A stretch of DNA of 40,393 bases from a virus. Positions 1 through 40,393 of the stretch are shown here, in pieces. The notes beneath the pieces were generated by a model. It did no database searches. It worked only from the letters and a program-made list of their open reading frames with translations, and was not told the origin of the DNA. Every line of letters begins with the position of its first letter. Position 1 is the stretch's first letter. The position numbers were made by a program, and so were the translations under genes. Location of the stretch: IMG/VR virus record IMGVR_UViG_3300034073_001729, positions 1-40,393 of that record. One strand, written 5' to 3'.

Positions 1-2
1 TG

Positions 3-386
3 GACGTCGATTTCGTTCTGGCGGCAAACGCCGACGGCACCACCAGCATCACATGGCTCTCCAGCAAACCCCGCCCCACCGACGCCCAGATCGCCGCCGC
101 CGCGCTGCCCGCAGCCAAAGCCGCGAAAAAGCGCGAGATCAAAGAGGCCGCGCGCGCCCACATTCTTAGCCGCTACCCCGAGTGGAAACAGACCAACCTT
201 CTGGCCCGCGCCGTCGAGTTGGTCAGCCTCGGTGCACTGGCCGGATCGGAGTGGAGCCAGATGCAGGCGGGCTGGGCGTGGATTCAAGCAACTCGCGCCC
301 GCTCCGACCTGCTGGAAACCGATGTGGACAACTGCACCACCGTCGAGGCGGTTGAGCAACTGACCATCGGTGGGTGGCCTGAGTGA
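3..386 (+). CDS. Tail-fibre-associated protein, 5' end missing
   Basis: Open reading frame running in from the left edge in frame 3, 127 codons visible before a TGA at 384-386. The C-terminal half reads as a charged helical segment (KKREIKEAARAHILSRYPEW) followed by a WAWIQATRARSDLLE segment. I recognise this pattern from small proteins encoded beside tail-fibre genes of many proteobacterial phages, with no biochemical role known to me. The next gene starts at an overlapping GTGA, so the two are translationally coupled. Its start lies outside the window, or is a TTG formed if the two window ends are joined. Function is inferred from context only. Confidence 0.6.
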   Translation, partial: DVDFVLAANADGTTSITWLSSKPRPTDAQIAAAALPAAKAAKKREIKEAARAHILSRYPEWKQTNLLARAVELVSLGALAGSEWSQMQAGWAWIQATRARSDLLETDVDNCTTVEAVEQLTIGGWPE

Positions 387-928
387 CATGGGCGGCAGCG
401 CCGTGGGCTGAACTGCCGTGGGCGGGCTTGCCTGCTGCTGGCGCTGCTACGCAGACGCTCACGCCTGACCGCTACGACAATGCTCAGTCGTTCTACTCGC
501 CGACCGTCATCACGACATACGCGCTCACGCCGGGGCGCTATGACAACACCAGCACGTTCTATTCGCCGACGGTCACGGCTGGTGCCGTCACCCTGCTGCC
601 AGGGCGTTACGACAACGCCAGCACGTTCTACAGTCCGACGGTCACCAGCGGCGCATTCGTCCTGCTGCCGGACCGTTACGACAACGCGCAGACGTTCTAC
701 AGCCCGACTGTCACCGCTGGCACCGTCACACTCACGCCAGCGCGGTATGACAACGCTCAGACCTTCTATACGCCGACCGTTTCCCTGGCATCGCAGGTAC
801 TGCTGCCGAACCGGTTCGACAACGTCAATACCTTCTACGCGCCATCCCTGGCTGTCGTCACCCTGTACAAGCTCAAGTACTGGGACGGCAGCGCGTGGCA
901 GATCCTGAAGAAGAACCCACTGTTCTGA
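383..928 (+). CDS. Repeat-containing fibre-like structural protein
   Basis: Protein of 181 aa starting at GTG 383, which overlaps the preceding TGA. After a Trp/Ala/Pro-rich N-terminus, residues 25-159 are six tandem copies of a unit of about 23 residues with the core RYDN..TFYSPTVT.G. The RYDN arginines fall at residues 30, 52, 75, 98, 121 and 144. A short non-repeated tail (YWDGSAWQILKKNPLF) follows. Regular repeats with alternating hydrophobic and Tyr/Phe positions suggest a beta-structured shaft. The position among fibre genes supports a virion appendage. The receptor and exact role are unknown. Confidence 0.6.
   Translation: MTWAAAPWAELPWAGLPAAGAATQTLTPDRYDNAQSFYSPTVITTYALTPGRYDNTSTFYSPTVTAGAVTLLPGRYDNASTFYSPTVTSGAFVLLPDRYDNAQTFYSPTVTAGTVTLTPARYDNAQTFYTPTVSLASQVLLPNRFDNVNTFYAPSLAVVTLYKLKYWDGSAWQILKKNPLF
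455..859 (+). repeat. Six tandem 69-bp coding repeats
   Basis: In-frame repeats of 66 bp (first) or 69 bp (others), each encoding a unit with the core RYDN..TFY(S/T/A)PTV. The protein is more conserved than the DNA, which argues for selection on the repeat fold rather than very recent duplication. Copy number could change by recombination between units. Confidence 0.85.
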
Positions 929-935
929 GGTCACC

Positions 936-1508
936 ATGCCGCTACAAAAGGCTCACGGCGCTCCCTGGCTGTACGACAACGGCACGGGAGACCTTGTCGG
1001 CGTCAAAGACCCGGACAGGTCGGAGTTTTACTGGCAACGCATGCCGCACCTGGGCTGCTTCTTCTCGACGCAGAATCAGGTCGATGGCGGCAGCGCAGTC
1101 GCGATGACGTTCAATACCACGGCATTGTCGCGCGGCATCACCCTGGTGGACTCCTCGAAGATCTACGTCTCGCGCACTGCGATCTACGAGTTTCAGCTCT
1201 CGATTCACATCCACAACGACGATGTGCAAGCGCACCTGTTCGAACTGTGGGGCAAAAAGAACAACTCCGACATCGAGAACAGTCGCTTTATTTATTCGGT
1301 CCCGTCGAGTCACGGCGGCAATCCCGGTTCGCTGATCCCGTCGCAGAATTTCTGGCTGTCATTGGAGGCCGGAGACTACGTGCAGATCTACTGGCTGGCC
1401 GGCGATGCCGATGTGACGATTGCCTACCACCCGGTCGAGGGTGGCAAGCCGGTAGCTCCGTCATTGCTGCTGACCGTCAAGGAGATCTCGGCCGACTGGC
1501 CGACATAG
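936..1508 (+). CDS. Putative virion protein with jelly-roll-like C-terminus
   Basis: Protein of 190 aa, ATG 936 preceded by GAGG. Beta-rich pattern with alternating hydrophobic strands such as IYVSRTAIYEFQLSIHIHND and WLSLEAGDYVQIYWLAGDADVTIAYHP. This resembles the TNF/C1q-like jelly-roll knobs found as head decorations or fibre tips in phages. That fold is my inference; no family is recognised with certainty. It follows the repeat-containing fibre gene with a gap of 7 nt and ends just before a candidate promoter, so it is the last gene of its unit. Confidence 0.55.
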   Translation: MPLQKAHGAPWLYDNGTGDLVGVKDPDRSEFYWQRMPHLGCFFSTQNQVDGGSAVAMTFNTTALSRGITLVDSSKIYVSRTAIYEFQLSIHIHNDDVQAHLFELWGKKNNSDIENSRFIYSVPSSHGGNPGSLIPSQNFWLSLEAGDYVQIYWLAGDADVTIAYHPVEGGKPVAPSLLLTVKEISADWPT

Positions 1509-1540
1509 GTGCCCGTGACGGGAATCGACGCGAATAGACT
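1508..1540 (+). promoter_or_regulatory. Candidate late promoter copy 1
   Basis: GGTGCCCGT (1508-1516), 18-nt spacer, TAGACT (1535-1540). The same 9-mer with the same 18-nt spacing to a TAnnnT box occurs at 16854 and 35008, each directly after a structural-gene stop codon. With usual sigma70 geometry the transcript would begin at about 1547, the ATG of the next gene, giving a leaderless message. That fits the lack of a Shine-Dalgarno sequence there. Confidence 0.5.
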
Positions 1541-1546
1541 GCCAGC

Positions 1547-1879
1547 ATGACGAAGGAGTTTGATCCGACAGATCTGCGGGCGATTGACCGGGCGAAGACT
1601 GACCGAGAGGTCAAAGACCGTCTGGCCAGGGAAACCGAGGAAGCGGATCTCAAGTGGCTCATGAGCAACAAGCGGGGGCGCAGGGTCATCTGGCGTCTCC
1701 TGGATCACAGCGGCGTGTTCCGCCTGTCGTTCAATACCAACGCAATGCAGATGGCATTCGCGGAGGGAAACAGGAACTACGGGAATCGCACACTGGCCAT
1801 GATCCACACGCTGTGCCCTGAGCAGTATCCGACGATGGTCAAGGAGAATTCGAGCAATGAGCGAAACGATGATGACTGA
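1547..1879 (+). CDS. Bbp19-like phage protein
   Basis: Protein of 110 aa matching what I know of the Bbp19 family of BPP-1-like podophages. It has a charged N-terminus, then WLMSNKRGRRVIWRLLDHSGVFR, a conserved segment around NAMQMAFAEGNRN, and CPEQYPTM near the end. In related genomes the gene sits just before the scaffold gene, as here. Biochemical role unknown; probably head morphogenesis. No ribosome-binding site precedes the ATG. The 3' end overlaps the next gene by 23 nt in another frame, and that gene's AAGGAG lies inside this one. Confidence 0.8.
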   Translation: MTKEFDPTDLRAIDRAKTDREVKDRLARETEEADLKWLMSNKRGRRVIWRLLDHSGVFRLSFNTNAMQMAFAEGNRNYGNRTLAMIHTLCPEQYPTMVKENSSNERNDDD

Positions 1880-2516
1880 CAGCGCTGCCAATACCAGCAC
1901 CAGCGCCGATGCATCGCCCGCCTCGGACAGCCCGACAGATGTAGCGCAGGCGCTGTACGGGGAAAAGCAGCAGCAACAGGCTGACCAGCAGCAGGACCAG
2001 TCACAGACGACTGATGCAGATTCTGGAGACCAGGAAGCGCCGGAGGGCGCGCCTGACAAGTACGAGTTCGTGGCACCCGAAGGCAAGGAGTTCGACGCCG
2101 AGGTGATCACCGTCTTCTCGGAAGTCGCAAAGGAACTGAACCTGCCACAGAAGGCCGCGCAACAGATCCTCGACAAGGTCGCTCCGGCTATCGAAGCCAG
2201 ACAGGTCGAGCAGGTGCAGGCGCTCCGTCAGGAATGGGCGGACACCTCGAAGGTGGACAAGGAGTTCGGTGGCGACAAGCTCGCCGAGAATCTCTCCGTC
2301 GCCAAGAAGGCACTGGATCAATTCGGTAATCCCGAACTGCGCGAGTTGCTGGAGATGTCTGGCCTGGGCAATCACCCGGAAGTCATCCGGTTCATGTTCA
2401 AGGCTGGGCAAGCCATCAGCGAAGACCGATACGTCGGGCAATCCGGCGGTGGCAAAACGCCGCCTAAGGACTTCAACTCGATGGCATCGGCGCTGTACGC
2501 AAACCAACCCAATTGA
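1857..2516 (+). CDS. Capsid scaffolding protein
   Basis: Protein of 219 aa directly upstream of the major capsid gene. The N-terminus is disordered, acidic and Gln-rich (about residues 1-60), the middle is helical (FSEVAKELNLPQKAAQQILDKVAPAIE), and the C-terminus carries a Gly/Lys patch. This is the usual build of phage scaffolds, which guide procapsid assembly and then leave the head. ATG 1857 is preceded by AAGGAG and overlaps the Bbp19-like gene. No protease motif is visible. Identification rests on composition plus position. Confidence 0.75.
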   Translation: MSETMMTDSAANTSTSADASPASDSPTDVAQALYGEKQQQQADQQQDQSQTTDADSGDQEAPEGAPDKYEFVAPEGKEFDAEVITVFSEVAKELNLPQKAAQQILDKVAPAIEARQVEQVQALRQEWADTSKVDKEFGGDKLAENLSVAKKALDQFGNPELRELLEMSGLGNHPEVIRFMFKAGQAISEDRYVGQSGGGKTPPKDFNSMASALYANQPN

Positions 2517-2527
2517 GGATCTGAAAC

Positions 2528-3556
2528 ATGGCAACTCTGAGCACCAGCAACCTGACGCTTGCCGACTGGGCAAAGCGCACCGATCCCGATGGCCGCATCC
2601 CGGTCATCGCGGAACTCCTGTCGCAATCCAACGAAGTGCTGGATGACTGCGTCTTCAAGGAAGGCAACCTGCCGACCGGCGACCGCGTCGTGGTCCGCAC
2701 CGGTCTGCCCGCCGTCTACTGGCGCGCGCTGAACCAAGGTATCCCGTCCAGCAAGAGCACGACTGCCCAGGTCGATGAAGGCTGCGGCATCCTCGAGGCG
2801 CGCTCCGAGGTGGACAAGGATCTGGCCATGCTGAACGGCAACACCGCTCAGTTCCGCTTGTCCGAGGACACGGCGTTTCTGGAAGCCATGAACCAGACCA
2901 TGGCTACGACGCTGTTCTACGGCAACCCTTCGACCGACCCGAAACAATTCCTCGGTCTGGCGCCGCGTTACAGCGACATCGGCGCTGGCTCCCCGAACAA
3001 CAGCCAGAACATCCTCGATGCTGGCGGCACGGGTTCGGACAACACCAGCATCTTCCTGGTGGTCTGGGGCGACCAGACGGTTTACTGCCCGTTCCCGAAG
3101 GGCAGCAAGGCCGGTCTGATGCACGAGGATCTCGGCGAGCAGACGGTGTACAACAGCGACGGCACCCGCCTGCAGGCGTTCGCTACCCGCTATCAGTGGA
3201 AATCTGGTCTCGTGGTCAAGGACTGGCGCTACGTCGTTCGCATCGCCAACATCGATGTGTCCGACCTGATCGGCCAGACTGGTACGCAGGAAGCGACCGA
3301 TGCGACCAACATCATCAAGCTGATGGCGAGGTCTGTGTATCGCATCCCGAACATGTCCGTCGGCCGCGCGGCGTTCTACATGAATCGCACCGTGCATTCC
3401 GGTCTTGCCATTGCCGCCCTGGACAAGAGCCAGAACGTGCTCAACATCAATCAGGGCCTGTCGCAGTTCGGCACCCCGCAGAGCTACCTGAGTTTCCTGG
3501 GCGTTCCCATCCGCCGCGTCGATGCTCTGGTCAACACTGAAACCCGCGTCCAATAA
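2528..3556 (+). CDS. Major capsid protein
   Basis: Protein of 342 aa, the usual size for the capsid subunit of BPP-1-like podophages. It starts MATLSTSNLTLADWAKRTDP and contains conserved stretches such as TGLPAVYWRALNQGIP and FRLSEDTAFLEAMNQTMA. The order scaffold-capsid-cement is diagnostic. An HK97-type fold is expected from the family and is not read from motifs. The start at 2528 follows GAGGAT in the short gap after the scaffold gene. Confidence 0.88.
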   Translation: MATLSTSNLTLADWAKRTDPDGRIPVIAELLSQSNEVLDDCVFKEGNLPTGDRVVVRTGLPAVYWRALNQGIPSSKSTTAQVDEGCGILEARSEVDKDLAMLNGNTAQFRLSEDTAFLEAMNQTMATTLFYGNPSTDPKQFLGLAPRYSDIGAGSPNNSQNILDAGGTGSDNTSIFLVVWGDQTVYCPFPKGSKAGLMHEDLGEQTVYNSDGTRLQAFATRYQWKSGLVVKDWRYVVRIANIDVSDLIGQTGTQEATDATNIIKLMARSVYRIPNMSVGRAAFYMNRTVHSGLAIAALDKSQNVLNINQGLSQFGTPQSYLSFLGVPIRRVDALVNTETRVQ

Positions 3557-3580
3557 CGCCGGCACTGAAAGGAAACCATC

Positions 3581-4021
3581 ATGATTACTGATGCACTGCT
3601 TCGAGTTTCTGCCGATCAGGCAGTCACGGCGACCGCCGTTTCGACTGACAAGATCGACCTGTCGGTGGCCCGCGACATCGGCGAAGGACACCCGCTGTAT
3701 TTCGTGTTCACGGTCACTGAGACGTTCCTGACGCTGACCTCTCTGACGTTCGAGGTTGTGACGGATGACAATGCGTCTCTGTCGTCGCCGGCCGTCATTG
3801 GTGACACCGGCGCAATTACTCTGGCATCCGGCAATCTAGCTGCGGGCAAGCAACACATCGTTGTCATCCCGCCTCAGATCGCCAGCCTGGGCGAGCGCTA
3901 TCTCGGCGCGCGATACACCGTCGGTGGCAGCAACGCGACCGCCGGCAAGGTCACGGCCGACATCGTTCTGGATATCCAGGATGGCCGCAAGTTCTACGCT
4001 TCTGGCTTCTCGGTGACCTGA
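3581..4021 (+). CDS. Bbp16-like capsid cement protein
   Basis: Protein of 146 aa with the N-terminal signature ITDALLRVSADQAVTATAVS followed by RDIGEGHPLYFVFTVTE, which I recognise from the Bbp16 capsid-stabilising family of BPP-1. It is beta-rich throughout. Such proteins bind the outside of the expanded head at symmetry axes and stabilise it. AAAGGAAAC precedes the ATG. Position immediately after the capsid gene supports the call. Confidence 0.85.
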   Translation: MITDALLRVSADQAVTATAVSTDKIDLSVARDIGEGHPLYFVFTVTETFLTLTSLTFEVVTDDNASLSSPAVIGDTGAITLASGNLAAGKQHIVVIPPQIASLGERYLGARYTVGGSNATAGKVTADIVLDIQDGRKFYASGFSVT

Positions 4022-4035
4022 TAAGGAGGTGATCC
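4022..4035 (+). promoter_or_regulatory. Perfect 14-nt Shine-Dalgarno element
   Basis: TAAGGAGGTGATCC is exactly complementary to the conserved 3' end of bacterial 16S rRNA (GGAUCACCUCCUUA). GGAGG ends 7 nt before ATG 4037. Full-length pairing of this kind is rare and would give very strong initiation for the 75-aa gene. Confidence 0.85.
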
Positions 4036-4036
4036 A

Positions 4037-4264
4037 ATGAAGGTCCGCGCCCGTACAGTCGTGTTCGTCGGAAACGCGCTGAGACAGGAAGGCGATGTCT
4101 TCGATTACGATGGTCCTGACAATCGCCATCTCGAACCACTGGAGCAGCCGGTTGAAGTCGAGCCGGAGCTGGTGGCCGAGCCGGTGGTGCAGCAGGGTCC
4201 GGTAGTGGCCGAAGAAGCGCCTGCCAAGTGGCGTCCGAAGCGATTCCGTGCTGGTGCGAACTGA
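4037..4264 (+). CDS. Small acidic phage protein after cement gene
   Basis: Protein of 75 aa. The N-terminus looks like a small beta-fold (MKVRARTVVFVGNALRQEGDVFDY). The middle is a low-complexity acidic Pro/Val/Glu linker and the end is basic (KWRPKRFRAGAN). Similar small proteins sit between cement and connector genes in related phages. Function unknown to me. The exceptionally strong ribosome-binding site predicts high expression, which suits a virion or head-assembly component. A terminator follows directly. Confidence 0.65.
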   Translation: MKVRARTVVFVGNALRQEGDVFDYDGPDNRHLEPLEQPVEVEPELVAEPVVQQGPVVAEEAPAKWRPKRFRAGAN

Positions 4265-4283
4265 CATCTGTTGGTGATCGACG

Positions 4284-4314
4284 GGGGCTGTCGGGTGACC
4301 GATGGCCCCTTTTT
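4284..4314 (+). terminator. Rho-independent terminator after head genes
   Basis: Stem GGGGC (4284-4288) with GCCCC (4305-4309), a TG/TG internal mismatch, an inner stem TCGG/CCGA, a GTGA loop of the GNRA class, then five Ts (4310-4314). It separates the head genes from the connector and tail genes, so it likely sets their expression ratio. Confidence 0.8.
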
Positions 4315-4329
4315 GCATGAGGGGGAGGC

Positions 4330-5010
4330 ATGGCCAGCATCGTAGACATCTGCAACCTCGCACTGAGTCACCTGGGCGACGATGCGACCGTGTCGAGTAT
4401 CAGCCCGCCGGAAGGGTCCGCGCAGGCCGAGCACTGCGCCCGGTTCTATCCGATAGCGCGCAACACCCTGCTCGAAATGCATCAGTGGAACTTCGCCAGC
4501 AAACGCGCCACCCTGGCGCAAGTCGCGAATCCCTGGCCCGAATGGGAATACGCCTACGCGCTGCCTGCCGATTGTCTGGTCGCGCTGTCGGTCATGCCGC
4601 CGGATGCGCAGGATGACTACGCCACTAGGGTCGTGCCGACAGACTCGCCGCTCTGGGCGCACAACTACAGCCCGGTCGTTGCGGCCGGTCGCTATGTGCC
4701 GCAGCCGTACAGCATCGAGATGGACGCCGCCGGCAATGAGATCCTGCTGACGAACCAGGAGAACGCGCACCTGCGCTATTCCTACATCGTCACGGACACG
4801 ACCAAGTTCTCGCCGCTGTTCATCATCGCGCTGTCGCACCTGCTGGCTAGCTATCTTGCCGGACCGGTCCTGAAAGGCGATGCCGGCATCCAGATCAGCC
4901 GGCAGCAGATGGCCACCGCAATGGGCTACCTTGCGCAGGCGCGCATGTCTGACGCCAATCAGCGCAAGATCAACGTCGAGCACATCGTTCCGTTCATCGC
5001 AGGACGTTGA
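4330..5010 (+). CDS. Head-tail adaptor (tail tubular A-like)
   Basis: Protein of 226 aa starting MASIVDICNLALSHLGDDATVSSISPP, then a helical segment ending NTLLEMHQWNFASKRATLA. This is the hallmark of podovirus gp11/gp4-type adaptors, which bind below the portal ring. Length is close to the usual size for the group. GGGGGAGGC precedes the ATG. It abuts the large nozzle-like gene with 1 nt between them, as expected for adaptor-nozzle pairs. Confidence 0.8.
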   Translation: MASIVDICNLALSHLGDDATVSSISPPEGSAQAEHCARFYPIARNTLLEMHQWNFASKRATLAQVANPWPEWEYAYALPADCLVALSVMPPDAQDDYATRVVPTDSPLWAHNYSPVVAAGRYVPQPYSIEMDAAGNEILLTNQENAHLRYSYIVTDTTKFSPLFIIALSHLLASYLAGPVLKGDAGIQISRQQMATAMGYLAQARMSDANQRKINVEHIVPFIAGR

Positions 5011-5011
5011 T

Positions 5012-7471
5012 ATGGCAAACGTCCGCACCTTCCAGCGCAGCTTTGCCGGCGGTGAAGTCAGCCCGGAGATGTTCGGGCGCATCGATGATGTGCGCTTTCA
5101 GACCGGCGCCGCGTTGCTGCGCAACTTCATCGCGACACCGCAGGGACCGGCCAGGAATCGTCCTGGCTTCTCGTTCGTGCGCGAGGTCAAGGATTCAACC
5201 AAGCGAACGCGCCTGATCCCGTTCACGTTTTCGACCACGCAGACCATGGTCCTTGAGGTCGGCGACGGTTACATAAGATTCCATACGCAAGGCGCGACAT
5301 TGCTTGCCGGAACGCCTGCGGCATACAACAACGCGACCAGCTATCTGATCGGTGACCTTGTGAGCAGCGGTGGCGTCAACTACTACTGCATTGCGAACAC
5401 GACCGGCAACGCGCCGCCGAACGTCACCTATTGGTACCCGCTGCCGTCCGCCGCCTACGAGATTCCGACGCCGTATCTGGAAGCCGACCTGTTTGATATC
5501 CACTACGTGCAAAGCGCCGACATCCTCACTCTGGTGCATCCGAATCATGCACCGCGTGAGCTGCGCCGTCTCGGTGCTACGCGCTGGACACTGACGACCA
5601 TTCCGTTCGTCCCGGTGCTGCCTGCGCCGACGGGTGTTTCGGTGGCGACGTATATCCCGGCATCGGCAGGGGTCAACGTCGATACCTATCAGACATGGTC
5701 GTATGTGGTCACGGCCGTCAGTGCGGATGGCTTCAGCGAAACGGTGCAGTCCGCAGCGGCGACCGGCAGCAACAACCTTTTCGTGACCGGCGCAACCAAC
5801 ACGATTTCCTGGTCCGCCGTATCCGGTGCGAGCCGCTACAACGTGTACAAGCTGCAGGGTGGGCTGTACGGATACATCGGGCAGACGGCTGGCCTGTCCA
5901 TCGTGGACGACAACATCGCGCCGGACCTCAGCATCACGCCGCGCAACTACGACACGATCTTCGCGAGCGCCGGCAACTATCCGGCAGCGGTGTCGTACTT
6001 TGAGCAGCGCCGATGCTTCGCCGGCAGCATCAATGAGCCGCAGACCATCTGGATGACGCGCTCCGGCACCGAGTCGGACATGTCCTATGCGCTGCCGATT
6101 GTGGACTCTGACCGCATCAAGTTCCGCGTGGCAGCGCGCGAGGCCAACACGATCCGGCACATCGTTCCGCTGACGCAGCTTCTCCTGCTGACCAGCGCGG
6201 CCGAGTGGCGCGTGTCATCGATCAACAGCGACGCCATCACGCCGAGTTCGATCTCCGTGCGGCCGCAGTCCTACGTCGGCGCCAGCAATGTCCAGCCGTC
6301 GATCATCAATAACACGATGGTCTACGTCGCATCGCGTGGCGGTCACGTCCGCGAACTCGGCTATTCCTGGCAAGCCAATGGCTTCATCACTGGTGACCTG
6401 AGCCTGCGAGCGGCGCATCTGTTCGACACGTTCGACATCCGGGACATGTGCTACAGCAAGGCGCCGGAGCCGCTGCTCTGGTTCGTGTCGAGCAACGGCA
6501 AGCTGCTCGGCCTGACGTACATCCCGGAGCAGCAGATCGGGGCGTGGCACCAGCACGATACGGATGGCGTGTTCGAGTCCTGCACGACGGTTGCCGAGGG
6601 CAACGAAGACATCCTGTACTGCATCATCCGCCGGGTCATCAACGGCGTGAGCAAGCGCTACGTAGAGCGCATGGCGACACGCGAGGTCACCACCCTGGCG
6701 AACAGCTTCTTCGTGGATTCGGGCCTGTCCTACAACGGCACGAATACGGCATCGACGACGGTCACGGTGACGACCGGCACGACGTACCTCCCCGGCCAGG
6801 ATCTGACGATTACCAGTTCGGCGCCGATCTTCGCGCACCCGGCAACGACCGATGTCGATGATGTGATCGTCCTGACGACCGCTGATGGCCAGCAGTACCG
6901 GCTGCGCATCATCAGCACCACCTCGACCAGTGTGGCGACTGCGCGCACGGACAAGGCTTTGCCGACCGCATTGCAGGCGACGGCGACTGCGGTCTGGGCC
7001 TGGGCGCGCAAGGACTTTGCGGGCCTTGGCCACCTGGAAGGCAAGACTTTGTCGATCCTGGCGGACGGTGCGGTGCATCCTAAGCGCGTGGTGACCTCGG
7101 GGGCCATCACCCTAGAGCGTCCTGCTACCATCGTGCATATCGGCCTGGGGTATGAGTCCGACCTGGAGACCCTGCCGCTGACGCTGCAGATCGAGGGCTT
7201 CGGACAAGGGCGTTACAAGAACGTCAACAATGCTTATGTGCGGGTGTTCCAGTCCAGCGGCGTGTTCGTCGGCCCGTCAGCAACGAAACTGGTCGAGGCG
7301 AAGATGAGAACCACCGAGCCCTACGGATCGCCGCCGTCGCTGCGCACCGGAGAAATCGAGGTGCTGCTGACTCCGTCCTGGCAGGACTCCGGGCAGGTCT
7401 ACATCCGGCAGAAGGATCCATTGCCGCTGACGATTGTGTCGCTGACACTCGAAGTCTCGCTCGGCGGGTAA
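5012..7471 (+). CDS. Tail nozzle-like / stabilisation protein
   Basis: Protein of 819 aa. The N-terminus (VRTFQRSFAGGEVSPEMFGR and ALLRNFIATPQGPARNRPGF) is typical of large podovirus tail-tube proteins that follow the adaptor, comparable to T7 gp12 nozzle proteins. A segment at about residues 205-300 (PAPTGVSV... WSYVVTAVSADGFSE... ASRYNVYKL) looks like a fibronectin type III-like insert. The rest is beta-rich. The open frame extends further upstream, but ATG 5012 is chosen because it sits right after the adaptor stop and starts with the conserved MANVRTF. Confidence 0.75.
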   Translation: MANVRTFQRSFAGGEVSPEMFGRIDDVRFQTGAALLRNFIATPQGPARNRPGFSFVREVKDSTKRTRLIPFTFSTTQTMVLEVGDGYIRFHTQGATLLAGTPAAYNNATSYLIGDLVSSGGVNYYCIANTTGNAPPNVTYWYPLPSAAYEIPTPYLEADLFDIHYVQSADILTLVHPNHAPRELRRLGATRWTLTTIPFVPVLPAPTGVSVATYIPASAGVNVDTYQTWSYVVTAVSADGFSETVQSAAATGSNNLFVTGATNTISWSAVSGASRYNVYKLQGGLYGYIGQTAGLSIVDDNIAPDLSITPRNYDTIFASAGNYPAAVSYFEQRRCFAGSINEPQTIWMTRSGTESDMSYALPIVDSDRIKFRVAAREANTIRHIVPLTQLLLLTSAAEWRVSSINSDAITPSSISVRPQSYVGASNVQPSIINNTMVYVASRGGHVRELGYSWQANGFITGDLSLRAAHLFDTFDIRDMCYSKAPEPLLWFVSSNGKLLGLTYIPEQQIGAWHQHDTDGVFESCTTVAEGNEDILYCIIRRVINGVSKRYVERMATREVTTLANSFFVDSGLSYNGTNTASTTVTVTTGTTYLPGQDLTITSSAPIFAHPATTDVDDVIVLTTADGQQYRLRIISTTSTSVATARTDKALPTALQATATAVWAWARKDFAGLGHLEGKTLSILADGAVHPKRVVTSGAITLERPATIVHIGLGYESDLETLPLTLQIEGFGQGRYKNVNNAYVRVFQSSGVFVGPSATKLVEAKMRTTEPYGSPPSLRTGEIEVLLTPSWQDSGQVYIRQKDPLPLTIVSLTLEVSLGG

Positions 7472-7481
7472 GGAGAAAAGC

Positions 7482-8156
7482 ATGGCGATTGGAGCACCAA
7501 CAATGCTGGCCGGTGGCGGCGGCGCCGCTAGTGCGCCTGCAGGAGCCGGCGGCTTTGGTGGAATGATGGGCACCATGGCTCCCTGGCTGATGGCAGCAGG
7601 CGCCATCCAGGGCGCTATCGGCAGCTACTACAGCGCGAAGTCTCAGCAGTATCAGCTACGGTCCCAGGCGTCGAGCCTGCGGTTCCAGAGCGCGATGTCG
7701 GACATCAATGCCAGAGCGGCCGAGTTCGAGGCGCAGTCGCTGTCGCGCGCCGGCCAGCGGCAGATCGGGCTGTACACGCAGCGCGCCGGTCAGATTCGCG
7801 GAGCAACTCGCGCATCCCTGGCGGCGCGTGGCGGCGTCCTCGGCGAGGGATCGAATGTCGAGCTGCAGGCCTCGCAAGATCTGGCCAAGGAGATCGATGT
7901 CCTGGCGATCAATGCCAACACGGTGCGCGCAGTGGCAGCAGCACGGACGCAGGTCGTCAACCTGCAGAATCAGGCCTTGCTGCAGCGCGTGAGTGCAGAG
8001 GGCGCGGAAGGCTCGGCCAGGACGATCAATCCCTACCTCGCTGCATTCGGAAGCCTGCTCGGCAGCGCATCGACGGTGGCGCCTGTGTTCTACCGTGACA
8101 TGAGCCGTGACAGGCTGATCGCCGCGCAACTTGCACAACGGCCGGGAGGCGGCTGA
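7482..8156 (+). CDS. Internal virion protein, T7 gp14-like
   Basis: Protein of 224 aa. A Gly/Ala-rich hydrophobic N-terminus (about residues 8-50) precedes long helical segments rich in Ala, Gln and Ser. Motifs such as GQIRGATRASLAARGGVLGEGSNVEL are typical of the gp14 family. These proteins leave the head at infection and form a pore in the outer membrane. It is first in a run of three overlapping genes with increasing size, the same order as T7 gp14-gp15-gp16. AAGGAG precedes ATG 7482. Confidence 0.75.
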   Translation: MAIGAPTMLAGGGGAASAPAGAGGFGGMMGTMAPWLMAAGAIQGAIGSYYSAKSQQYQLRSQASSLRFQSAMSDINARAAEFEAQSLSRAGQRQIGLYTQRAGQIRGATRASLAARGGVLGEGSNVELQASQDLAKEIDVLAINANTVRAVAAARTQVVNLQNQALLQRVSAEGAEGSARTINPYLAAFGSLLGSASTVAPVFYRDMSRDRLIAAQLAQRPGGG

Positions 8157-9931
8157 TGGCAACCATCCCAGGAATCCTGCCGACCGTCGAGCCGCAAGGT
8201 GCTGGGCAACCCGGCTTCTCTGCGCCGACCATCGCGCCCGTACAGAACTTCGCCGGACAGCAGATGGAGCAGGTCGGGGAAGGCCTGCTGCGCCTCGGCG
8301 CTGTCGGGCAGCAGCTATCCATTCGCATCCAGAACGACCTGGACGATGCGCGTAGTAAGGAGATCGACACCCAGTTCGCGAGTGTCATCAGCGATTCCCT
8401 GTTCAACCCGGAGACCGGCTACGTTAACCGAGTCGGCAAGGATGCCGTCGATGCCCGCAAGGCGGTGCAGGAGCGCATTGCCAAGGCGCGCCAGGATCTT
8501 GAGGGGTCTCTTGAGAACGATGTCCAGAAGTACATCTTCAAGCAGTACGCTGACCGGCGCATGCTCGCGGCCACGCAGGACATCGACCAGCATGCCGTGC
8601 GACAGTTGCGGCAGTACAACATCAACGAGTCCGAGAACCGCCGTGACAACCTGATGCAGGATGCCGTCACGCATGCCGACAGGTTCCTGGACCCGGCTGA
8701 TCAGAACCAGTTCATGTTCTTCAAGAAGGCCATGATCGCCGAGGTCAAGAACCTCGCATCGCTCAATGGCGTTCCTGAGAACTCCGAGCAGTACAAGGCC
8801 CTGGAGCGCACCGCTACAACCCGGCTGCATACCATGGCCATCTCGAACTTCATTGCCAACGAGAAGCCCGCCTTGGCGCAGTCGTATCTGAAAACGTACT
8901 CAGGTGAGATCGACAAGGCGCAGCTCGATAACATCACTCGCGCGGTCACGCAGGCGAAGACGACGGCCGATGTAAAAGATGAATCGCTGCGGCTGTCGTT
9001 GACGATGAAGGGCACACTAGCCGAGCAGACGGCCGCGCTGAATCGCATGTTTACCGACGGCAAGATCACTGCCGATGTGCGCGATGCCACCTTGCAGCGA
9101 GTCGAGCATGCCGAGCAAGTGCGCCGCTCACAGCGCGCAGAGTACGAGCGCGGCCTGATCGGGCAGGCGCAGCAGTGGCTGATCAATAACCCGATGCGCC
9201 CCTGGACCGACATGCCGACATCATTGCAGGCCGGGCTGCGCAATTCCGGACAACTCGACAACATGCTGTCGTTTGCCAGGAACGGTCGCTACGTCACGCA
9301 GCCGGCGGCGTACCAGGAAGTCATGGGCTTGCCGAACGAAAAGCTAGCGCGCATGAGCGAGTCTGAGTTCGTCGCTAAGTATCGCGGGCGCCTGGATGAC
9401 CAGGATTTGAACACCGGGCTGGCCAAGCTGCGCGCTTCCAAGGGCACTGCCGAACCGAAGCACCTGGAATTGATCAGCAATGCTGACAGGGTAGAACGTG
9501 CTGCGGTAAGCCTGAAAATCCTGCCTGCTGCCGGCAAGCCAAGCGGAACGCAGGCCGAGAACTTTGACAAGTTCCGCATGGATGTCATGAACAGGGTGCG
9601 CGCCTTTGAGACGACGGTGTTGCAAGGCAAGCGGGCTGCTAATGGTGAGGAATTGCAGAAGATCCTTGACACGGTAGCGCTCGACCGCGCTACGGTGCCG
9701 CGCGCCATTCTGTCGGACGTGACGAAGCCCATCTCGCAGATGACGACGGAGGAAATGGCGAAGGCCTACATGACCGTCGATGGCCGGCGCGTTCGGCTGT
9801 CGGACATCTCCACGGAACAGCGACGACTGCTACAGGACGCACTGTTGAAGGCCGGCAAGCCAGCCACTGAAGAGAACATCATCCGCTACTGGTTGAAGAG
9901 CCAGAGACGCGGCGCAACTGGAGCGTATTGA
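8156..9931 (+). CDS. Internal virion protein, T7 gp15-like
   Basis: Protein of 591 aa, almost entirely helical by composition, with recurring charged and Gln-rich stretches and no membrane segment. The start resembles the conserved N-terminus of podovirus core proteins (PAPVQNFAGQQMEQVGEGLLRLG type). In T7-like ejection systems this protein builds the periplasmic tunnel. The gene overlaps its neighbours by one base at each end (TGATG), so the three ejection genes are probably co-translated. Confidence 0.7.
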   Translation: MATIPGILPTVEPQGAGQPGFSAPTIAPVQNFAGQQMEQVGEGLLRLGAVGQQLSIRIQNDLDDARSKEIDTQFASVISDSLFNPETGYVNRVGKDAVDARKAVQERIAKARQDLEGSLENDVQKYIFKQYADRRMLAATQDIDQHAVRQLRQYNINESENRRDNLMQDAVTHADRFLDPADQNQFMFFKKAMIAEVKNLASLNGVPENSEQYKALERTATTRLHTMAISNFIANEKPALAQSYLKTYSGEIDKAQLDNITRAVTQAKTTADVKDESLRLSLTMKGTLAEQTAALNRMFTDGKITADVRDATLQRVEHAEQVRRSQRAEYERGLIGQAQQWLINNPMRPWTDMPTSLQAGLRNSGQLDNMLSFARNGRYVTQPAAYQEVMGLPNEKLARMSESEFVAKYRGRLDDQDLNTGLAKLRASKGTAEPKHLELISNADRVERAAVSLKILPAAGKPSGTQAENFDKFRMDVMNRVRAFETTVLQGKRAANGEELQKILDTVALDRATVPRAILSDVTKPISQMTTEEMAKAYMTVDGRRVRLSDISTEQRRLLQDALLKAGKPATEENIIRYWLKSQRRGATGAY

Positions 9932-12900
9932 TGGAGAACAATCCCTACACGAAGATGATTGAGCAGGACGTCTCCGGGCGCCTGCCGAATCCCTATGTGG
10001 ACATCATTCGTCGGGACATGGAGGCCGAAGACGAGCGCTTGATGACAAGCCTCATGGCCGCATCCAAAAGCGATCCGAACAAGGCTGGCGAAGCGCAACG
10101 GCTGGCGCGTGAACTCGACCTCCCGCCGGATCTGGCTGAACGCAACCTTGATGAAGTGCGGGCCATCGTTCGGCAGCGGGCCATCGAGCGTCAGAACATG
10201 ATGACGCTGAGTCCTGTGCTTCGGGCGCAGATGACCGACCCGAACTTCGCGAAGATCGCCCAGGATCAGATCGACAATCTGTCGCTGACCGAAAAGGTGT
10301 TCAAAGGCCTGCGCGAGATCCCGAAGGATGCCGAGACGGGCTGGGCCAGTGGGCGACTGCAATCGGAACTCGGTCTGCTTGGTGAGCGCGCCATGCGCGG
10401 TGTGGCGACGCCAGACGAGATGAAGCGCATCGGCGCTATCCAGAGCCGTCTGCGGGAACTGCGTGGCACTGGCGGCTTTACAGAGGCATCCACGAAGATC
10501 CTTGGGCAGATGTCCTACACGCTGCCTGATGCCGTGCTCTACGGGCAGTCGATGGCCCTGGGTGCCGGTGCCACTGCGCTGATTGCTGGTCAGCTCGGCC
10601 CGCAGGTAGCAACGCCGGAGGAAATCTTCACCGTTCCCGGCGCGATGATCACCGGCTTCGGTGCCGGCATGGGTGCGCGCTTTGCTGAGCAGTCGGCCAG
10701 GATCGAGGCGGGCCTGCAGTACACGGAGATGATCAACGAGGGCATCGATCCGCAAGTGGCGAAGTACGTCTCAAGCGGCGTCGGTCTGGTCAACGGAACG
10801 CTTGAGGTCATCGGGGCCGGGGCTATTGCCGCACCGTTCAAGAGGCTGCTGAGCAAGAGGGTGACTCAGGAAGTTGCCGCTGCGATGACCAAGCCGACCG
10901 TGGCCATGGCCGTCAAGGAGTTCGGCAAGAGTTACGCGACCGCCATTGGTGTCGAGGTCGGCACGGAGATTCTGCAGGAAATCGCCGGCATCGCTGGTGA
11001 CGAGATCGGCCGCGCGTACAGCAAGCCGGAACTGGAATCGAAGCTGACGACCGAGGAAGGGCGCGCCGAGATCGCACAGCGCATCGTCTCCGTGATGGAA
11101 GAGGTCACGAAGGGCATGGCCGTCCTGGCGCTTCCCGGTGCTGGCCTCAACTTCCGCAGCGACTACCGGCGGGCGCAGGACGCGAAGAAGCAGACTCAGT
11201 TCTTTGTGGAGCTCACCAAGGCAGCGAATGAAAGCGAGGTGCGCAAGCGCAACCCGGACGCCTATCAGGCGTTCATTGCCCAGCAGGCCGACGGCACCGG
11301 GGCCGAGAACATCTACATCGATGCCCGACAGTTCAACCAGACACTGCGGCAGGCTGGCGTCACGGATGAGCAACTGGCCCAGGTTCTGCCGGATGTAGCC
11401 CCGACGCTCGCGCAGGCAGTGCAGTCTGGTGACGACATCGTCATCCCGACTGCCGACTACGCTGCCAGGATTGCCGGCACGGATCTCGGCAACGCGCTGA
11501 TGCAGCATGCCCGCATCGACCCGGATGCGATGAGTGCCGCCGAGGCAGTGCAGTTCCAGGTGAACAAGGACCGCATCCTGGCTGACGCCGAGCGTGTGCT
11601 GCAAGAGAAGATGACGACGGACGAAGCCTTCGTGCAGTCAGCGAAGACGGTCGAGACGCGTTTCCTTGAACAACTGAAGGTGACCGGGCGCTACACCGAC
11701 AAGGTCAACCGGGACAACGCCGCATTCGTCCGCGACTTCGTAGTGACGCAGGCGGCGCAACTGAACATGATGCCGGAGGCGTTCTACGACCGATACATGT
11801 ACCGGGTGCAGGCGTCTGACCAGCCGAGGACGGCGCAGATGTTCGGGCAGGAAGTCGCTCGCGAGGTAGATCGCGACGGCATGCCAATCGCCACGATGGC
11901 CGAGGTCGAGGCGGTGGCCGACATCCCGACGGTCGAGAAGGTGCAGGAAGCAATCAACACGGTCGGCGAAGAGGAGTTCTCACGTCGAGTGCAGACCAAG
12001 ATGCGCAGCCTTGGTGTCGAGATGACGCCGGAGCGCGAGGCCATGGCGACCGAGGCGGTGGCGATCAACATTGTTGCGCTGAATCGGGCGGCGGCTGCGC
12101 CTGAGGCCGGCATACTGCGGCAGGGGGCGCCGACTCGACCGCCATCAGAAGTGCTCGCCGATCTGGAAGCCGCCAAGTTCGTGCCGGACAAGGTTGCGCT
12201 GGCAATGCTTGGTGACTTCCCAGAATACCTGCGCGGCGTCGTGGAATTCATGGTTGAGCAGCGGCAGAAGCTGGTGACCGGCACACTGACCGTGCGCGAT
12301 CTTGCCAAGGCGTATTACATCACCATCGCATCGATGGGCGCTGACGCCATCAACGTCGATACGGTCGAGCGCAAGACCGGCATGAAGATCGACCCGATGT
12401 TCATTAACGAAGGCAAGGTCCGCCCGGAAGAGGCTGCGGCAGCATGGTTGCTGACACCGGAAGGCAAGCAGGCACTTGATGAACTAGAAGCTGGCACGTT
12501 CAACGAAGCACTCTGGGACAAGGGTGCCAATGTGCGCCGCGCATTCGGTGATGATCGATTCGCAACGTTCCGGGCGTTCGATGAAAACGTCAAGGGCATC
12601 AACTTCCGTTCGCTTGATACGTTGCTCACTCAGATCAACGAAGCCGGCAAGGCGCAGGATTTCGCGCAACTGGAAAAGCTGGTCGTGCTGTTGCAAGGCA
12701 TTGGTCGAGGCAAGATTGGCTTCATCAAGCACATGCTCGGCATGGGCGATTCGCCGACCATCGATGCCGTCGAGATCAACTTCTGGATTACGGGCCAGGG
12801 CGATATCGGCAACCTGAAGACCAAGCAGGCCAAACTGGCGCGCGAGGTCAAGGCAGCATCAAGCGACCGCCGCGTGAGTGCCGAGTTGTTCAATCGCATC

Positions 12901-15900
12901 GTTGATCGCTTCGACCGACTGCGGCCAAAGATGCCCGGTGGCAAGGATATCGATCCTGGCGTCTATCAGCACATCATGCATCACTGGTTGTGGGATCGCG
13001 CCAAGGGCATTGAGACCACGCATGCCGGCATGTATGAAGCACTGCGTTTCGCGCAACAAGCACGCGGCGGCTTCGACCCATCTCGCCTGACGACTATCCT
13101 CAATGAGCAGGCAGACGTCTCGACCTTTTTACATGAGACCGCCCACTTCTTCCTGACCGTCTACGCGGATATGGCCACCATGCCGGAGGCCACCGAGCAG
13201 ATGCGCCAGGACATGCAGACCATTCTCGACTGGTTCGGCGTCCCGGATCTCGCGACGTTCAATGCCATGTCACTGGATGAGCAGCGGCAGTACCACGAGC
13301 AGTTTGCCTACAACTTCGAGCTGTACATGTTCGAGGGCAAGGCCCCGAACGTGAAGCTGCAAGGCATGTTTGACAGGTTTGCTGCCTTCCTGCGCCGCAT
13401 CTATCGTTCGATCCGTGACGATCTGAATGCGCTCTACCGCGAGGAAAACGGGCGGGACCTGCCAATCTTGACCGGCGAGGTGCGCGGTGTAATGGATCGC
13501 ATGCTGGCCAGCGAGGACCAGATCAAGCAGGCCGAGGCGGTGCGCAACATGGCGGCGATGTTCCAGACGCAGGAACAGTCAGGCATGGATGACGCCGCCT
13601 GGACCGCCTATCAGCAGATGATGCAGGAAGCGCGTGATGCCTCTGTCACCGACCTGACCAAGGCCAGTCTGCGGCAGATGAAATGGCTGCAGAACGCGCG
13701 CGGCCGGGTGCTGAAGGAACTGCAGGCGCAGGCGAAGACCGAGCGCGACCGTATCCGCGCTGAAGTCGAGAAGGAGGTCGCTGACGAACCCGTGTATCGG
13801 GCGATGCGGTGGCTGCAAAAGGGGGAGGTGACCGACCCTCAGACCGGCGACGAGATCAAGGCCACGGCCGGCTTCCGGCTGAACAAAGCCGCCATCGCCG
13901 AGATGTACCCGGAGACCGCGCTATCCAGGCCGGATCTCACGAAGTTGCGTGGCATGACTGCGGCTGATGGCCTGCATCCCGATGTCGTCGCGGAGATGTT
14001 CGGCTTCCAGAGCGGCGATCAACTGGTGCGATCGCTGATCGATGCCGGCCCGATGAAAGCTGCCGTCGATGCGCGCACCGATCAGCGCATGCTGGCCGAG
14101 AACTCTGAACTGGTGGACCCGGCTGCGATTGAACTTGCCGTCGAGCAGGCACTGCACAACGAGGCCAGGGCGCGATTCGTGGCGGTCGAACTCCGGCACC
14201 TCGCCAAAGCGACCGAGCCGGTGCGCGTCATGATTGCCGCCGCCAAGCTGGCAGCGCAGTCGATGCTGGCCGGCAAGAAGGTCGGCGAGATTCGTCCGCG
14301 AGATCACAGCATCGCCGAGGGCCGTGCTGCCAAGCGCTCTGTCGATGCCATGAAGGCGGGTCGGTCTGCAGAGGCGCAGGAAGCCAAGCAGGCGCAACTG
14401 ATCCAGAACCAGTTAGCAGCGGAAGCCACGCGCATCCGGCAGGAGATTGCCAAGCAACTCGACTACATGCGCCGGGTGACGCGGGACTCCAACCGCAAGC
14501 GCATGGGCGCCGATGCTGCCGACCAGATCGATGCATTGCTGGCCCGCTTTGAACTGCGCCCCGTGACCCTGCGAGAGGCCGCACAGCGCGCTGATTTAGC
14601 GCAGTGGATAGAGTCACAGCGGGAAGCTGGCTACGAGCCTGACATCGCGCCAGAACTGGTCTCGCAGGCCATGCGCGTGGACTACCGGCAACTGACCGTC
14701 CAGCAGTTCGGCGACTTAGTCTCGGCCGTCGAGCAAATCGAAGCGCTGGGTCGCAACGAACAGCGCATGATCACGCAGGCCAAGGAGATCGCCTACACGC
14801 AGGCGCGTGATGAGATCGTGCTGTCGATAAACGAGAATGCGCGCGGCCGCACCGTGCAGGCGCGTACTGCCAGGACGAACGCAGGGCGGGCGGCGCAAAA
14901 GATCAAGGGGTTCTTCTCCGAGCACCTGAAGGCCGCTGCCATTGCTCGCATCCTGGATGGCGGCAAGGACGGCGGGCCGATGTGGACGTACCTCATCTCG
15001 ACCGCGAACGAGCGCGGCAACAATGAGGTAAAGATGCGGGCGCAGGCTACGCAGGATCTCACGCGCATCATGGCGCCGCTGCTCAAGAACCCTGGCATGT
15101 CTGGCAACGGCATGGTCTATCCCAGTGTCGGACGCAACCTCAACGGCGAGAACCGTCTGGTGATCGCGCTGAACTGGGGCAACGAGAGCAACAGGCAGCG
15201 CCTGATGGGCGGGGAGGGATGGACTGCGGATCAGATCACGCCAATCCTGCAGACAATGACAGCCGAGGAGCTGCGCGCTGTCCAGGCTATCTGGGATTAC
15301 TTTGAGACCTATCGCCCGCTTATTGCTGCCAAGGAACGCAGGGTCTACGGCAAAGAACCGCGTTGGATCGATCCGGCACCGTTCGCCATCATGTCTGCTG
15401 ATGGCCAGACCGTCGAGATGCGTGGTGGCTACTACCCGGTGAAGTACGACCCGATGGCATCCGAGCGCGCCGAGGCGTTCGCGGAAGCCGAGGAAGCGCA
15501 GCGCATGTTGCGCGGTGCGTACACCACTGCAACGACCCGGCGGTCGTTTACCAAGGCCCGTGTCGAGGAGGTCGTCGGCAGGCCCCTGCTGTACACGCTC
15601 GACGGCCTGTACAACGGTCTGAACGATGTCATCCACGATCTCAACTGGCATGAATGGCTGATCGACGCCAACAAGCTGCTGCGCTCCGCGTCGATTGATG
15701 CGGCGATCCGCGAACAGTACGGGCCGGAGTTCAAGCGGCAACTGAAGATGTGGGTCGAGGATGTTGCCGTCGGGGAGCGAGGTGCGAATGGTGCCGGCGA
15801 GATGGCACTCGGATGGCTGCGGCAATCTGTCTCTGCCGCCGGCCTGGGCTTCAACGTCATGTCCGCGCTGCAGCAGATCACCGGCTTTTCCAGCAGCATC

Positions 15901-16848
15901 GTGCGCATTGGATATGCAGCAGTCGGGCGCGGCATCCTGAAGACCATCGGCTCACCGGCCGCTACCTTCAAGATGGTGAACGAGAAGAGCAGCTTCATGC
16001 AGGAGCGCAGCCGCACTCAGTTCCGAGAACTGAACGAACTGCGCAACGTCATCCGTGGGCAGAGCAGGGCGGCGCGCATGGTGCAGCTCGGTGCCTACGT
16101 CATGATGATGCGCATGCAGCGCATGGTCGATGTGCCGACCTGGGTTGGCGCGTATGAGCAGGCGGTCGCGAACGGTGCCGCCGATGTCCTGGCGGACGGA
16201 ACCATCGACGACAGCAAGGCCGTCGCCCTGGCGGATCAGACGGTCATCGACTCGCAGGGCAGCGGCATGGTCAAGGATCTGTCGAAGATCGAGCGCGGCG
16301 GGCAGGCGATGAAGCTGTTCACCGTGTTCTACAGCTACATGAACACACAGTTCAACCTGCTGGTCACCTCGACCATGACGGCTCGCTCACGGGGCCGGCT
16401 GGCATCGGACTACCTCATGCTGCTGGTTGCGCCCGTCGTTCTGTCCCTGGCGATCAAGGACGCGGCGGTGCCGAGTGGTGACGACGAGGACGATCTCGAG
16501 AAACTGGCTCGCACCCTGGCGGCAGAGGAACTGTCCTACATGATGGGCATGATGGTTGTCCTGCGGGAGTTCGCCTTCGCCGGCAAGGTTCTGACCGGTG
16601 CGGAAGGCGGCGGCCGTGGCTACTCCGGTCCGGCAGGGCTACGCGCCATCTCGGACATCGGCACCCTGGCGACCCAGGCCTCGCAGGGCGAGTTCGACAC
16701 GGCGTTCCGCAAGGCGGCGATCAACGTGCTCGGGGACTTTACCGGCCTGCCGTCAGCGCAGATCAACCGCACCATCAACGGCATTGATGCCCTCATCGAG
16801 GGCGAGACGCAGAACCCTGCTGCCGTCGTCCTGGGATACCAGCCGTGA
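9931..16848 (+). CDS. Giant internal virion/ejection protein with HExxH motif
   Basis: Protein of 2305 aa from ATG 9931; a TTG at 9928 would add one residue. It occupies the T7 gp16 position of the ejection cassette. Gly/Ala-rich hydrophobic segments lie at about residues 196-260 and 279-365 and near the C-terminus at about 2155-2200, fitting membrane insertion. Around residue 1068 is FLHETAHFFL, with H1068, E1069 and H1072 as an HExxH zincin-like signature seen in large polyvalent phage proteins. No transglycosylase motif was seen. Long coiled-coil regions follow at about residues 1200-1700. It may open the inner membrane and carry an enzymatic domain into the cell. The peptidase activity is inferred. 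Confidence 0.75.
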   Translation: MENNPYTKMIEQDVSGRLPNPYVDIIRRDMEAEDERLMTSLMAASKSDPNKAGEAQRLARELDLPPDLAERNLDEVRAIVRQRAIERQNMMTLSPVLRAQMTDPNFAKIAQDQIDNLSLTEKVFKGLREIPKDAETGWASGRLQSELGLLGERAMRGVATPDEMKRIGAIQSRLRELRGTGGFTEASTKILGQMSYTLPDAVLYGQSMALGAGATALIAGQLGPQVATPEEIFTVPGAMITGFGAGMGARFAEQSARIEAGLQYTEMINEGIDPQVAKYVSSGVGLVNGTLEVIGAGAIAAPFKRLLSKRVTQEVAAAMTKPTVAMAVKEFGKSYATAIGVEVGTEILQEIAGIAGDEIGRAYSKPELESKLTTEEGRAEIAQRIVSVMEEVTKGMAVLALPGAGLNFRSDYRRAQDAKKQTQFFVELTKAANESEVRKRNPDAYQAFIAQQADGTGAENIYIDARQFNQTLRQAGVTDEQLAQVLPDVAPTLAQAVQSGDDIVIPTADYAARIAGTDLGNALMQHARIDPDAMSAAEAVQFQVNKDRILADAERVLQEKMTTDEAFVQSAKTVETRFLEQLKVTGRYTDKVNRDNAAFVRDFVVTQAAQLNMMPEAFYDRYMYRVQASDQPRTAQMFGQEVAREVDRDGMPIATMAEVEAVADIPTVEKVQEAINTVGEEEFSRRVQTKMRSLGVEMTPEREAMATEAVAINIVALNRAAAAPEAGILRQGAPTRPPSEVLADLEAAKFVPDKVALAMLGDFPEYLRGVVEFMVEQRQKLVTGTLTVRDLAKAYYITIASMGADAINVDTVERKTGMKIDPMFINEGKVRPEEAAAAWLLTPEGKQALDELEAGTFNEALWDKGANVRRAFGDDRFATFRAFDENVKGINFRSLDTLLTQINEAGKAQDFAQLEKLVVLLQGIGRGKIGFIKHMLGMGDSPTIDAVEINFWITGQGDIGNLKTKQAKLAREVKAASSDRRVSAELFNRIVDRFDRLRPKMPGGKDIDPGVYQHIMHHWLWDRAKGIETTHAGMYEALRFAQQARGGFDPSRLTTILNEQADVSTFLHETAHFFLTVYADMATMPEATEQMRQDMQTILDWFGVPDLATFNAMSLDEQRQYHEQFAYNFELYMFEGKAPNVKLQGMFDRFAAFLRRIYRSIRDDLNALYREENGRDLPILTGEVRGVMDRMLASEDQIKQAEAVRNMAAMFQTQEQSGMDDAAWTAYQQMMQEARDASVTDLTKASLRQMKWLQNARGRVLKELQAQAKTERDRIRAEVEKEVADEPVYRAMRWLQKGEVTDPQTGDEIKATAGFRLNKAAIAEMYPETALSRPDLTKLRGMTAADGLHPDVVAEMFGFQSGDQLVRSLIDAGPMKAAVDARTDQRMLAENSELVDPAAIELAVEQALHNEARARFVAVELRHLAKATEPVRVMIAAAKLAAQSMLAGKKVGEIRPRDHSIAEGRAAKRSVDAMKAGRSAEAQEAKQAQLIQNQLAAEATRIRQEIAKQLDYMRRVTRDSNRKRMGADAADQIDALLARFELRPVTLREAAQRADLAQWIESQREAGYEPDIAPELVSQAMRVDYRQLTVQQFGDLVSAVEQIEALGRNEQRMITQAKEIAYTQARDEIVLSINENARGRTVQARTARTNAGRAAQKIKGFFSEHLKAAAIARILDGGKDGGPMWTYLISTANERGNNEVKMRAQATQDLTRIMAPLLKNPGMSGNGMVYPSVGRNLNGENRLVIALNWGNESNRQRLMGGEGWTADQITPILQTMTAEELRAVQAIWDYFETYRPLIAAKERRVYGKEPRWIDPAPFAIMSADGQTVEMRGGYYPVKYDPMASERAEAFAEAEEAQRMLRGAYTTATTRRSFTKARVEEVVGRPLLYTLDGLYNGLNDVIHDLNWHEWLIDANKLLRSASIDAAIREQYGPEFKRQLKMWVEDVAVGERGANGAGEMALGWLRQSVSAAGLGFNVMSALQQITGFSSSIVRIGYAAVGRGILKTIGSPAATFKMVNEKSSFMQERSRTQFRELNELRNVIRGQSRAARMVQLGAYVMMMRMQRMVDVPTWVGAYEQAVANGAADVLADGTIDDSKAVALADQTVIDSQGSGMVKDLSKIERGGQAMKLFTVFYSYMNTQFNLLVTSTMTARSRGRLASDYLMLLVAPVVLSLAIKDAAVPSGDDEDDLEKLARTLAAEELSYMMGMMVVLREFAFAGKVLTGAEGGGRGYSGPAGLRAISDIGTLATQASQGEFDTAFRKAAINVLGDFTGLPSAQINRTINGIDALIEGETQNPAAVVLGYQP

Positions 16849-16853
16849 TGGCT

Positions 16854-16886
16854 GGTGCCCGTAACTATTGCGAGATCATCTAGGAT
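16854..16886 (+). promoter_or_regulatory. Candidate late promoter copy 3
   Basis: GGTGCCCGT (16854-16862), 18-nt spacer, TAGGAT (16881-16886), directly after the giant ejection gene and upstream of the tailspike gene. Predicted start of transcription is near 16893, leaving a short leader that contains GGAG ahead of ATG 16911. Confidence 0.5.
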
Positions 16887-16910
16887 GCAGCAACCTCTGG
16901 AGTCGCGTCG

Positions 16911-19319
16911 ATGACGATATCCTCTGCCAATCGAAAGGCTGGCCCGTATGTCGGCAACGGCACCGCCGCGACATTCCCATTCTCGTTCAAGGTCTTTTCG
17001 GGCGCCGATCTTGAGGTCGTCCAACTCAATGAGAGCCTGGGCGCCGAGACCATCCTGACCATCACGACCAACTACACGGTCGCGCTCAACCCCGACCAGG
17101 ACAGCAATCCTGGTGGCTCTGTCACGTTGCTGTCTGGCCCTCTGCCGACCGGGTTCTCGCTGACGCTGACATCCAACCTGGATCTCGTTCAGCCGACCGA
17201 CATCACTAACCAGGGCGGATTCTTCCCCGAGGTTATCGAGGACTCGCTCGACCGCTCGACCATCCAGGTGCAGCAGCTCGCCGAAGAGCTCGGCCGTACG
17301 GTGCGGATCCCGATCAGCTCCACCGCTTCGACCGCGCTGCCGTTCCCGAAGCCGAATGCCGTGCTCGGCTGGAACGTGGCCGGCACTGCGCTGCAGAACG
17401 TGGACATGTCCGACATCGGGACGCAGCTCACCTATGGTGACTGGGTCTATCAGACCTGGACGGGCAATGGGACGCAGGCGCAATTCGCCTTGACCGGCAA
17501 CCCCGGTTCCCTAGCCAACACGGATGTATCGATCAACGGCGTCACGATGATGCCTGCGACTGACTACAGCGTGGCGAGCAGCCTGCTGACGTTCGCTGTG
17601 CCGCCGGCCAATGGCGACCAGATCCTGATTCGCTACGGTCGCTCTGCTCTCCAGCAGATGACGACGTATGTCGAGGAGACAGTTACGGCGACTGCTGGCC
17701 AGACCGTCTTCACGCTCACCAACACCTATGTCCCCGGCACCAACAGCATCCAGGTGTATGCCAATGGCCTGCGGCTGGTGGCCGGCGTCGATTTCATCGA
17801 GAACAGCCCGACGCAAGTCACGCTGACCAGCGGCGCCACACTGGGCGACGAACTGGTGTTCACCATTGGTGCTGCACTCAACCAGGGCACGAGCGGGACA
17901 CTGGTCTCGTTCACGCCGATTGGCAGCGGCGCAGTCTCGCGCAACGTGCAAGACAAGCTGCGCGAGGTGGTGTCGGTCACCGACTTCGGCGCGGACCCGA
18001 CCGGGGCCAATGACTCGACCGCTGCCTTTCAGGCTGCAATTGCCGTTAACCCCGTCAAGGTCATCGAGATCCCGCCGGGCACGTACAAGATCGGCTCGCC
18101 GATCATCCTGCGCGACGGGCTGACCCTGCGCGGATCTGGCCGCACCTCGACCGTCCTGCAGAAGGGAAACTTTAACGACGCCTGTCTCAAGGGCATCGAT
18201 GTCGATCAGGTTACGCTTGAGGACTTCGCCATTGTCGGCCCAGGGCAATGGGTCGGCACTGGCAACAAAGGCATCCTGATCGCGGTGTCGGTGCAGGACA
18301 TCTGCACATCCATCTCGATGTCGCGCATCGACCTGTCCCTGCTGAACGACATCTGCGTTTACGTCGGCTCCGGCGCGTTCTGTACCTACGACAACATCCG
18401 CTGCCGCACCTACGGCTACGCCGGCATCTTCATCGACGGCGGTGATGGACACGCGCTGTATGCCTGCACCACGCGAGGCGGCGGCGCTGGTGGTCATGTT
18501 GGCTACCTGATCAACAAGAGCAGCGGTGCCTTTGGCCCGACCACCGTCACCATGCTTGGCTGCTACGCCGAGCAGGCGGGCCGTGGTATCTGGTTCAAAG
18601 GCGCCATCTCCTGCATCGCTATTGGCTGCGGCGTCGAAGCGGCGATCAACTTCGGCGCGATCCCGAACGGAACGAACTGGACCATCGATGGCGACAGCAC
18701 CGGCAGCAATGTGACCCTGCTCAACTGCCTGTCACGCAATGACACCATCGGCACGGCAGTCGCGGCCCCGCACGTAGTCGTCAGCGGCAATGCCACGCAG
18801 ACGCTGATCGATGGCTTCACCGTTCGCAATCATCCGACATTCGCCCCCCCGACCTGGGAACTGGATGTCACTGCCGGCGTCAACGTCGCCCTCGGCCGCA
18901 ACGATTTCAATCCGGCCAGGATCAACATCGGTGCCAGCCCAATCAGGTACACGCGCGGCACGATTCGGTATGAGTCGGCCGTGCAAGCGGTGCCAGCCGG
19001 GTATGGTGGCGTCTCGGTCAATCACGGTGGCCCGAGCAAACCTGACATGATGCGCGTCGTTCTGCGTCGCAATGCGGTCGCTGGTGGCGCTGGCAGTGTC
19101 GATGCAAGCTATGCAACCGGCGACGAGGTCGAACTCGCGGATTCTATTCTTGGCAGCAATCACGTTACGACGACGTGGTCGAATGCAACCGCGCTCGGAT
19201 ATGGGCAGGTGATCGCGCCGCCTAACATCGCATTTAAAACGCCAGCCGGCGTCAGCACTGCAAACTCCAACATCAGCACAACGTGCTGGGGTCTAGTCTT
19301 TTACGCTTACTGGTTCTGA
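16911..19319 (+). CDS. Tailspike / tail fibre with pectate-lyase-type beta-helix
   Basis: Protein of 802 aa. Residues 1-130 match the T7-type tail-fibre N-terminal adaptor style (NRKAGPYVGNGTAATFPFSFKVFSGADLEVV). Two further short beta-domains with NGTQAQFALTGNPG and TAGQTVFTLTNTYVPG patterns follow. At about residue 354 begins SVTDFGADPTGANDSTAAFQAAI, the entry motif of pectate-lyase-3-type right-handed beta-helices. This build is typical of spikes that bind and often cleave surface polysaccharide. The catalytic residues and substrate cannot be assigned by eye. The C-terminal 80-100 residues have a different, non-helix character and may aid trimerisation. Confidence 0.8.
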   Translation: MTISSANRKAGPYVGNGTAATFPFSFKVFSGADLEVVQLNESLGAETILTITTNYTVALNPDQDSNPGGSVTLLSGPLPTGFSLTLTSNLDLVQPTDITNQGGFFPEVIEDSLDRSTIQVQQLAEELGRTVRIPISSTASTALPFPKPNAVLGWNVAGTALQNVDMSDIGTQLTYGDWVYQTWTGNGTQAQFALTGNPGSLANTDVSINGVTMMPATDYSVASSLLTFAVPPANGDQILIRYGRSALQQMTTYVEETVTATAGQTVFTLTNTYVPGTNSIQVYANGLRLVAGVDFIENSPTQVTLTSGATLGDELVFTIGAALNQGTSGTLVSFTPIGSGAVSRNVQDKLREVVSVTDFGADPTGANDSTAAFQAAIAVNPVKVIEIPPGTYKIGSPIILRDGLTLRGSGRTSTVLQKGNFNDACLKGIDVDQVTLEDFAIVGPGQWVGTGNKGILIAVSVQDICTSISMSRIDLSLLNDICVYVGSGAFCTYDNIRCRTYGYAGIFIDGGDGHALYACTTRGGGAGGHVGYLINKSSGAFGPTTVTMLGCYAEQAGRGIWFKGAISCIAIGCGVEAAINFGAIPNGTNWTIDGDSTGSNVTLLNCLSRNDTIGTAVAAPHVVVSGNATQTLIDGFTVRNHPTFAPPTWELDVTAGVNVALGRNDFNPARINIGASPIRYTRGTIRYESAVQAVPAGYGGVSVNHGGPSKPDMMRVVLRRNAVAGGAGSVDASYATGDEVELADSILGSNHVTTTWSNATALGYGQVIAPPNIAFKTPAGVSTANSNISTTCWGLVFYAYWF

Positions 19320-19328
19320 GGACCGACA

Positions 19329-19616
19329 ATGAGCAAGGCACGGGTAAACAAGGACAAGCTGAACGAGCTTGTCGCGCTCGACAACATCGCCTCCGGTGTC
19401 TGGGTTGAGGCGCCAAGTATCTTCCGCCTGCGTCTTGTCGGCACCGGGACGATCACCATCGACAGCCGTGACCGGCTCAACGTGGTGACGACCGCCGTCG
19501 AAACCTACGTCATCAGCGGCGCGACCAATCAAATCGAATACCCGTACCTGGGAGACGCAGCCGTAGACATGCGCGCCACGTTCCCCTCGACGGTCACTGT
19601 GGAGGTTCTGGCATGA
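19329..19616 (+). CDS. Small virion-associated protein
   Basis: Protein of 95 aa. The start is charged (MSKARVNKDKLNELVALDNI), then short beta-strands with conserved-looking turns (FRLRLVGTGTITIDSRDRLNV). No domain is recognised. It lies between two beta-helix appendage genes and overlaps the next gene by 4 nt (ATGA), so it is co-expressed with appendage proteins. A role as a fibre tip or connector piece is only a guess. Confidence 0.6.
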   Translation: MSKARVNKDKLNELVALDNIASGVWVEAPSIFRLRLVGTGTITIDSRDRLNVVTTAVETYVISGATNQIEYPYLGDAAVDMRATFPSTVTVEVLA

Positions 19617-20020
19617 GCACCGGCTATCCCGTAAACCTGACGACCCTGATCAGCGGGGAAAACCAGTCGCTCGGCGTACTGGAGACTTCGTCGCCCGGTA
19701 CCTATGTCACCGCAGTCGGAGCAACAAGCGCAGCCGATATCGCTATCGGTAGCCCTGGCGCGGCGGGAGATAAACTGTTTGCTGTAGCTGTTTTCAACGG
19801 CAGTGCTCAACCGTTTACGGCGTTCTCAATCAAGGACGGATCAACAACCTTGACGGGGCTTACGAATTCAACGTTGACGACGTTGGCGGCTGGAGCAAAC
19901 GCTATCTATACCATGCCCGGCGGGTGCCTTGAGTCCAAAAACGGCGGGTGGAAAATCAACATCACTTGCACTGGAACGATGGCAAACATTGCCATCGTCG
20001 CGGTGGGGGCGTTTACCTGA
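19613..20020 (+). CDS. Small beta-rich virion protein
   Basis: Protein of 135 aa with Thr/Ser/Gly-rich beta-strand pattern (GYPVNLTTLISGENQSLGVLE, then TAFSIKDGSTTLTGLTNSTLTTL). No signal peptide or membrane helix. Composition and position between tail appendage genes suggest a virion component. I do not recognise a family. Both ends overlap neighbours (ATGA and TGATG), indicating translational coupling. Confidence 0.6.
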   Translation: MSTGYPVNLTTLISGENQSLGVLETSSPGTYVTAVGATSAADIAIGSPGAAGDKLFAVAVFNGSAQPFTAFSIKDGSTTLTGLTNSTLTTLAAGANAIYTMPGGCLESKNGGWKINITCTGTMANIAIVAVGAFT

Positions 20021-21819
20021 TGGCGACTTTTTATATTGACCCCACTTATCCGGTGAACGGAACGGGCACTTCGTCTGATCCGTTCAATGTCTGGCCTTCG
20101 ATTGCCAGTTCAAACGTCTACCTTCAAAAGCGTGGCACCACGGCCAACACGCAAAGCGCTGCCGTAACTGCGTTTGGCCGATCAAACGTGACGATTGGCG
20201 CATACGGCACCGGGCCGAATCCGGTCATCAACGCGGGCACTGCCATTGGGCTTCAGTGCTCTAACTCAAGCAATTTGACGATTGAGGGCGTGGATTTCGT
20301 TTCGACGGGCAGTTACGGCGTCATCTGGGTCGGCGGCAACGGAATTTCGATCACCGATTCGACAATCGTCGGTGCGCGTTGCGGTCTCAGTATTACCAGC
20401 AGCAGCACTAGCGGTGTTGCTGGCGTCACGCTGACTCGGGTAACTGCGCGGCACACCGTTGTTGCCAACGAGCAAAGCGGGCTGTTTATGGCCGCTGCGC
20501 ACGCTACTTACAACCTTACCAACATCAAAATTATCGACTGCACGTTTTCCAACAATGCGCGGCTTGGCGCGCAAATCAAGTCTGGTGATGGCAATGTGTC
20601 AGCGCAAGTCAACGGTTTGCTGATTAAAGGTTGCGACATCAGCAACAACGCTGCTGGCGGCATTCTCATCAATACGGGCGCAACGACATTTGCGGAAGAC
20701 AAGTTTGCGACCAATGTGGTGTTTGAAAGCAACACGATAGCGAACAACCGGTTCGAGGGCGCGGCGCTGTCCATGCGCGGCGGTCACAACCGCGTCTGTT
20801 ACAACACCATCAAAGGCAACCAAAAATTCAGCGACACGAATTTCTCCGCCAGCGGCGGCATGTCGATTTCCGGATCGACGAACGTCGATGTCTATGGCAA
20901 TTTGTCTCGCGGCAACGGATCTGGCGGCCGAGCTTATGACGGCGTTGGGATCTATTTGGATGTTGCCAATCCTTTCGTGGAGCTGGGCACCAACAACTCA
21001 AGAGTGTTTAACAACGTCAGCATCGGCAACAACGAATACTCGCCGGATGCCGCCGATCTCGCATCATCAATGCTGAGCGCCGGCATCGGCGTCTACAAGT
21101 CGTACAACAATCTGATCGCCGGGAACGTGTGCATCGGCAATGGCGCTGGCGTGTGCGTCGGAGCGTGGACGAACAACAACCGTATCTACAACAACGCGCT
21201 GGTCGGCAACAAGTACGGCATCGTGCAACTGTGGAACGCCACGTCGCCGGGCAACACCATCCGCAACAACATCATTAAGGACAGCACGTCGCATGCTTTT
21301 GCTGCCCCGCCGCTTTTCACTTTCACAACGACGGGTGACATTACGCTTAGTGGTACGACCGGCACCGTAACTTGCACCAGTACCGCTGCCGATTTTCCCA
21401 ACGCTTCATATTTCAATTACGCCATTATTGCGGGCAGCGGCGTTGGCTGGGTCGTGAGCAAACAGTCAAACACGCAGATCACGATAGTAATCATTAGCGC
21501 GTTTTCAGGTACCACATTCAGCAATGGCAACTGGTCGTTGTCGGCGGGTCAGGATCAAGGCGTGTGGCCGGGCTATAGCGCCCTGTTCAACAATGCCGCA
21601 GGCGCCTACGCAGGTACCGGGCAATCGTTGACGGAAGGCAGCAACAACGTTACGGCAGACCCCCGGCTATATTCCGACGGCAGTATTGCCAGCAATTCGC
21701 CGTGCGCGACGACCGGGCTTTATGCGAGCGGCATTCCGCTCGCCAACGGGCGGCTGCGTCCTGGCTTCGTGCCCATCGGCGCTTACATGGCCGTGCAACC
21801 GAGAACCCCACGCACTTGA
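20020..21819 (+). CDS. Right-handed beta-helix protein, second tailspike candidate
   Basis: Protein of 599 aa from ATG 20020, which overlaps the previous stop; the frame is open further upstream but that extension lies inside the previous gene. It is rich in N, G, S, T and I with repeated turns (NLTIEGVDF, GISITDSTIVGARCGLSI, TNIKIIDCTFSNNARLG, NNRIYNNALVGNKYGIV). These are typical parallel beta-helix repeats, about 20-25 residues per coil. Codon use and base composition look less GC-rich than neighbouring genes, suggesting separate acquisition. It could be an alternative receptor-binding or depolymerase spike. Confidence 0.7.
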   Translation: MATFYIDPTYPVNGTGTSSDPFNVWPSIASSNVYLQKRGTTANTQSAAVTAFGRSNVTIGAYGTGPNPVINAGTAIGLQCSNSSNLTIEGVDFVSTGSYGVIWVGGNGISITDSTIVGARCGLSITSSSTSGVAGVTLTRVTARHTVVANEQSGLFMAAAHATYNLTNIKIIDCTFSNNARLGAQIKSGDGNVSAQVNGLLIKGCDISNNAAGGILINTGATTFAEDKFATNVVFESNTIANNRFEGAALSMRGGHNRVCYNTIKGNQKFSDTNFSASGGMSISGSTNVDVYGNLSRGNGSGGRAYDGVGIYLDVANPFVELGTNNSRVFNNVSIGNNEYSPDAADLASSMLSAGIGVYKSYNNLIAGNVCIGNGAGVCVGAWTNNNRIYNNALVGNKYGIVQLWNATSPGNTIRNNIIKDSTSHAFAAPPLFTFTTTGDITLSGTTGTVTCTSTAADFPNASYFNYAIIAGSGVGWVVSKQSNTQITIVIISAFSGTTFSNGNWSLSAGQDQGVWPGYSALFNNAAGAYAGTGQSLTEGSNNVTADPRLYSDGSIASNSPCATTGLYASGIPLANGRLRPGFVPIGAYMAVQPRTPRT

Positions 21820-21825
21820 TTCCGC

Positions 21826-22068
21826 ATGGACCACAGCACCCAGATCATCTTCGATATCGTCATCGCAATAGCGGGGTTCTTCGGCGTGTTCGTGCTCAAT
21901 CAAGTCATGCAAAAATTGTCGAAACACGAAGAGCGGCTGAGCGACTTGCCCAACACGTTCGTCCGGCGCGATGACTACCGTCAGGACATGACGGAGGTCA
22001 AGAGCATGCTGCACCAGATCTACGACAAGCTCGATGGAAAAGCCGACAAGCCTGATCACGCTCGATGA
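21826..22068 (+). CDS. Small membrane protein, lysis region
   Basis: Protein of 80 aa with one hydrophobic helix at about residues 8-29 (IIFDIVIAIAGFFGVFVLNQVM). A charged, probably coiled-coil tail follows (KLSKHEERLSDL ... TEVKSMLHQIYDKLDGKADK). Such proteins commonly precede the endolysin gene in proteobacterial phages and are proposed as holins or holin regulators. The 3' end overlaps the endolysin gene by 35 nt. Holin activity is inferred from topology and context. Confidence 0.6.
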   Translation: MDHSTQIIFDIVIAIAGFFGVFVLNQVMQKLSKHEERLSDLPNTFVRRDDYRQDMTEVKSMLHQIYDKLDGKADKPDHAR

Positions 22069-22447
22069 TTACTGGATGGGGCGCGACACGATCGCCCCGC
22101 CGACGGATCAACTTCGGGCCAATGCTGCCGACCTCGTAGAGCGCGTCAACCATCTGCTGTCGATGTACTACGCCGAGGTGCCGGCCGCACCGGCAACCAG
22201 GGTCACCAGTGGATACAGGCCACCGGCAATCAATGCCAGGGTCGGTGGAGCGCTCAGATCAAACCATCGGATCTGCAAAGCAATCGATCTTGCCGACCCG
22301 GACGGTGGCCTGGATGAGTGGTGCGAGGAGTCTGTCCACTATCTGGTCAGCTACGGTCTCTGGCTCGAGCACCCTGATTACACTCCTGGCTGGTGCCACC
22401 TTCAATCAATCGGCCCGAGGTCAGGGCGGAGGATCTTTTACCCATGA
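22034..22447 (+). CDS. Endolysin, peptidase M15-like
   Basis: Protein of 137 aa. It has VTSGYRPPAINARVGGALRS then SNHRICKAIDLAD and, near the end, WCHLQ. H78, D85 and H122 correspond to the three zinc ligands of the M15 / D-Ala-D-Ala carboxypeptidase group (S.H..G.A.D and W.H motifs). The motif glycine is replaced by C81. These enzymes cut peptide cross-links of peptidoglycan. No signal peptide is visible, so release depends on the holin. It overlaps genes on both sides in the lysis cassette. Confidence 0.78.
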   Translation: MEKPTSLITLDDYWMGRDTIAPPTDQLRANAADLVERVNHLLSMYYAEVPAAPATRVTSGYRPPAINARVGGALRSNHRICKAIDLADPDGGLDEWCEESVHYLVSYGLWLEHPDYTPGWCHLQSIGPRSGRRIFYP

Positions 22448-22641
22448 ATATCGACACGTGGTTGCGCAGCAAGACTATGTGGTTCGCCTTGGTGCTGGAG
22501 ACGGTCGGCGCCATCCAGCTCGGGCTGCCGGAACTGATCGGGCAGATCCCGGCGCATGTCTACCCCTGGCTGCTGATCGGGACCGGCGTGGCCGTGCGTG
22601 TACTGCGCCTGCTGACGACGCAGCCACTCGCTGACAAGTGA
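22444..22641 (+). CDS. Holin-like small membrane protein
   Basis: Protein of 65 aa from ATG 22444, which overlaps the endolysin stop. It begins MNIDTWLRSKTMWFALVLETVGAI, has two hydrophobic stretches (about residues 10-30 and 36-55) and ends VLRLLTTQPLADK. The pattern of LRS.T.W at the start and LR..TT.PL at the end matches a family of putative phage holins annotated near lysis genes. Two membrane helices would fit a class II holin. The frame is open upstream, but the overlapping start is preferred. Confidence 0.65.
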   Translation: MNIDTWLRSKTMWFALVLETVGAIQLGLPELIGQIPAHVYPWLLIGTGVAVRVLRLLTTQPLADK

Positions 22642-23147
22642 TAGGCCTTCCCTGGCAGCTTGGCGCCCTGGCCGCCGTAGCGGTCGCTAGCGGCGCTGCT
22701 GCGTGGTGGCTGACCCGTGAGCACTACATCGAAGAGCGGATCGCCTACATCGCGTCTCAGCGGGCCGCAGAGGTGGAGTTGATCCGGCGGCATGCTGACG
22801 AGGTGCTCGCGCTGCAGGCCAGGAACCATGACGCCGCTGCCAGACTGGATGCACAGCATGCACAACATCAATCGGAACTCGACAAGGCCCTGGCTGACAA
22901 TCGCGATCTTGCTCGCCGGCTTGGCGGGCTGCGCGACCCAGGTCGTAGACCGACCGGTGCCTGTCCCGTGCCCGTTACCACCGATGCCGCCAGCGAGCCT
23001 GCTGGAGACCCCGCCGCCGGCCGACTTTCAGACGAGGCTTCAGAGTTTCTTCTTGAGTTCGCCAGACAGGCCGATGAGGCCGCAGCCTACGCCCGCACCT
23101 GCCACGCCTGGATCAAAACCCTAGACTCGCGCTCCCAGAAGGAATAG
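22638..23147 (+). CDS. Rz: i-spanin, Rz-like
   Basis: Protein of 169 aa starting at GTG 22638, overlapping the previous stop. An N-terminal membrane anchor (about residues 6-25, QLGALAAVAVASGAAAWWL) is followed by a long periplasmic coiled coil rich in Ala, Gln, Glu and His (about residues 30-95) and a Pro-containing tail. This is the standard Rz layout. With the lipoprotein encoded inside it in another frame it would bridge inner and outer membranes and fuse them in the last step of lysis. Confidence 0.82.
   Translation: MIGLPWQLGALAAVAVASGAAAWWLTREHYIEERIAYIASQRAAEVELIRRHADEVLALQARNHDAAARLDAQHAQHQSELDKALADNRDLARRLGGLRDPGRRPTGACPVPVTTDAASEPAGDPAAGRLSDEASEFLLEFARQADEAAAYARTCHAWIKTLDSRSQKE
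22858..23124 (+). CDS. Rz1: o-spanin, Rz1-like lipoprotein, embedded in Rz
   Basis: Protein of 88 aa in the +1 frame wholly inside the Rz gene, as in lambda. A signal sequence (TRPWLTIAILLAGLAGC) ends in the lipobox LAGC with C25 as the expected lipidated residue. A Pro-rich mature part follows (VVDRPVPVPCPLPPMPPASLLETPPPADF), the classic Rz1 composition. ATG 22858 gives a signal peptide of normal length; an in-frame ATG at 22849 is also possible. It sits in the outer membrane and pairs with Rz. Confidence 0.82.
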   Translation: MHNINRNSTRPWLTIAILLAGLAGCATQVVDRPVPVPCPLPPMPPASLLETPPPADFQTRLQSFFLSSPDRPMRPQPTPAPATPGSKP

Positions 23148-23184
23148 GATGAAACCTCTCCTCCTGGAAGCGAGCCTTCCACTT

Positions 23185-23213
23185 ATCCCGGCCCACCCCG
23201 CCGGGATTTTTTT
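23185..23213 (+). terminator. Terminator at end of late operon
   Basis: Perfect stem ATCCCGG (23185-23191) / CCGGGAT (23201-23207) with a 9-nt loop, running into a T tract ending at 23213. It lies where the rightward late genes meet the leftward early genes. The complementary strand has no T tract, so termination is expected only for rightward transcripts. Confidence 0.88.
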
Positions 23214-23415
23214 ACTCTGCCGGCGCGTATGTGTTGCCTTCCTCGTATTGCTTCACATCGTCAATGTGATAGCGCACCTCGGCATTGCGGGCGTCCCCGA
23301 GCTTGACATATGCTGGACCAACGGCCAGCCACCGCCATTTCCGCAGTGTGCCCGGGCTTATGCTCCAGCGTTCTGCAAGCTCATTCGTTGTCAGATAGGG
23401 TGACGGGTTCGTCAT
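23212..23415 (-). CDS. Small HTH protein (AlpA/excisionase-like)
   Basis: Protein of 67 aa from ATG at 23415, preceded on the minus strand by AGGAGGA. YLTTNELAERWSISPGTLRKWRWLAVGPAYVKLG followed by VRYHIDDVKQYEE is the pattern of MerR-type HTH_17/AlpA proteins: helix-turn-helix, wing with G-x-x-Y-x-K, and a C-terminal helix. It could be a transcription factor or a recombination directionality factor, but no integrase is present in the window. The gene overlaps the 3' end of recT by 35 nt and is last in the leftward operon. The frame upstream of this ATG is a shadow of recT. Confidence 0.75.
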   Translation of the reverse strand: MTNPSPYLTTNELAERWSISPGTLRKWRWLAVGPAYVKLGDARNAEVRYHIDDVKQYEEGNTYAPAE

Positions 23416-24163
23416 TGTTTTCCTCCTCGATAGGTTCGGTAGTTGAAATGCCCATGGCCTGCTTGACCTGGGCCAGCGGTGCGACAGGCGGCGGCGGCTC
23501 GACGGCGATGCCGGCCACCTCGTTGTCGCTGAGCAGCACCTGATCCAGGTCGGCGCTCGACGGCAGCCGCTTGGCCAACCGGCGGATGACCGTCTTCCTG
23601 GCCATCTCATCCCACCATTGGACCCAGGGGCCGGAGTTCTTCGCCCTGCTGGTTGCGCGCACCTTCTCGACATCGGCCACGCTCATGACCTCGCGATACG
23701 TCGCGCCGTCCTTGGTGCGAGCAATGGCGTACACCGCGATGGCCTTGCCGCGATCCTCGCCCAGGTGCGGCTTGTGCGAGATCCGTTCGTCGTCGCCGAG
23801 CTGGTAGTCGAAGTCGTCGTGCGAGTAGACGACATGCGCCGAGATGCTGGCCAGTTCGCCGGACTGCCGCAGCTTCTTGAGGATGCCGCCGACCATCGGC
23901 ATGTATTGAACTGACTGGCCGAACAGCACCAGGGCGGCTTCCCTGCCGTCACACAGCAGGCCATCCTGTGCAGCCCGCATGGTGCTGGCCAGCAGGGTGC
24001 GCCGGTCGGCATTGAGCAGGGCCGGGTTCATTTGGACAGCGGTGACCGTCGTCCGGATGAACCGATCAACCGGAATTTGCGACGGCAGCGCCGCCAGAAA
24101 CTCCGGGGCCATCCTGGTAAGCGTAGTGCGGACAGCCTCGATGGGCGTGACTTCATTGCTCAT
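23381..24163 (-). CDS. recT: RecT-family single-strand annealing recombinase
   Basis: Protein of 260 aa. Signature regions are PVDRFIRTTVTAVQMNPALL, TLLASTMRAAQDGLLCDGREAALV, YMPMVGGILKKLRQSGE and KNSGPWVQWWDEMARKTVIRRLAKRLP, which define the RecT/RedB annealing family. It coats single strands made by the partner exonuclease and anneals homologous ends. AAGGAGG lies upstream of ATG 24163, inside the 3' end of the exonuclease gene. The C-terminal tail is acidic and Pro-rich, as usual. Size is typical. Confidence 0.92.
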   Translation of the reverse strand: MSNEVTPIEAVRTTLTRMAPEFLAALPSQIPVDRFIRTTVTAVQMNPALLNADRRTLLASTMRAAQDGLLCDGREAALVLFGQSVQYMPMVGGILKKLRQSGELASISAHVVYSHDDFDYQLGDDERISHKPHLGEDRGKAIAVYAIARTKDGATYREVMSVADVEKVRATSRAKNSGPWVQWWDEMARKTVIRRLAKRLPSSADLDQVLLSDNEVAGIAVEPPPPVAPLAQVKQAMGISTTEPIEEENNDEPVTLSDNE

Positions 24164-24165
24164 AG

Positions 24166-25110
24166 TTATGCCTCCTTCCTGGAAAAGCGGAATTGCCGAT
24201 AGCCTTTGCGACCGCCGAACGTTTGCCCCACCATCTCGGGCGTGATGACCGTGGGCTGAACGTCTTTGGTCATGGCGAGGTTCAGCGTCCCGGCGCTGCA
24301 GCGCACCCTGGATGCCGGCCCGACCCGCTCAAGGATTTGTGCCTTGATCCAGTCGCGCTGTTGCTCATGCTGCTTAATGGCCTTGCTAACCGCCTCGTAT
24401 TCATCAAGCAGGCGCTCGACCTCCTCGCTTGCATCGACCTCCTCGCCGGCATTGGCCAGCGCATGCAGGCGGCGCAATGCAAATTGAACATCGGCATCGG
24501 TCTGGATGGCGGGCGCGTTGCCGGCCTTGACACGCTTCCAGAACGCCGCCACGGTCGCGATGATCGAGTCCCAGATAGCCGGGTCCGCCTCGCGGCGGGC
24601 GATCCTGGCCTCGCTGCCACCGACCAGGGCAACTATGACGCCCCAGGGCCGGCCGGAGACCAGCATCTGGTGCTGGAGTTGCAGCTCGATGTGTGCCGGC
24701 GCGATCAGCGCATCCTGCCCGTGGTCTTGCCAATGCTCACGGAACGACCGCTCGCTGACGTTCTTGATTTCTAGCAGGCCGAAGCCGGAGTCGTTGTCGT
24801 CGAGGATCTCAAAATCGAACGAGCTGCCAAGCCTGTGTTCGGGCCGGCGAATGTACAGGTCCATCTTGGAAATGTGCCAGCCCTGGTCCTCTGCAACGCC
24901 ATGCGCGATGGCGGACTCCAGCCTGCTGCCCCACCGCATGCGCTCTGACGGCTCTATCTCCTCGACCACCTGATCCTTCTTCCGGTGATACAGCTCGAAG
25001 GCGGTCTGGTATGGGTTAAGCCCGTACAGCGCCGACACTTCGGTCGAGGTCACATCACGCAGCCGCTCGCGCAGCCACGCTTGCCGGTCATTGATCTTTA
25101 TTGTTTCCAT
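24166..25110 (-). CDS. YqaJ-type viral recombinase exonuclease
   Basis: Protein of 314 aa. The N-terminus DRQAWLRERLRDVTSTEVSALYGLNPYQTAFELYHRKKD and the core GSSFDFEILDD...GLLEIKNVSE carry the PD-(D/E)xK nuclease arrangement (Asp in SFDFE, E-I-K). A helical C-terminal part follows (LDEYEAVSKAIKQHEQQRDWIKAQIL). The enzyme digests one strand from double-strand ends and hands ssDNA to RecT, whose gene follows directly. AGGAG precedes ATG 25110. Possible uses are recombination-dependent replication and end repair. Confidence 0.88.
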   Translation of the reverse strand: METIKINDRQAWLRERLRDVTSTEVSALYGLNPYQTAFELYHRKKDQVVEEIEPSERMRWGSRLESAIAHGVAEDQGWHISKMDLYIRRPEHRLGSSFDFEILDDNDSGFGLLEIKNVSERSFREHWQDHGQDALIAPAHIELQLQHQMLVSGRPWGVIVALVGGSEARIARREADPAIWDSIIATVAAFWKRVKAGNAPAIQTDADVQFALRRLHALANAGEEVDASEEVERLLDEYEAVSKAIKQHEQQRDWIKAQILERVGPASRVRCSAGTLNLAMTKDVQPTVITPEMVGQTFGGRKGYRQFRFSRKEA

Positions 25111-25166
25111 TTATCTCTACTCCTGGCTAATACGTTCTTGTATTGTGAGTGAATGCGGATGCATCG

Positions 25167-25361
25167 TCAACGCCTGAGCAGCTTTTCTTTGATGGCCGGC
25201 GGCACCTGTGGCAGCGGGGCCCAGGCCACGCAGTCGTCGCCCCAGTGGCCGAGGCAGGCCACGCCGCCCTCGGTCAGCAACAAGAGCTTGCGAGCAACCG
25301 GCGGCGGCTCCTCATCCGGGTCGAGCCAGTAGACGACCGGGGCGGTGATGGGATCTTTCAT
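25167..25361 (-). CDS. Small hypothetical protein, W-rich
   Basis: Protein of 64 aa. The pattern VVYWLDPDEEPPPVARKLLLLTEGGVACLGHW, with Trp and Pro near the end (VAWAPLPQVPP), resembles the short DUF551-like phage proteins that display WxxxxE...P...W..LP spacing. That assignment is tentative. ATG overlaps the stop of the upstream gene (ATGA). It is part of the leftward early operon, so a host-modulating role is possible but not shown. Confidence 0.55.
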   Translation of the reverse strand: MKDPITAPVVYWLDPDEEPPPVARKLLLLTEGGVACLGHWGDDCVAWAPLPQVPPAIKEKLLRR

Positions 25362-25540
25362 TCCATGGCCTCGATCATGTTGGCGGCGTAGGCGTAGTAG
25401 TTGTGCATGTTCCGCGCTTCCTCGTGCATCTCGCGCAGCATCTTGATGATCCTGGCGCGCTCAGCTGCCGCCGCCTGCCGCGCTGCCACGCAGGCATCGC
25501 GCTCGCACTGAGGGCCGCAGGAGTGGAGGTCGTCGGTCAT
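25358..25540 (-). CDS. Small hypothetical protein, helical
   Basis: Protein of 60 aa. The N-terminus has CGPQCERDAC (three cysteines), then a long amphipathic helix (ARQAAAAERARIIKMLREMHEEARNMHNYYAYAANMIEAME). No family recognised. It overlaps both neighbours by 4 nt, a layout typical of real early-operon genes. The cysteines could bind metal, but the spacing is not a known finger. Confidence 0.55.
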   Translation of the reverse strand: MTDDLHSCGPQCERDACVAARQAAAAERARIIKMLREMHEEARNMHNYYAYAANMIEAME

Positions 25541-25728
25541 GTAGGCGGCTCCGAATGGATCGCCAGCAGTGCTTCGTGGACCTTGGCGCTGATCTCAAGC
25601 CACAGGTCGGGCGTGACGGGCGTCTTGATCTCGACCTTCGATACCAGCTCGTCCAGGCACTCGACGCGAAAGAGCACATCAAGCGTTTCGTCAACGGCCT
25701 CGAAGATCGTCGGGTACATGTGGATCAT
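25537..25728 (-). CDS. Small hypothetical protein
   Basis: Protein of 63 aa, acidic, with two predicted helices around TIFEAVDETLDVLFRVECLDELVSKVE and LWLEISAKVHEALLAIHS. No known motif. ATGA overlaps at both ends place it firmly in the leftward operon. Function unknown. Confidence 0.55.
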   Translation of the reverse strand: MIHMYPTIFEAVDETLDVLFRVECLDELVSKVEIKTPVTPDLWLEISAKVHEALLAIHSEPPT

Positions 25729-25997
25729 TTCCCCTCCGCTTTCGCAATGGCGGTGGCGTAGAAAACCGGCTCGACCTCGCGATGCACCTCAAAGCGCGCG
25801 ATCTCGGGGCCGTTCTCCGTTTCGTGCAAAGCGAACTCAAGCGGCCAGTTTGCTTCCCAGCCGTCGTGCGCGTGGTGGTAATCGCCAGCGGCTTCTTGGG
25901 CTGTCCAGCGGTCAAAGTCGGCTTGCGTCGTCCTGAACACGAAAAACGACTCTTCGCAGTGGGTCAAGCATCGATACCAGACTGTTCGCATGGTCAT
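25725..25997 (-). CDS. Small hypothetical protein
   Basis: Protein of 90 aa with many aromatic residues (TVWYRCLTHCEESFFVFRTTQADFDRW, WEANWPLEF) and an acidic middle. No signal peptide, membrane helix or recognised domain. It overlaps both neighbours by 4 nt. An alternative start at the second ATG (MRTVWY) is two codons downstream. Function unknown. Confidence 0.55.
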   Translation of the reverse strand: MTMRTVWYRCLTHCEESFFVFRTTQADFDRWTAQEAAGDYHHAHDGWEANWPLEFALHETENGPEIARFEVHREVEPVFYATAIAKAEGK

Positions 25998-26023
25998 GTG
26001 TTCCGCTCCTTCAGCGCGGCCTC
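25994..26023. repeat. Direct repeat A, copy 1
   Basis: 30-bp segment matching 26594-26623 with one mismatch, exactly 600 bp apart. Each copy encodes the shared EAALKERNT protein end and its stop codon. Confidence 0.85.
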
Positions 26024-26428
26024 AATGTGCTCTACTGACCATCCGGTAGCCTGTTCTCTTTCCTCATCCGTCAGCGACTGCCACTCACGGCGAGGCTCAA
26101 GCTGCGCATTGCGGCTGCCGCGTTCGTAACCTTCTTGGTAGGCGCGCGTCCACTCGACGGCTCGCTCGCGCTCCAGCGCCTCCAGCAGCGCCTGATTGAA
26201 AGCGCGAAAGTGCTCTATCCTTTGCTTCAGCACATCCGCCCGGTGCAGGCCAAGTTCGCTTTCGTGCGCCGTCTCCTGCACCCAGTCGGTCCTGTCCAGC
26301 CACTCTTGGGCGGCAAGCTCTTGCCGATGCAACCGGCGCAGTTCGGCGGTCGCCTGGGATTGCCACGTGATGCTGCGTTCGCAAACAGGCACATCAGCCA
26401 GCCGCAGGGCTTCGGGTTTCTCATCCAT
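25994..26428 (-). CDS. Helical hypothetical protein with conserved C-terminal module
   Basis: Protein of 144 aa from ATG at 26428; the frame is open further upstream but that part is a shadow of the next gene. It is strongly helical and charged (TAELRRLHRQELAAQEWLDRTDWVQ... LLEALERERAVEWTRAYQEGYERG). The end, EWQSLTDEE...IEAALKERNT, is shared with the gene at 26594-27091. This tail occurs in many phage early proteins of unknown function. Nearly identical DNA encodes the shared pieces, indicating duplication or cassette exchange. Confidence 0.55.
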   Translation of the reverse strand: MDEKPEALRLADVPVCERSITWQSQATAELRRLHRQELAAQEWLDRTDWVQETAHESELGLHRADVLKQRIEHFRAFNQALLEALERERAVEWTRAYQEGYERGSRNAQLEPRREWQSLTDEEREQATGWSVEHIEAALKERNT

Positions 26429-26597
26429 GGTTCTTCTCCACCGGCACATCGCGCCATTCACCGTCTTTATCGGCAACATGGTCATATTCCCACCATTGCT
26501 GAAGGATGCGAACGGTGCGTGTGGTGTAGCAGTTGAATTCGTTTCTGAATGTCGGCTCTTCGCGCAACACAAAGCGCAGCTTGTTGGTTGGGATCAT
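26421..26597 (-). CDS. Small hypothetical protein
   Basis: Protein of 58 aa from ATG at 26597, overlapping the upstream stop. Sequence is basic and aromatic (NKLRFVLREEPTF, ILQQWWEYDHVADKDGEWRDVPVEKN). The QQWWE...GEWRDVPV ending is common in short phage early proteins. The open frame extends upstream, but the extension is a shadow. Function unknown. Confidence 0.55.
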   Translation of the reverse strand: MIPTNKLRFVLREEPTFRNEFNCYTTRTVRILQQWWEYDHVADKDGEWRDVPVEKNHG

Positions 26598-26623
26598 GTG
26601 TTTCGCTCCTTCAGCGCGGCCTC
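26594..26623. repeat. Direct repeat A, copy 2
   Basis: Second copy of the 30-bp repeat. A further pair, 26064-26086 and 26703-26725 (23 bp, one mismatch), encodes the shared EWQSLT(D/E)E segment, so the similarity extends through the 3' parts of both genes but is interrupted between the blocks. Confidence 0.85.
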
Positions 26624-27091
26624 GACGGTGCGGGCTATGTTCAGCGCCGTCGATGGCCAGCGCATATCGACGCACTCGGCGCGGGTCATCTGCATGACTT
26701 CCTCCTCCGTCAGCGACTGCCACTCGCCGCGGGGCGGGGCGGTGTACAAAAAATTGCCGGCCAGTTCATCTTCTGATGACGCATCGATCCATTTGATTCG
26801 ACCCCATCGCGGGTCGCGATGGCGCATCTCGTCGTCCGTGCAAATCCACGCCACCGGCTCCTGCTCCGGGCGCTCCTTCGCCTTTGCTTCCATCGCGGCC
26901 CACCAGCCAGCGCAATAGGCGAGTTTCTCTGCCTCGGTCTGCGCCTCCCAGGGTGGCTCCGGCTGCTCCAGTGCGGCACGAAGGGCGGTGATGGTCGTCT
27001 CTGTCGCAACGGCTTCTTCGTAGTCGGTGCCGATTACAAGCCGCTCCAACGCCTCCAGCGCCTGCTGGGCGGCTTCTCGCAGTGTGGTCAT
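26594..27091 (-). CDS. Hypothetical early protein with conserved C-terminal module
   Basis: Protein of 165 aa. Helical N-terminus (TTLREAAQQALEALERLVIG), a central segment EPVAWICTDDEMRHRD of the kind seen in many phage early proteins, then the C-terminal module EWQSLTEEEVMQM...VEAALKERNT shared with the gene at 25994-26428. The internal EPVAW segment and the tail look like exchangeable modules. It overlaps its neighbours. No enzymatic motif is visible. Confidence 0.6.
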   Translation of the reverse strand: MTTLREAAQQALEALERLVIGTDYEEAVATETTITALRAALEQPEPPWEAQTEAEKLAYCAGWWAAMEAKAKERPEQEPVAWICTDDEMRHRDPRWGRIKWIDASSEDELAGNFLYTAPPRGEWQSLTEEEVMQMTRAECVDMRWPSTALNIARTVEAALKERNT

Positions 27092-27243
27092 TGCTCGCCC
27101 TCTAGTGCAGCCTTCACCGCCGCCATCGCATCCAGCACATCGGCAACGTCGTCACTGAAGATGACCGTGTGCCCGAAATCGTTCTCGACCATGGTGTCGT
27201 CCAGAATTTTGAGCAGCGCCTTTGTGGCTTCATGCAGTGTCAT
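27088..27243 (-). CDS. Very small hypothetical protein
   Basis: Protein of 51 aa (MTLHEATKALLKILDDTMVE... ending AAVKAALEGEQ). Two helices are separated by FGHTVIFSDDVAD. ATG at 27243 is preceded on the minus strand by AGGGGGGAAAA. The gene overlaps both neighbours by 4 nt and fills what would otherwise be a hole in the operon, which supports it as real. Function unknown. Confidence 0.6.
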   Translation of the reverse strand: MTLHEATKALLKILDDTMVENDFGHTVIFSDDVADVLDAMAAVKAALEGEQ

Positions 27244-27410
27244 TTTTCCCCCCTAGCTTTGATCATTTCATCGGCGAACACATAAGCGTCTTTGCAAGTC
27301 ATGTCTGCTGGGAGCCCCTGGTAATCCTCTGCTTGCAGCAGCGCATGCAGCGCCACTACCGCGAACATGTCTCGCAGCGACTCGGTTTCAGCATCGCGTG
27401 GTGATTTCAC
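27240..27410 (-). CDS. Very small hypothetical protein, GTG start
   Basis: Protein of 56 aa starting at GTG 27410 with AGGAGA 7 nt upstream (MKSPRDAETESLRDMFAVVALHALLQ ... DAYVFADEMIKARGEK). The composition, MA.... .Y..AD.M...R at the end, matches the general look of small phage early proteins seen near replication genes. GTG overlaps the stop that the upstream frameshifted gene would use if intact (GTGA), evidence that the upstream frame once continued. Confidence 0.65.
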   Translation of the reverse strand: MKSPRDAETESLRDMFAVVALHALLQAEDYQGLPADMTCKDAYVFADEMIKARGEK

Positions 27411-27669
27411 TGGTTGTCTCCTGGTAGCAATCGATATCGGTACAGCCCCCTTCTCACGCGCTCACGCTCGACAATGTGCGCGCCGTGTTTGCTCTTGCGC
27501 GGTCTCGCAGCCGCGCTGACACGCTAGCCTGCGGATCGCCGGTGGCTCTTGAGATGTCGTCCAGGGTTCGCCAGCGCTGGTCCCACATCAGAGCGCGCAC
27601 CCTGGCAAGCTGCGTTTTCAGCCGGTCTTCATCAAGCGCTTCGTCGTATGTCTCGCCGTCGAACATCAT
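27407..27669 (-). pseudogene. HTH/winged-helix early gene with apparent 1-nt deletion
   Basis: The open frame from ATG 27669 gives 71 aa ending at 27454. It contains ALMWDQRWRTLDDISRATGDPQASVSARLRD, a winged-helix recognition segment that in phage relatives continues with LRK..HG..VERR. Here the frame instead runs into RARANTARTLSSVSA. Adding one base near 27510 restores RKSKHGAHIVERERVRRGLYRYRLLPGDNQ and a stop at 27407-27409 that overlaps the next GTG. The second half therefore lies intact in the adjacent frame. Explanations are a sequencing error, a real mutation, or programmed frameshifting. GGAGGG precedes the start. Confidence 0.7.
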
Positions 27670-27815
27670 GATCGTTTCCCTCCGAACCAGGACGGTGCTT
27701 GTTTAGCGGCGCAGGCCTGACAGACAAGGCGTCGTGACTTGCCCATGCGGATAAGCCTCATGGTCGAGCGCAGGCAGTACACCATGCATTTCGCGCAGAT
27801 CACTTTGTCGATCAT
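27666..27815 (-). CDS. Tiny zinc-finger-like protein
   Basis: Protein of 49 aa (MIDKVICAKCMVYCLRSTMRLIRMGKSRRL then VCQACAAKQAPSWFGGKRS). Two CxxC pairs about 30 residues apart (CAKC, CQAC) form a plausible zinc ribbon. The chain is basic. ATG overlaps the upstream stop and the end overlaps the next gene. Probably a nucleic-acid or protein-binding early factor; target unknown. Confidence 0.65.
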   Translation of the reverse strand: MIDKVICAKCMVYCLRSTMRLIRMGKSRRLVCQACAAKQAPSWFGGKRS

Positions 27816-28204
27816 GTATGTACCCCGGCAATGGCAGCTTGCAGAATCCGCAGCCGCTTCCGCAGCCGGTAGTCACGGCACTTTTCTGCCGTGCTCTTCT
27901 TCGGCGGTCGCTTGGCATCGGCCGCACTGCCGAGCTGGTAGGCGGCAATCCACAGCATGCCGGTGGGCCTTGGATACTCGACCCATTCGGCGATGCGGAT
28001 AATGCGCGGCTTTTGTGCTCGCATCGCCCGGATGTGCAGGTAGACCACATGCTTGTTCACATTGAGGCCATCCACCAGATCGTGAATGGTGCGCGGTTCA
28101 GAGGTCAGCATGGAAATCATCTGGGCCGTTTTCTCTGCATTCCAACGGCGCAAGCGCGTACCTTTTGGAAGCGGCTTGAGACCGACGTGATTGGTCAGGT
28201 TCAT
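27812..28204 (-). CDS. HTH DNA-binding early protein
   Basis: Protein of 130 aa. The segment NAEKTAQMISMLTSEPRTIHDLVDGLNVNKHVVYLHIRAMRAQ is a winged helix-turn-helix with the recognition helix around NKHVVYLHIRAM. A wing-like strand (RIIRIAEWVEYPR) and a basic C-terminal tail (KRPPKKSTAEKCRDYRLRKRLR) follow. It may regulate phage or host promoters. It overlaps both neighbours by 4 nt. No repressor-type dimerisation domain is visible. Confidence 0.65.
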   Translation of the reverse strand: MNLTNHVGLKPLPKGTRLRRWNAEKTAQMISMLTSEPRTIHDLVDGLNVNKHVVYLHIRAMRAQKPRIIRIAEWVEYPRPTGMLWIAAYQLGSAADAKRPPKKSTAEKCRDYRLRKRLRILQAAIAGVHT

Positions 28205-28317
28205 TGCAGCAATCCGAGCACGAACAAAACGACGAAGCCGATGACCGCGAACCAGAACACGGCGCGGTCACCAGGGTGGATATGATCGGGTCGGTTGTTC
28301 CAGCGGCGTTGTTTCAT
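28201..28317 (-). CDS. Tiny single-span membrane protein
   Basis: Protein of 38 aa: basic head (MKQRRWNNRPDHIHPGDR) and one hydrophobic helix (AVFWFAVIGFVVLFVLGLL), probably N-in. It forms a pair with the adjacent tiny membrane protein at 28314-28433, overlapping it by 4 nt. Small inner-membrane phage proteins of this type may act on host defence or superinfection; this is speculative. Confidence 0.55.
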   Translation of the reverse strand: MKQRRWNNRPDHIHPGDRAVFWFAVIGFVVLFVLGLLQ

Positions 28318-28433
28318 GCGAGCAGCTCCAGCAGGATGATGAGGTAGATGAACCCGGTTAGGGCCAGGGCGATAAACAACCATGCCGGTTCAGCGCGGTC
28401 CGTGGCTTTGTCTAGCCAGTCGAGCCAGTTCAT
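28314..28433 (-). CDS. Tiny single-span membrane protein
   Basis: Protein of 39 aa: amphipathic head (MNWLDWLDKATDRAEP) and one hydrophobic helix (AWLFIALALTGFIYLIILLELLA). ATGA overlaps at both ends link it to its neighbours. Two single-span peptides side by side in an early operon suggest a membrane-acting pair. No family recognised. Confidence 0.55.
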   Translation of the reverse strand: MNWLDWLDKATDRAEPAWLFIALALTGFIYLIILLELLA

Positions 28434-28771
28434 GTGCGCACCATGCGGTCGGCGGCAGCAGACAGATAATTGACGATCTCCTCATGCAAGCAGATGGCGG
28501 CGGCGAACACGGCGAATGAGTCAGCAGGCTTGATTGCGGTGTGCGGCTGCACCGGGCCGAGCTTCTCGATTGCGGCCAGCAGGCGCGTCAACTGGAACGC
28601 GGCTTCCGGCTTATCTACGACGGCATTGGCGACTTCGTCCTGGTCTATCAGCAGGCTTTGCAGCATGGATTCGCGCTGCTGCTCGCGGTAGCGCTCGGCC
28701 AGATCCTGGTACTCCGGCTTGAGGAAAGCGGCATCAACGTCGTCGATGGTGAGGTTGTTCAGGTTAATCAT
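28430..28771 (-). CDS. Hypothetical helical early protein
   Basis: Protein of 113 aa from ATG 28771, chosen because AGGAGA lies at normal distance; an in-frame ATG ten codons upstream lacks one. Mostly helical (LTIDDVDAAFLKPEYQDLAERYREQQRESMLQSLL), with SFAVFAAAICLHEEIVNYL near the end. No motif recognised. It overlaps the next gene by 4 nt. Confidence 0.55.
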   Translation of the reverse strand: MINLNNLTIDDVDAAFLKPEYQDLAERYREQQRESMLQSLLIDQDEVANAVVDKPEAAFQLTRLLAAIEKLGPVQPHTAIKPADSFAVFAAAICLHEEIVNYLSAAADRMVRT

Positions 28772-28919
28772 TGCTGTTCTCCTGTAGGCGTTCGATTTCA
28801 CGTTGGATGACGTTGGCTACAAGGTGCGCAAGCACCCGCTCGCCGTATGAAGGCGCATGACTATTGGCGAGGTATTCCGCTTCACGAAGCTGGGCCTGCA
28901 GCTCTTCGATGGCGTCCAT
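28764..28919 (-). CDS. Small hypothetical coiled-coil protein
   Basis: Protein of 51 aa from ATG 28919, which has TGAGGAAC upstream; a GTG nine codons earlier is possible but lacks this signal. The sequence is one long helix (MDAIEELQAQLREAEYLANSH ... NVIQREIERLQENSND), a probable coiled coil. It overlaps the following gene by 8 nt. Function unknown. Confidence 0.55.
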   Translation of the reverse strand: MDAIEELQAQLREAEYLANSHAPSYGERVLAHLVANVIQREIERLQENSND

Positions 28920-28926
28920 GCGTTCC

Positions 28927-29049
28927 TCAGAATGGTGCCGGCTCACCGGCTGGGTATTGTGGCTTGGGCGTAGGCTTGGTGCGGACCATCACCCACTTTC
29001 CCCGGCGGAACTCCCACCGGGGAAAGGGCCAGGAAGATGGGGCTGTCAT
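28927..29049 (-). CDS. Tiny Pro/Arg/Trp-rich protein
   Basis: Protein of 40 aa (MTAPSSWPFPRWEFRRGKWVMVRTK then a Pro-rich tail PTPKPQYPAGEPAPF). ATG 29049 overlaps the stop of the gene above. The W.FP..E.R.GKW...R pattern is basic and may bind nucleic acid. No family recognised; support comes from operon packing. Confidence 0.5.
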   Translation of the reverse strand: MTAPSSWPFPRWEFRRGKWVMVRTKPTPKPQYPAGEPAPF

Positions 29050-29360
29050 GCGAACGACAGGGCGTTCAGTTTCTGGAAATTGCCGGAGCGGTCGTCGCGG
29101 CCAAAGTGGACAATCTCGAAGATGTCATTGGTGCGCTGATCGCGCATCATCGACACGCGGGCTGGCCACGCTTTAGTTCCATTTTTATACCGGCCGACCA
29201 TTCCAAAAGCGGTAACCAGACCGCCATACCAGATTGCCCTGACGCGCTGAGATTGGCCACGCAGGGTGACTTCGACCGTGCCAACTTTCCAGTCAACGAG
29301 GTGCAGCGAGTTTTCGGGCTGGATGTCGGCGGCGATGAAGCTGTCGGCGTTGATGATCAT
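29046..29360 (-). CDS. First gene of leftward operon, hypothetical
   Basis: Protein of 104 aa from ATG 29360, with AGGAGA 8 nt upstream. Beta-rich pattern (VGTVEVTLRGQSQRVRAIWYGG ... VSMMRDQRTNDIFEIVHFG). No known domain. Its leader carries operator copy 1, so as the first gene of the repressible early transcript it is likely expressed immediately after infection. Confidence 0.65.
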   Translation of the reverse strand: MIINADSFIAADIQPENSLHLVDWKVGTVEVTLRGQSQRVRAIWYGGLVTAFGMVGRYKNGTKAWPARVSMMRDQRTNDIFEIVHFGRDDRSGNFQKLNALSFA

Positions 29361-29381
29361 GGCTGTTCTCCTGGTGAGCGC

Positions 29382-29393
29382 CGTGTCGTCACG
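29382..29393. promoter_or_regulatory. Operator copy 1, CGTGTCnnCACG
   Basis: CGTGTCGTCACG, a partly symmetric site (CCGTG/CACGG arms from 29381 to 29394). Ten of twelve bases match the site at 29425. It lies just downstream of the predicted leftward transcription start. Confidence 0.6.
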
Positions 29394-29403
29394 GCATGGG
29401 TGG

Positions 29404-29432
29404 ATCATGAGTCAACGGCGAGCGCGTGTCAA
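29404..29432 (-). promoter_or_regulatory. Leftward early promoter
   Basis: On the minus strand, TTGACA (29432-29427, perfect -35), 17-nt spacer, CATGAT (29409-29404, four of six -10 matches). Predicted start near 29397, leader of about 37 nt to ATG 29360. The -35 box lies inside operator copy 2, so binding there should block transcription. Confidence 0.7.
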
Positions 29433-29436
29433 CACG
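29425..29436. promoter_or_regulatory. Operator copy 2, CGTGTCnnCACG
   Basis: CGTGTCAACACG, a perfect inverted repeat (CGTGT-CA-ACACG) overlapping the -35 box of the leftward promoter. It begins 43 bp from copy 1, about four helical turns, so both sites face the same side of the DNA. Confidence 0.65.
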
Positions 29437-29500
29437 TTGCGTAAAGATTTTTTGCGTTGCGCCTGTTGCCCAGTCGTGGACTATCCGTCACCATACTGGG

Positions 29501-29719
29501 ATGGACACTCACCTTGACCCGGCCTCCCTGGCCATCCAGCTATTCGGCGGTATCCGGCCCCTGGCCCGCGCCGTCGGTCGCGACCCTGCTGCCATCATGA
29601 GATGGCGTCGGCACGGTCGGATTCCGGCAACTAGCCACATCGACTTGCTCAAAGCGGCGCAGGCGGCTGGCATCGTGCTCACCCCGGAGGATGTCATCTA
29701 TGGCAGATCCATCGATTAA
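29501..29719 (+). CDS. Cro/YdaS-like DNA-binding protein
   Basis: Protein of 72 aa. DPASLAIQLFGGIRPLARAVGRDPAAIMRWRRHGRIPATSHIDLLKAA is a compact helix-turn-helix of the Cro/YdaS toxin-regulator type, with recognition helix DPAAIMRWRR. It is the first rightward gene, divergent from the leftward operon, so it is the obvious candidate to bind the two operators. No clear ribosome-binding site precedes ATG 29501. The open frame extends upstream but the conserved part starts here. Confidence 0.7.
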   Translation: MDTHLDPASLAIQLFGGIRPLARAVGRDPAAIMRWRRHGRIPATSHIDLLKAAQAAGIVLTPEDVIYGRSID

Positions 29720-30107
29720 CCTGATCCTGCCGTGGCCACCGTCAGTCAATAGTTACTGGCGGCACCCGTCGTCTGGCAAGCTCGCTGGCAGGCATCTGAT
29801 CAGCTCGACTGGGCGGGCCTATCGACAGGCGGTGCGCGATGCTTGGATAGAACAGGGTGCCGGCATCATCGTCGGGCCGCATCGCCTGGAGTTGACCATC
29901 TATGCGTACCCGCCGGACAAGCGCCGTCGGGATCTCGACAACCTGTTCAAGGGCGCGCTCGACAGCCTCGTGCATGCTGGCGTGTTCGAGGACGACTCGC
30001 AGATAGACGCGCTGTGCATTCACCGGCTGTTCATCGTCAAGGACGGCTCACTCGACGTTTCAATCAAGATCCGACAGGAGGAAGGCAATGGCAACGAAGA
30101 CGCATGA
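29700..30107 (+). CDS. rusA: RusA-like Holliday junction resolvase
   Basis: Protein of 135 aa. It begins INLILPWPPSVNSYWRH and contains PPDKRRRDLDNLFKGALDSLVHAGVFEDDSQIDAL, the RusA signature with the acidic metal-binding residues in RRDLDN and EDDSQID. RusA cuts four-way junctions, here probably recombination or replication intermediates before packaging. ATG 29700 is preferred over 29691 because GGAGG then has a 9-nt spacing. It overlaps both neighbours. Confidence 0.88.
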   Translation: MADPSINLILPWPPSVNSYWRHPSSGKLAGRHLISSTGRAYRQAVRDAWIEQGAGIIVGPHRLELTIYAYPPDKRRRDLDNLFKGALDSLVHAGVFEDDSQIDALCIHRLFIVKDGSLDVSIKIRQEEGNGNEDA

Positions 30108-30399
30108 TCTGATGGTAAAAGTTGGCAGCTACACCAATGCGGCCGGCGAGCAGAAAAACCGCTGGGTCAATGTCGGTCTGGTTTTGACCACCGACGACGG
30201 CAGGGAAATGATCCTGCTGAACAGGACGTTCAACCCGGCTGGTGCGCCCCTGGATGAGAAAGGCGGGGATACCGTCCTGGTCAGCAAGTTCCCGGTGCGG
30301 GAGGGTGACGCCGAGACGCCGGCACCGAAGACGCAGAAGGCCCCTCGCCGTGGCAATGGCGGGGCGTTCGATGAACTGAAGGACGATCTTCCGTTCTAG
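30088..30399 (+). CDS. SSB-like single-stranded DNA-binding protein
   Basis: Protein of 103 aa. Short beta-rich body (LMVKVGSYTNAAGEQKNRWVNVGLVLTTDDGREMILLNRTFNPAG, consistent with an OB-type fold), a disordered basic linker, and a C-terminal acidic tip ELKDDLPF. The DD.PF tip is the hallmark of SSB proteins and recruits partner enzymes. It follows the resolvase gene and precedes the replication initiator. Starts at ATG 30088 with AGGAGG upstream. The body is shorter than cellular SSB. Confidence 0.7.
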   Translation: MATKTHDLMVKVGSYTNAAGEQKNRWVNVGLVLTTDDGREMILLNRTFNPAGAPLDEKGGDTVLVSKFPVREGDAETPAPKTQKAPRRGNGGAFDELKDDLPF

Positions 30400-30401
30400 G
30401 G

Positions 30402-30431
30402 TTGTAGCTGCAGCAAAGAAGGAAGTAGACT
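30402..30431 (+). promoter_or_regulatory. Possible promoter before structured leader
   Basis: TTGTAG (30402-30407), 18-nt spacer, TAGACT (30426-30431). Both boxes are imperfect. A start near 30438 would give a leader of about 136 nt containing the long-range helix described below. Confidence 0.35.
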
Positions 30432-30463
30432 GTACCAGCGCCGTGAGAAGCGCAAAAGGGGTG

Positions 30464-30573
30464 TCTGAGCAGTCTCCTCGGGGGATGGTCTCAGATGCCG
30501 TTCCATGCCCATCACGGGCCAGATGCCCCCGGTAATTCTCACACTGGGGCCATCCGCCCGAGGAGATTGCGAG
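30464..30573 (+). promoter_or_regulatory. Structured RNA leader hiding a ribosome-binding site
   Basis: TCTCCTCGGG (30473-30482) pairs with CCCGAGGAGA (30557-30566), and GGATGG (30483-30488) with CCATCC (30550-30555): 16 bp with one bulged G at 30556. The 3' arm includes GAGGAGA, the ribosome-binding site of the gene at 30574. The enclosed 61 nt can form a GCCC/GGGC hairpin (30507-30519). An alternative pairing TCTGAG (30464-30469) / CTCAGA (30490-30495) could compete. No known riboswitch class is recognised. Confidence 0.65.
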
Positions 30574-30795
30574 ATGAATCAAAGACCGTTTATCGTTAAC
30601 GCGTCCGTTATGGATGCGCTGAATACGTTCCAGCAGGCCTGTAATGCGCTCATAGATGCATGCATTGAGCATGAAGATCGTGAGATGACATGGGCCGGCA
30701 TCAATGCACAAAACGCTGTGCTGGATGTATTGCATGATCGAATCACCGCCACGTCGAAAAAGGACGGGGAGACTGAATCATGCCCTGCCGCCTGA
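30574..30795 (+). CDS. Small hypothetical protein under leader control
   Basis: Protein of 73 aa from ATG 30574 (MNQRPFIVNASVMDALNTFQQACNALIDACIEHEDREM ...). Helical, slightly acidic, no recognised domain. The upstream GAGGAGA is buried in a predicted 16-bp helix. The 3' end overlaps the replication initiator by 16 nt, so control of this gene may set initiator synthesis through coupling. The open frame reaches back to 30505, but the extension runs through the RNA structure. Confidence 0.6.
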   Translation: MNQRPFIVNASVMDALNTFQQACNALIDACIEHEDREMTWAGINAQNAVLDVLHDRITATSKKDGETESCPAA

Positions 30796-31733
30796 TCCGC
30801 GATGACATGCTGGAAAGCGAGCGCGTTCTCGGCCTGCCGGTCGAGGCGCGCTGGCTGTACGTTTCCATCCTTTTGACAGCCGACGACCTCGGCTGTTTCG
30901 AGGCCTCGGCATTCAGGCTGGCGAGGCGATCAGACATCCGCCGGGAGACCGTCGAGCAGCTCCTGGGAATGCTTGCCGACCAGGATCTGGTGAGGCTTTA
31001 CGAGGCTTCCGGCAAGCGCTTTGGGTTCATCCCAAGGTTTCGGCAACGCATTCAGATTAAGTTCCTGAAGAACCCTCCTCCGCCCGTTGCATTGATGCAG
31101 GACGACGAGGACGCACTGAATAAAATCAAGCAGTTAACATCAAAAACAACCGTTGGAAATCCGTTGGACAACCGTTGTCCATCTGCTGGCCAACCGTCTG
31201 AAGCGAAAGCGAAAGCGAAAGCGAAAGACAAAAGCAACGCACAGCAAGCAGAGTCGGCAAAGGAACCAGAGTCGCCGCCGGAGGAGGCAGATCGCGCCGC
31301 CAAAGTCGATGAAGACGAACCCCGACCCCAACCACAGAAACGGGAGCGCCGGGTCGAGATCGCGCTGTTGCTGCGTGAGCAGGGCGTGGCCGCAATGGCT
31401 CACCACCCGACCGTGGTTGCCTGGGCGCAGACCGGCGTGACCGATGAGCAACTGACCGAGGCGGTCGGACTGGCGAGGTTGCGCAAACCAACGGGGTCGA
31501 TCCCGGTCGGGTACCTGGAGCCTATCGTTGCCGACCTGCGCAAGCCGGCGCCGCCGGTCAAGCGATCCACTGCCGACTGGTGGACCAGTGACCGGGCGAC
31601 GGATGCGAAAGCCAGGGAGCTTGGCATGCAGGCTCGGCCAGGGGAGGAGTACCCGGCTTTCCGGGCCAGGATGCGCGACGAGATCGAGCGGCGTGACCGT
31701 GCGATGCGCGAGCAACTGGGGGCGGTGGCATGA
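30780..31733 (+). CDS. Replication initiator-like protein
   Basis: Protein of 317 aa. Residues 1-95 (MPCRLIRDDMLESERVLGLPVEARWLYVSILLTADDLGCF ... DQDLVRLYEASGKRFGFIPRF) form a winged-helix domain typical of phage replication proteins of the lambda O / DnaD-like type. A low-complexity linker (about residues 115-190, with AKAKAKAKDK) follows. The C-terminal part is helical with a basic Pro/Trp segment. It probably binds origin DNA and loads host helicase. The DNA encoding the linker contains iteron-like repeats next to an AT-rich tract, as in lambda O. Confidence 0.68.
   Translation: MPCRLIRDDMLESERVLGLPVEARWLYVSILLTADDLGCFEASAFRLARRSDIRRETVEQLLGMLADQDLVRLYEASGKRFGFIPRFRQRIQIKFLKNPPPPVALMQDDEDALNKIKQLTSKTTVGNPLDNRCPSAGQPSEAKAKAKAKDKSNAQQAESAKEPESPPEEADRAAKVDEDEPRPQPQKRERRVEIALLLREQGVAAMAHHPTVVAWAQTGVTDEQLTEAVGLARLRKPTGSIPVGYLEPIVADLRKPAPPVKRSTADWWTSDRATDAKARELGMQARPGEEYPAFRARMRDEIERRDRAMREQLGAVA
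31117..31226. other. Candidate replication origin inside the initiator gene
   Basis: An AT-rich tract (31117-31149) is followed by units starting at 31150, 31161 and 31172 (each CCGTTG) and degenerate units at 31183 and 31194, all in an 11-bp register. GGACAAC-C-GTTGTCC (31166-31180) is a perfect palindrome with a 1-nt centre. Four GCGAAA copies follow at 31203-31226. Confidence 0.5.
31203..31226. repeat. Four tandem GCGAAA hexamers
   Basis: Perfect (GCGAAA)4 encoding alternating Ala-Lys in the linker of the initiator protein. Prone to copy-number change; it may also contribute a bent or easily melted flank to the putative origin. Confidence 0.9.
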
Positions 31734-32479
31734 TCCACTACCACGGATTGCCGGTGACGCCCATTGAGGCGGCGATTGCAGCAGTGCGCGGCGGACACGC
31801 GTTCGTATCGTTCGCGCACCCGGAGCAGTTGGGCCTCGCGCTGGAGGTTTGCCAGACTCTGGCGCTGGACAACGGTGCGTTTTCGGCCTGGAAGGTAGGC
31901 GCCGCCCTAACGGACTGGTCGAAGTATTACGACTGGATCGGGCATATGCACCGGCTGCCGCAATTCGATTTCGCGGTGATCCCTGACGTGATCGACGGCG
32001 ACGAGGAAGCCAACGACCGGCTGCTGGACGACTGGCCTTGGCGGACGGGGCGCTGGCGCCATGTCGGGGTGCCGGTCTGGCACCTGCACGAGTCTCTCGA
32101 GCGGCTGGAGCGGCTGGCGGCGAACTGGCCGCGCGTGGCACTCGGGTCAAGCGGAGCGTATGCGACGGTGGGTTCGACTTCGTGGTGGGCGAGGATGAGC
32201 GAAGCGATGGATGTGCTGTGCGACCGCGACGGCCGGCCGACGACGAAGCTGCACGGCCTGCGGATGCTGGACACGGATGTGTTTCCGTCGTTCCCGTTTT
32301 CGTCGGCGGACTCCACAAACATCGGGCGCAACGTCGGCATCGACTCCAGGTGGCGCGGAACCTACACCCCGGCCAGCAAAGCGGGGCGAGCCGCAGTGAT
32401 TCGGGAGCGCATTGAGGTGGTGCAAGGCGCGACGTACTGGGTCGATGGCCCGCAACAGGACGACTGGTTGGCAGCATGA
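31730..32479 (+). CDS. DpdA/TGT-like putative DNA base-exchange enzyme
   Basis: Protein of 249 aa. Motif order parallels tRNA-guanine transglycosylases: LDNGAFSAW (D47, cf. TDSGGFQ), VIPDVIDGD (D86), VPVWHLHES, ALGSSG (139-142), KLHGLRML (175-180) and SADSTNIGRN (D194). I recognise this set from phage proteins assigned to the DpdA group, which swap guanine in DNA for a 7-deazaguanine and so evade restriction. No queC/D/E or folE genes are present, so the precursor would come from the host. The fold and activity are inferred; it could be another TIM-barrel enzyme. It overlaps its neighbours by 4 nt, between replication and packaging genes. Confidence 0.5.
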   Translation: MIHYHGLPVTPIEAAIAAVRGGHAFVSFAHPEQLGLALEVCQTLALDNGAFSAWKVGAALTDWSKYYDWIGHMHRLPQFDFAVIPDVIDGDEEANDRLLDDWPWRTGRWRHVGVPVWHLHESLERLERLAANWPRVALGSSGAYATVGSTSWWARMSEAMDVLCDRDGRPTTKLHGLRMLDTDVFPSFPFSSADSTNIGRNVGIDSRWRGTYTPASKAGRAAVIRERIEVVQGATYWVDGPQQDDWLAA

Positions 32480-32691
32480 GCAGCGACGAAACCTACGACC
32501 CGATCGAGACGCCGGTCCGGACGCCGCAGCCTGCCGGCATCCTGCCGCGCGATCTTGAGCGCCGCCTGATCCTGGCTAGCCAGTTGCCGGTCGAGCGCGA
32601 TCGTCTGCGGGCCATCGACAACGCCGTGACGTTGGGCCGCCTGCACTACCCGCATCTCTGGCGACGGGAGGCGCGCAAGCCGTGGCTGTGA
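32476..32691 (+). CDS. Small hypothetical protein
   Basis: Protein of 71 aa. A disordered N-terminus with Pro (DETYDPIETPVRTPQPAG) is followed by a helical basic part (LPRDLERRLILASQLPVERDRLRAIDNAVTLGRLHYPHLW). No domain recognised. It overlaps the DpdA-like gene by 4 nt and the next gene by 10 nt, so it belongs to the same translational chain. Confidence 0.55.
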   Translation: MSSDETYDPIETPVRTPQPAGILPRDLERRLILASQLPVERDRLRAIDNAVTLGRLHYPHLWRREARKPWL

Positions 32692-32945
32692 CCGAGTGCC
32701 TCGGCTGCGAGCTGATCGGCGTCGATGGCCGGCAGGTGACGCTGCATGACGGAACGGTGGTCTGCAACCAGTGCGAGCAGTGGCGAATGGAGTGCGAGGC
32801 CAGACACCTGCTAAACATGCCTCTAGGACCGCGTAGGAAGGCGCTAGACGCGATCAGCGAGAAAAGAGGTCCGAAGGTACTGGGGCCGCTGAAGAATCGA
32901 ATGGAGGCGCTCTGGCGCGGTCGTAGGGGTATCGGCGGTGGATGA
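32682..32945 (+). CDS. Small zinc-ribbon-like protein
   Basis: Protein of 87 aa starting at GTG 32682. MAVTECLGCELIG (CxxC) and VVCNQCEQWRMECEARHLLNMP (CxxC) form a short zinc ribbon, followed by a basic helical tail (PRRKALDAISEKRGPKVLGPLKNRMEALWRGRRG). The WR.ECEAR..L.MP segment recurs in phage proteins of unknown function. Possibly nucleic-acid binding. It ends at an ATGA overlap with the next gene. Confidence 0.6.
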   Translation: MAVTECLGCELIGVDGRQVTLHDGTVVCNQCEQWRMECEARHLLNMPLGPRRKALDAISEKRGPKVLGPLKNRMEALWRGRRGIGGG

Positions 32946-33211
32946 GGGGCGACATGGGTAAACGAATCGTCCTAGTGGCGGTCAATGATCAGGGTCGGCG
33001 CATTGGGATGAGCCACCACAACGCCAGGATTCCGGATACCGTGGTGGCCGCGATCCGGCTCGCGCACGAACAGGACGGGGTTGGCTACCGGCAGTTGGCC
33101 AGGATTCACGGATTGAGCCGGCACACTGTGGCAAAATTGTGCCGCTATGAGCGCCGATGGCAGATGCCTTTTGCCTGGAAACGAGTGGTGGTGAATGATG
33201 AACACGGCTGA
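32942..33211 (+). CDS. Small HTH protein before terminase
   Basis: Protein of 89 aa from ATG 32942, overlapping the previous stop; ATG 32954 with GAGGGG upstream is an alternative start. IPDTVVAAIRLAHEQDGVGYRQLARIHGLSRHTVAKLCRYERR is a clear helix-turn-helix of the resolvase/transposase-like class, recognition helix SRHTVAKLCRYE. As the last regulator-like gene before packaging genes it is a candidate late activator for the GGTGCCCGT promoters. That is a guess from position. Confidence 0.65.
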   Translation: MRGDMGKRIVLVAVNDQGRRIGMSHHNARIPDTVVAAIRLAHEQDGVGYRQLARIHGLSRHTVAKLCRYERRWQMPFAWKRVVVNDEHG

Positions 33212-33692
33212 ACGGATGAAGACCAGGGTCGGTGACCGTCCGTCTAAGGGAACAAGGGGACGGCTACCAGAACCGGTTCCGGTTGAGCATGCTGATGCGA
33301 TTATCGAGTGGATCGCGCAGGGAAAGACGCTGCGACAGTGGTGTCGGGATCATGAGATCCATTACGGGACCGTCTACCTATGGCTGGCAAAGGACAAGAT
33401 TTTTGCTCAACGCTTCGCGGAGGCAAGGGCAATTGGGGCGGACTGCATTGCCGAGGAAGTGCTGGCAATTGCGGATACGACGCAGGAAGGCGTTACGACC
33501 AGAATCACTGAGCGCGGGGTCGAAGAGACCCGGGAGGATATGCTCGGGCATCGCAAGCTGCAGGTTGAGACGCGGCTTAAGTTGCTGGCCAAGTGGTTCC
33601 CGCAGAAGTACGGGGACAAGGTCGATCTGCAGCATGGTGGTTCGATCACGCTGACGGTGGCGACCGGCATCCCCGATGCAGAAGTCGATTGA
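33195..33692 (+). CDS. terS: Terminase small subunit
   Basis: Protein of 165 aa. HTH region EHADAIIEWIAQGKTLRQWCRDHEIHYGTVYLWLAKDKIFAQRFAEARAIGADCIAEEVLAIAD is the characteristic N-terminal DNA-binding domain of terminase small subunits of this type. The segment LGHRKLQVETRLKLLAKWFPQKYGDKVDLQHGG is a family hallmark. It recognises the packaging site and feeds DNA to the large subunit, whose gene overlaps by 17 nt. Two ATGs (MMN) are adjacent. Confidence 0.88.
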   Translation: MMNTAERMKTRVGDRPSKGTRGRLPEPVPVEHADAIIEWIAQGKTLRQWCRDHEIHYGTVYLWLAKDKIFAQRFAEARAIGADCIAEEVLAIADTTQEGVTTRITERGVEETREDMLGHRKLQVETRLKLLAKWFPQKYGDKVDLQHGGSITLTVATGIPDAEVD

Positions 33693-35007
33693 CCTAGGCT
33701 ACAGGCCGCGTCCCTGGCAGCTTGAGTGTCACAAGCAGCGCAAGCGATTCACTGTCCTGGCGCTGCATCGCCGCGCCGGCAAGACGGAACTGGCGCTGAT
33801 GGAGTTGATCGACAAGGCGCTCAAGTGCCGCAAGGAACTGGGCCTGTTCTTCTACGTCGCGCCGTTTCTAAAGCAGGCAAAGGCCATCGCTTGGCAGCGC
33901 CTGAAGACCAGGATAGAGCCGCTGCGGCAGGTCAATGCCGTGACGATCAGCGAGGTGGATCTGTCGGTCACGTTCCTGCACAACGGCGCAATGATCCGCG
34001 TGTTCGGGGCTGACAATCCGGATGCTGCGCGTGGTGTCCGCCTGGATGGCGTCGTGCTCGACGAGGTCGCTCAGATCAAGCCGGAGATCTGGCAAGACGT
34101 GCTTCAACCGGCGCTGTCAGACCGCCTGGGCTGGGCCATGATGATCGGCACACCCTCCGGCATCAACCTGTTCAGCGAGCTGTACTATCGGGCGCAGGAT
34201 CTGCCGGACTGGCATGCCGCGAGGTACACGGTCAACGATACCTCGGCCATGGATCCGCAGGAGGTGGAGCGCCTCCAGCGAGACATGAGCGAGGCCAGCT
34301 TCGCGCGCGAGTATCTGTGCGACTTCAGCGCTGCCGGCGACGACCAGTTGATCCCGCTGGCCCTGGCCGAGGAGGCCGCGCGGCGGACGTACAGCAAGGA
34401 CGCCATTGAGCATGCGCCGACGATCCTCGGCGTGGATCCGGCCCGGTTTGGTGACGACCGCAGCGTCATCGTGCGCCGCCAGGGGCTGCAGATGTTCGCA
34501 GCGACCGTCTACCGTGGCCTGGACAACATGGATCTGGCTGGCCGGGTGGCTGCGCAGATCATCGAGCATGAGCCGGATGCGGTGTTCATCGATTCCGGCG
34601 CCGGTGCCGGCGTCATCGACCGCCTGCGGCAGCTCGATCACGATGTCATCGAGGTTCCGTTCGGCGGGCGGGCCAATGCTGCCAACCTGTTCCTCAACCG
34701 CCGGGCCGAAATGTGGTGGTCCGTCCGCGAATGGCTGGAGCAAGGCGGGGCGATCCCGAATGACATCGGCCTGAAGCAGGAACTGGCCACGCCGATCTAC
34801 TGGTACGACCAGCAGGGGCGCCGGGTGCTTGAGCCGAAGGACCGCATCAAGGAGCGCTTGCAGGGCGGCGGGTCACCAGACATGGCCGACGCCCTGGCAC
34901 TCACGTTTGCGCATCCTGTCGGCAAGCGCCTGCCACGCGACATCTACGAGCGGGTGCGGCGCGCCAAGTCCGAAGAGTACGACCCGTATCGGGGCGTGTT
35001 GCAGTAG
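33676..35007 (+). CDS. terL: Terminase large subunit
   Basis: Protein of 443 aa. Walker A HRRAGKT (residues 31-37), Walker B VVLDE (126-130, with D129 and E130), and the RNase H-like nuclease with GVDPARFGDD (D254), VFIDSGAGAG (D306) and DMADALAL (D402 and D405). It powers DNA translocation into the head through the portal and cuts concatemers. Start codon and overlap with terS are normal. The packaging mode (headful or cohesive ends) cannot be told from motifs by eye. Confidence 0.93.
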   Translation: MQKSIDLGYRPRPWQLECHKQRKRFTVLALHRRAGKTELALMELIDKALKCRKELGLFFYVAPFLKQAKAIAWQRLKTRIEPLRQVNAVTISEVDLSVTFLHNGAMIRVFGADNPDAARGVRLDGVVLDEVAQIKPEIWQDVLQPALSDRLGWAMMIGTPSGINLFSELYYRAQDLPDWHAARYTVNDTSAMDPQEVERLQRDMSEASFAREYLCDFSAAGDDQLIPLALAEEAARRTYSKDAIEHAPTILGVDPARFGDDRSVIVRRQGLQMFAATVYRGLDNMDLAGRVAAQIIEHEPDAVFIDSGAGAGVIDRLRQLDHDVIEVPFGGRANAANLFLNRRAEMWWSVREWLEQGGAIPNDIGLKQELATPIYWYDQQGRRVLEPKDRIKERLQGGGSPDMADALALTFAHPVGKRLPRDIYERVRRAKSEEYDPYRGVLQ

Positions 35008-35040
35008 GGTGCCCGTGATTGATGGGCGGTCGGGTATGTT
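35008..35040 (+). promoter_or_regulatory. Candidate late promoter copy 2
   Basis: GGTGCCCGT (35008-35016), 18-nt spacer, TATGTT (35035-35040), immediately after the terL stop. Predicted start near 35047 and a 20-nt leader with AGGAGA before ATG 35067. It would drive the portal unit. Confidence 0.5.
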
Positions 35041-35066
35041 GGATGTAATGATCAGGAGATCAAACC

Positions 35067-35444
35067 ATGTTCGGATTTGACATCGGCGGTCTGCTTGGCG
35101 GTGCTATCGGAGGCCTCATCGGCGGCATCATGGGTCCACTTGGCAGTCTGGCCGGCGGCATGAAGGGCTATGCAAAGCGGTCGGATGTCGGCCGGCAAAT
35201 GAAGCACCAGTTGCAGCAACAGGAAGCTGCGCAGCGCCAGACCCTGGCGGCATCGGAGCGGCAGCGGCAGGTCAGCGAGCAGGCCATGAACCGTGCCAAC
35301 CAGCGTCAGCCCAATGTGCGCGGCATCATGGAAGGCGCGATGCAACAGGCTGCTGGTGGCCCGTCTGGCACGATGCTCACCGGGCCCTCCGGCATTGCGC
35401 CAGGAGATTTGAATTTAGGCAGAGCCACTCTTCTAGGCTCATAA
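35067..35444 (+). CDS. Glycine-zipper virion-associated protein
   Basis: Protein of 125 aa. The N-terminus is a glycine-zipper hydrophobic stretch (FDIGGLLGGAIGGLIGGIMGPLGSLAGG, about residues 4-32). A Gln-rich charged helix (QMKHQLQQQEAAQRQTLAASERQRQ) and a Gly/Pro tail ending ATLLGS follow. The same position between terL and portal holds similar small proteins in related phages. A membrane-active or core-filling virion protein is plausible but unproven. Confidence 0.6.
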   Translation: MFGFDIGGLLGGAIGGLIGGIMGPLGSLAGGMKGYAKRSDVGRQMKHQLQQQEAAQRQTLAASERQRQVSEQAMNRANQRQPNVRGIMEGAMQQAAGGPSGTMLTGPSGIAPGDLNLGRATLLGS

Positions 35445-35547
35445 ACAAGTGATTTTGCGCGCAGCTAGGTTAGCTCCCGAAAGCCGGTTTCCTGACCCGG
35501 TTGCTGCGTGCATTCATTTTGTCAGGTCGATCATTCAGGAGATCGAG
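35445..35547 (+). promoter_or_regulatory. Structured leader ahead of HNH gene
   Basis: GCGCGCAGC (35457-35465) can pair with GCTGCGTGC (35503-35511), 9 bp with one G-U. Inside lie CCGG segments (from 35484 and 35497) able to pair. AGCTA-GGT-TAGCT (35463-35475) is an alternative hairpin. The region is non-coding and probably came with the endonuclease. CAGGAGAT precedes ATG 35548. Confidence 0.4.
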
Positions 35548-36057
35548 ATGGCAGGAAAACTTAAAGACATTGCAGGCCAAAAATTCGGTCGTTTAACAGT
35601 TATTTATAGAGTGCCTCATGACGGTACGGCAAGAGTGGCAAAATGGTTGTGCGTATGCGAATGCGGGCATGAACACATAGCGTTTGGCAATCATTTGCGT
35701 TCTGGTGTAACTACAGAATGTACTGAATGCTGGCGTAGCAAAAGACCGAATCGCTATGAAACAAAAACGAGGCTTTATGGGATTTGGACTGGCATGCGTA
35801 AACGATGCCAGAATGAAGCCGTAGCTTCGTGGAAACATTACGGTGCAAAAGGCATCGCAGTGTGCGACGAATGGCAGGATTATCAAGCGTTCAAAGCGTG
35901 GGCGTTAACACATGGATATGCCAATGATTTGACGATTGAGCGAATCAATCCAAACATCGGATACATTCCATCAAATTGCGAATGGATTACCAAATCTGAA
36001 AACAGCAGACGTTGCTCAGTGTTGCGATGGGCGCGTGAAAAAGGAAAAGCAGCATGA
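35548..36057 (+). CDS. HNH-type homing endonuclease
   Basis: Protein of 169 aa from ATG 35548; the frame is open 33 codons upstream without a signal. GQKFGRLTVIYRV, a Cys pattern (CVCECGH...TECTEC), YGIWTGMRKRC, HYGAKGIAVCDEWQDYQAF and LTIERINPNIGYIPSNCEWI are the standard blocks of freestanding phage HNH endonucleases. Base composition is clearly more AT-rich than the flanking virion genes, a sign of lateral entry. It sits exactly between two structural genes, and its stop overlaps the portal start (ATGA), so portal translation is now coupled to it. Confidence 0.85.
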   Translation: MAGKLKDIAGQKFGRLTVIYRVPHDGTARVAKWLCVCECGHEHIAFGNHLRSGVTTECTECWRSKRPNRYETKTRLYGIWTGMRKRCQNEAVASWKHYGAKGIAVCDEWQDYQAFKAWALTHGYANDLTIERINPNIGYIPSNCEWITKSENSRRCSVLRWAREKGKAA

Positions 36058-37778
36058 GCCAATTCCCACGCGACACGCAGTCATATTCAAAAACGCCCAA
36101 GCGCGACAAGCTCTTCACCAGATGGGGCATGCTCAAGAGTGAGCGCGCTACCTTCTGGGCGCACTGGCAGGAACTGACCACCTATCTGCTGCCGCGCAAC
36201 GGGCGTTACTTCCGCCAGGATCGCAACCGTGGCGAGCGCCGCCATAACTCGATCTACGACAACTCCGGTACCAGGGCGCTGCGTGTGCTCGGTGCCGGCA
36301 TGATGGCCGGGGCGACCAGTCCTGCCAGACCCTGGTTCCGCCTCGGCACACCGGACCCGGAACTCAATGCCTTCCAGCCGGCGCGTCTCTGGCTAGACGA
36401 TGTCGGCCGCAGGATGCAGGGCATCTTCCAGCGCTCGAACGCGTATCGCGCCTTGCATCAGATGTACGAGGAACTCGGGTGCTTCGGCACCGCGTCGTCG
36501 CTGCTGCTGCCGGACTACGACAACGTCATCCATCTGTATCCCTCGACAGTCGGCGAGTTCGCCGTGGCGACCGACTACCAGGGACATGTCACCACGATCT
36601 ATCGCGAGTTCGAGAAGACCGTTGCCGAGTTGGTCTCTGAGTTCGGCCGCGAGAATTGCAGCCTGTCGGTGCGCAACCTGTACGACCGTGGCAATCTGGA
36701 TTCGTGGGTGCCGATCATCCATGCTGTCGAGCCGCGCGCTGATCGCGATGTCCGCAAGCGGGACTCGCTGAACATGCCCTGGCTGTCCTGCTACTTCGAG
36801 GTCGGTGGCGAGCCGGACAAGTTCCTGCGTGAGTCTGGCTACAAGTCATTCCCCGCTCTGGTGCCGCGCTGGGCCGTGGCCGGCGGCGATGTCTACGGAC
36901 ACTCACCCGGCATGGAAGCGCTCGGCGACATCAAGCAGCTCCAGCATGAGCAGCTACGCAAGGCGCAGGGCATCGACTACCAGACCAAGCCACCGCTGCA
37001 GGTGCCGGTCAGCATGAAGAACCGGGATGTCGAGACACTCCCTGGTGGCATCTCGTTCGTGGACATGAACAGCCCGTCTGGTGGCATCAAGACGGCGTTT
37101 GAGGTGCGGCTGGATCTCAACCATCTGCTGATGGACATCCAGGACGTGCGCGAGCGCATCCGTGGGGCGTTCTATGCCGACTTGTTCCTGATGCTGGCCA
37201 ATGCGACGGCTACGCGCATGACGGCGACCGAGGTTGCCGAGCGGCACGAAGAGAAGCTGCTGATGCTTGGCCCGGTGCTCGAGCGACTGCACAACGAGTT
37301 GCTCCAGCCGCTGATCGATACGACCTTCGAGCGCATGGTCGAGGCGAATCTGCTGCCGCCGCCGCCGCCAGAACTGGCCGGCATGGAGCTGCAGGTCGAG
37401 TTCGTTTCCATGCTGGCGCAGGCGCAGCGCGCGGTCGGCACAAACAGCGTGGACCGATTCGTGGGCAACCTGGGCGCCATCGCGCAGATGAAGCCAGATG
37501 TGCTTGACAAGTTCGACAGTGATGCCTGGGCAGATGCCTATGCCGACATGCTTGGAGTCGATCCGAAGATCATCGTTGCGAATGAGCAGGTCGCTGTCGT
37601 GCGGCAGGCTCGGGACCGTGCCATGGCTGCCCAGGCGGAAATGGCGGCCATGGAACAGCAGGCCAAGGTAGCGAAGGATCTAGCCGCCGCGCCGACCAAT
37701 GAGCCCAATGTGCTCATGGATGTGATGAACATGTTCTCCGGCTACGGCAGCCCGTCGGCGGTCGAGGTCGGACAGTAA
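36054..37778 (+). CDS. Portal protein
   Basis: Protein of 574 aa. Early motifs RDKLFTRWGMLKSERATFWAHWQELTTYLLPRNGR and LGAGMMAGATSPARPWFRL are typical of podovirus head-tail connectors. QLQHEQLRKAQGIDYQTKPPLQVP and RTAFEV/NATATRMTATEVAERHEEKL-type blocks also match the family. The C-terminus is an Ala/Met-rich helix (ARDRAMAAQAEMAAMEQQAKVAKDL), the barrel-like extension. Twelve copies would form the DNA channel at one head vertex. It follows the HNH gene with a 4-nt overlap. Confidence 0.92.
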   Translation: MSQFPRDTQSYSKTPKRDKLFTRWGMLKSERATFWAHWQELTTYLLPRNGRYFRQDRNRGERRHNSIYDNSGTRALRVLGAGMMAGATSPARPWFRLGTPDPELNAFQPARLWLDDVGRRMQGIFQRSNAYRALHQMYEELGCFGTASSLLLPDYDNVIHLYPSTVGEFAVATDYQGHVTTIYREFEKTVAELVSEFGRENCSLSVRNLYDRGNLDSWVPIIHAVEPRADRDVRKRDSLNMPWLSCYFEVGGEPDKFLRESGYKSFPALVPRWAVAGGDVYGHSPGMEALGDIKQLQHEQLRKAQGIDYQTKPPLQVPVSMKNRDVETLPGGISFVDMNSPSGGIKTAFEVRLDLNHLLMDIQDVRERIRGAFYADLFLMLANATATRMTATEVAERHEEKLLMLGPVLERLHNELLQPLIDTTFERMVEANLLPPPPPELAGMELQVEFVSMLAQAQRAVGTNSVDRFVGNLGAIAQMKPDVLDKFDSDAWADAYADMLGVDPKIIVANEQVAVVRQARDRAMAAQAEMAAMEQQAKVAKDLAAAPTNEPNVLMDVMNMFSGYGSPSAVEVGQ

Positions 37779-37787
37779 GGGGGCGCC

Positions 37788-37916
37788 ATGCCAGCACGAT
37801 CAGCAAAGCAAGCCGCGCTCATGCGCGCCGTCGCCCACAGTGCCAAGTTCGCCAAAAAGGTCGGCATCCCGCAGTCGGTCGGGCGCGAGTACAGCAAGAA
37901 GCCGAAGAAGAAATGA
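37788..37916 (+). CDS. Small basic protein after portal
   Basis: Protein of 42 aa (MPARSAKQAALMRAVAHSAKFAKK then VGIPQSVGREYSKKPKKK), strongly basic. The pattern MPA.S..Q..LM.AVAH...F.KKVGIPQSVG.E recurs in very small phage proteins near portal genes. GGGGGCGCC precedes the ATG and the stop overlaps the next ATG. It may bind DNA or the acidic surface of a virion protein. Function unknown. Confidence 0.65.
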   Translation: MPARSAKQAALMRAVAHSAKFAKKVGIPQSVGREYSKKPKKK

Positions 37917-38206
37917 TGCTGCTGCACCTCGGTGACCCCCCGGCTGGTTGGGAGCGGGTGCCGGGGTTTGAGGGGTTCATCCGCGAGATCGTCGTCGTCC
38001 CTTCGAAGGATGGCGAGCAGGGCCCACCTGGGCCGCAGGGTGAGCGTGGCGAACCTGGGCGCGATGCCGACCCGGAGCAGGTATTGGCGGTAGTGGCGCA
38101 GGCCGTCGATAAATATCGCGAGAAGGAGCTAACGCAAACTAAGGGAGTAATTGCGGCATTCTGGGGTAAATGGCAAAATAAAGCCTCCAACAAGGAGGCT
38201 TTATGA
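37913..38206 (+). CDS. Collagen-like fibre protein, N-terminal part
   Basis: Protein of 97 aa. An N-terminal segment (LLHLGDPPAGWERVPGFEGFIREIVVVPSK) is followed by a Gly-X-Y stretch (DGEQGPPGPQGERGEPGRDA) and a helical part DPEQVLAVVAQAVDKYREKEL. The last 20 or so residues (GVIAAFWGKWQNKASNKEAL) read differently and come from the inserted endonuclease segment. The gene at 38870 is in the same frame and carries another Gly-X-Y stretch, so this looks like the 5' piece of one interrupted fibre gene. The stop is inside a hairpin. Confidence 0.65.
   Translation: MMLLHLGDPPAGWERVPGFEGFIREIVVVPSKDGEQGPPGPQGERGEPGRDADPEQVLAVVAQAVDKYREKELTQTKGVIAAFWGKWQNKASNKEAL
38178..38204 (+). promoter_or_regulatory. 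Hairpin covering RBS and start of the GIY-YIG gene
   Basis: ATAAAGCCTCC (38178-38188) pairs perfectly with GGAGGCTTTAT (38194-38204) around a 5-nt loop AACAA. The 3' arm holds both GGAGG (the ribosome-binding site) and the first two bases of ATG 38203. It should repress translation when formed. It also resembles a terminator stem with a weak T tract. Confidence 0.8.
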
Positions 38207-38877
38207 ACTGGCAAAAGGTAAGCAAGCAACTACAGGCGGCCGACTATCCGTTTTTTGTGGTGCGGCGACTGGGCATATCGATGAGCGCAGAATTGGTCAG
38301 GATGTGCGACATCAGTGTCGGCGTGAGTCGCGCAGAGATTTATTGTGACCGCGCCAACAATGCCTATGGATTGAGGTTCGTAAACATCGTGACGCCAGAT
38401 TCCTATGTCATAACGTCGGATGGCGGCGGACGCAAAGCGGATTCCTCGAAGAAAACCAACACGGCATTTATTGCGTGCGGTCGTATCGTCAGTACGAATC
38501 CTGCCTTGTTGGCAGAGGCACAATCTGGCAAGAAAACACGATTGCCTGCATTGTTCGACAAAGACAATAGCATCGTGTACTTCAGAGTCGGGCCTACGTT
38601 CGAGCACAAATACTCTGAGCGTCGTCCGCAAGGCAATGAGCGAGGCGTGTATCGCTACATGCTAGACGGTGAGGCGGTTTACATCGGGCAAGGCGCGCTG
38701 CAAGAACGATTGGCTTCGAAGGAACGTGAAACCTGGAAGTATGACGACATCGAATACATGATTGTCGATGATGAGGAAAAGCGGTTTTCCGTTGAAGCTG
38801 GGTTGATTGACGAAATTAGGCAAACCACTGGCCGGTTGCCTTTTTACAATCGTGTCGGAGGTCGTCGCATTGAATGA
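38203..38877 (+). CDS. GIY-YIG homing endonuclease
   Basis: Protein of 224 aa. The C-terminal third carries GVYRYMLDGEAVYIGQG: GVY at 148-150 and YIG at 160-162. R169 (QERL) and E198 (FSVEAGLIDEI) match the catalytic Arg and Glu, and FYNRVGG ends the domain. Residues 1-140 have no recognised fold and probably recognise DNA. Base composition is lower in GC than the flanks. It lies between two pieces of a collagen-like gene and is controlled by a hairpin over its start, as in known phage endonucleases of this class. It likely spreads by cutting uninterrupted relatives. Confidence 0.82.
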   Translation: MNWQKVSKQLQAADYPFFVVRRLGISMSAELVRMCDISVGVSRAEIYCDRANNAYGLRFVNIVTPDSYVITSDGGGRKADSSKKTNTAFIACGRIVSTNPALLAEAQSGKKTRLPALFDKDNSIVYFRVGPTFEHKYSERRPQGNERGVYRYMLDGEAVYIGQGALQERLASKERETWKYDDIEYMIVDDEEKRFSVEAGLIDEIRQTTGRLPFYNRVGGRRIE

Positions 38878-39340
38878 CCAGACACCGGGCGGCGTCCTTG
38901 CGGAATGGTTGGTCGAGGCTGTTCCGTTACTCATCTCGGACGAAGTCTCCAAGCTGCCGAAGCCGAAGGATGGCCGCGACGGTCGTCCCGGCACGGACGG
39001 CAAGCCGGGGCGTGATGGCCAGGACGGCGCCCCTGGTGTCGGCATCGACGACATCAAGGCCTATGGCCAAGACATGCTGGTGGCGCTGTCTGACGGCACC
39101 GAAAAGCGGTTTCGTCTGCCGGGTGGCGGCAGTGCTGCATTCGGTGGTGGCGGTGGTGGTGGTGCATCGACCCTGGCGGCGCTCACCGATACCGATGTTG
39201 CCGGCGCTGTCGATGGCCAGAAGCTGATGTACGACGGCGGTCTCGCCAAGTGGGTGCCGGTGACGAGCGCGACTGTCACGGTGTCGGCGACGGCCCCGCT
39301 TAATCCCAGGGTCGGCGACCTCTGGATCGACATCTCATAG
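38870..39340 (+). CDS. Collagen-like fibre protein, C-terminal part
   Basis: Protein of 156 aa if started at TTG 38870, which has GGAGG 8 nt upstream and overlaps the endonuclease stop. An ATG at 38807 in the same frame is buried in the endonuclease. It has VLAEWLVEAVPLLISDEVSKLPKPK, a Gly-X-Y run (DGRDGRPGTDGKPGRDGQDGAPG), then a Gly-rich linker and a small beta-domain (PLNPRVGDLWIDIS). The VLAEWLVEAV helix next to Gly-X-Y mirrors the helix at the end of the N-terminal piece. It is probably the second half of a split fibre protein. Confidence 0.6.
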   Translation: MNDQTPGGVLAEWLVEAVPLLISDEVSKLPKPKDGRDGRPGTDGKPGRDGQDGAPGVGIDDIKAYGQDMLVALSDGTEKRFRLPGGGSAAFGGGGGGGASTLAALTDTDVAGAVDGQKLMYDGGLAKWVPVTSATVTVSATAPLNPRVGDLWIDIS

Positions 39341-39349
39341 GAGTGACAA

Positions 39350-39751
39350 GTGGCAAACGCGATCTACCCTAAGTACAAGCAGGCGCTGCTTGATGCGTCA
39401 GCAAACACGGACCTCAATGACGGCACGGTCAAAGTGGCGCTGGTGGATACCGGCACCTACACCTACAACAGCGCGCATGAGTTCTACAGCAGCCTGTCTG
39501 GCGTCGTCGGCACACCGCAGGAGATCCTGAATACGACCGTCACCGATGGCGTGTTCGATGGTGACAATGTCACCTTCACGGCTGTGTCTGGCAACAGCGT
39601 CGAGGCCCTAGTCATCTACATCGACACGGGCAACACTGGCACCTCGCGTCTAGTGGCGTACATTGATACCAGCGTGACGGGCCTGCCGGTCCCGCCGAAT
39701 GGCGGGGACATTTCGATCACCTGGAACGCCAGCGGGATCTTCGCTCTTTGA
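39350..39751 (+). CDS. Phage structural protein, fibre region
   Basis: Protein of 133 aa starting at GTG 39350 with AGGAG upstream. The opening ANAIYPKYKQALLDASANTDLNDGTVKVALVDTGTYTYNSAHEFYSSL is a widely conserved phage motif. The ending ISITWNASGIFAL is equally typical. Beta-rich throughout. Found beside fibre and collagen-like genes in many proteobacterial podophages; the precise location in the virion is unknown to me. Confidence 0.7.
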   Translation: MANAIYPKYKQALLDASANTDLNDGTVKVALVDTGTYTYNSAHEFYSSLSGVVGTPQEILNTTVTDGVFDGDNVTFTAVSGNSVEALVIYIDTGNTGTSRLVAYIDTSVTGLPVPPNGGDISITWNASGIFAL

Positions 39752-39754
39752 GTA

Positions 39755-40006
39755 ATGACGCGGTATTCAAACTGCCTCATCTTTGCGCTGATGCTCTGGC
39801 GACGCCAGGGAGGCTATTTGATTGTCCGCAAGAGCCGCTACACCTGGGTGCCGCACTTCATGTGGGCACGATCCATTGAGGGCCTCGACATCGTGGAATA
39901 CAAACCAGTGACACCCAAACACGGTCGGCTATTCCGACTGTTCCCGCTGCATGTCCTGCTGTTCCGGGGGCGCGTGCGGCGGGGGCAAGGTGAGGAAGAA
40001 GAATGA
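39755..40006 (+). CDS. Small basic hypothetical protein
   Basis: Protein of 83 aa. RYSNCLIFALMLWRRQGGYLIVRKSRYTWVPHFMW is a pattern I know from small phage proteins encoded next to tail-fibre genes. A PLHVLLFRGRVRRGQGEEEE tail follows. Basic, one short hydrophobic stretch, no signal peptide. The stop overlaps the next ATG. Function unknown. Confidence 0.65.
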   Translation: MTRYSNCLIFALMLWRRQGGYLIVRKSRYTWVPHFMWARSIEGLDIVEYKPVTPKHGRLFRLFPLHVLLFRGRVRRGQGEEEE

Positions 40007-40393
40007 GCCTGCATCGCAACCGCGTACAGATGACAGTGACCGGCACGCCCGGCACCGGCACCATCACGCTTAACGCAGCGACCTCTGGCTATCAGTCGTT
40101 CGGCACTGCCTACAGCAGTGCCAACGCTACGGTGGACATCCTTATTACCGAGGGCACGTCGTGGGAAGTTGCTCGCAACTGCACCTACACGCACAGCGGC
40201 ACCACGGTGTCCCGAGGCACGTTTGAAGCGTCCAGCAGCGGCAGCGCGGTGTCGTTCACCAGCGCAGCGATTGTCAGCGTCATCGCCACGGCAGCAAGCG
40301 GCAACAACTGGGGCCTCAACGAGGTGCAGTCCAACGCCAACGCAGCCGTCACGGGCGTTGTCGGCACGATGCACATCCTCGACATTGGACCCT
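40003..40393 (+). CDS. Phage structural protein, 3' end outside window
   Basis: 130 complete codons are visible from ATG 40003, no stop before the edge. SLHRNRVQMTVTGTPGTGTITLNAATSGYQSFG followed by VDILITEGTSWEVARNCTYTHSGTTVSRG is a strongly conserved beta-rich phage protein of the fibre region. The frame at the right edge continues without a stop into the partial gene at positions 3-386 if the two ends are joined. Confidence 0.7.
   Translation, partial: MSLHRNRVQMTVTGTPGTGTITLNAATSGYQSFGTAYSSANATVDILITEGTSWEVARNCTYTHSGTTVSRGTFEASSSGSAVSFTSAAIVSVIATAASGNNWGLNEVQSNANAAVTGVVGTMHILDIGP

Follow-up and report, generated by a model that had tools for sequence, protein, structure and literature searches.

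Putative late promoters built on a rigidly spaced 9-mer, and a small HTH protein as their candidate activator, in BPP-1-like phages

RESULTS

Genome and relatives

The window, i.e., the whole stretch of DNA analyzed here, is a 40,393-base virus record (IMG/VR IMGVR_UViG_3300034073_001729, positions 1 to 40,393). Profile and homology comparison revealed that it derives from a podovirus whose head-tail block matches those of BPP-1 and many aquatic phages; the homologous head-tail genes lie in the same order, which places the phage in the BPP-1 (Rauchvirus-like) podovirus group. Homologues of the portal, MCP, scaffold, Bbp19, tail, giant virion, and fibre proteins were found in BPP-1 (locus L167), Limnohabitans phage DC33 (L166), ctQRb9 (L010), and others. 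The relatives, gathered through MCP, portal, TerL, and fibre matches and also including Caulobacter phage Jess A (L248), infect or reside in Bordetella, Limnohabitans, Caulobacter, and Gallionella. The taxonomy field of the DC33 record (PQ492659.1) reads Inoviridae, though DC33 is a BPP-1-like tailed phage. Besides, a queuine tRNA-ribosyltransferase (DpdA-like) family protein (phrog_887) is encoded at positions 31730 to 32479 of the window and may be a sign of modified DNA bases.

Three two-box sites in the window

The 9-mer GGTGCCCGT occurs three times in the window, always on the plus strand, and each copy is followed after exactly 18 nt by a TAnnnT box, precisely as the initial annotation had described (Table 1). 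All three sites carry the genome's own 9-mer spelling, a spacer within N17-18, and TAnnnT, in sense orientation to a late gene. None of 100 dinucleotide shuffles contained three copies of the 9-mer (mean, 0.54 copies). Repetition alone is unremarkable, since 1,296 9-mers have at least three plus-strand copies in the window; however, when all 9-mers with at least three copies were tested on both strands with spacers of 10 to 25 nt, GGTGCCCGT with a spacer of 18 was the sole one with three copies each followed by TAnnnT. Of the 19 copies with a single mismatch in the window, none had TAnnnT at 18 nt. With a profile made from 224 distinct family sites, the three sites scored 17.5 to 19.9 bits and the rest of the window no more than 9 bits.

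Table 1. Coordinates of the paired boxes, the genes that follow them, and the HTH gene
Feature	Position	Strand	Remarks
Site 1 upstream box, GGTGCCCGT	1508..1516	+	Predicted -39 to -31 (-35 slot); half proposed to bind the activator
Site 1 downstream box, TAGACT	1535..1540	+	Predicted -10; 6 nt ahead of ATG 1547
Site 2 upstream box, GGTGCCCGT	16854..16862	+	Between giant virion protein and tail fibre
Site 2 downstream box, TAGGAT	16881..16886	+	Predicted -10
Site 3 upstream box, GGTGCCCGT	35008..35016	+	Directly after TerL stop codon
Site 3 downstream box, TATGTT	35035..35040	+	Predicted -10
Gene after site 1, phrog_528 (Bbp19 homologue)	1547..1879	+	First gene of scaffold/capsid block
Gene after site 2, tail fibre/spike protein	16911..19319	+	
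Gene after site 3, 125-aa protein	35067..35444	+	Conserved in five of six relatives
89-aa HTH protein (BPP-1 Bbp27 homologue)	32942..33211	+	Proposed late activator, from homology, AlphaFold2, covariation, and distribution

The initial annotation had also placed every site right behind a structural or packaging gene. This holds at site 2, whose 9-mer starts 5 nt past the stop of the giant virion protein gene, and at site 3, where the 125-aa protein gene that follows lies two genes upstream of the portal gene. At site 1, the 9-mer overlaps the final stop-codon base of an open reading frame (ORF 936-1508) for which a family search found no match, so that the label "structural" for this upstream gene is unproven.

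Conservation at orthologous gaps

Judged by sequence, matching sites are present in well over a hundred related phages, BPP-1 included. An element composed of a GGTRMCCGT-like 9-mer, exactly 18 nt, and a TAnnnT-like box precedes the phrog_528/Bbp19 gene in 102 of 128 relatives, with the box 5 to 6 nt from the start codon of this gene in 99 of the 102; the consensus is GGT[G/A][C/A]CCGTA, 13 nt, and T[G/A]GATAGATT. In line with the conservation that the initial annotation had anticipated, the 9-mer, the fixed spacing, and TAnnnT recur together at orthologous gaps in BPP-1, DC33, zth2-2, ctEw122, and ctQRb9 (3 to 4 sites each, against 0 to 0.2 expected) and in about 100 further contigs. Three gaps are shared by the complete genomes: one ahead of the Bbp19 homologue, one separating the giant virion protein from the tail fibre (orthologues of site 2 in all five named genomes), and one after TerL, either directly or one small gene on (e.g., in DC33); some genomes have a site before the internal virion protein as well. 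In BPP-1, the sites are at 24132, 20747, and 6185, all on the minus strand. The TerL proteins of the window (33676 to 35007), ctEw122, and ctQRb9 are far from those of BPP-1, DC33, and zth2-2. The post-TerL site is kept all the same, which suggests gene exchange without loss of the predicted promoter.

A blind scan of viral_contigs (2.9 million contigs) with the pattern GGTRCCCGTA-N17-TARATT matched at least 120 contigs, compared with 9 for the reversed pattern used as a control, and none of the control matches fell inside the phage family. Among the matches listed, 112 of 122 new hits were at the two expected gaps (81 ahead of the Bbp19 homologue, 31 behind TerL), and 84 of the 122 had a start codon exactly 6 nt past the box.

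Promoter geometry and a probable leaderless start

If the second box is taken as a -10 element (-12 to -7), the 9-mer falls at -39 to -31, that is, in the -35 slot, and is unlike TTGACA. No consensus sigma70 -35 (TTGACA-like, 16 to 18 nt from the -10) was found at any of the three window sites, which bears out the earlier statement that the upstream box is not one. Across the window, consensus sigma70 promoters and terminators were in no excess over shuffles.

At site 1, the 6-nt gap between box and ATG would put the start point at the A of the start codon. A Shine-Dalgarno sequence was absent from 102 of 109 distinct upstream regions of the bbp19-type gene in relatives (present in 6%, versus 92 to 98% for the scaffold, MCP, and tailA genes), as would be expected if transcription started at the ATG. 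Taken with a box lying 5 to 6 nt before the start codon, this rarity suggests that transcription from site 1 probably starts at the A of ATG 1547 and that the bbp19-type mRNA is probably leaderless, which in turn supports the predicted placement of the start.

In BPP-1, the site at 6185, which precedes bbp9, shares sequence with a strong intrinsic terminator hairpin downstream of bbp10 (fold z, -3.7; region 6110 to 6195, minus strand), and the predicted start falls inside the hairpin. A transcript from this start would not have the 5' arm of the hairpin, so that the hairpin would stop read-through and spare the new transcript. Downstream of the predicted promoter are bbp9 and then mtd, avd, TR, and brt, the tropism-switching cassette.

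Genome-specific spellings of the 9-mer

The 9-mer is spelled alike across the sites of one genome and differently between genomes (identity within genomes, 0.76, versus 0.24 in shuffles, with a maximum of 0.39). The window shares GGTGCCCGT with BPP-1 and ctEw122, and GGTACCCGT is found in DC33, zth2-2, and ctQRb9. Other loci carry GGTATCCGT (three copies in L071), GGGAACCGT (two copies; L069 and L046), or AGTACCCGT (two copies; L121), and AT-rich marine-type contigs carry TGTGACCGT. Jess A has a 12-mer of its own, GGTGCGCATGAT, in three copies (38560, 22486, and 2268, minus strand), one of them in the gap before TerS; its HTH protein is divergent. Such genome-specific spellings as GGTATCCGT, GGGAACCGT, AGTACCCGT, and GGTGCGCATGAT imply a trans-acting factor. 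On the opposing side, some marine genomes mix TGTGACC and TGTAACC, and the -10 boxes of Jess A fit TAnnnT poorly.

An HTH protein that accompanies the sites

The initial annotation had suggested that an activator might bind here, or that these might be late promoters dependent on a phage factor, for instance the HTH protein encoded at 32942, and the comparison of genomes favors this proposal. The HTH gene is just upstream of that for the terminase small subunit, in an operon running into the terminase and late genes. When the genes for head, tail, and packaging are set aside, along with their antisense shadows, its product is the sole non-structural protein common to all seven motif-bearing genomes compared, whereas both HTH and motif are absent from epsilon15, BcepC6B, and AF. 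Of 87 contigs carrying the HTH gene, 86 have the motif before bbp19, compared with 3 of 7 lacking the gene (P = 6e-5); the one HTH-bearing exception is Jess A with its own spelling. Neither site nor HTH was found in L037, L144, L136, and L162. Three loci (L155, L158, and L164) count against a strict association, as each has one site before the Bbp19 homologue with no HTH detected near TerS and no post-TerL site. TerS, also a DNA-binding protein, has the same distribution, which counts against the uniqueness of the HTH protein. In the Stutzerimonas prophage L247, an HTH relative is present and a clear site was not found.

The AlphaFold2 model of the protein has its predicted recognition helix at residues 60 to 68 (H61, A64, and R68) in a block with pLDDT values of 81 to 91. 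A Foldseek search with the model gave no match below an E value of 0.001, and the protein matched none of the sequences of solved structures. VIA structure comparison matched a wide range of HTH types (IstA, Tc3, resolvase, DeoR, and sigma region 4), with Z scores no higher than 7, and pointed to no clear relative. The homologues are annotated as an endonuclease in BPP-1 (26337 to 26573) and as a 54S ribosomal protein in ctQRb9 (36495 to 36830).

Other identities and another candidate were considered. An HNH homing endonuclease was rejected, as the proteins are about 75 to 110 aa long, with no HNH catalytic domain and only HTH-type Pfam matches. Sequence membership in the sigma70 region 4 families was likewise rejected, PF08281 being not found in the window and only 2 of 41 relatives giving a weak match. 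The DUF7696 protein encoded at 32682 was dismissed as the trans factor because it was matched in only 11 loci.

Covariation of the recognition helix with position 4 of the 9-mer

In a set of 63 distinct HTH proteins whose sites are known, A64 carried the most information on position 4 of the 9-mer, more than any column of TerS, TerL, portal, Bbp19, MCP, and scaffold. In proteins of the YER context, H61, A64, and R68, which stand at i, i+3, and i+7 along the predicted recognition helix, each predicted position 4 with an accuracy of at least 95%. Only 2 of 1,555 columns of the six other proteins did so (Fisher P = 0.0009); both, which counts against the specificity of the signal, belong to the fast-evolving scaffold protein, and no TerS column covaried with the 9-mer at 95%.

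Arg68 goes with G at position 4, and Asn, Lys, Thr, or Gln68 goes with A, in 50 of 51 distinct YER-context proteins. Loci added later contributed a further 12 distinct HTH proteins accompanied by sites, of about five helix types, and every one fits; two of them (TKSVVAKICQYER with GGTACCCGT) uncouple residue 68 from residue 64 and agree with residue 68. This pairing fits known protein-DNA complexes, in which Arg-guanine and Gln/Asn-adenine are the commonest contacts. Outside the YER context, residue 68 alone fails to predict position 4, as the GGGAACCGT phages have Arg68. The tree shows 7 changes (about 7 to 8) at position 4, six at residue 68, and 7 in the joint state, meaning that the two change together. 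A sign test on independent pairs over supported branches (3 to 4 in agreement, 0 against, and 1 to 2 uninformative) was not significant because well-supported independent pairs were too few. Positions 1, 3, and 5 of the 9-mer, compared with protein columns as well, differ from clade to clade and do not point to the HTH protein in particular.

DISCUSSION

The sites and their rigid spacing, the conservation at orthologous gaps, the shared spelling, the helix covariation, and the missing Shine-Dalgarno sequence are all computed observations. We consider it quite probable from these sequence comparisons that the three sites are late promoters, switched on by the HTH protein (Bbp27 in BPP-1), at which host RNA polymerase uses the -10. 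Since the spelling of the sites changes together with this protein, it very probably operates the switches and is the best-supported cognate factor for them. In the proposed mechanism, TAnnnT would be the -10 element read by the host holoenzyme, and the 9-mer GGTGCCCGT in the -35 slot would be bound by the small HTH protein, which would thereby place polymerase at the -10. The head, portal, and tail-fibre blocks would then be turned on once the HTH/terminase operon is expressed, and the transcript of the Bbp19-type gene would begin at the A of its start codon, without a leader. The polymerase start, the binding, the activation, and its timing are what we infer here.

The sign of the effect is the point at which another reading comes closest. 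The sites might be operators, with the HTH protein repressing late promoters early by covering the -35 region and polymerase acting unaided afterwards. The geometry of the binding site would be the same, many phage HTH proteins are repressors, and covariation identifies the binder rather than the direction of its effect. We nevertheless regard repression as unlikely: activation is the better inference because a sigma70-like -35 is lacking at every site, which would leave very weak promoters without an activator, and the HTH gene sits in an operon leading to the terminase and late genes. Less likely again is that the 9-mer serves as a -35 for some alternative sigma factor of the host, with no phage factor involved. 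Its position and spacing would suit a -35/-10 promoter, but the relatives span Bordetella, Limnohabitans, Caulobacter, and Gallionella, and the spelling varies by phage and tracks a phage protein. Slightly lower still, we rate the chance that the element is not a promoter but has a role, at the RNA or the DNA level, in packaging or processing (TerS recognition or mRNA processing). TerS binds DNA and shares the distribution of the HTH protein, and one site adjoins packaging genes; on the other hand, 3 to 4 dispersed sites per genome, always in sense to a late gene, the rigid 18-nt spacing to TAnnnT, and a start codon 6 nt away without a Shine-Dalgarno sequence do not suit such a role, nor does the failure of any TerS column to covary at 95%. 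Chance selection of a short motif, which the many repeated 9-mers in one window might suggest, is refuted by conservation in more than 100 contigs and by the blind-scan replication, and its probability is negligible.

Several known systems resemble the predicted arrangement in part. T4 middle promoters combine a MotA box near -30 with a sigma70 -10 and depend on MotA with AsiA. As there, the -35 would give way to a 9-bp box for a phage activator and the -10 of the host would be retained, although the box, the spacing, and the protein differ, structural genes are served, and no MotA or AsiA homologue was matched among the window genes scanned against PHROGs/Pfam. Mu C, P2 Ogr, and phi29 p4 are small phage proteins that activate late promoters without a good -35, and they bind dyad or further-upstream sites. 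The likeness lies in a small phage protein and in late promoters without a good -35; the box here, however, is asymmetric and occupies the -35 slot itself, and the HTH protein has no family match to them. Sigma region 4 and ECF factors likewise read the -35 slot with a trihelical HTH, and their match to the model is middling (Z of about 5 to 6), whereas the protein here is a free-standing one of 89 aa with no region 2, and transposase, resolvase, and DeoR-type HTHs match the model equally or better. Of 41 members, 19 and 13 weakly matched the profiles of HTH domains of HNH homing endonucleases (phrog_6156 and phrog_20467, respectively), and BPP-1 Bbp27 bears an endonuclease annotation; in contrast, the protein here has no nuclease domain, a fixed position before TerS, and a conserved genome-wide set of sites. 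As for a T7-type RNA polymerase, PF00940 was unmatched in the window, as in the control set, which was likewise without matches, and no polymerase was found among the genes scanned.

Among the open-access papers listed, we found no report of bbp27 as a phage regulator, of BPP-1 late promoters, or of the motif in a phage context. The paper on DC33 does not mention promoters, and those on the BPP-1 DGR used artificial promoters. On balance, it is rather likely that a lone endonuclease-type HTH has become a late activator that replaces the -35 contact, with leaderless structural mRNAs at one promoter, and that it coevolves with its 3 to 4 sites through a simple residue-to-base code, in which Arg68 would specify G and any of Asn, Gln, Lys, and Thr would specify A. 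This would be an undescribed system of BPP-1 and a very common group of environmental phages.

The analysis gives BPP-1 Bbp27, at present labelled an endonuclease, a likely function. It also yields predicted late promoters for this model phage, one of them with the tropism-switching cassette downstream, and for many uncultured aquatic phages. The phages offer a naturally occurring set of regulator variants, each with its matching site, which would make the recognition code directly testable, and the two-box element may serve as a sequence tag for locating the late genes of this BPP-1-like group in metagenomes.

Follow-up and report, generated by a model that had tools for sequence, protein, structure and literature searches.

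Does the cassette downstream of the portal gene in this uncultured bacterial virus hold one collagen-like fibre gene split by an endonuclease gene, or two neighbouring genes that an endonuclease gene has come to separate? The window analysed here was the whole 40,393-base virus record IMGVR_UViG_3300034073_001729 (positions 1 to 40,393). Its terminase-portal block (33676–37778) is of the type found in podoviruses like Bordetella phage BPP-1. The portal or head-tail connector gene (36054–37778, + strand) served as the query for relatives; its product shares 73–77% identity with those of many IMG/VR contigs and of phages including Limnohabitans phage DC33. An ORF leaves the window at its right end (40003–40393) and resumes in frame at the left end (1–384), and the gene at 936–1508 matches the gene following the portal region in DC33 (L085). 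The record is therefore very probably a circular map, with no end repeats. The DC33 record (PQ492659.1) places that phage in Inoviridae, despite its tailed-phage portal gene and BPP-1-type neighbours. The region after the portal (37778–39340) is a variable cassette, in which relatives have other small genes, not collagen genes. A 42-aa ORF at 37788 has a relative in a few of these loci (L167, L168, L172, L215 and probably L020). Downstream of the cassette lies a gene assigned by profile match to PHROG family 644 (39350–39751, + strand). Phages whose portals are unrelated carry it at 68–86% identity, and many mycobacteriophages have relatives of it, some annotated as minor tail protein, so it seems to move as a module.

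Three + strand ORFs make up the locus. ORF1 (37913–38206; 97 aa, ATG start) would be the N-terminal half of the fibre gene, the middle ORF (38203–38877; 224 aa) a putative GIY-YIG homing endonuclease gene, and ORF3 (38870–39340; 156 aa from a TTG) the C-terminal half. The open frame of ORF3 reaches back to another TTG at 38807. ORF1 overlaps the middle ORF by 4 nt (ATGA), and the middle ORF overlaps ORF3 by 8 nt, with zero non-coding flank. The initial annotation had placed ORF1 and ORF3 in one frame and counted this towards a split. Both coordinates and frame were confirmed; the argument from them was rejected, because two gene halves can be parted by an insertion of whatever length, and under either reading the chance of a shared frame is 1 in 3.

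Gly-X-Y runs are present in both pieces as described, with six consecutive triplets in ORF1 (GEQ GPP GPQ GER GEP GRD) and seven in ORF3 (GRD GRP GTD GKP GRD GQD GAP). The first 65 residues of ORF1 appear native and comprise the N-terminus, the triplets and a D-ADPE helix. In ORF3 the order is a helix, LPKPKDG, the triplets and a C-terminal domain. The Pfam Collagen profile matched ORF1 below threshold (E 0.0049). Helices adjoin the Gly-X-Y runs in both ORFs, as modules of the kind seen in L103 and L226, and a P..VLA helix is present separately in each. The proposed restart of ORF3 at a TTG was also borne out: a candidate ribosome site, GGAGG (38857–38861, + strand, read from the sequence), lies 8 nt before the TTG at 38870 and is encoded by the V-G-G codons of the terminal YNRVGG motif of the nuclease.

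The middle ORF probably has a GIY-YIG nuclease fold. An N-terminal region of ~140 aa without an assigned domain is followed by a C-terminal GVYRYMLDGEAVYIGQ...R...E...YNRVGG. The GIY and YIG motifs are ~10 residues apart in GVYRYMLDGEAVYIG (residues 148–162), and across residues 148–220 GVY, YIG, Arg, Glu and YN..GG are ordered as in GIY-YIG endonucleases, with R in LQERLA, E198 in VEAGLIDE and N216 in FYNRVGG. A C-terminal Asn in this domain is characteristic of the UvrC/homing lineage (PMC1564403). No second match to the ordered motif set was found among ~13,270 ORFs of the window and fetched loci. A PDB sequence search returned UvrC GIY-YIG domains as three of four matches, these three being weak (E about 1; UvrC E 1.1). 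The middle ORF had no significant match in Pfam (including PF01541), NCBIfam or PHROGs, and a small T4-based GIY-YIG HMM scored it no higher than shuffles. T4 SegF, which is an active GIY-YIG endonuclease (PMC2988022) and served as a control, was also missed by Pfam. AlphaFold prediction without relatives gave pLDDT values of 33 for the whole nuclease and 42 for its C-terminal domain, too low for a fold search. Neither a NUMOD nor a zinc-finger part was found in the middle ORF, and searches of phage records, IMG/VR and GTDB genomes yielded no relatives of it. Partner domains of GIY-YIG nucleases occur on either side of the nuclease domain (PMC1564403). The GIY-YIG identity first proposed thus stands on the ordered motif residues and the weak UvrC match, with no profile match behind it. 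We infer nuclease activity and homing from these motifs, and regard the product as a putative homing endonuclease.

Composition located the edges of the insert. A two-state GC fit over 37913–39340 (log-likelihood gain 20.5), together with codon usage, delimited a low-GC inserted segment at 38109–38882 on the + strand. The maximum-likelihood left edge was 38109 (range 38075–38114), and the best right edge was 38882 (range 38846–38975). On this basis the left edge falls in the ORF1 coding sequence, after V65 of ...GRDADPEQVLAVVAQAV. The ORF1 tail has a GC of 0.458, which places it among the lowest 0.4% of equal windows, and codon usage in ORF1 becomes nuclease-like after ~38120. Because the low-GC segment begins within ORF1, the last ~31 codons of this ORF seem to have come with the insert, and ORF1 appears truncated by the insertion. 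The foreign composition of the middle ORF is supported; ORF3, in contrast to the nuclease, matches the high GC and codon usage of the rest of the genome.

A spliced group I intron or intein is very improbable here. Introns often house homing endonucleases. The tape measure gene of ICP1 provides an example of splicing in a phage gene (PMC10448857). However, the insert holds only ~94 nt before and ~5 nt after the nuclease ORF, leaving no room for an intron core, and no Rfam intron family matched it even at E 10; the initial annotation had likewise found the flanks too short for such a core. An intein is excluded, as stops close the frames. Fusion of unrelated phage pieces in assembly is scarcely credible: the record is metagenome-derived and the GC change sharp, but the ORFs are locked together by overlaps of 4 and 8 nt, their ribosome sites are positioned to serve one another, and gene order is unbroken on both sides and around the circle.

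The same genome carries a second nuclease gene, of the HNH type (35449–36057; PHROG 374, E 3.8e-50), with low GC3. It is intergenic: upstream lies an intact small structural gene, which retains a C-terminus, GRATLLGS, that is conserved in relatives, and downstream lies the portal gene. The fetched portal loci contained no relative of the HNH gene. Codons at the end of its upstream neighbour (35400–35444) are AT-rich, yet the encoded C-terminus is conserved, as though co-conversion from another phage had affected this flank. With the neighbours of the HNH gene intact and an insert edge in ORF1, this genome would hold one nuclease gene between genes and the other inside a gene.

The architecture of collagen-like proteins in relatives bears directly on whether ORF1 and ORF3 were once joined. 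Collagen-linker-collagen arrangements occur within single ORFs in L103, L225/L226 and L231, where the helix linkers end in LPxPKDG-like stretches. D-ADPE-type linkers of L103 and L225 measure 19–28 aa and are followed by the next collagen block in all eight cases; longer continuations were seen in L091, L098, L100 and one further L103 linker. ORF1 ends in the first part of such a D-ADPE-helix-LPxPKDG linker, and ORF3 starts with the last part. The summed native linker here is ~46 aa, against 19–28 aa in L103/L225. This excess would vanish if the insert covers the first 25 or so codons of ORF3, which the right-edge range to 38975 allows.

Synteny points the same way. In L106 and L125 one ORF lies directly upstream of the homologue of the 39350 gene and matches ORF1 and then the ORF3 C-terminus, collinear with both halves. 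In L143/L144 a single collagen gene occupies the position just upstream of this homologue; it is ORF3-like, being helix-first with one collagen block. All relatives compared are distant (28–50% identical, partly over low-complexity stretches), and the collagen matches themselves are low-complexity. Portal relatives, which lack any collagen gene at the site, cannot test the split. A close relative with an unsplit gene was found neither when ORF1, ORF3 and the nuclease were compared with phage records by tblastn, nor by peptide-pattern scans of IMG/VR and GTDB genomes, nor in searches of 50 related virus records. A tblastn search with the L103 repeats gave no match, probably owing to the low-complexity filter, and L216 was discarded as a chance match. 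The uninterrupted relatives that the initial annotation proposed to look for are therefore represented by the distant single ORFs of L106 and L125, and by no close allele.

We consider it probable that a single collagen-like fibre gene was split by a free-standing GIY-YIG-type endonuclease gene, because the insert edge in ORF1, the modular collagen-linker architecture and the synteny in L106, L125 and L143/L144 all favour one gene. With no close relative found, some weight stays with a different history, in which two native collagen-like genes lay adjacent and the nuclease entered the gap, replacing the end of the first only. We hold this to be unlikely. Entry into gaps is the habit of most free-standing phage homing endonucleases, with 12 in T4 intergenic (PMC2988022). 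Helices of similar form occur in both ORF1 and ORF3, which would suit two complete genes; the single-block, helix-first gene of L143/L144 stands alone before the 39350 homologue; and one genome (G036, that of L143) has a pair of collagen genes, albeit separated by about 2.8 kb. Against it, the 3' end of ORF1 is foreign, so that a native end would have been lost, and the end of ORF1 and start of ORF3 are complementary parts of a linker found inside single ORFs. Nor were two adjacent collagen genes seen before the 39350 homologue in any of the relatives compared (L106, L125, L143, L144). Two separate genes in endonuclease-free relatives, the outcome named at the outset as counting against a split, did not appear: one collagen gene precedes the homologue, in relatives that are distant.

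A history of module shuffling would instead have ORF3 and the nuclease arrive jointly from another phage and replace the 3' portion of a collagen gene already resident there, the halves never having been one gene in this lineage. Nuclease genes do mark exchange boundaries between phages (PMC10448857). The 39350 gene is found across unrelated phages, and the whole collagen cassette is absent from portal relatives. ORF3, however, has the GC and codon usage of the rest of the genome, unlike the nuclease, and we regard shuffling as quite improbable.

If one fibre gene was split, the insert would also have brought the means to regulate its own expression. An 11-bp perfect hairpin, AUAAAGCCUCC-AACAA-GGAGGCUUUAU (38178–38204, + strand), covers the Shine-Dalgarno sequence and start of the endonuclease gene. 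It is the longest perfect hairpin in the genome (loop 3–10), with a folding energy of -19.8 kcal/mol (z -4.46). The second-longest (19976–19998; 10 bp, loop 3) lies at a structural-gene junction. The predicted endonuclease Shine-Dalgarno, AAGGAGG (38192–38198, + strand), is contained in the loop and 3' arm. Hairpins covering ribosome-binding sites are known for I-TevI, I-TevII, I-TevIII, segB and Aeh1 mobE (PMC2988022). A role as a + strand terminator was set aside, as only three T follow the G+C part of the stem and the scan did not list it. A scan of 37700–39400 for promoters of the sigma-70-like type found none. The ORF1 reading frame runs across the hairpin to a stop that overlaps the nuclease ATG; coupling of nuclease translation to the terminating ORF1 ribosome is therefore a natural reading of the sequence.

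We propose that a GIY-YIG-type endonuclease gene entered a collagen-like fibre gene in a helical linker between two collagen blocks, a place perhaps tolerant of interruption. The insert would have given the N-terminal half a stop and a foreign tail of ~31 codons, and would have brought a hairpin that masks the ribosome site of the endonuclease, making the gene self-limiting. Its last codons would carry GGAGG and the TTG for restart of the C-terminal half. The three ORFs could then be read as a translationally coupled series: ribosomes ending ORF1 would pass through and open the hairpin and restart at the overlapping ATG, and those ending the nuclease would restart at the TTG. The two half products may assemble into a working fibre. 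We offer only tentatively the full scheme, in which translation of the fibre N-terminal half gates the nuclease through hairpin opening by ORF1 readthrough and restart at the ATG, the nuclease YN..GG codons provide the ribosome site of the C-terminal half, and the virion fibre is made as two linked pieces joining via the split helical linker. A hairpin with an overlapping start would be a simple route by which a selfish gene could restrain its own expression and yet restart the gene that it interrupts.

The initial annotation called the splitting of a gene by a free-standing endonuclease rare, with Aeh1 nrdA/mobE as the precedent. This was overstated; T4 gene 60/mobA and Aeromonas phage 25 gene 43/seg43 are further cases (PMC2988022), as are genes interrupted by homing endonucleases in the Pseudomonas podophages ZC03/ZC08 (PMC5418858). 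Aeh1 nrdA, split by mobE, resembles the present locus, as interpreted here, in having a free-standing endonuclease in coding sequence, no splicing, two ORFs and a hairpin over the endonuclease ribosome-binding site (PMC2988022). It differs in that MobE is an HNH enzyme and its target an enzyme proven to function in pieces, whereas here the nuclease is GIY-YIG-like by its motifs and the target would be a fibre gene. The Aeh1 hairpin is also paired with a late promoter; here the promoter scan gave no sigma-70-like candidate, and we propose translational coupling. T4 gene 60/39-mobA and phage 25 gene 43A/43B-seg43 likewise have a gene split at a homing endonuclease, GIY-YIG in the case of seg43 (PMC2988022), but these are replication enzymes. 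For gene 43A/43B the order of events is itself uncertain (PMC2988022).

In ZC03/ZC08, podophage genes are similarly predicted to be in two pieces with a homing endonuclease between them; those endonucleases are HNH, and their targets are RNA polymerase, reductase and ATPase-domain genes, with no fibres among them (PMC5418858). The T4 Seg endonucleases and I-TevI share with the middle ORF the ordered GIY...YIG, Glu and terminal YN..GG residues. Their nuclease domain is N-terminal, whereas that of the middle ORF would be C-terminal and lacks a recognizable NUMOD or zinc-finger partner. The phage collagen-like fibre proteins of L103, L106, L125 and L226 share Gly-X-Y blocks with ORF1 and ORF3. 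D-ADPE-type helix linkers are common to L103, L226 and this locus, and L106 and L125 have the same C-terminal GGG...LDD/TDTD..DG motif and the same downstream gene. Unlike the locus described here, all four are single uninterrupted ORFs with longer collagen blocks. No description of a collagen-like fibre gene split by an endonuclease turned up in full-text searches of the open-licence literature. Accounts of homing endonucleases in coding sequence without splicing mostly concern replication enzymes with parts able to pair, and a fibre made up of separable collagen modules would add another kind of tolerant target. That free-standing endonucleases can split genes is already known; the fibre gene would be the new target.
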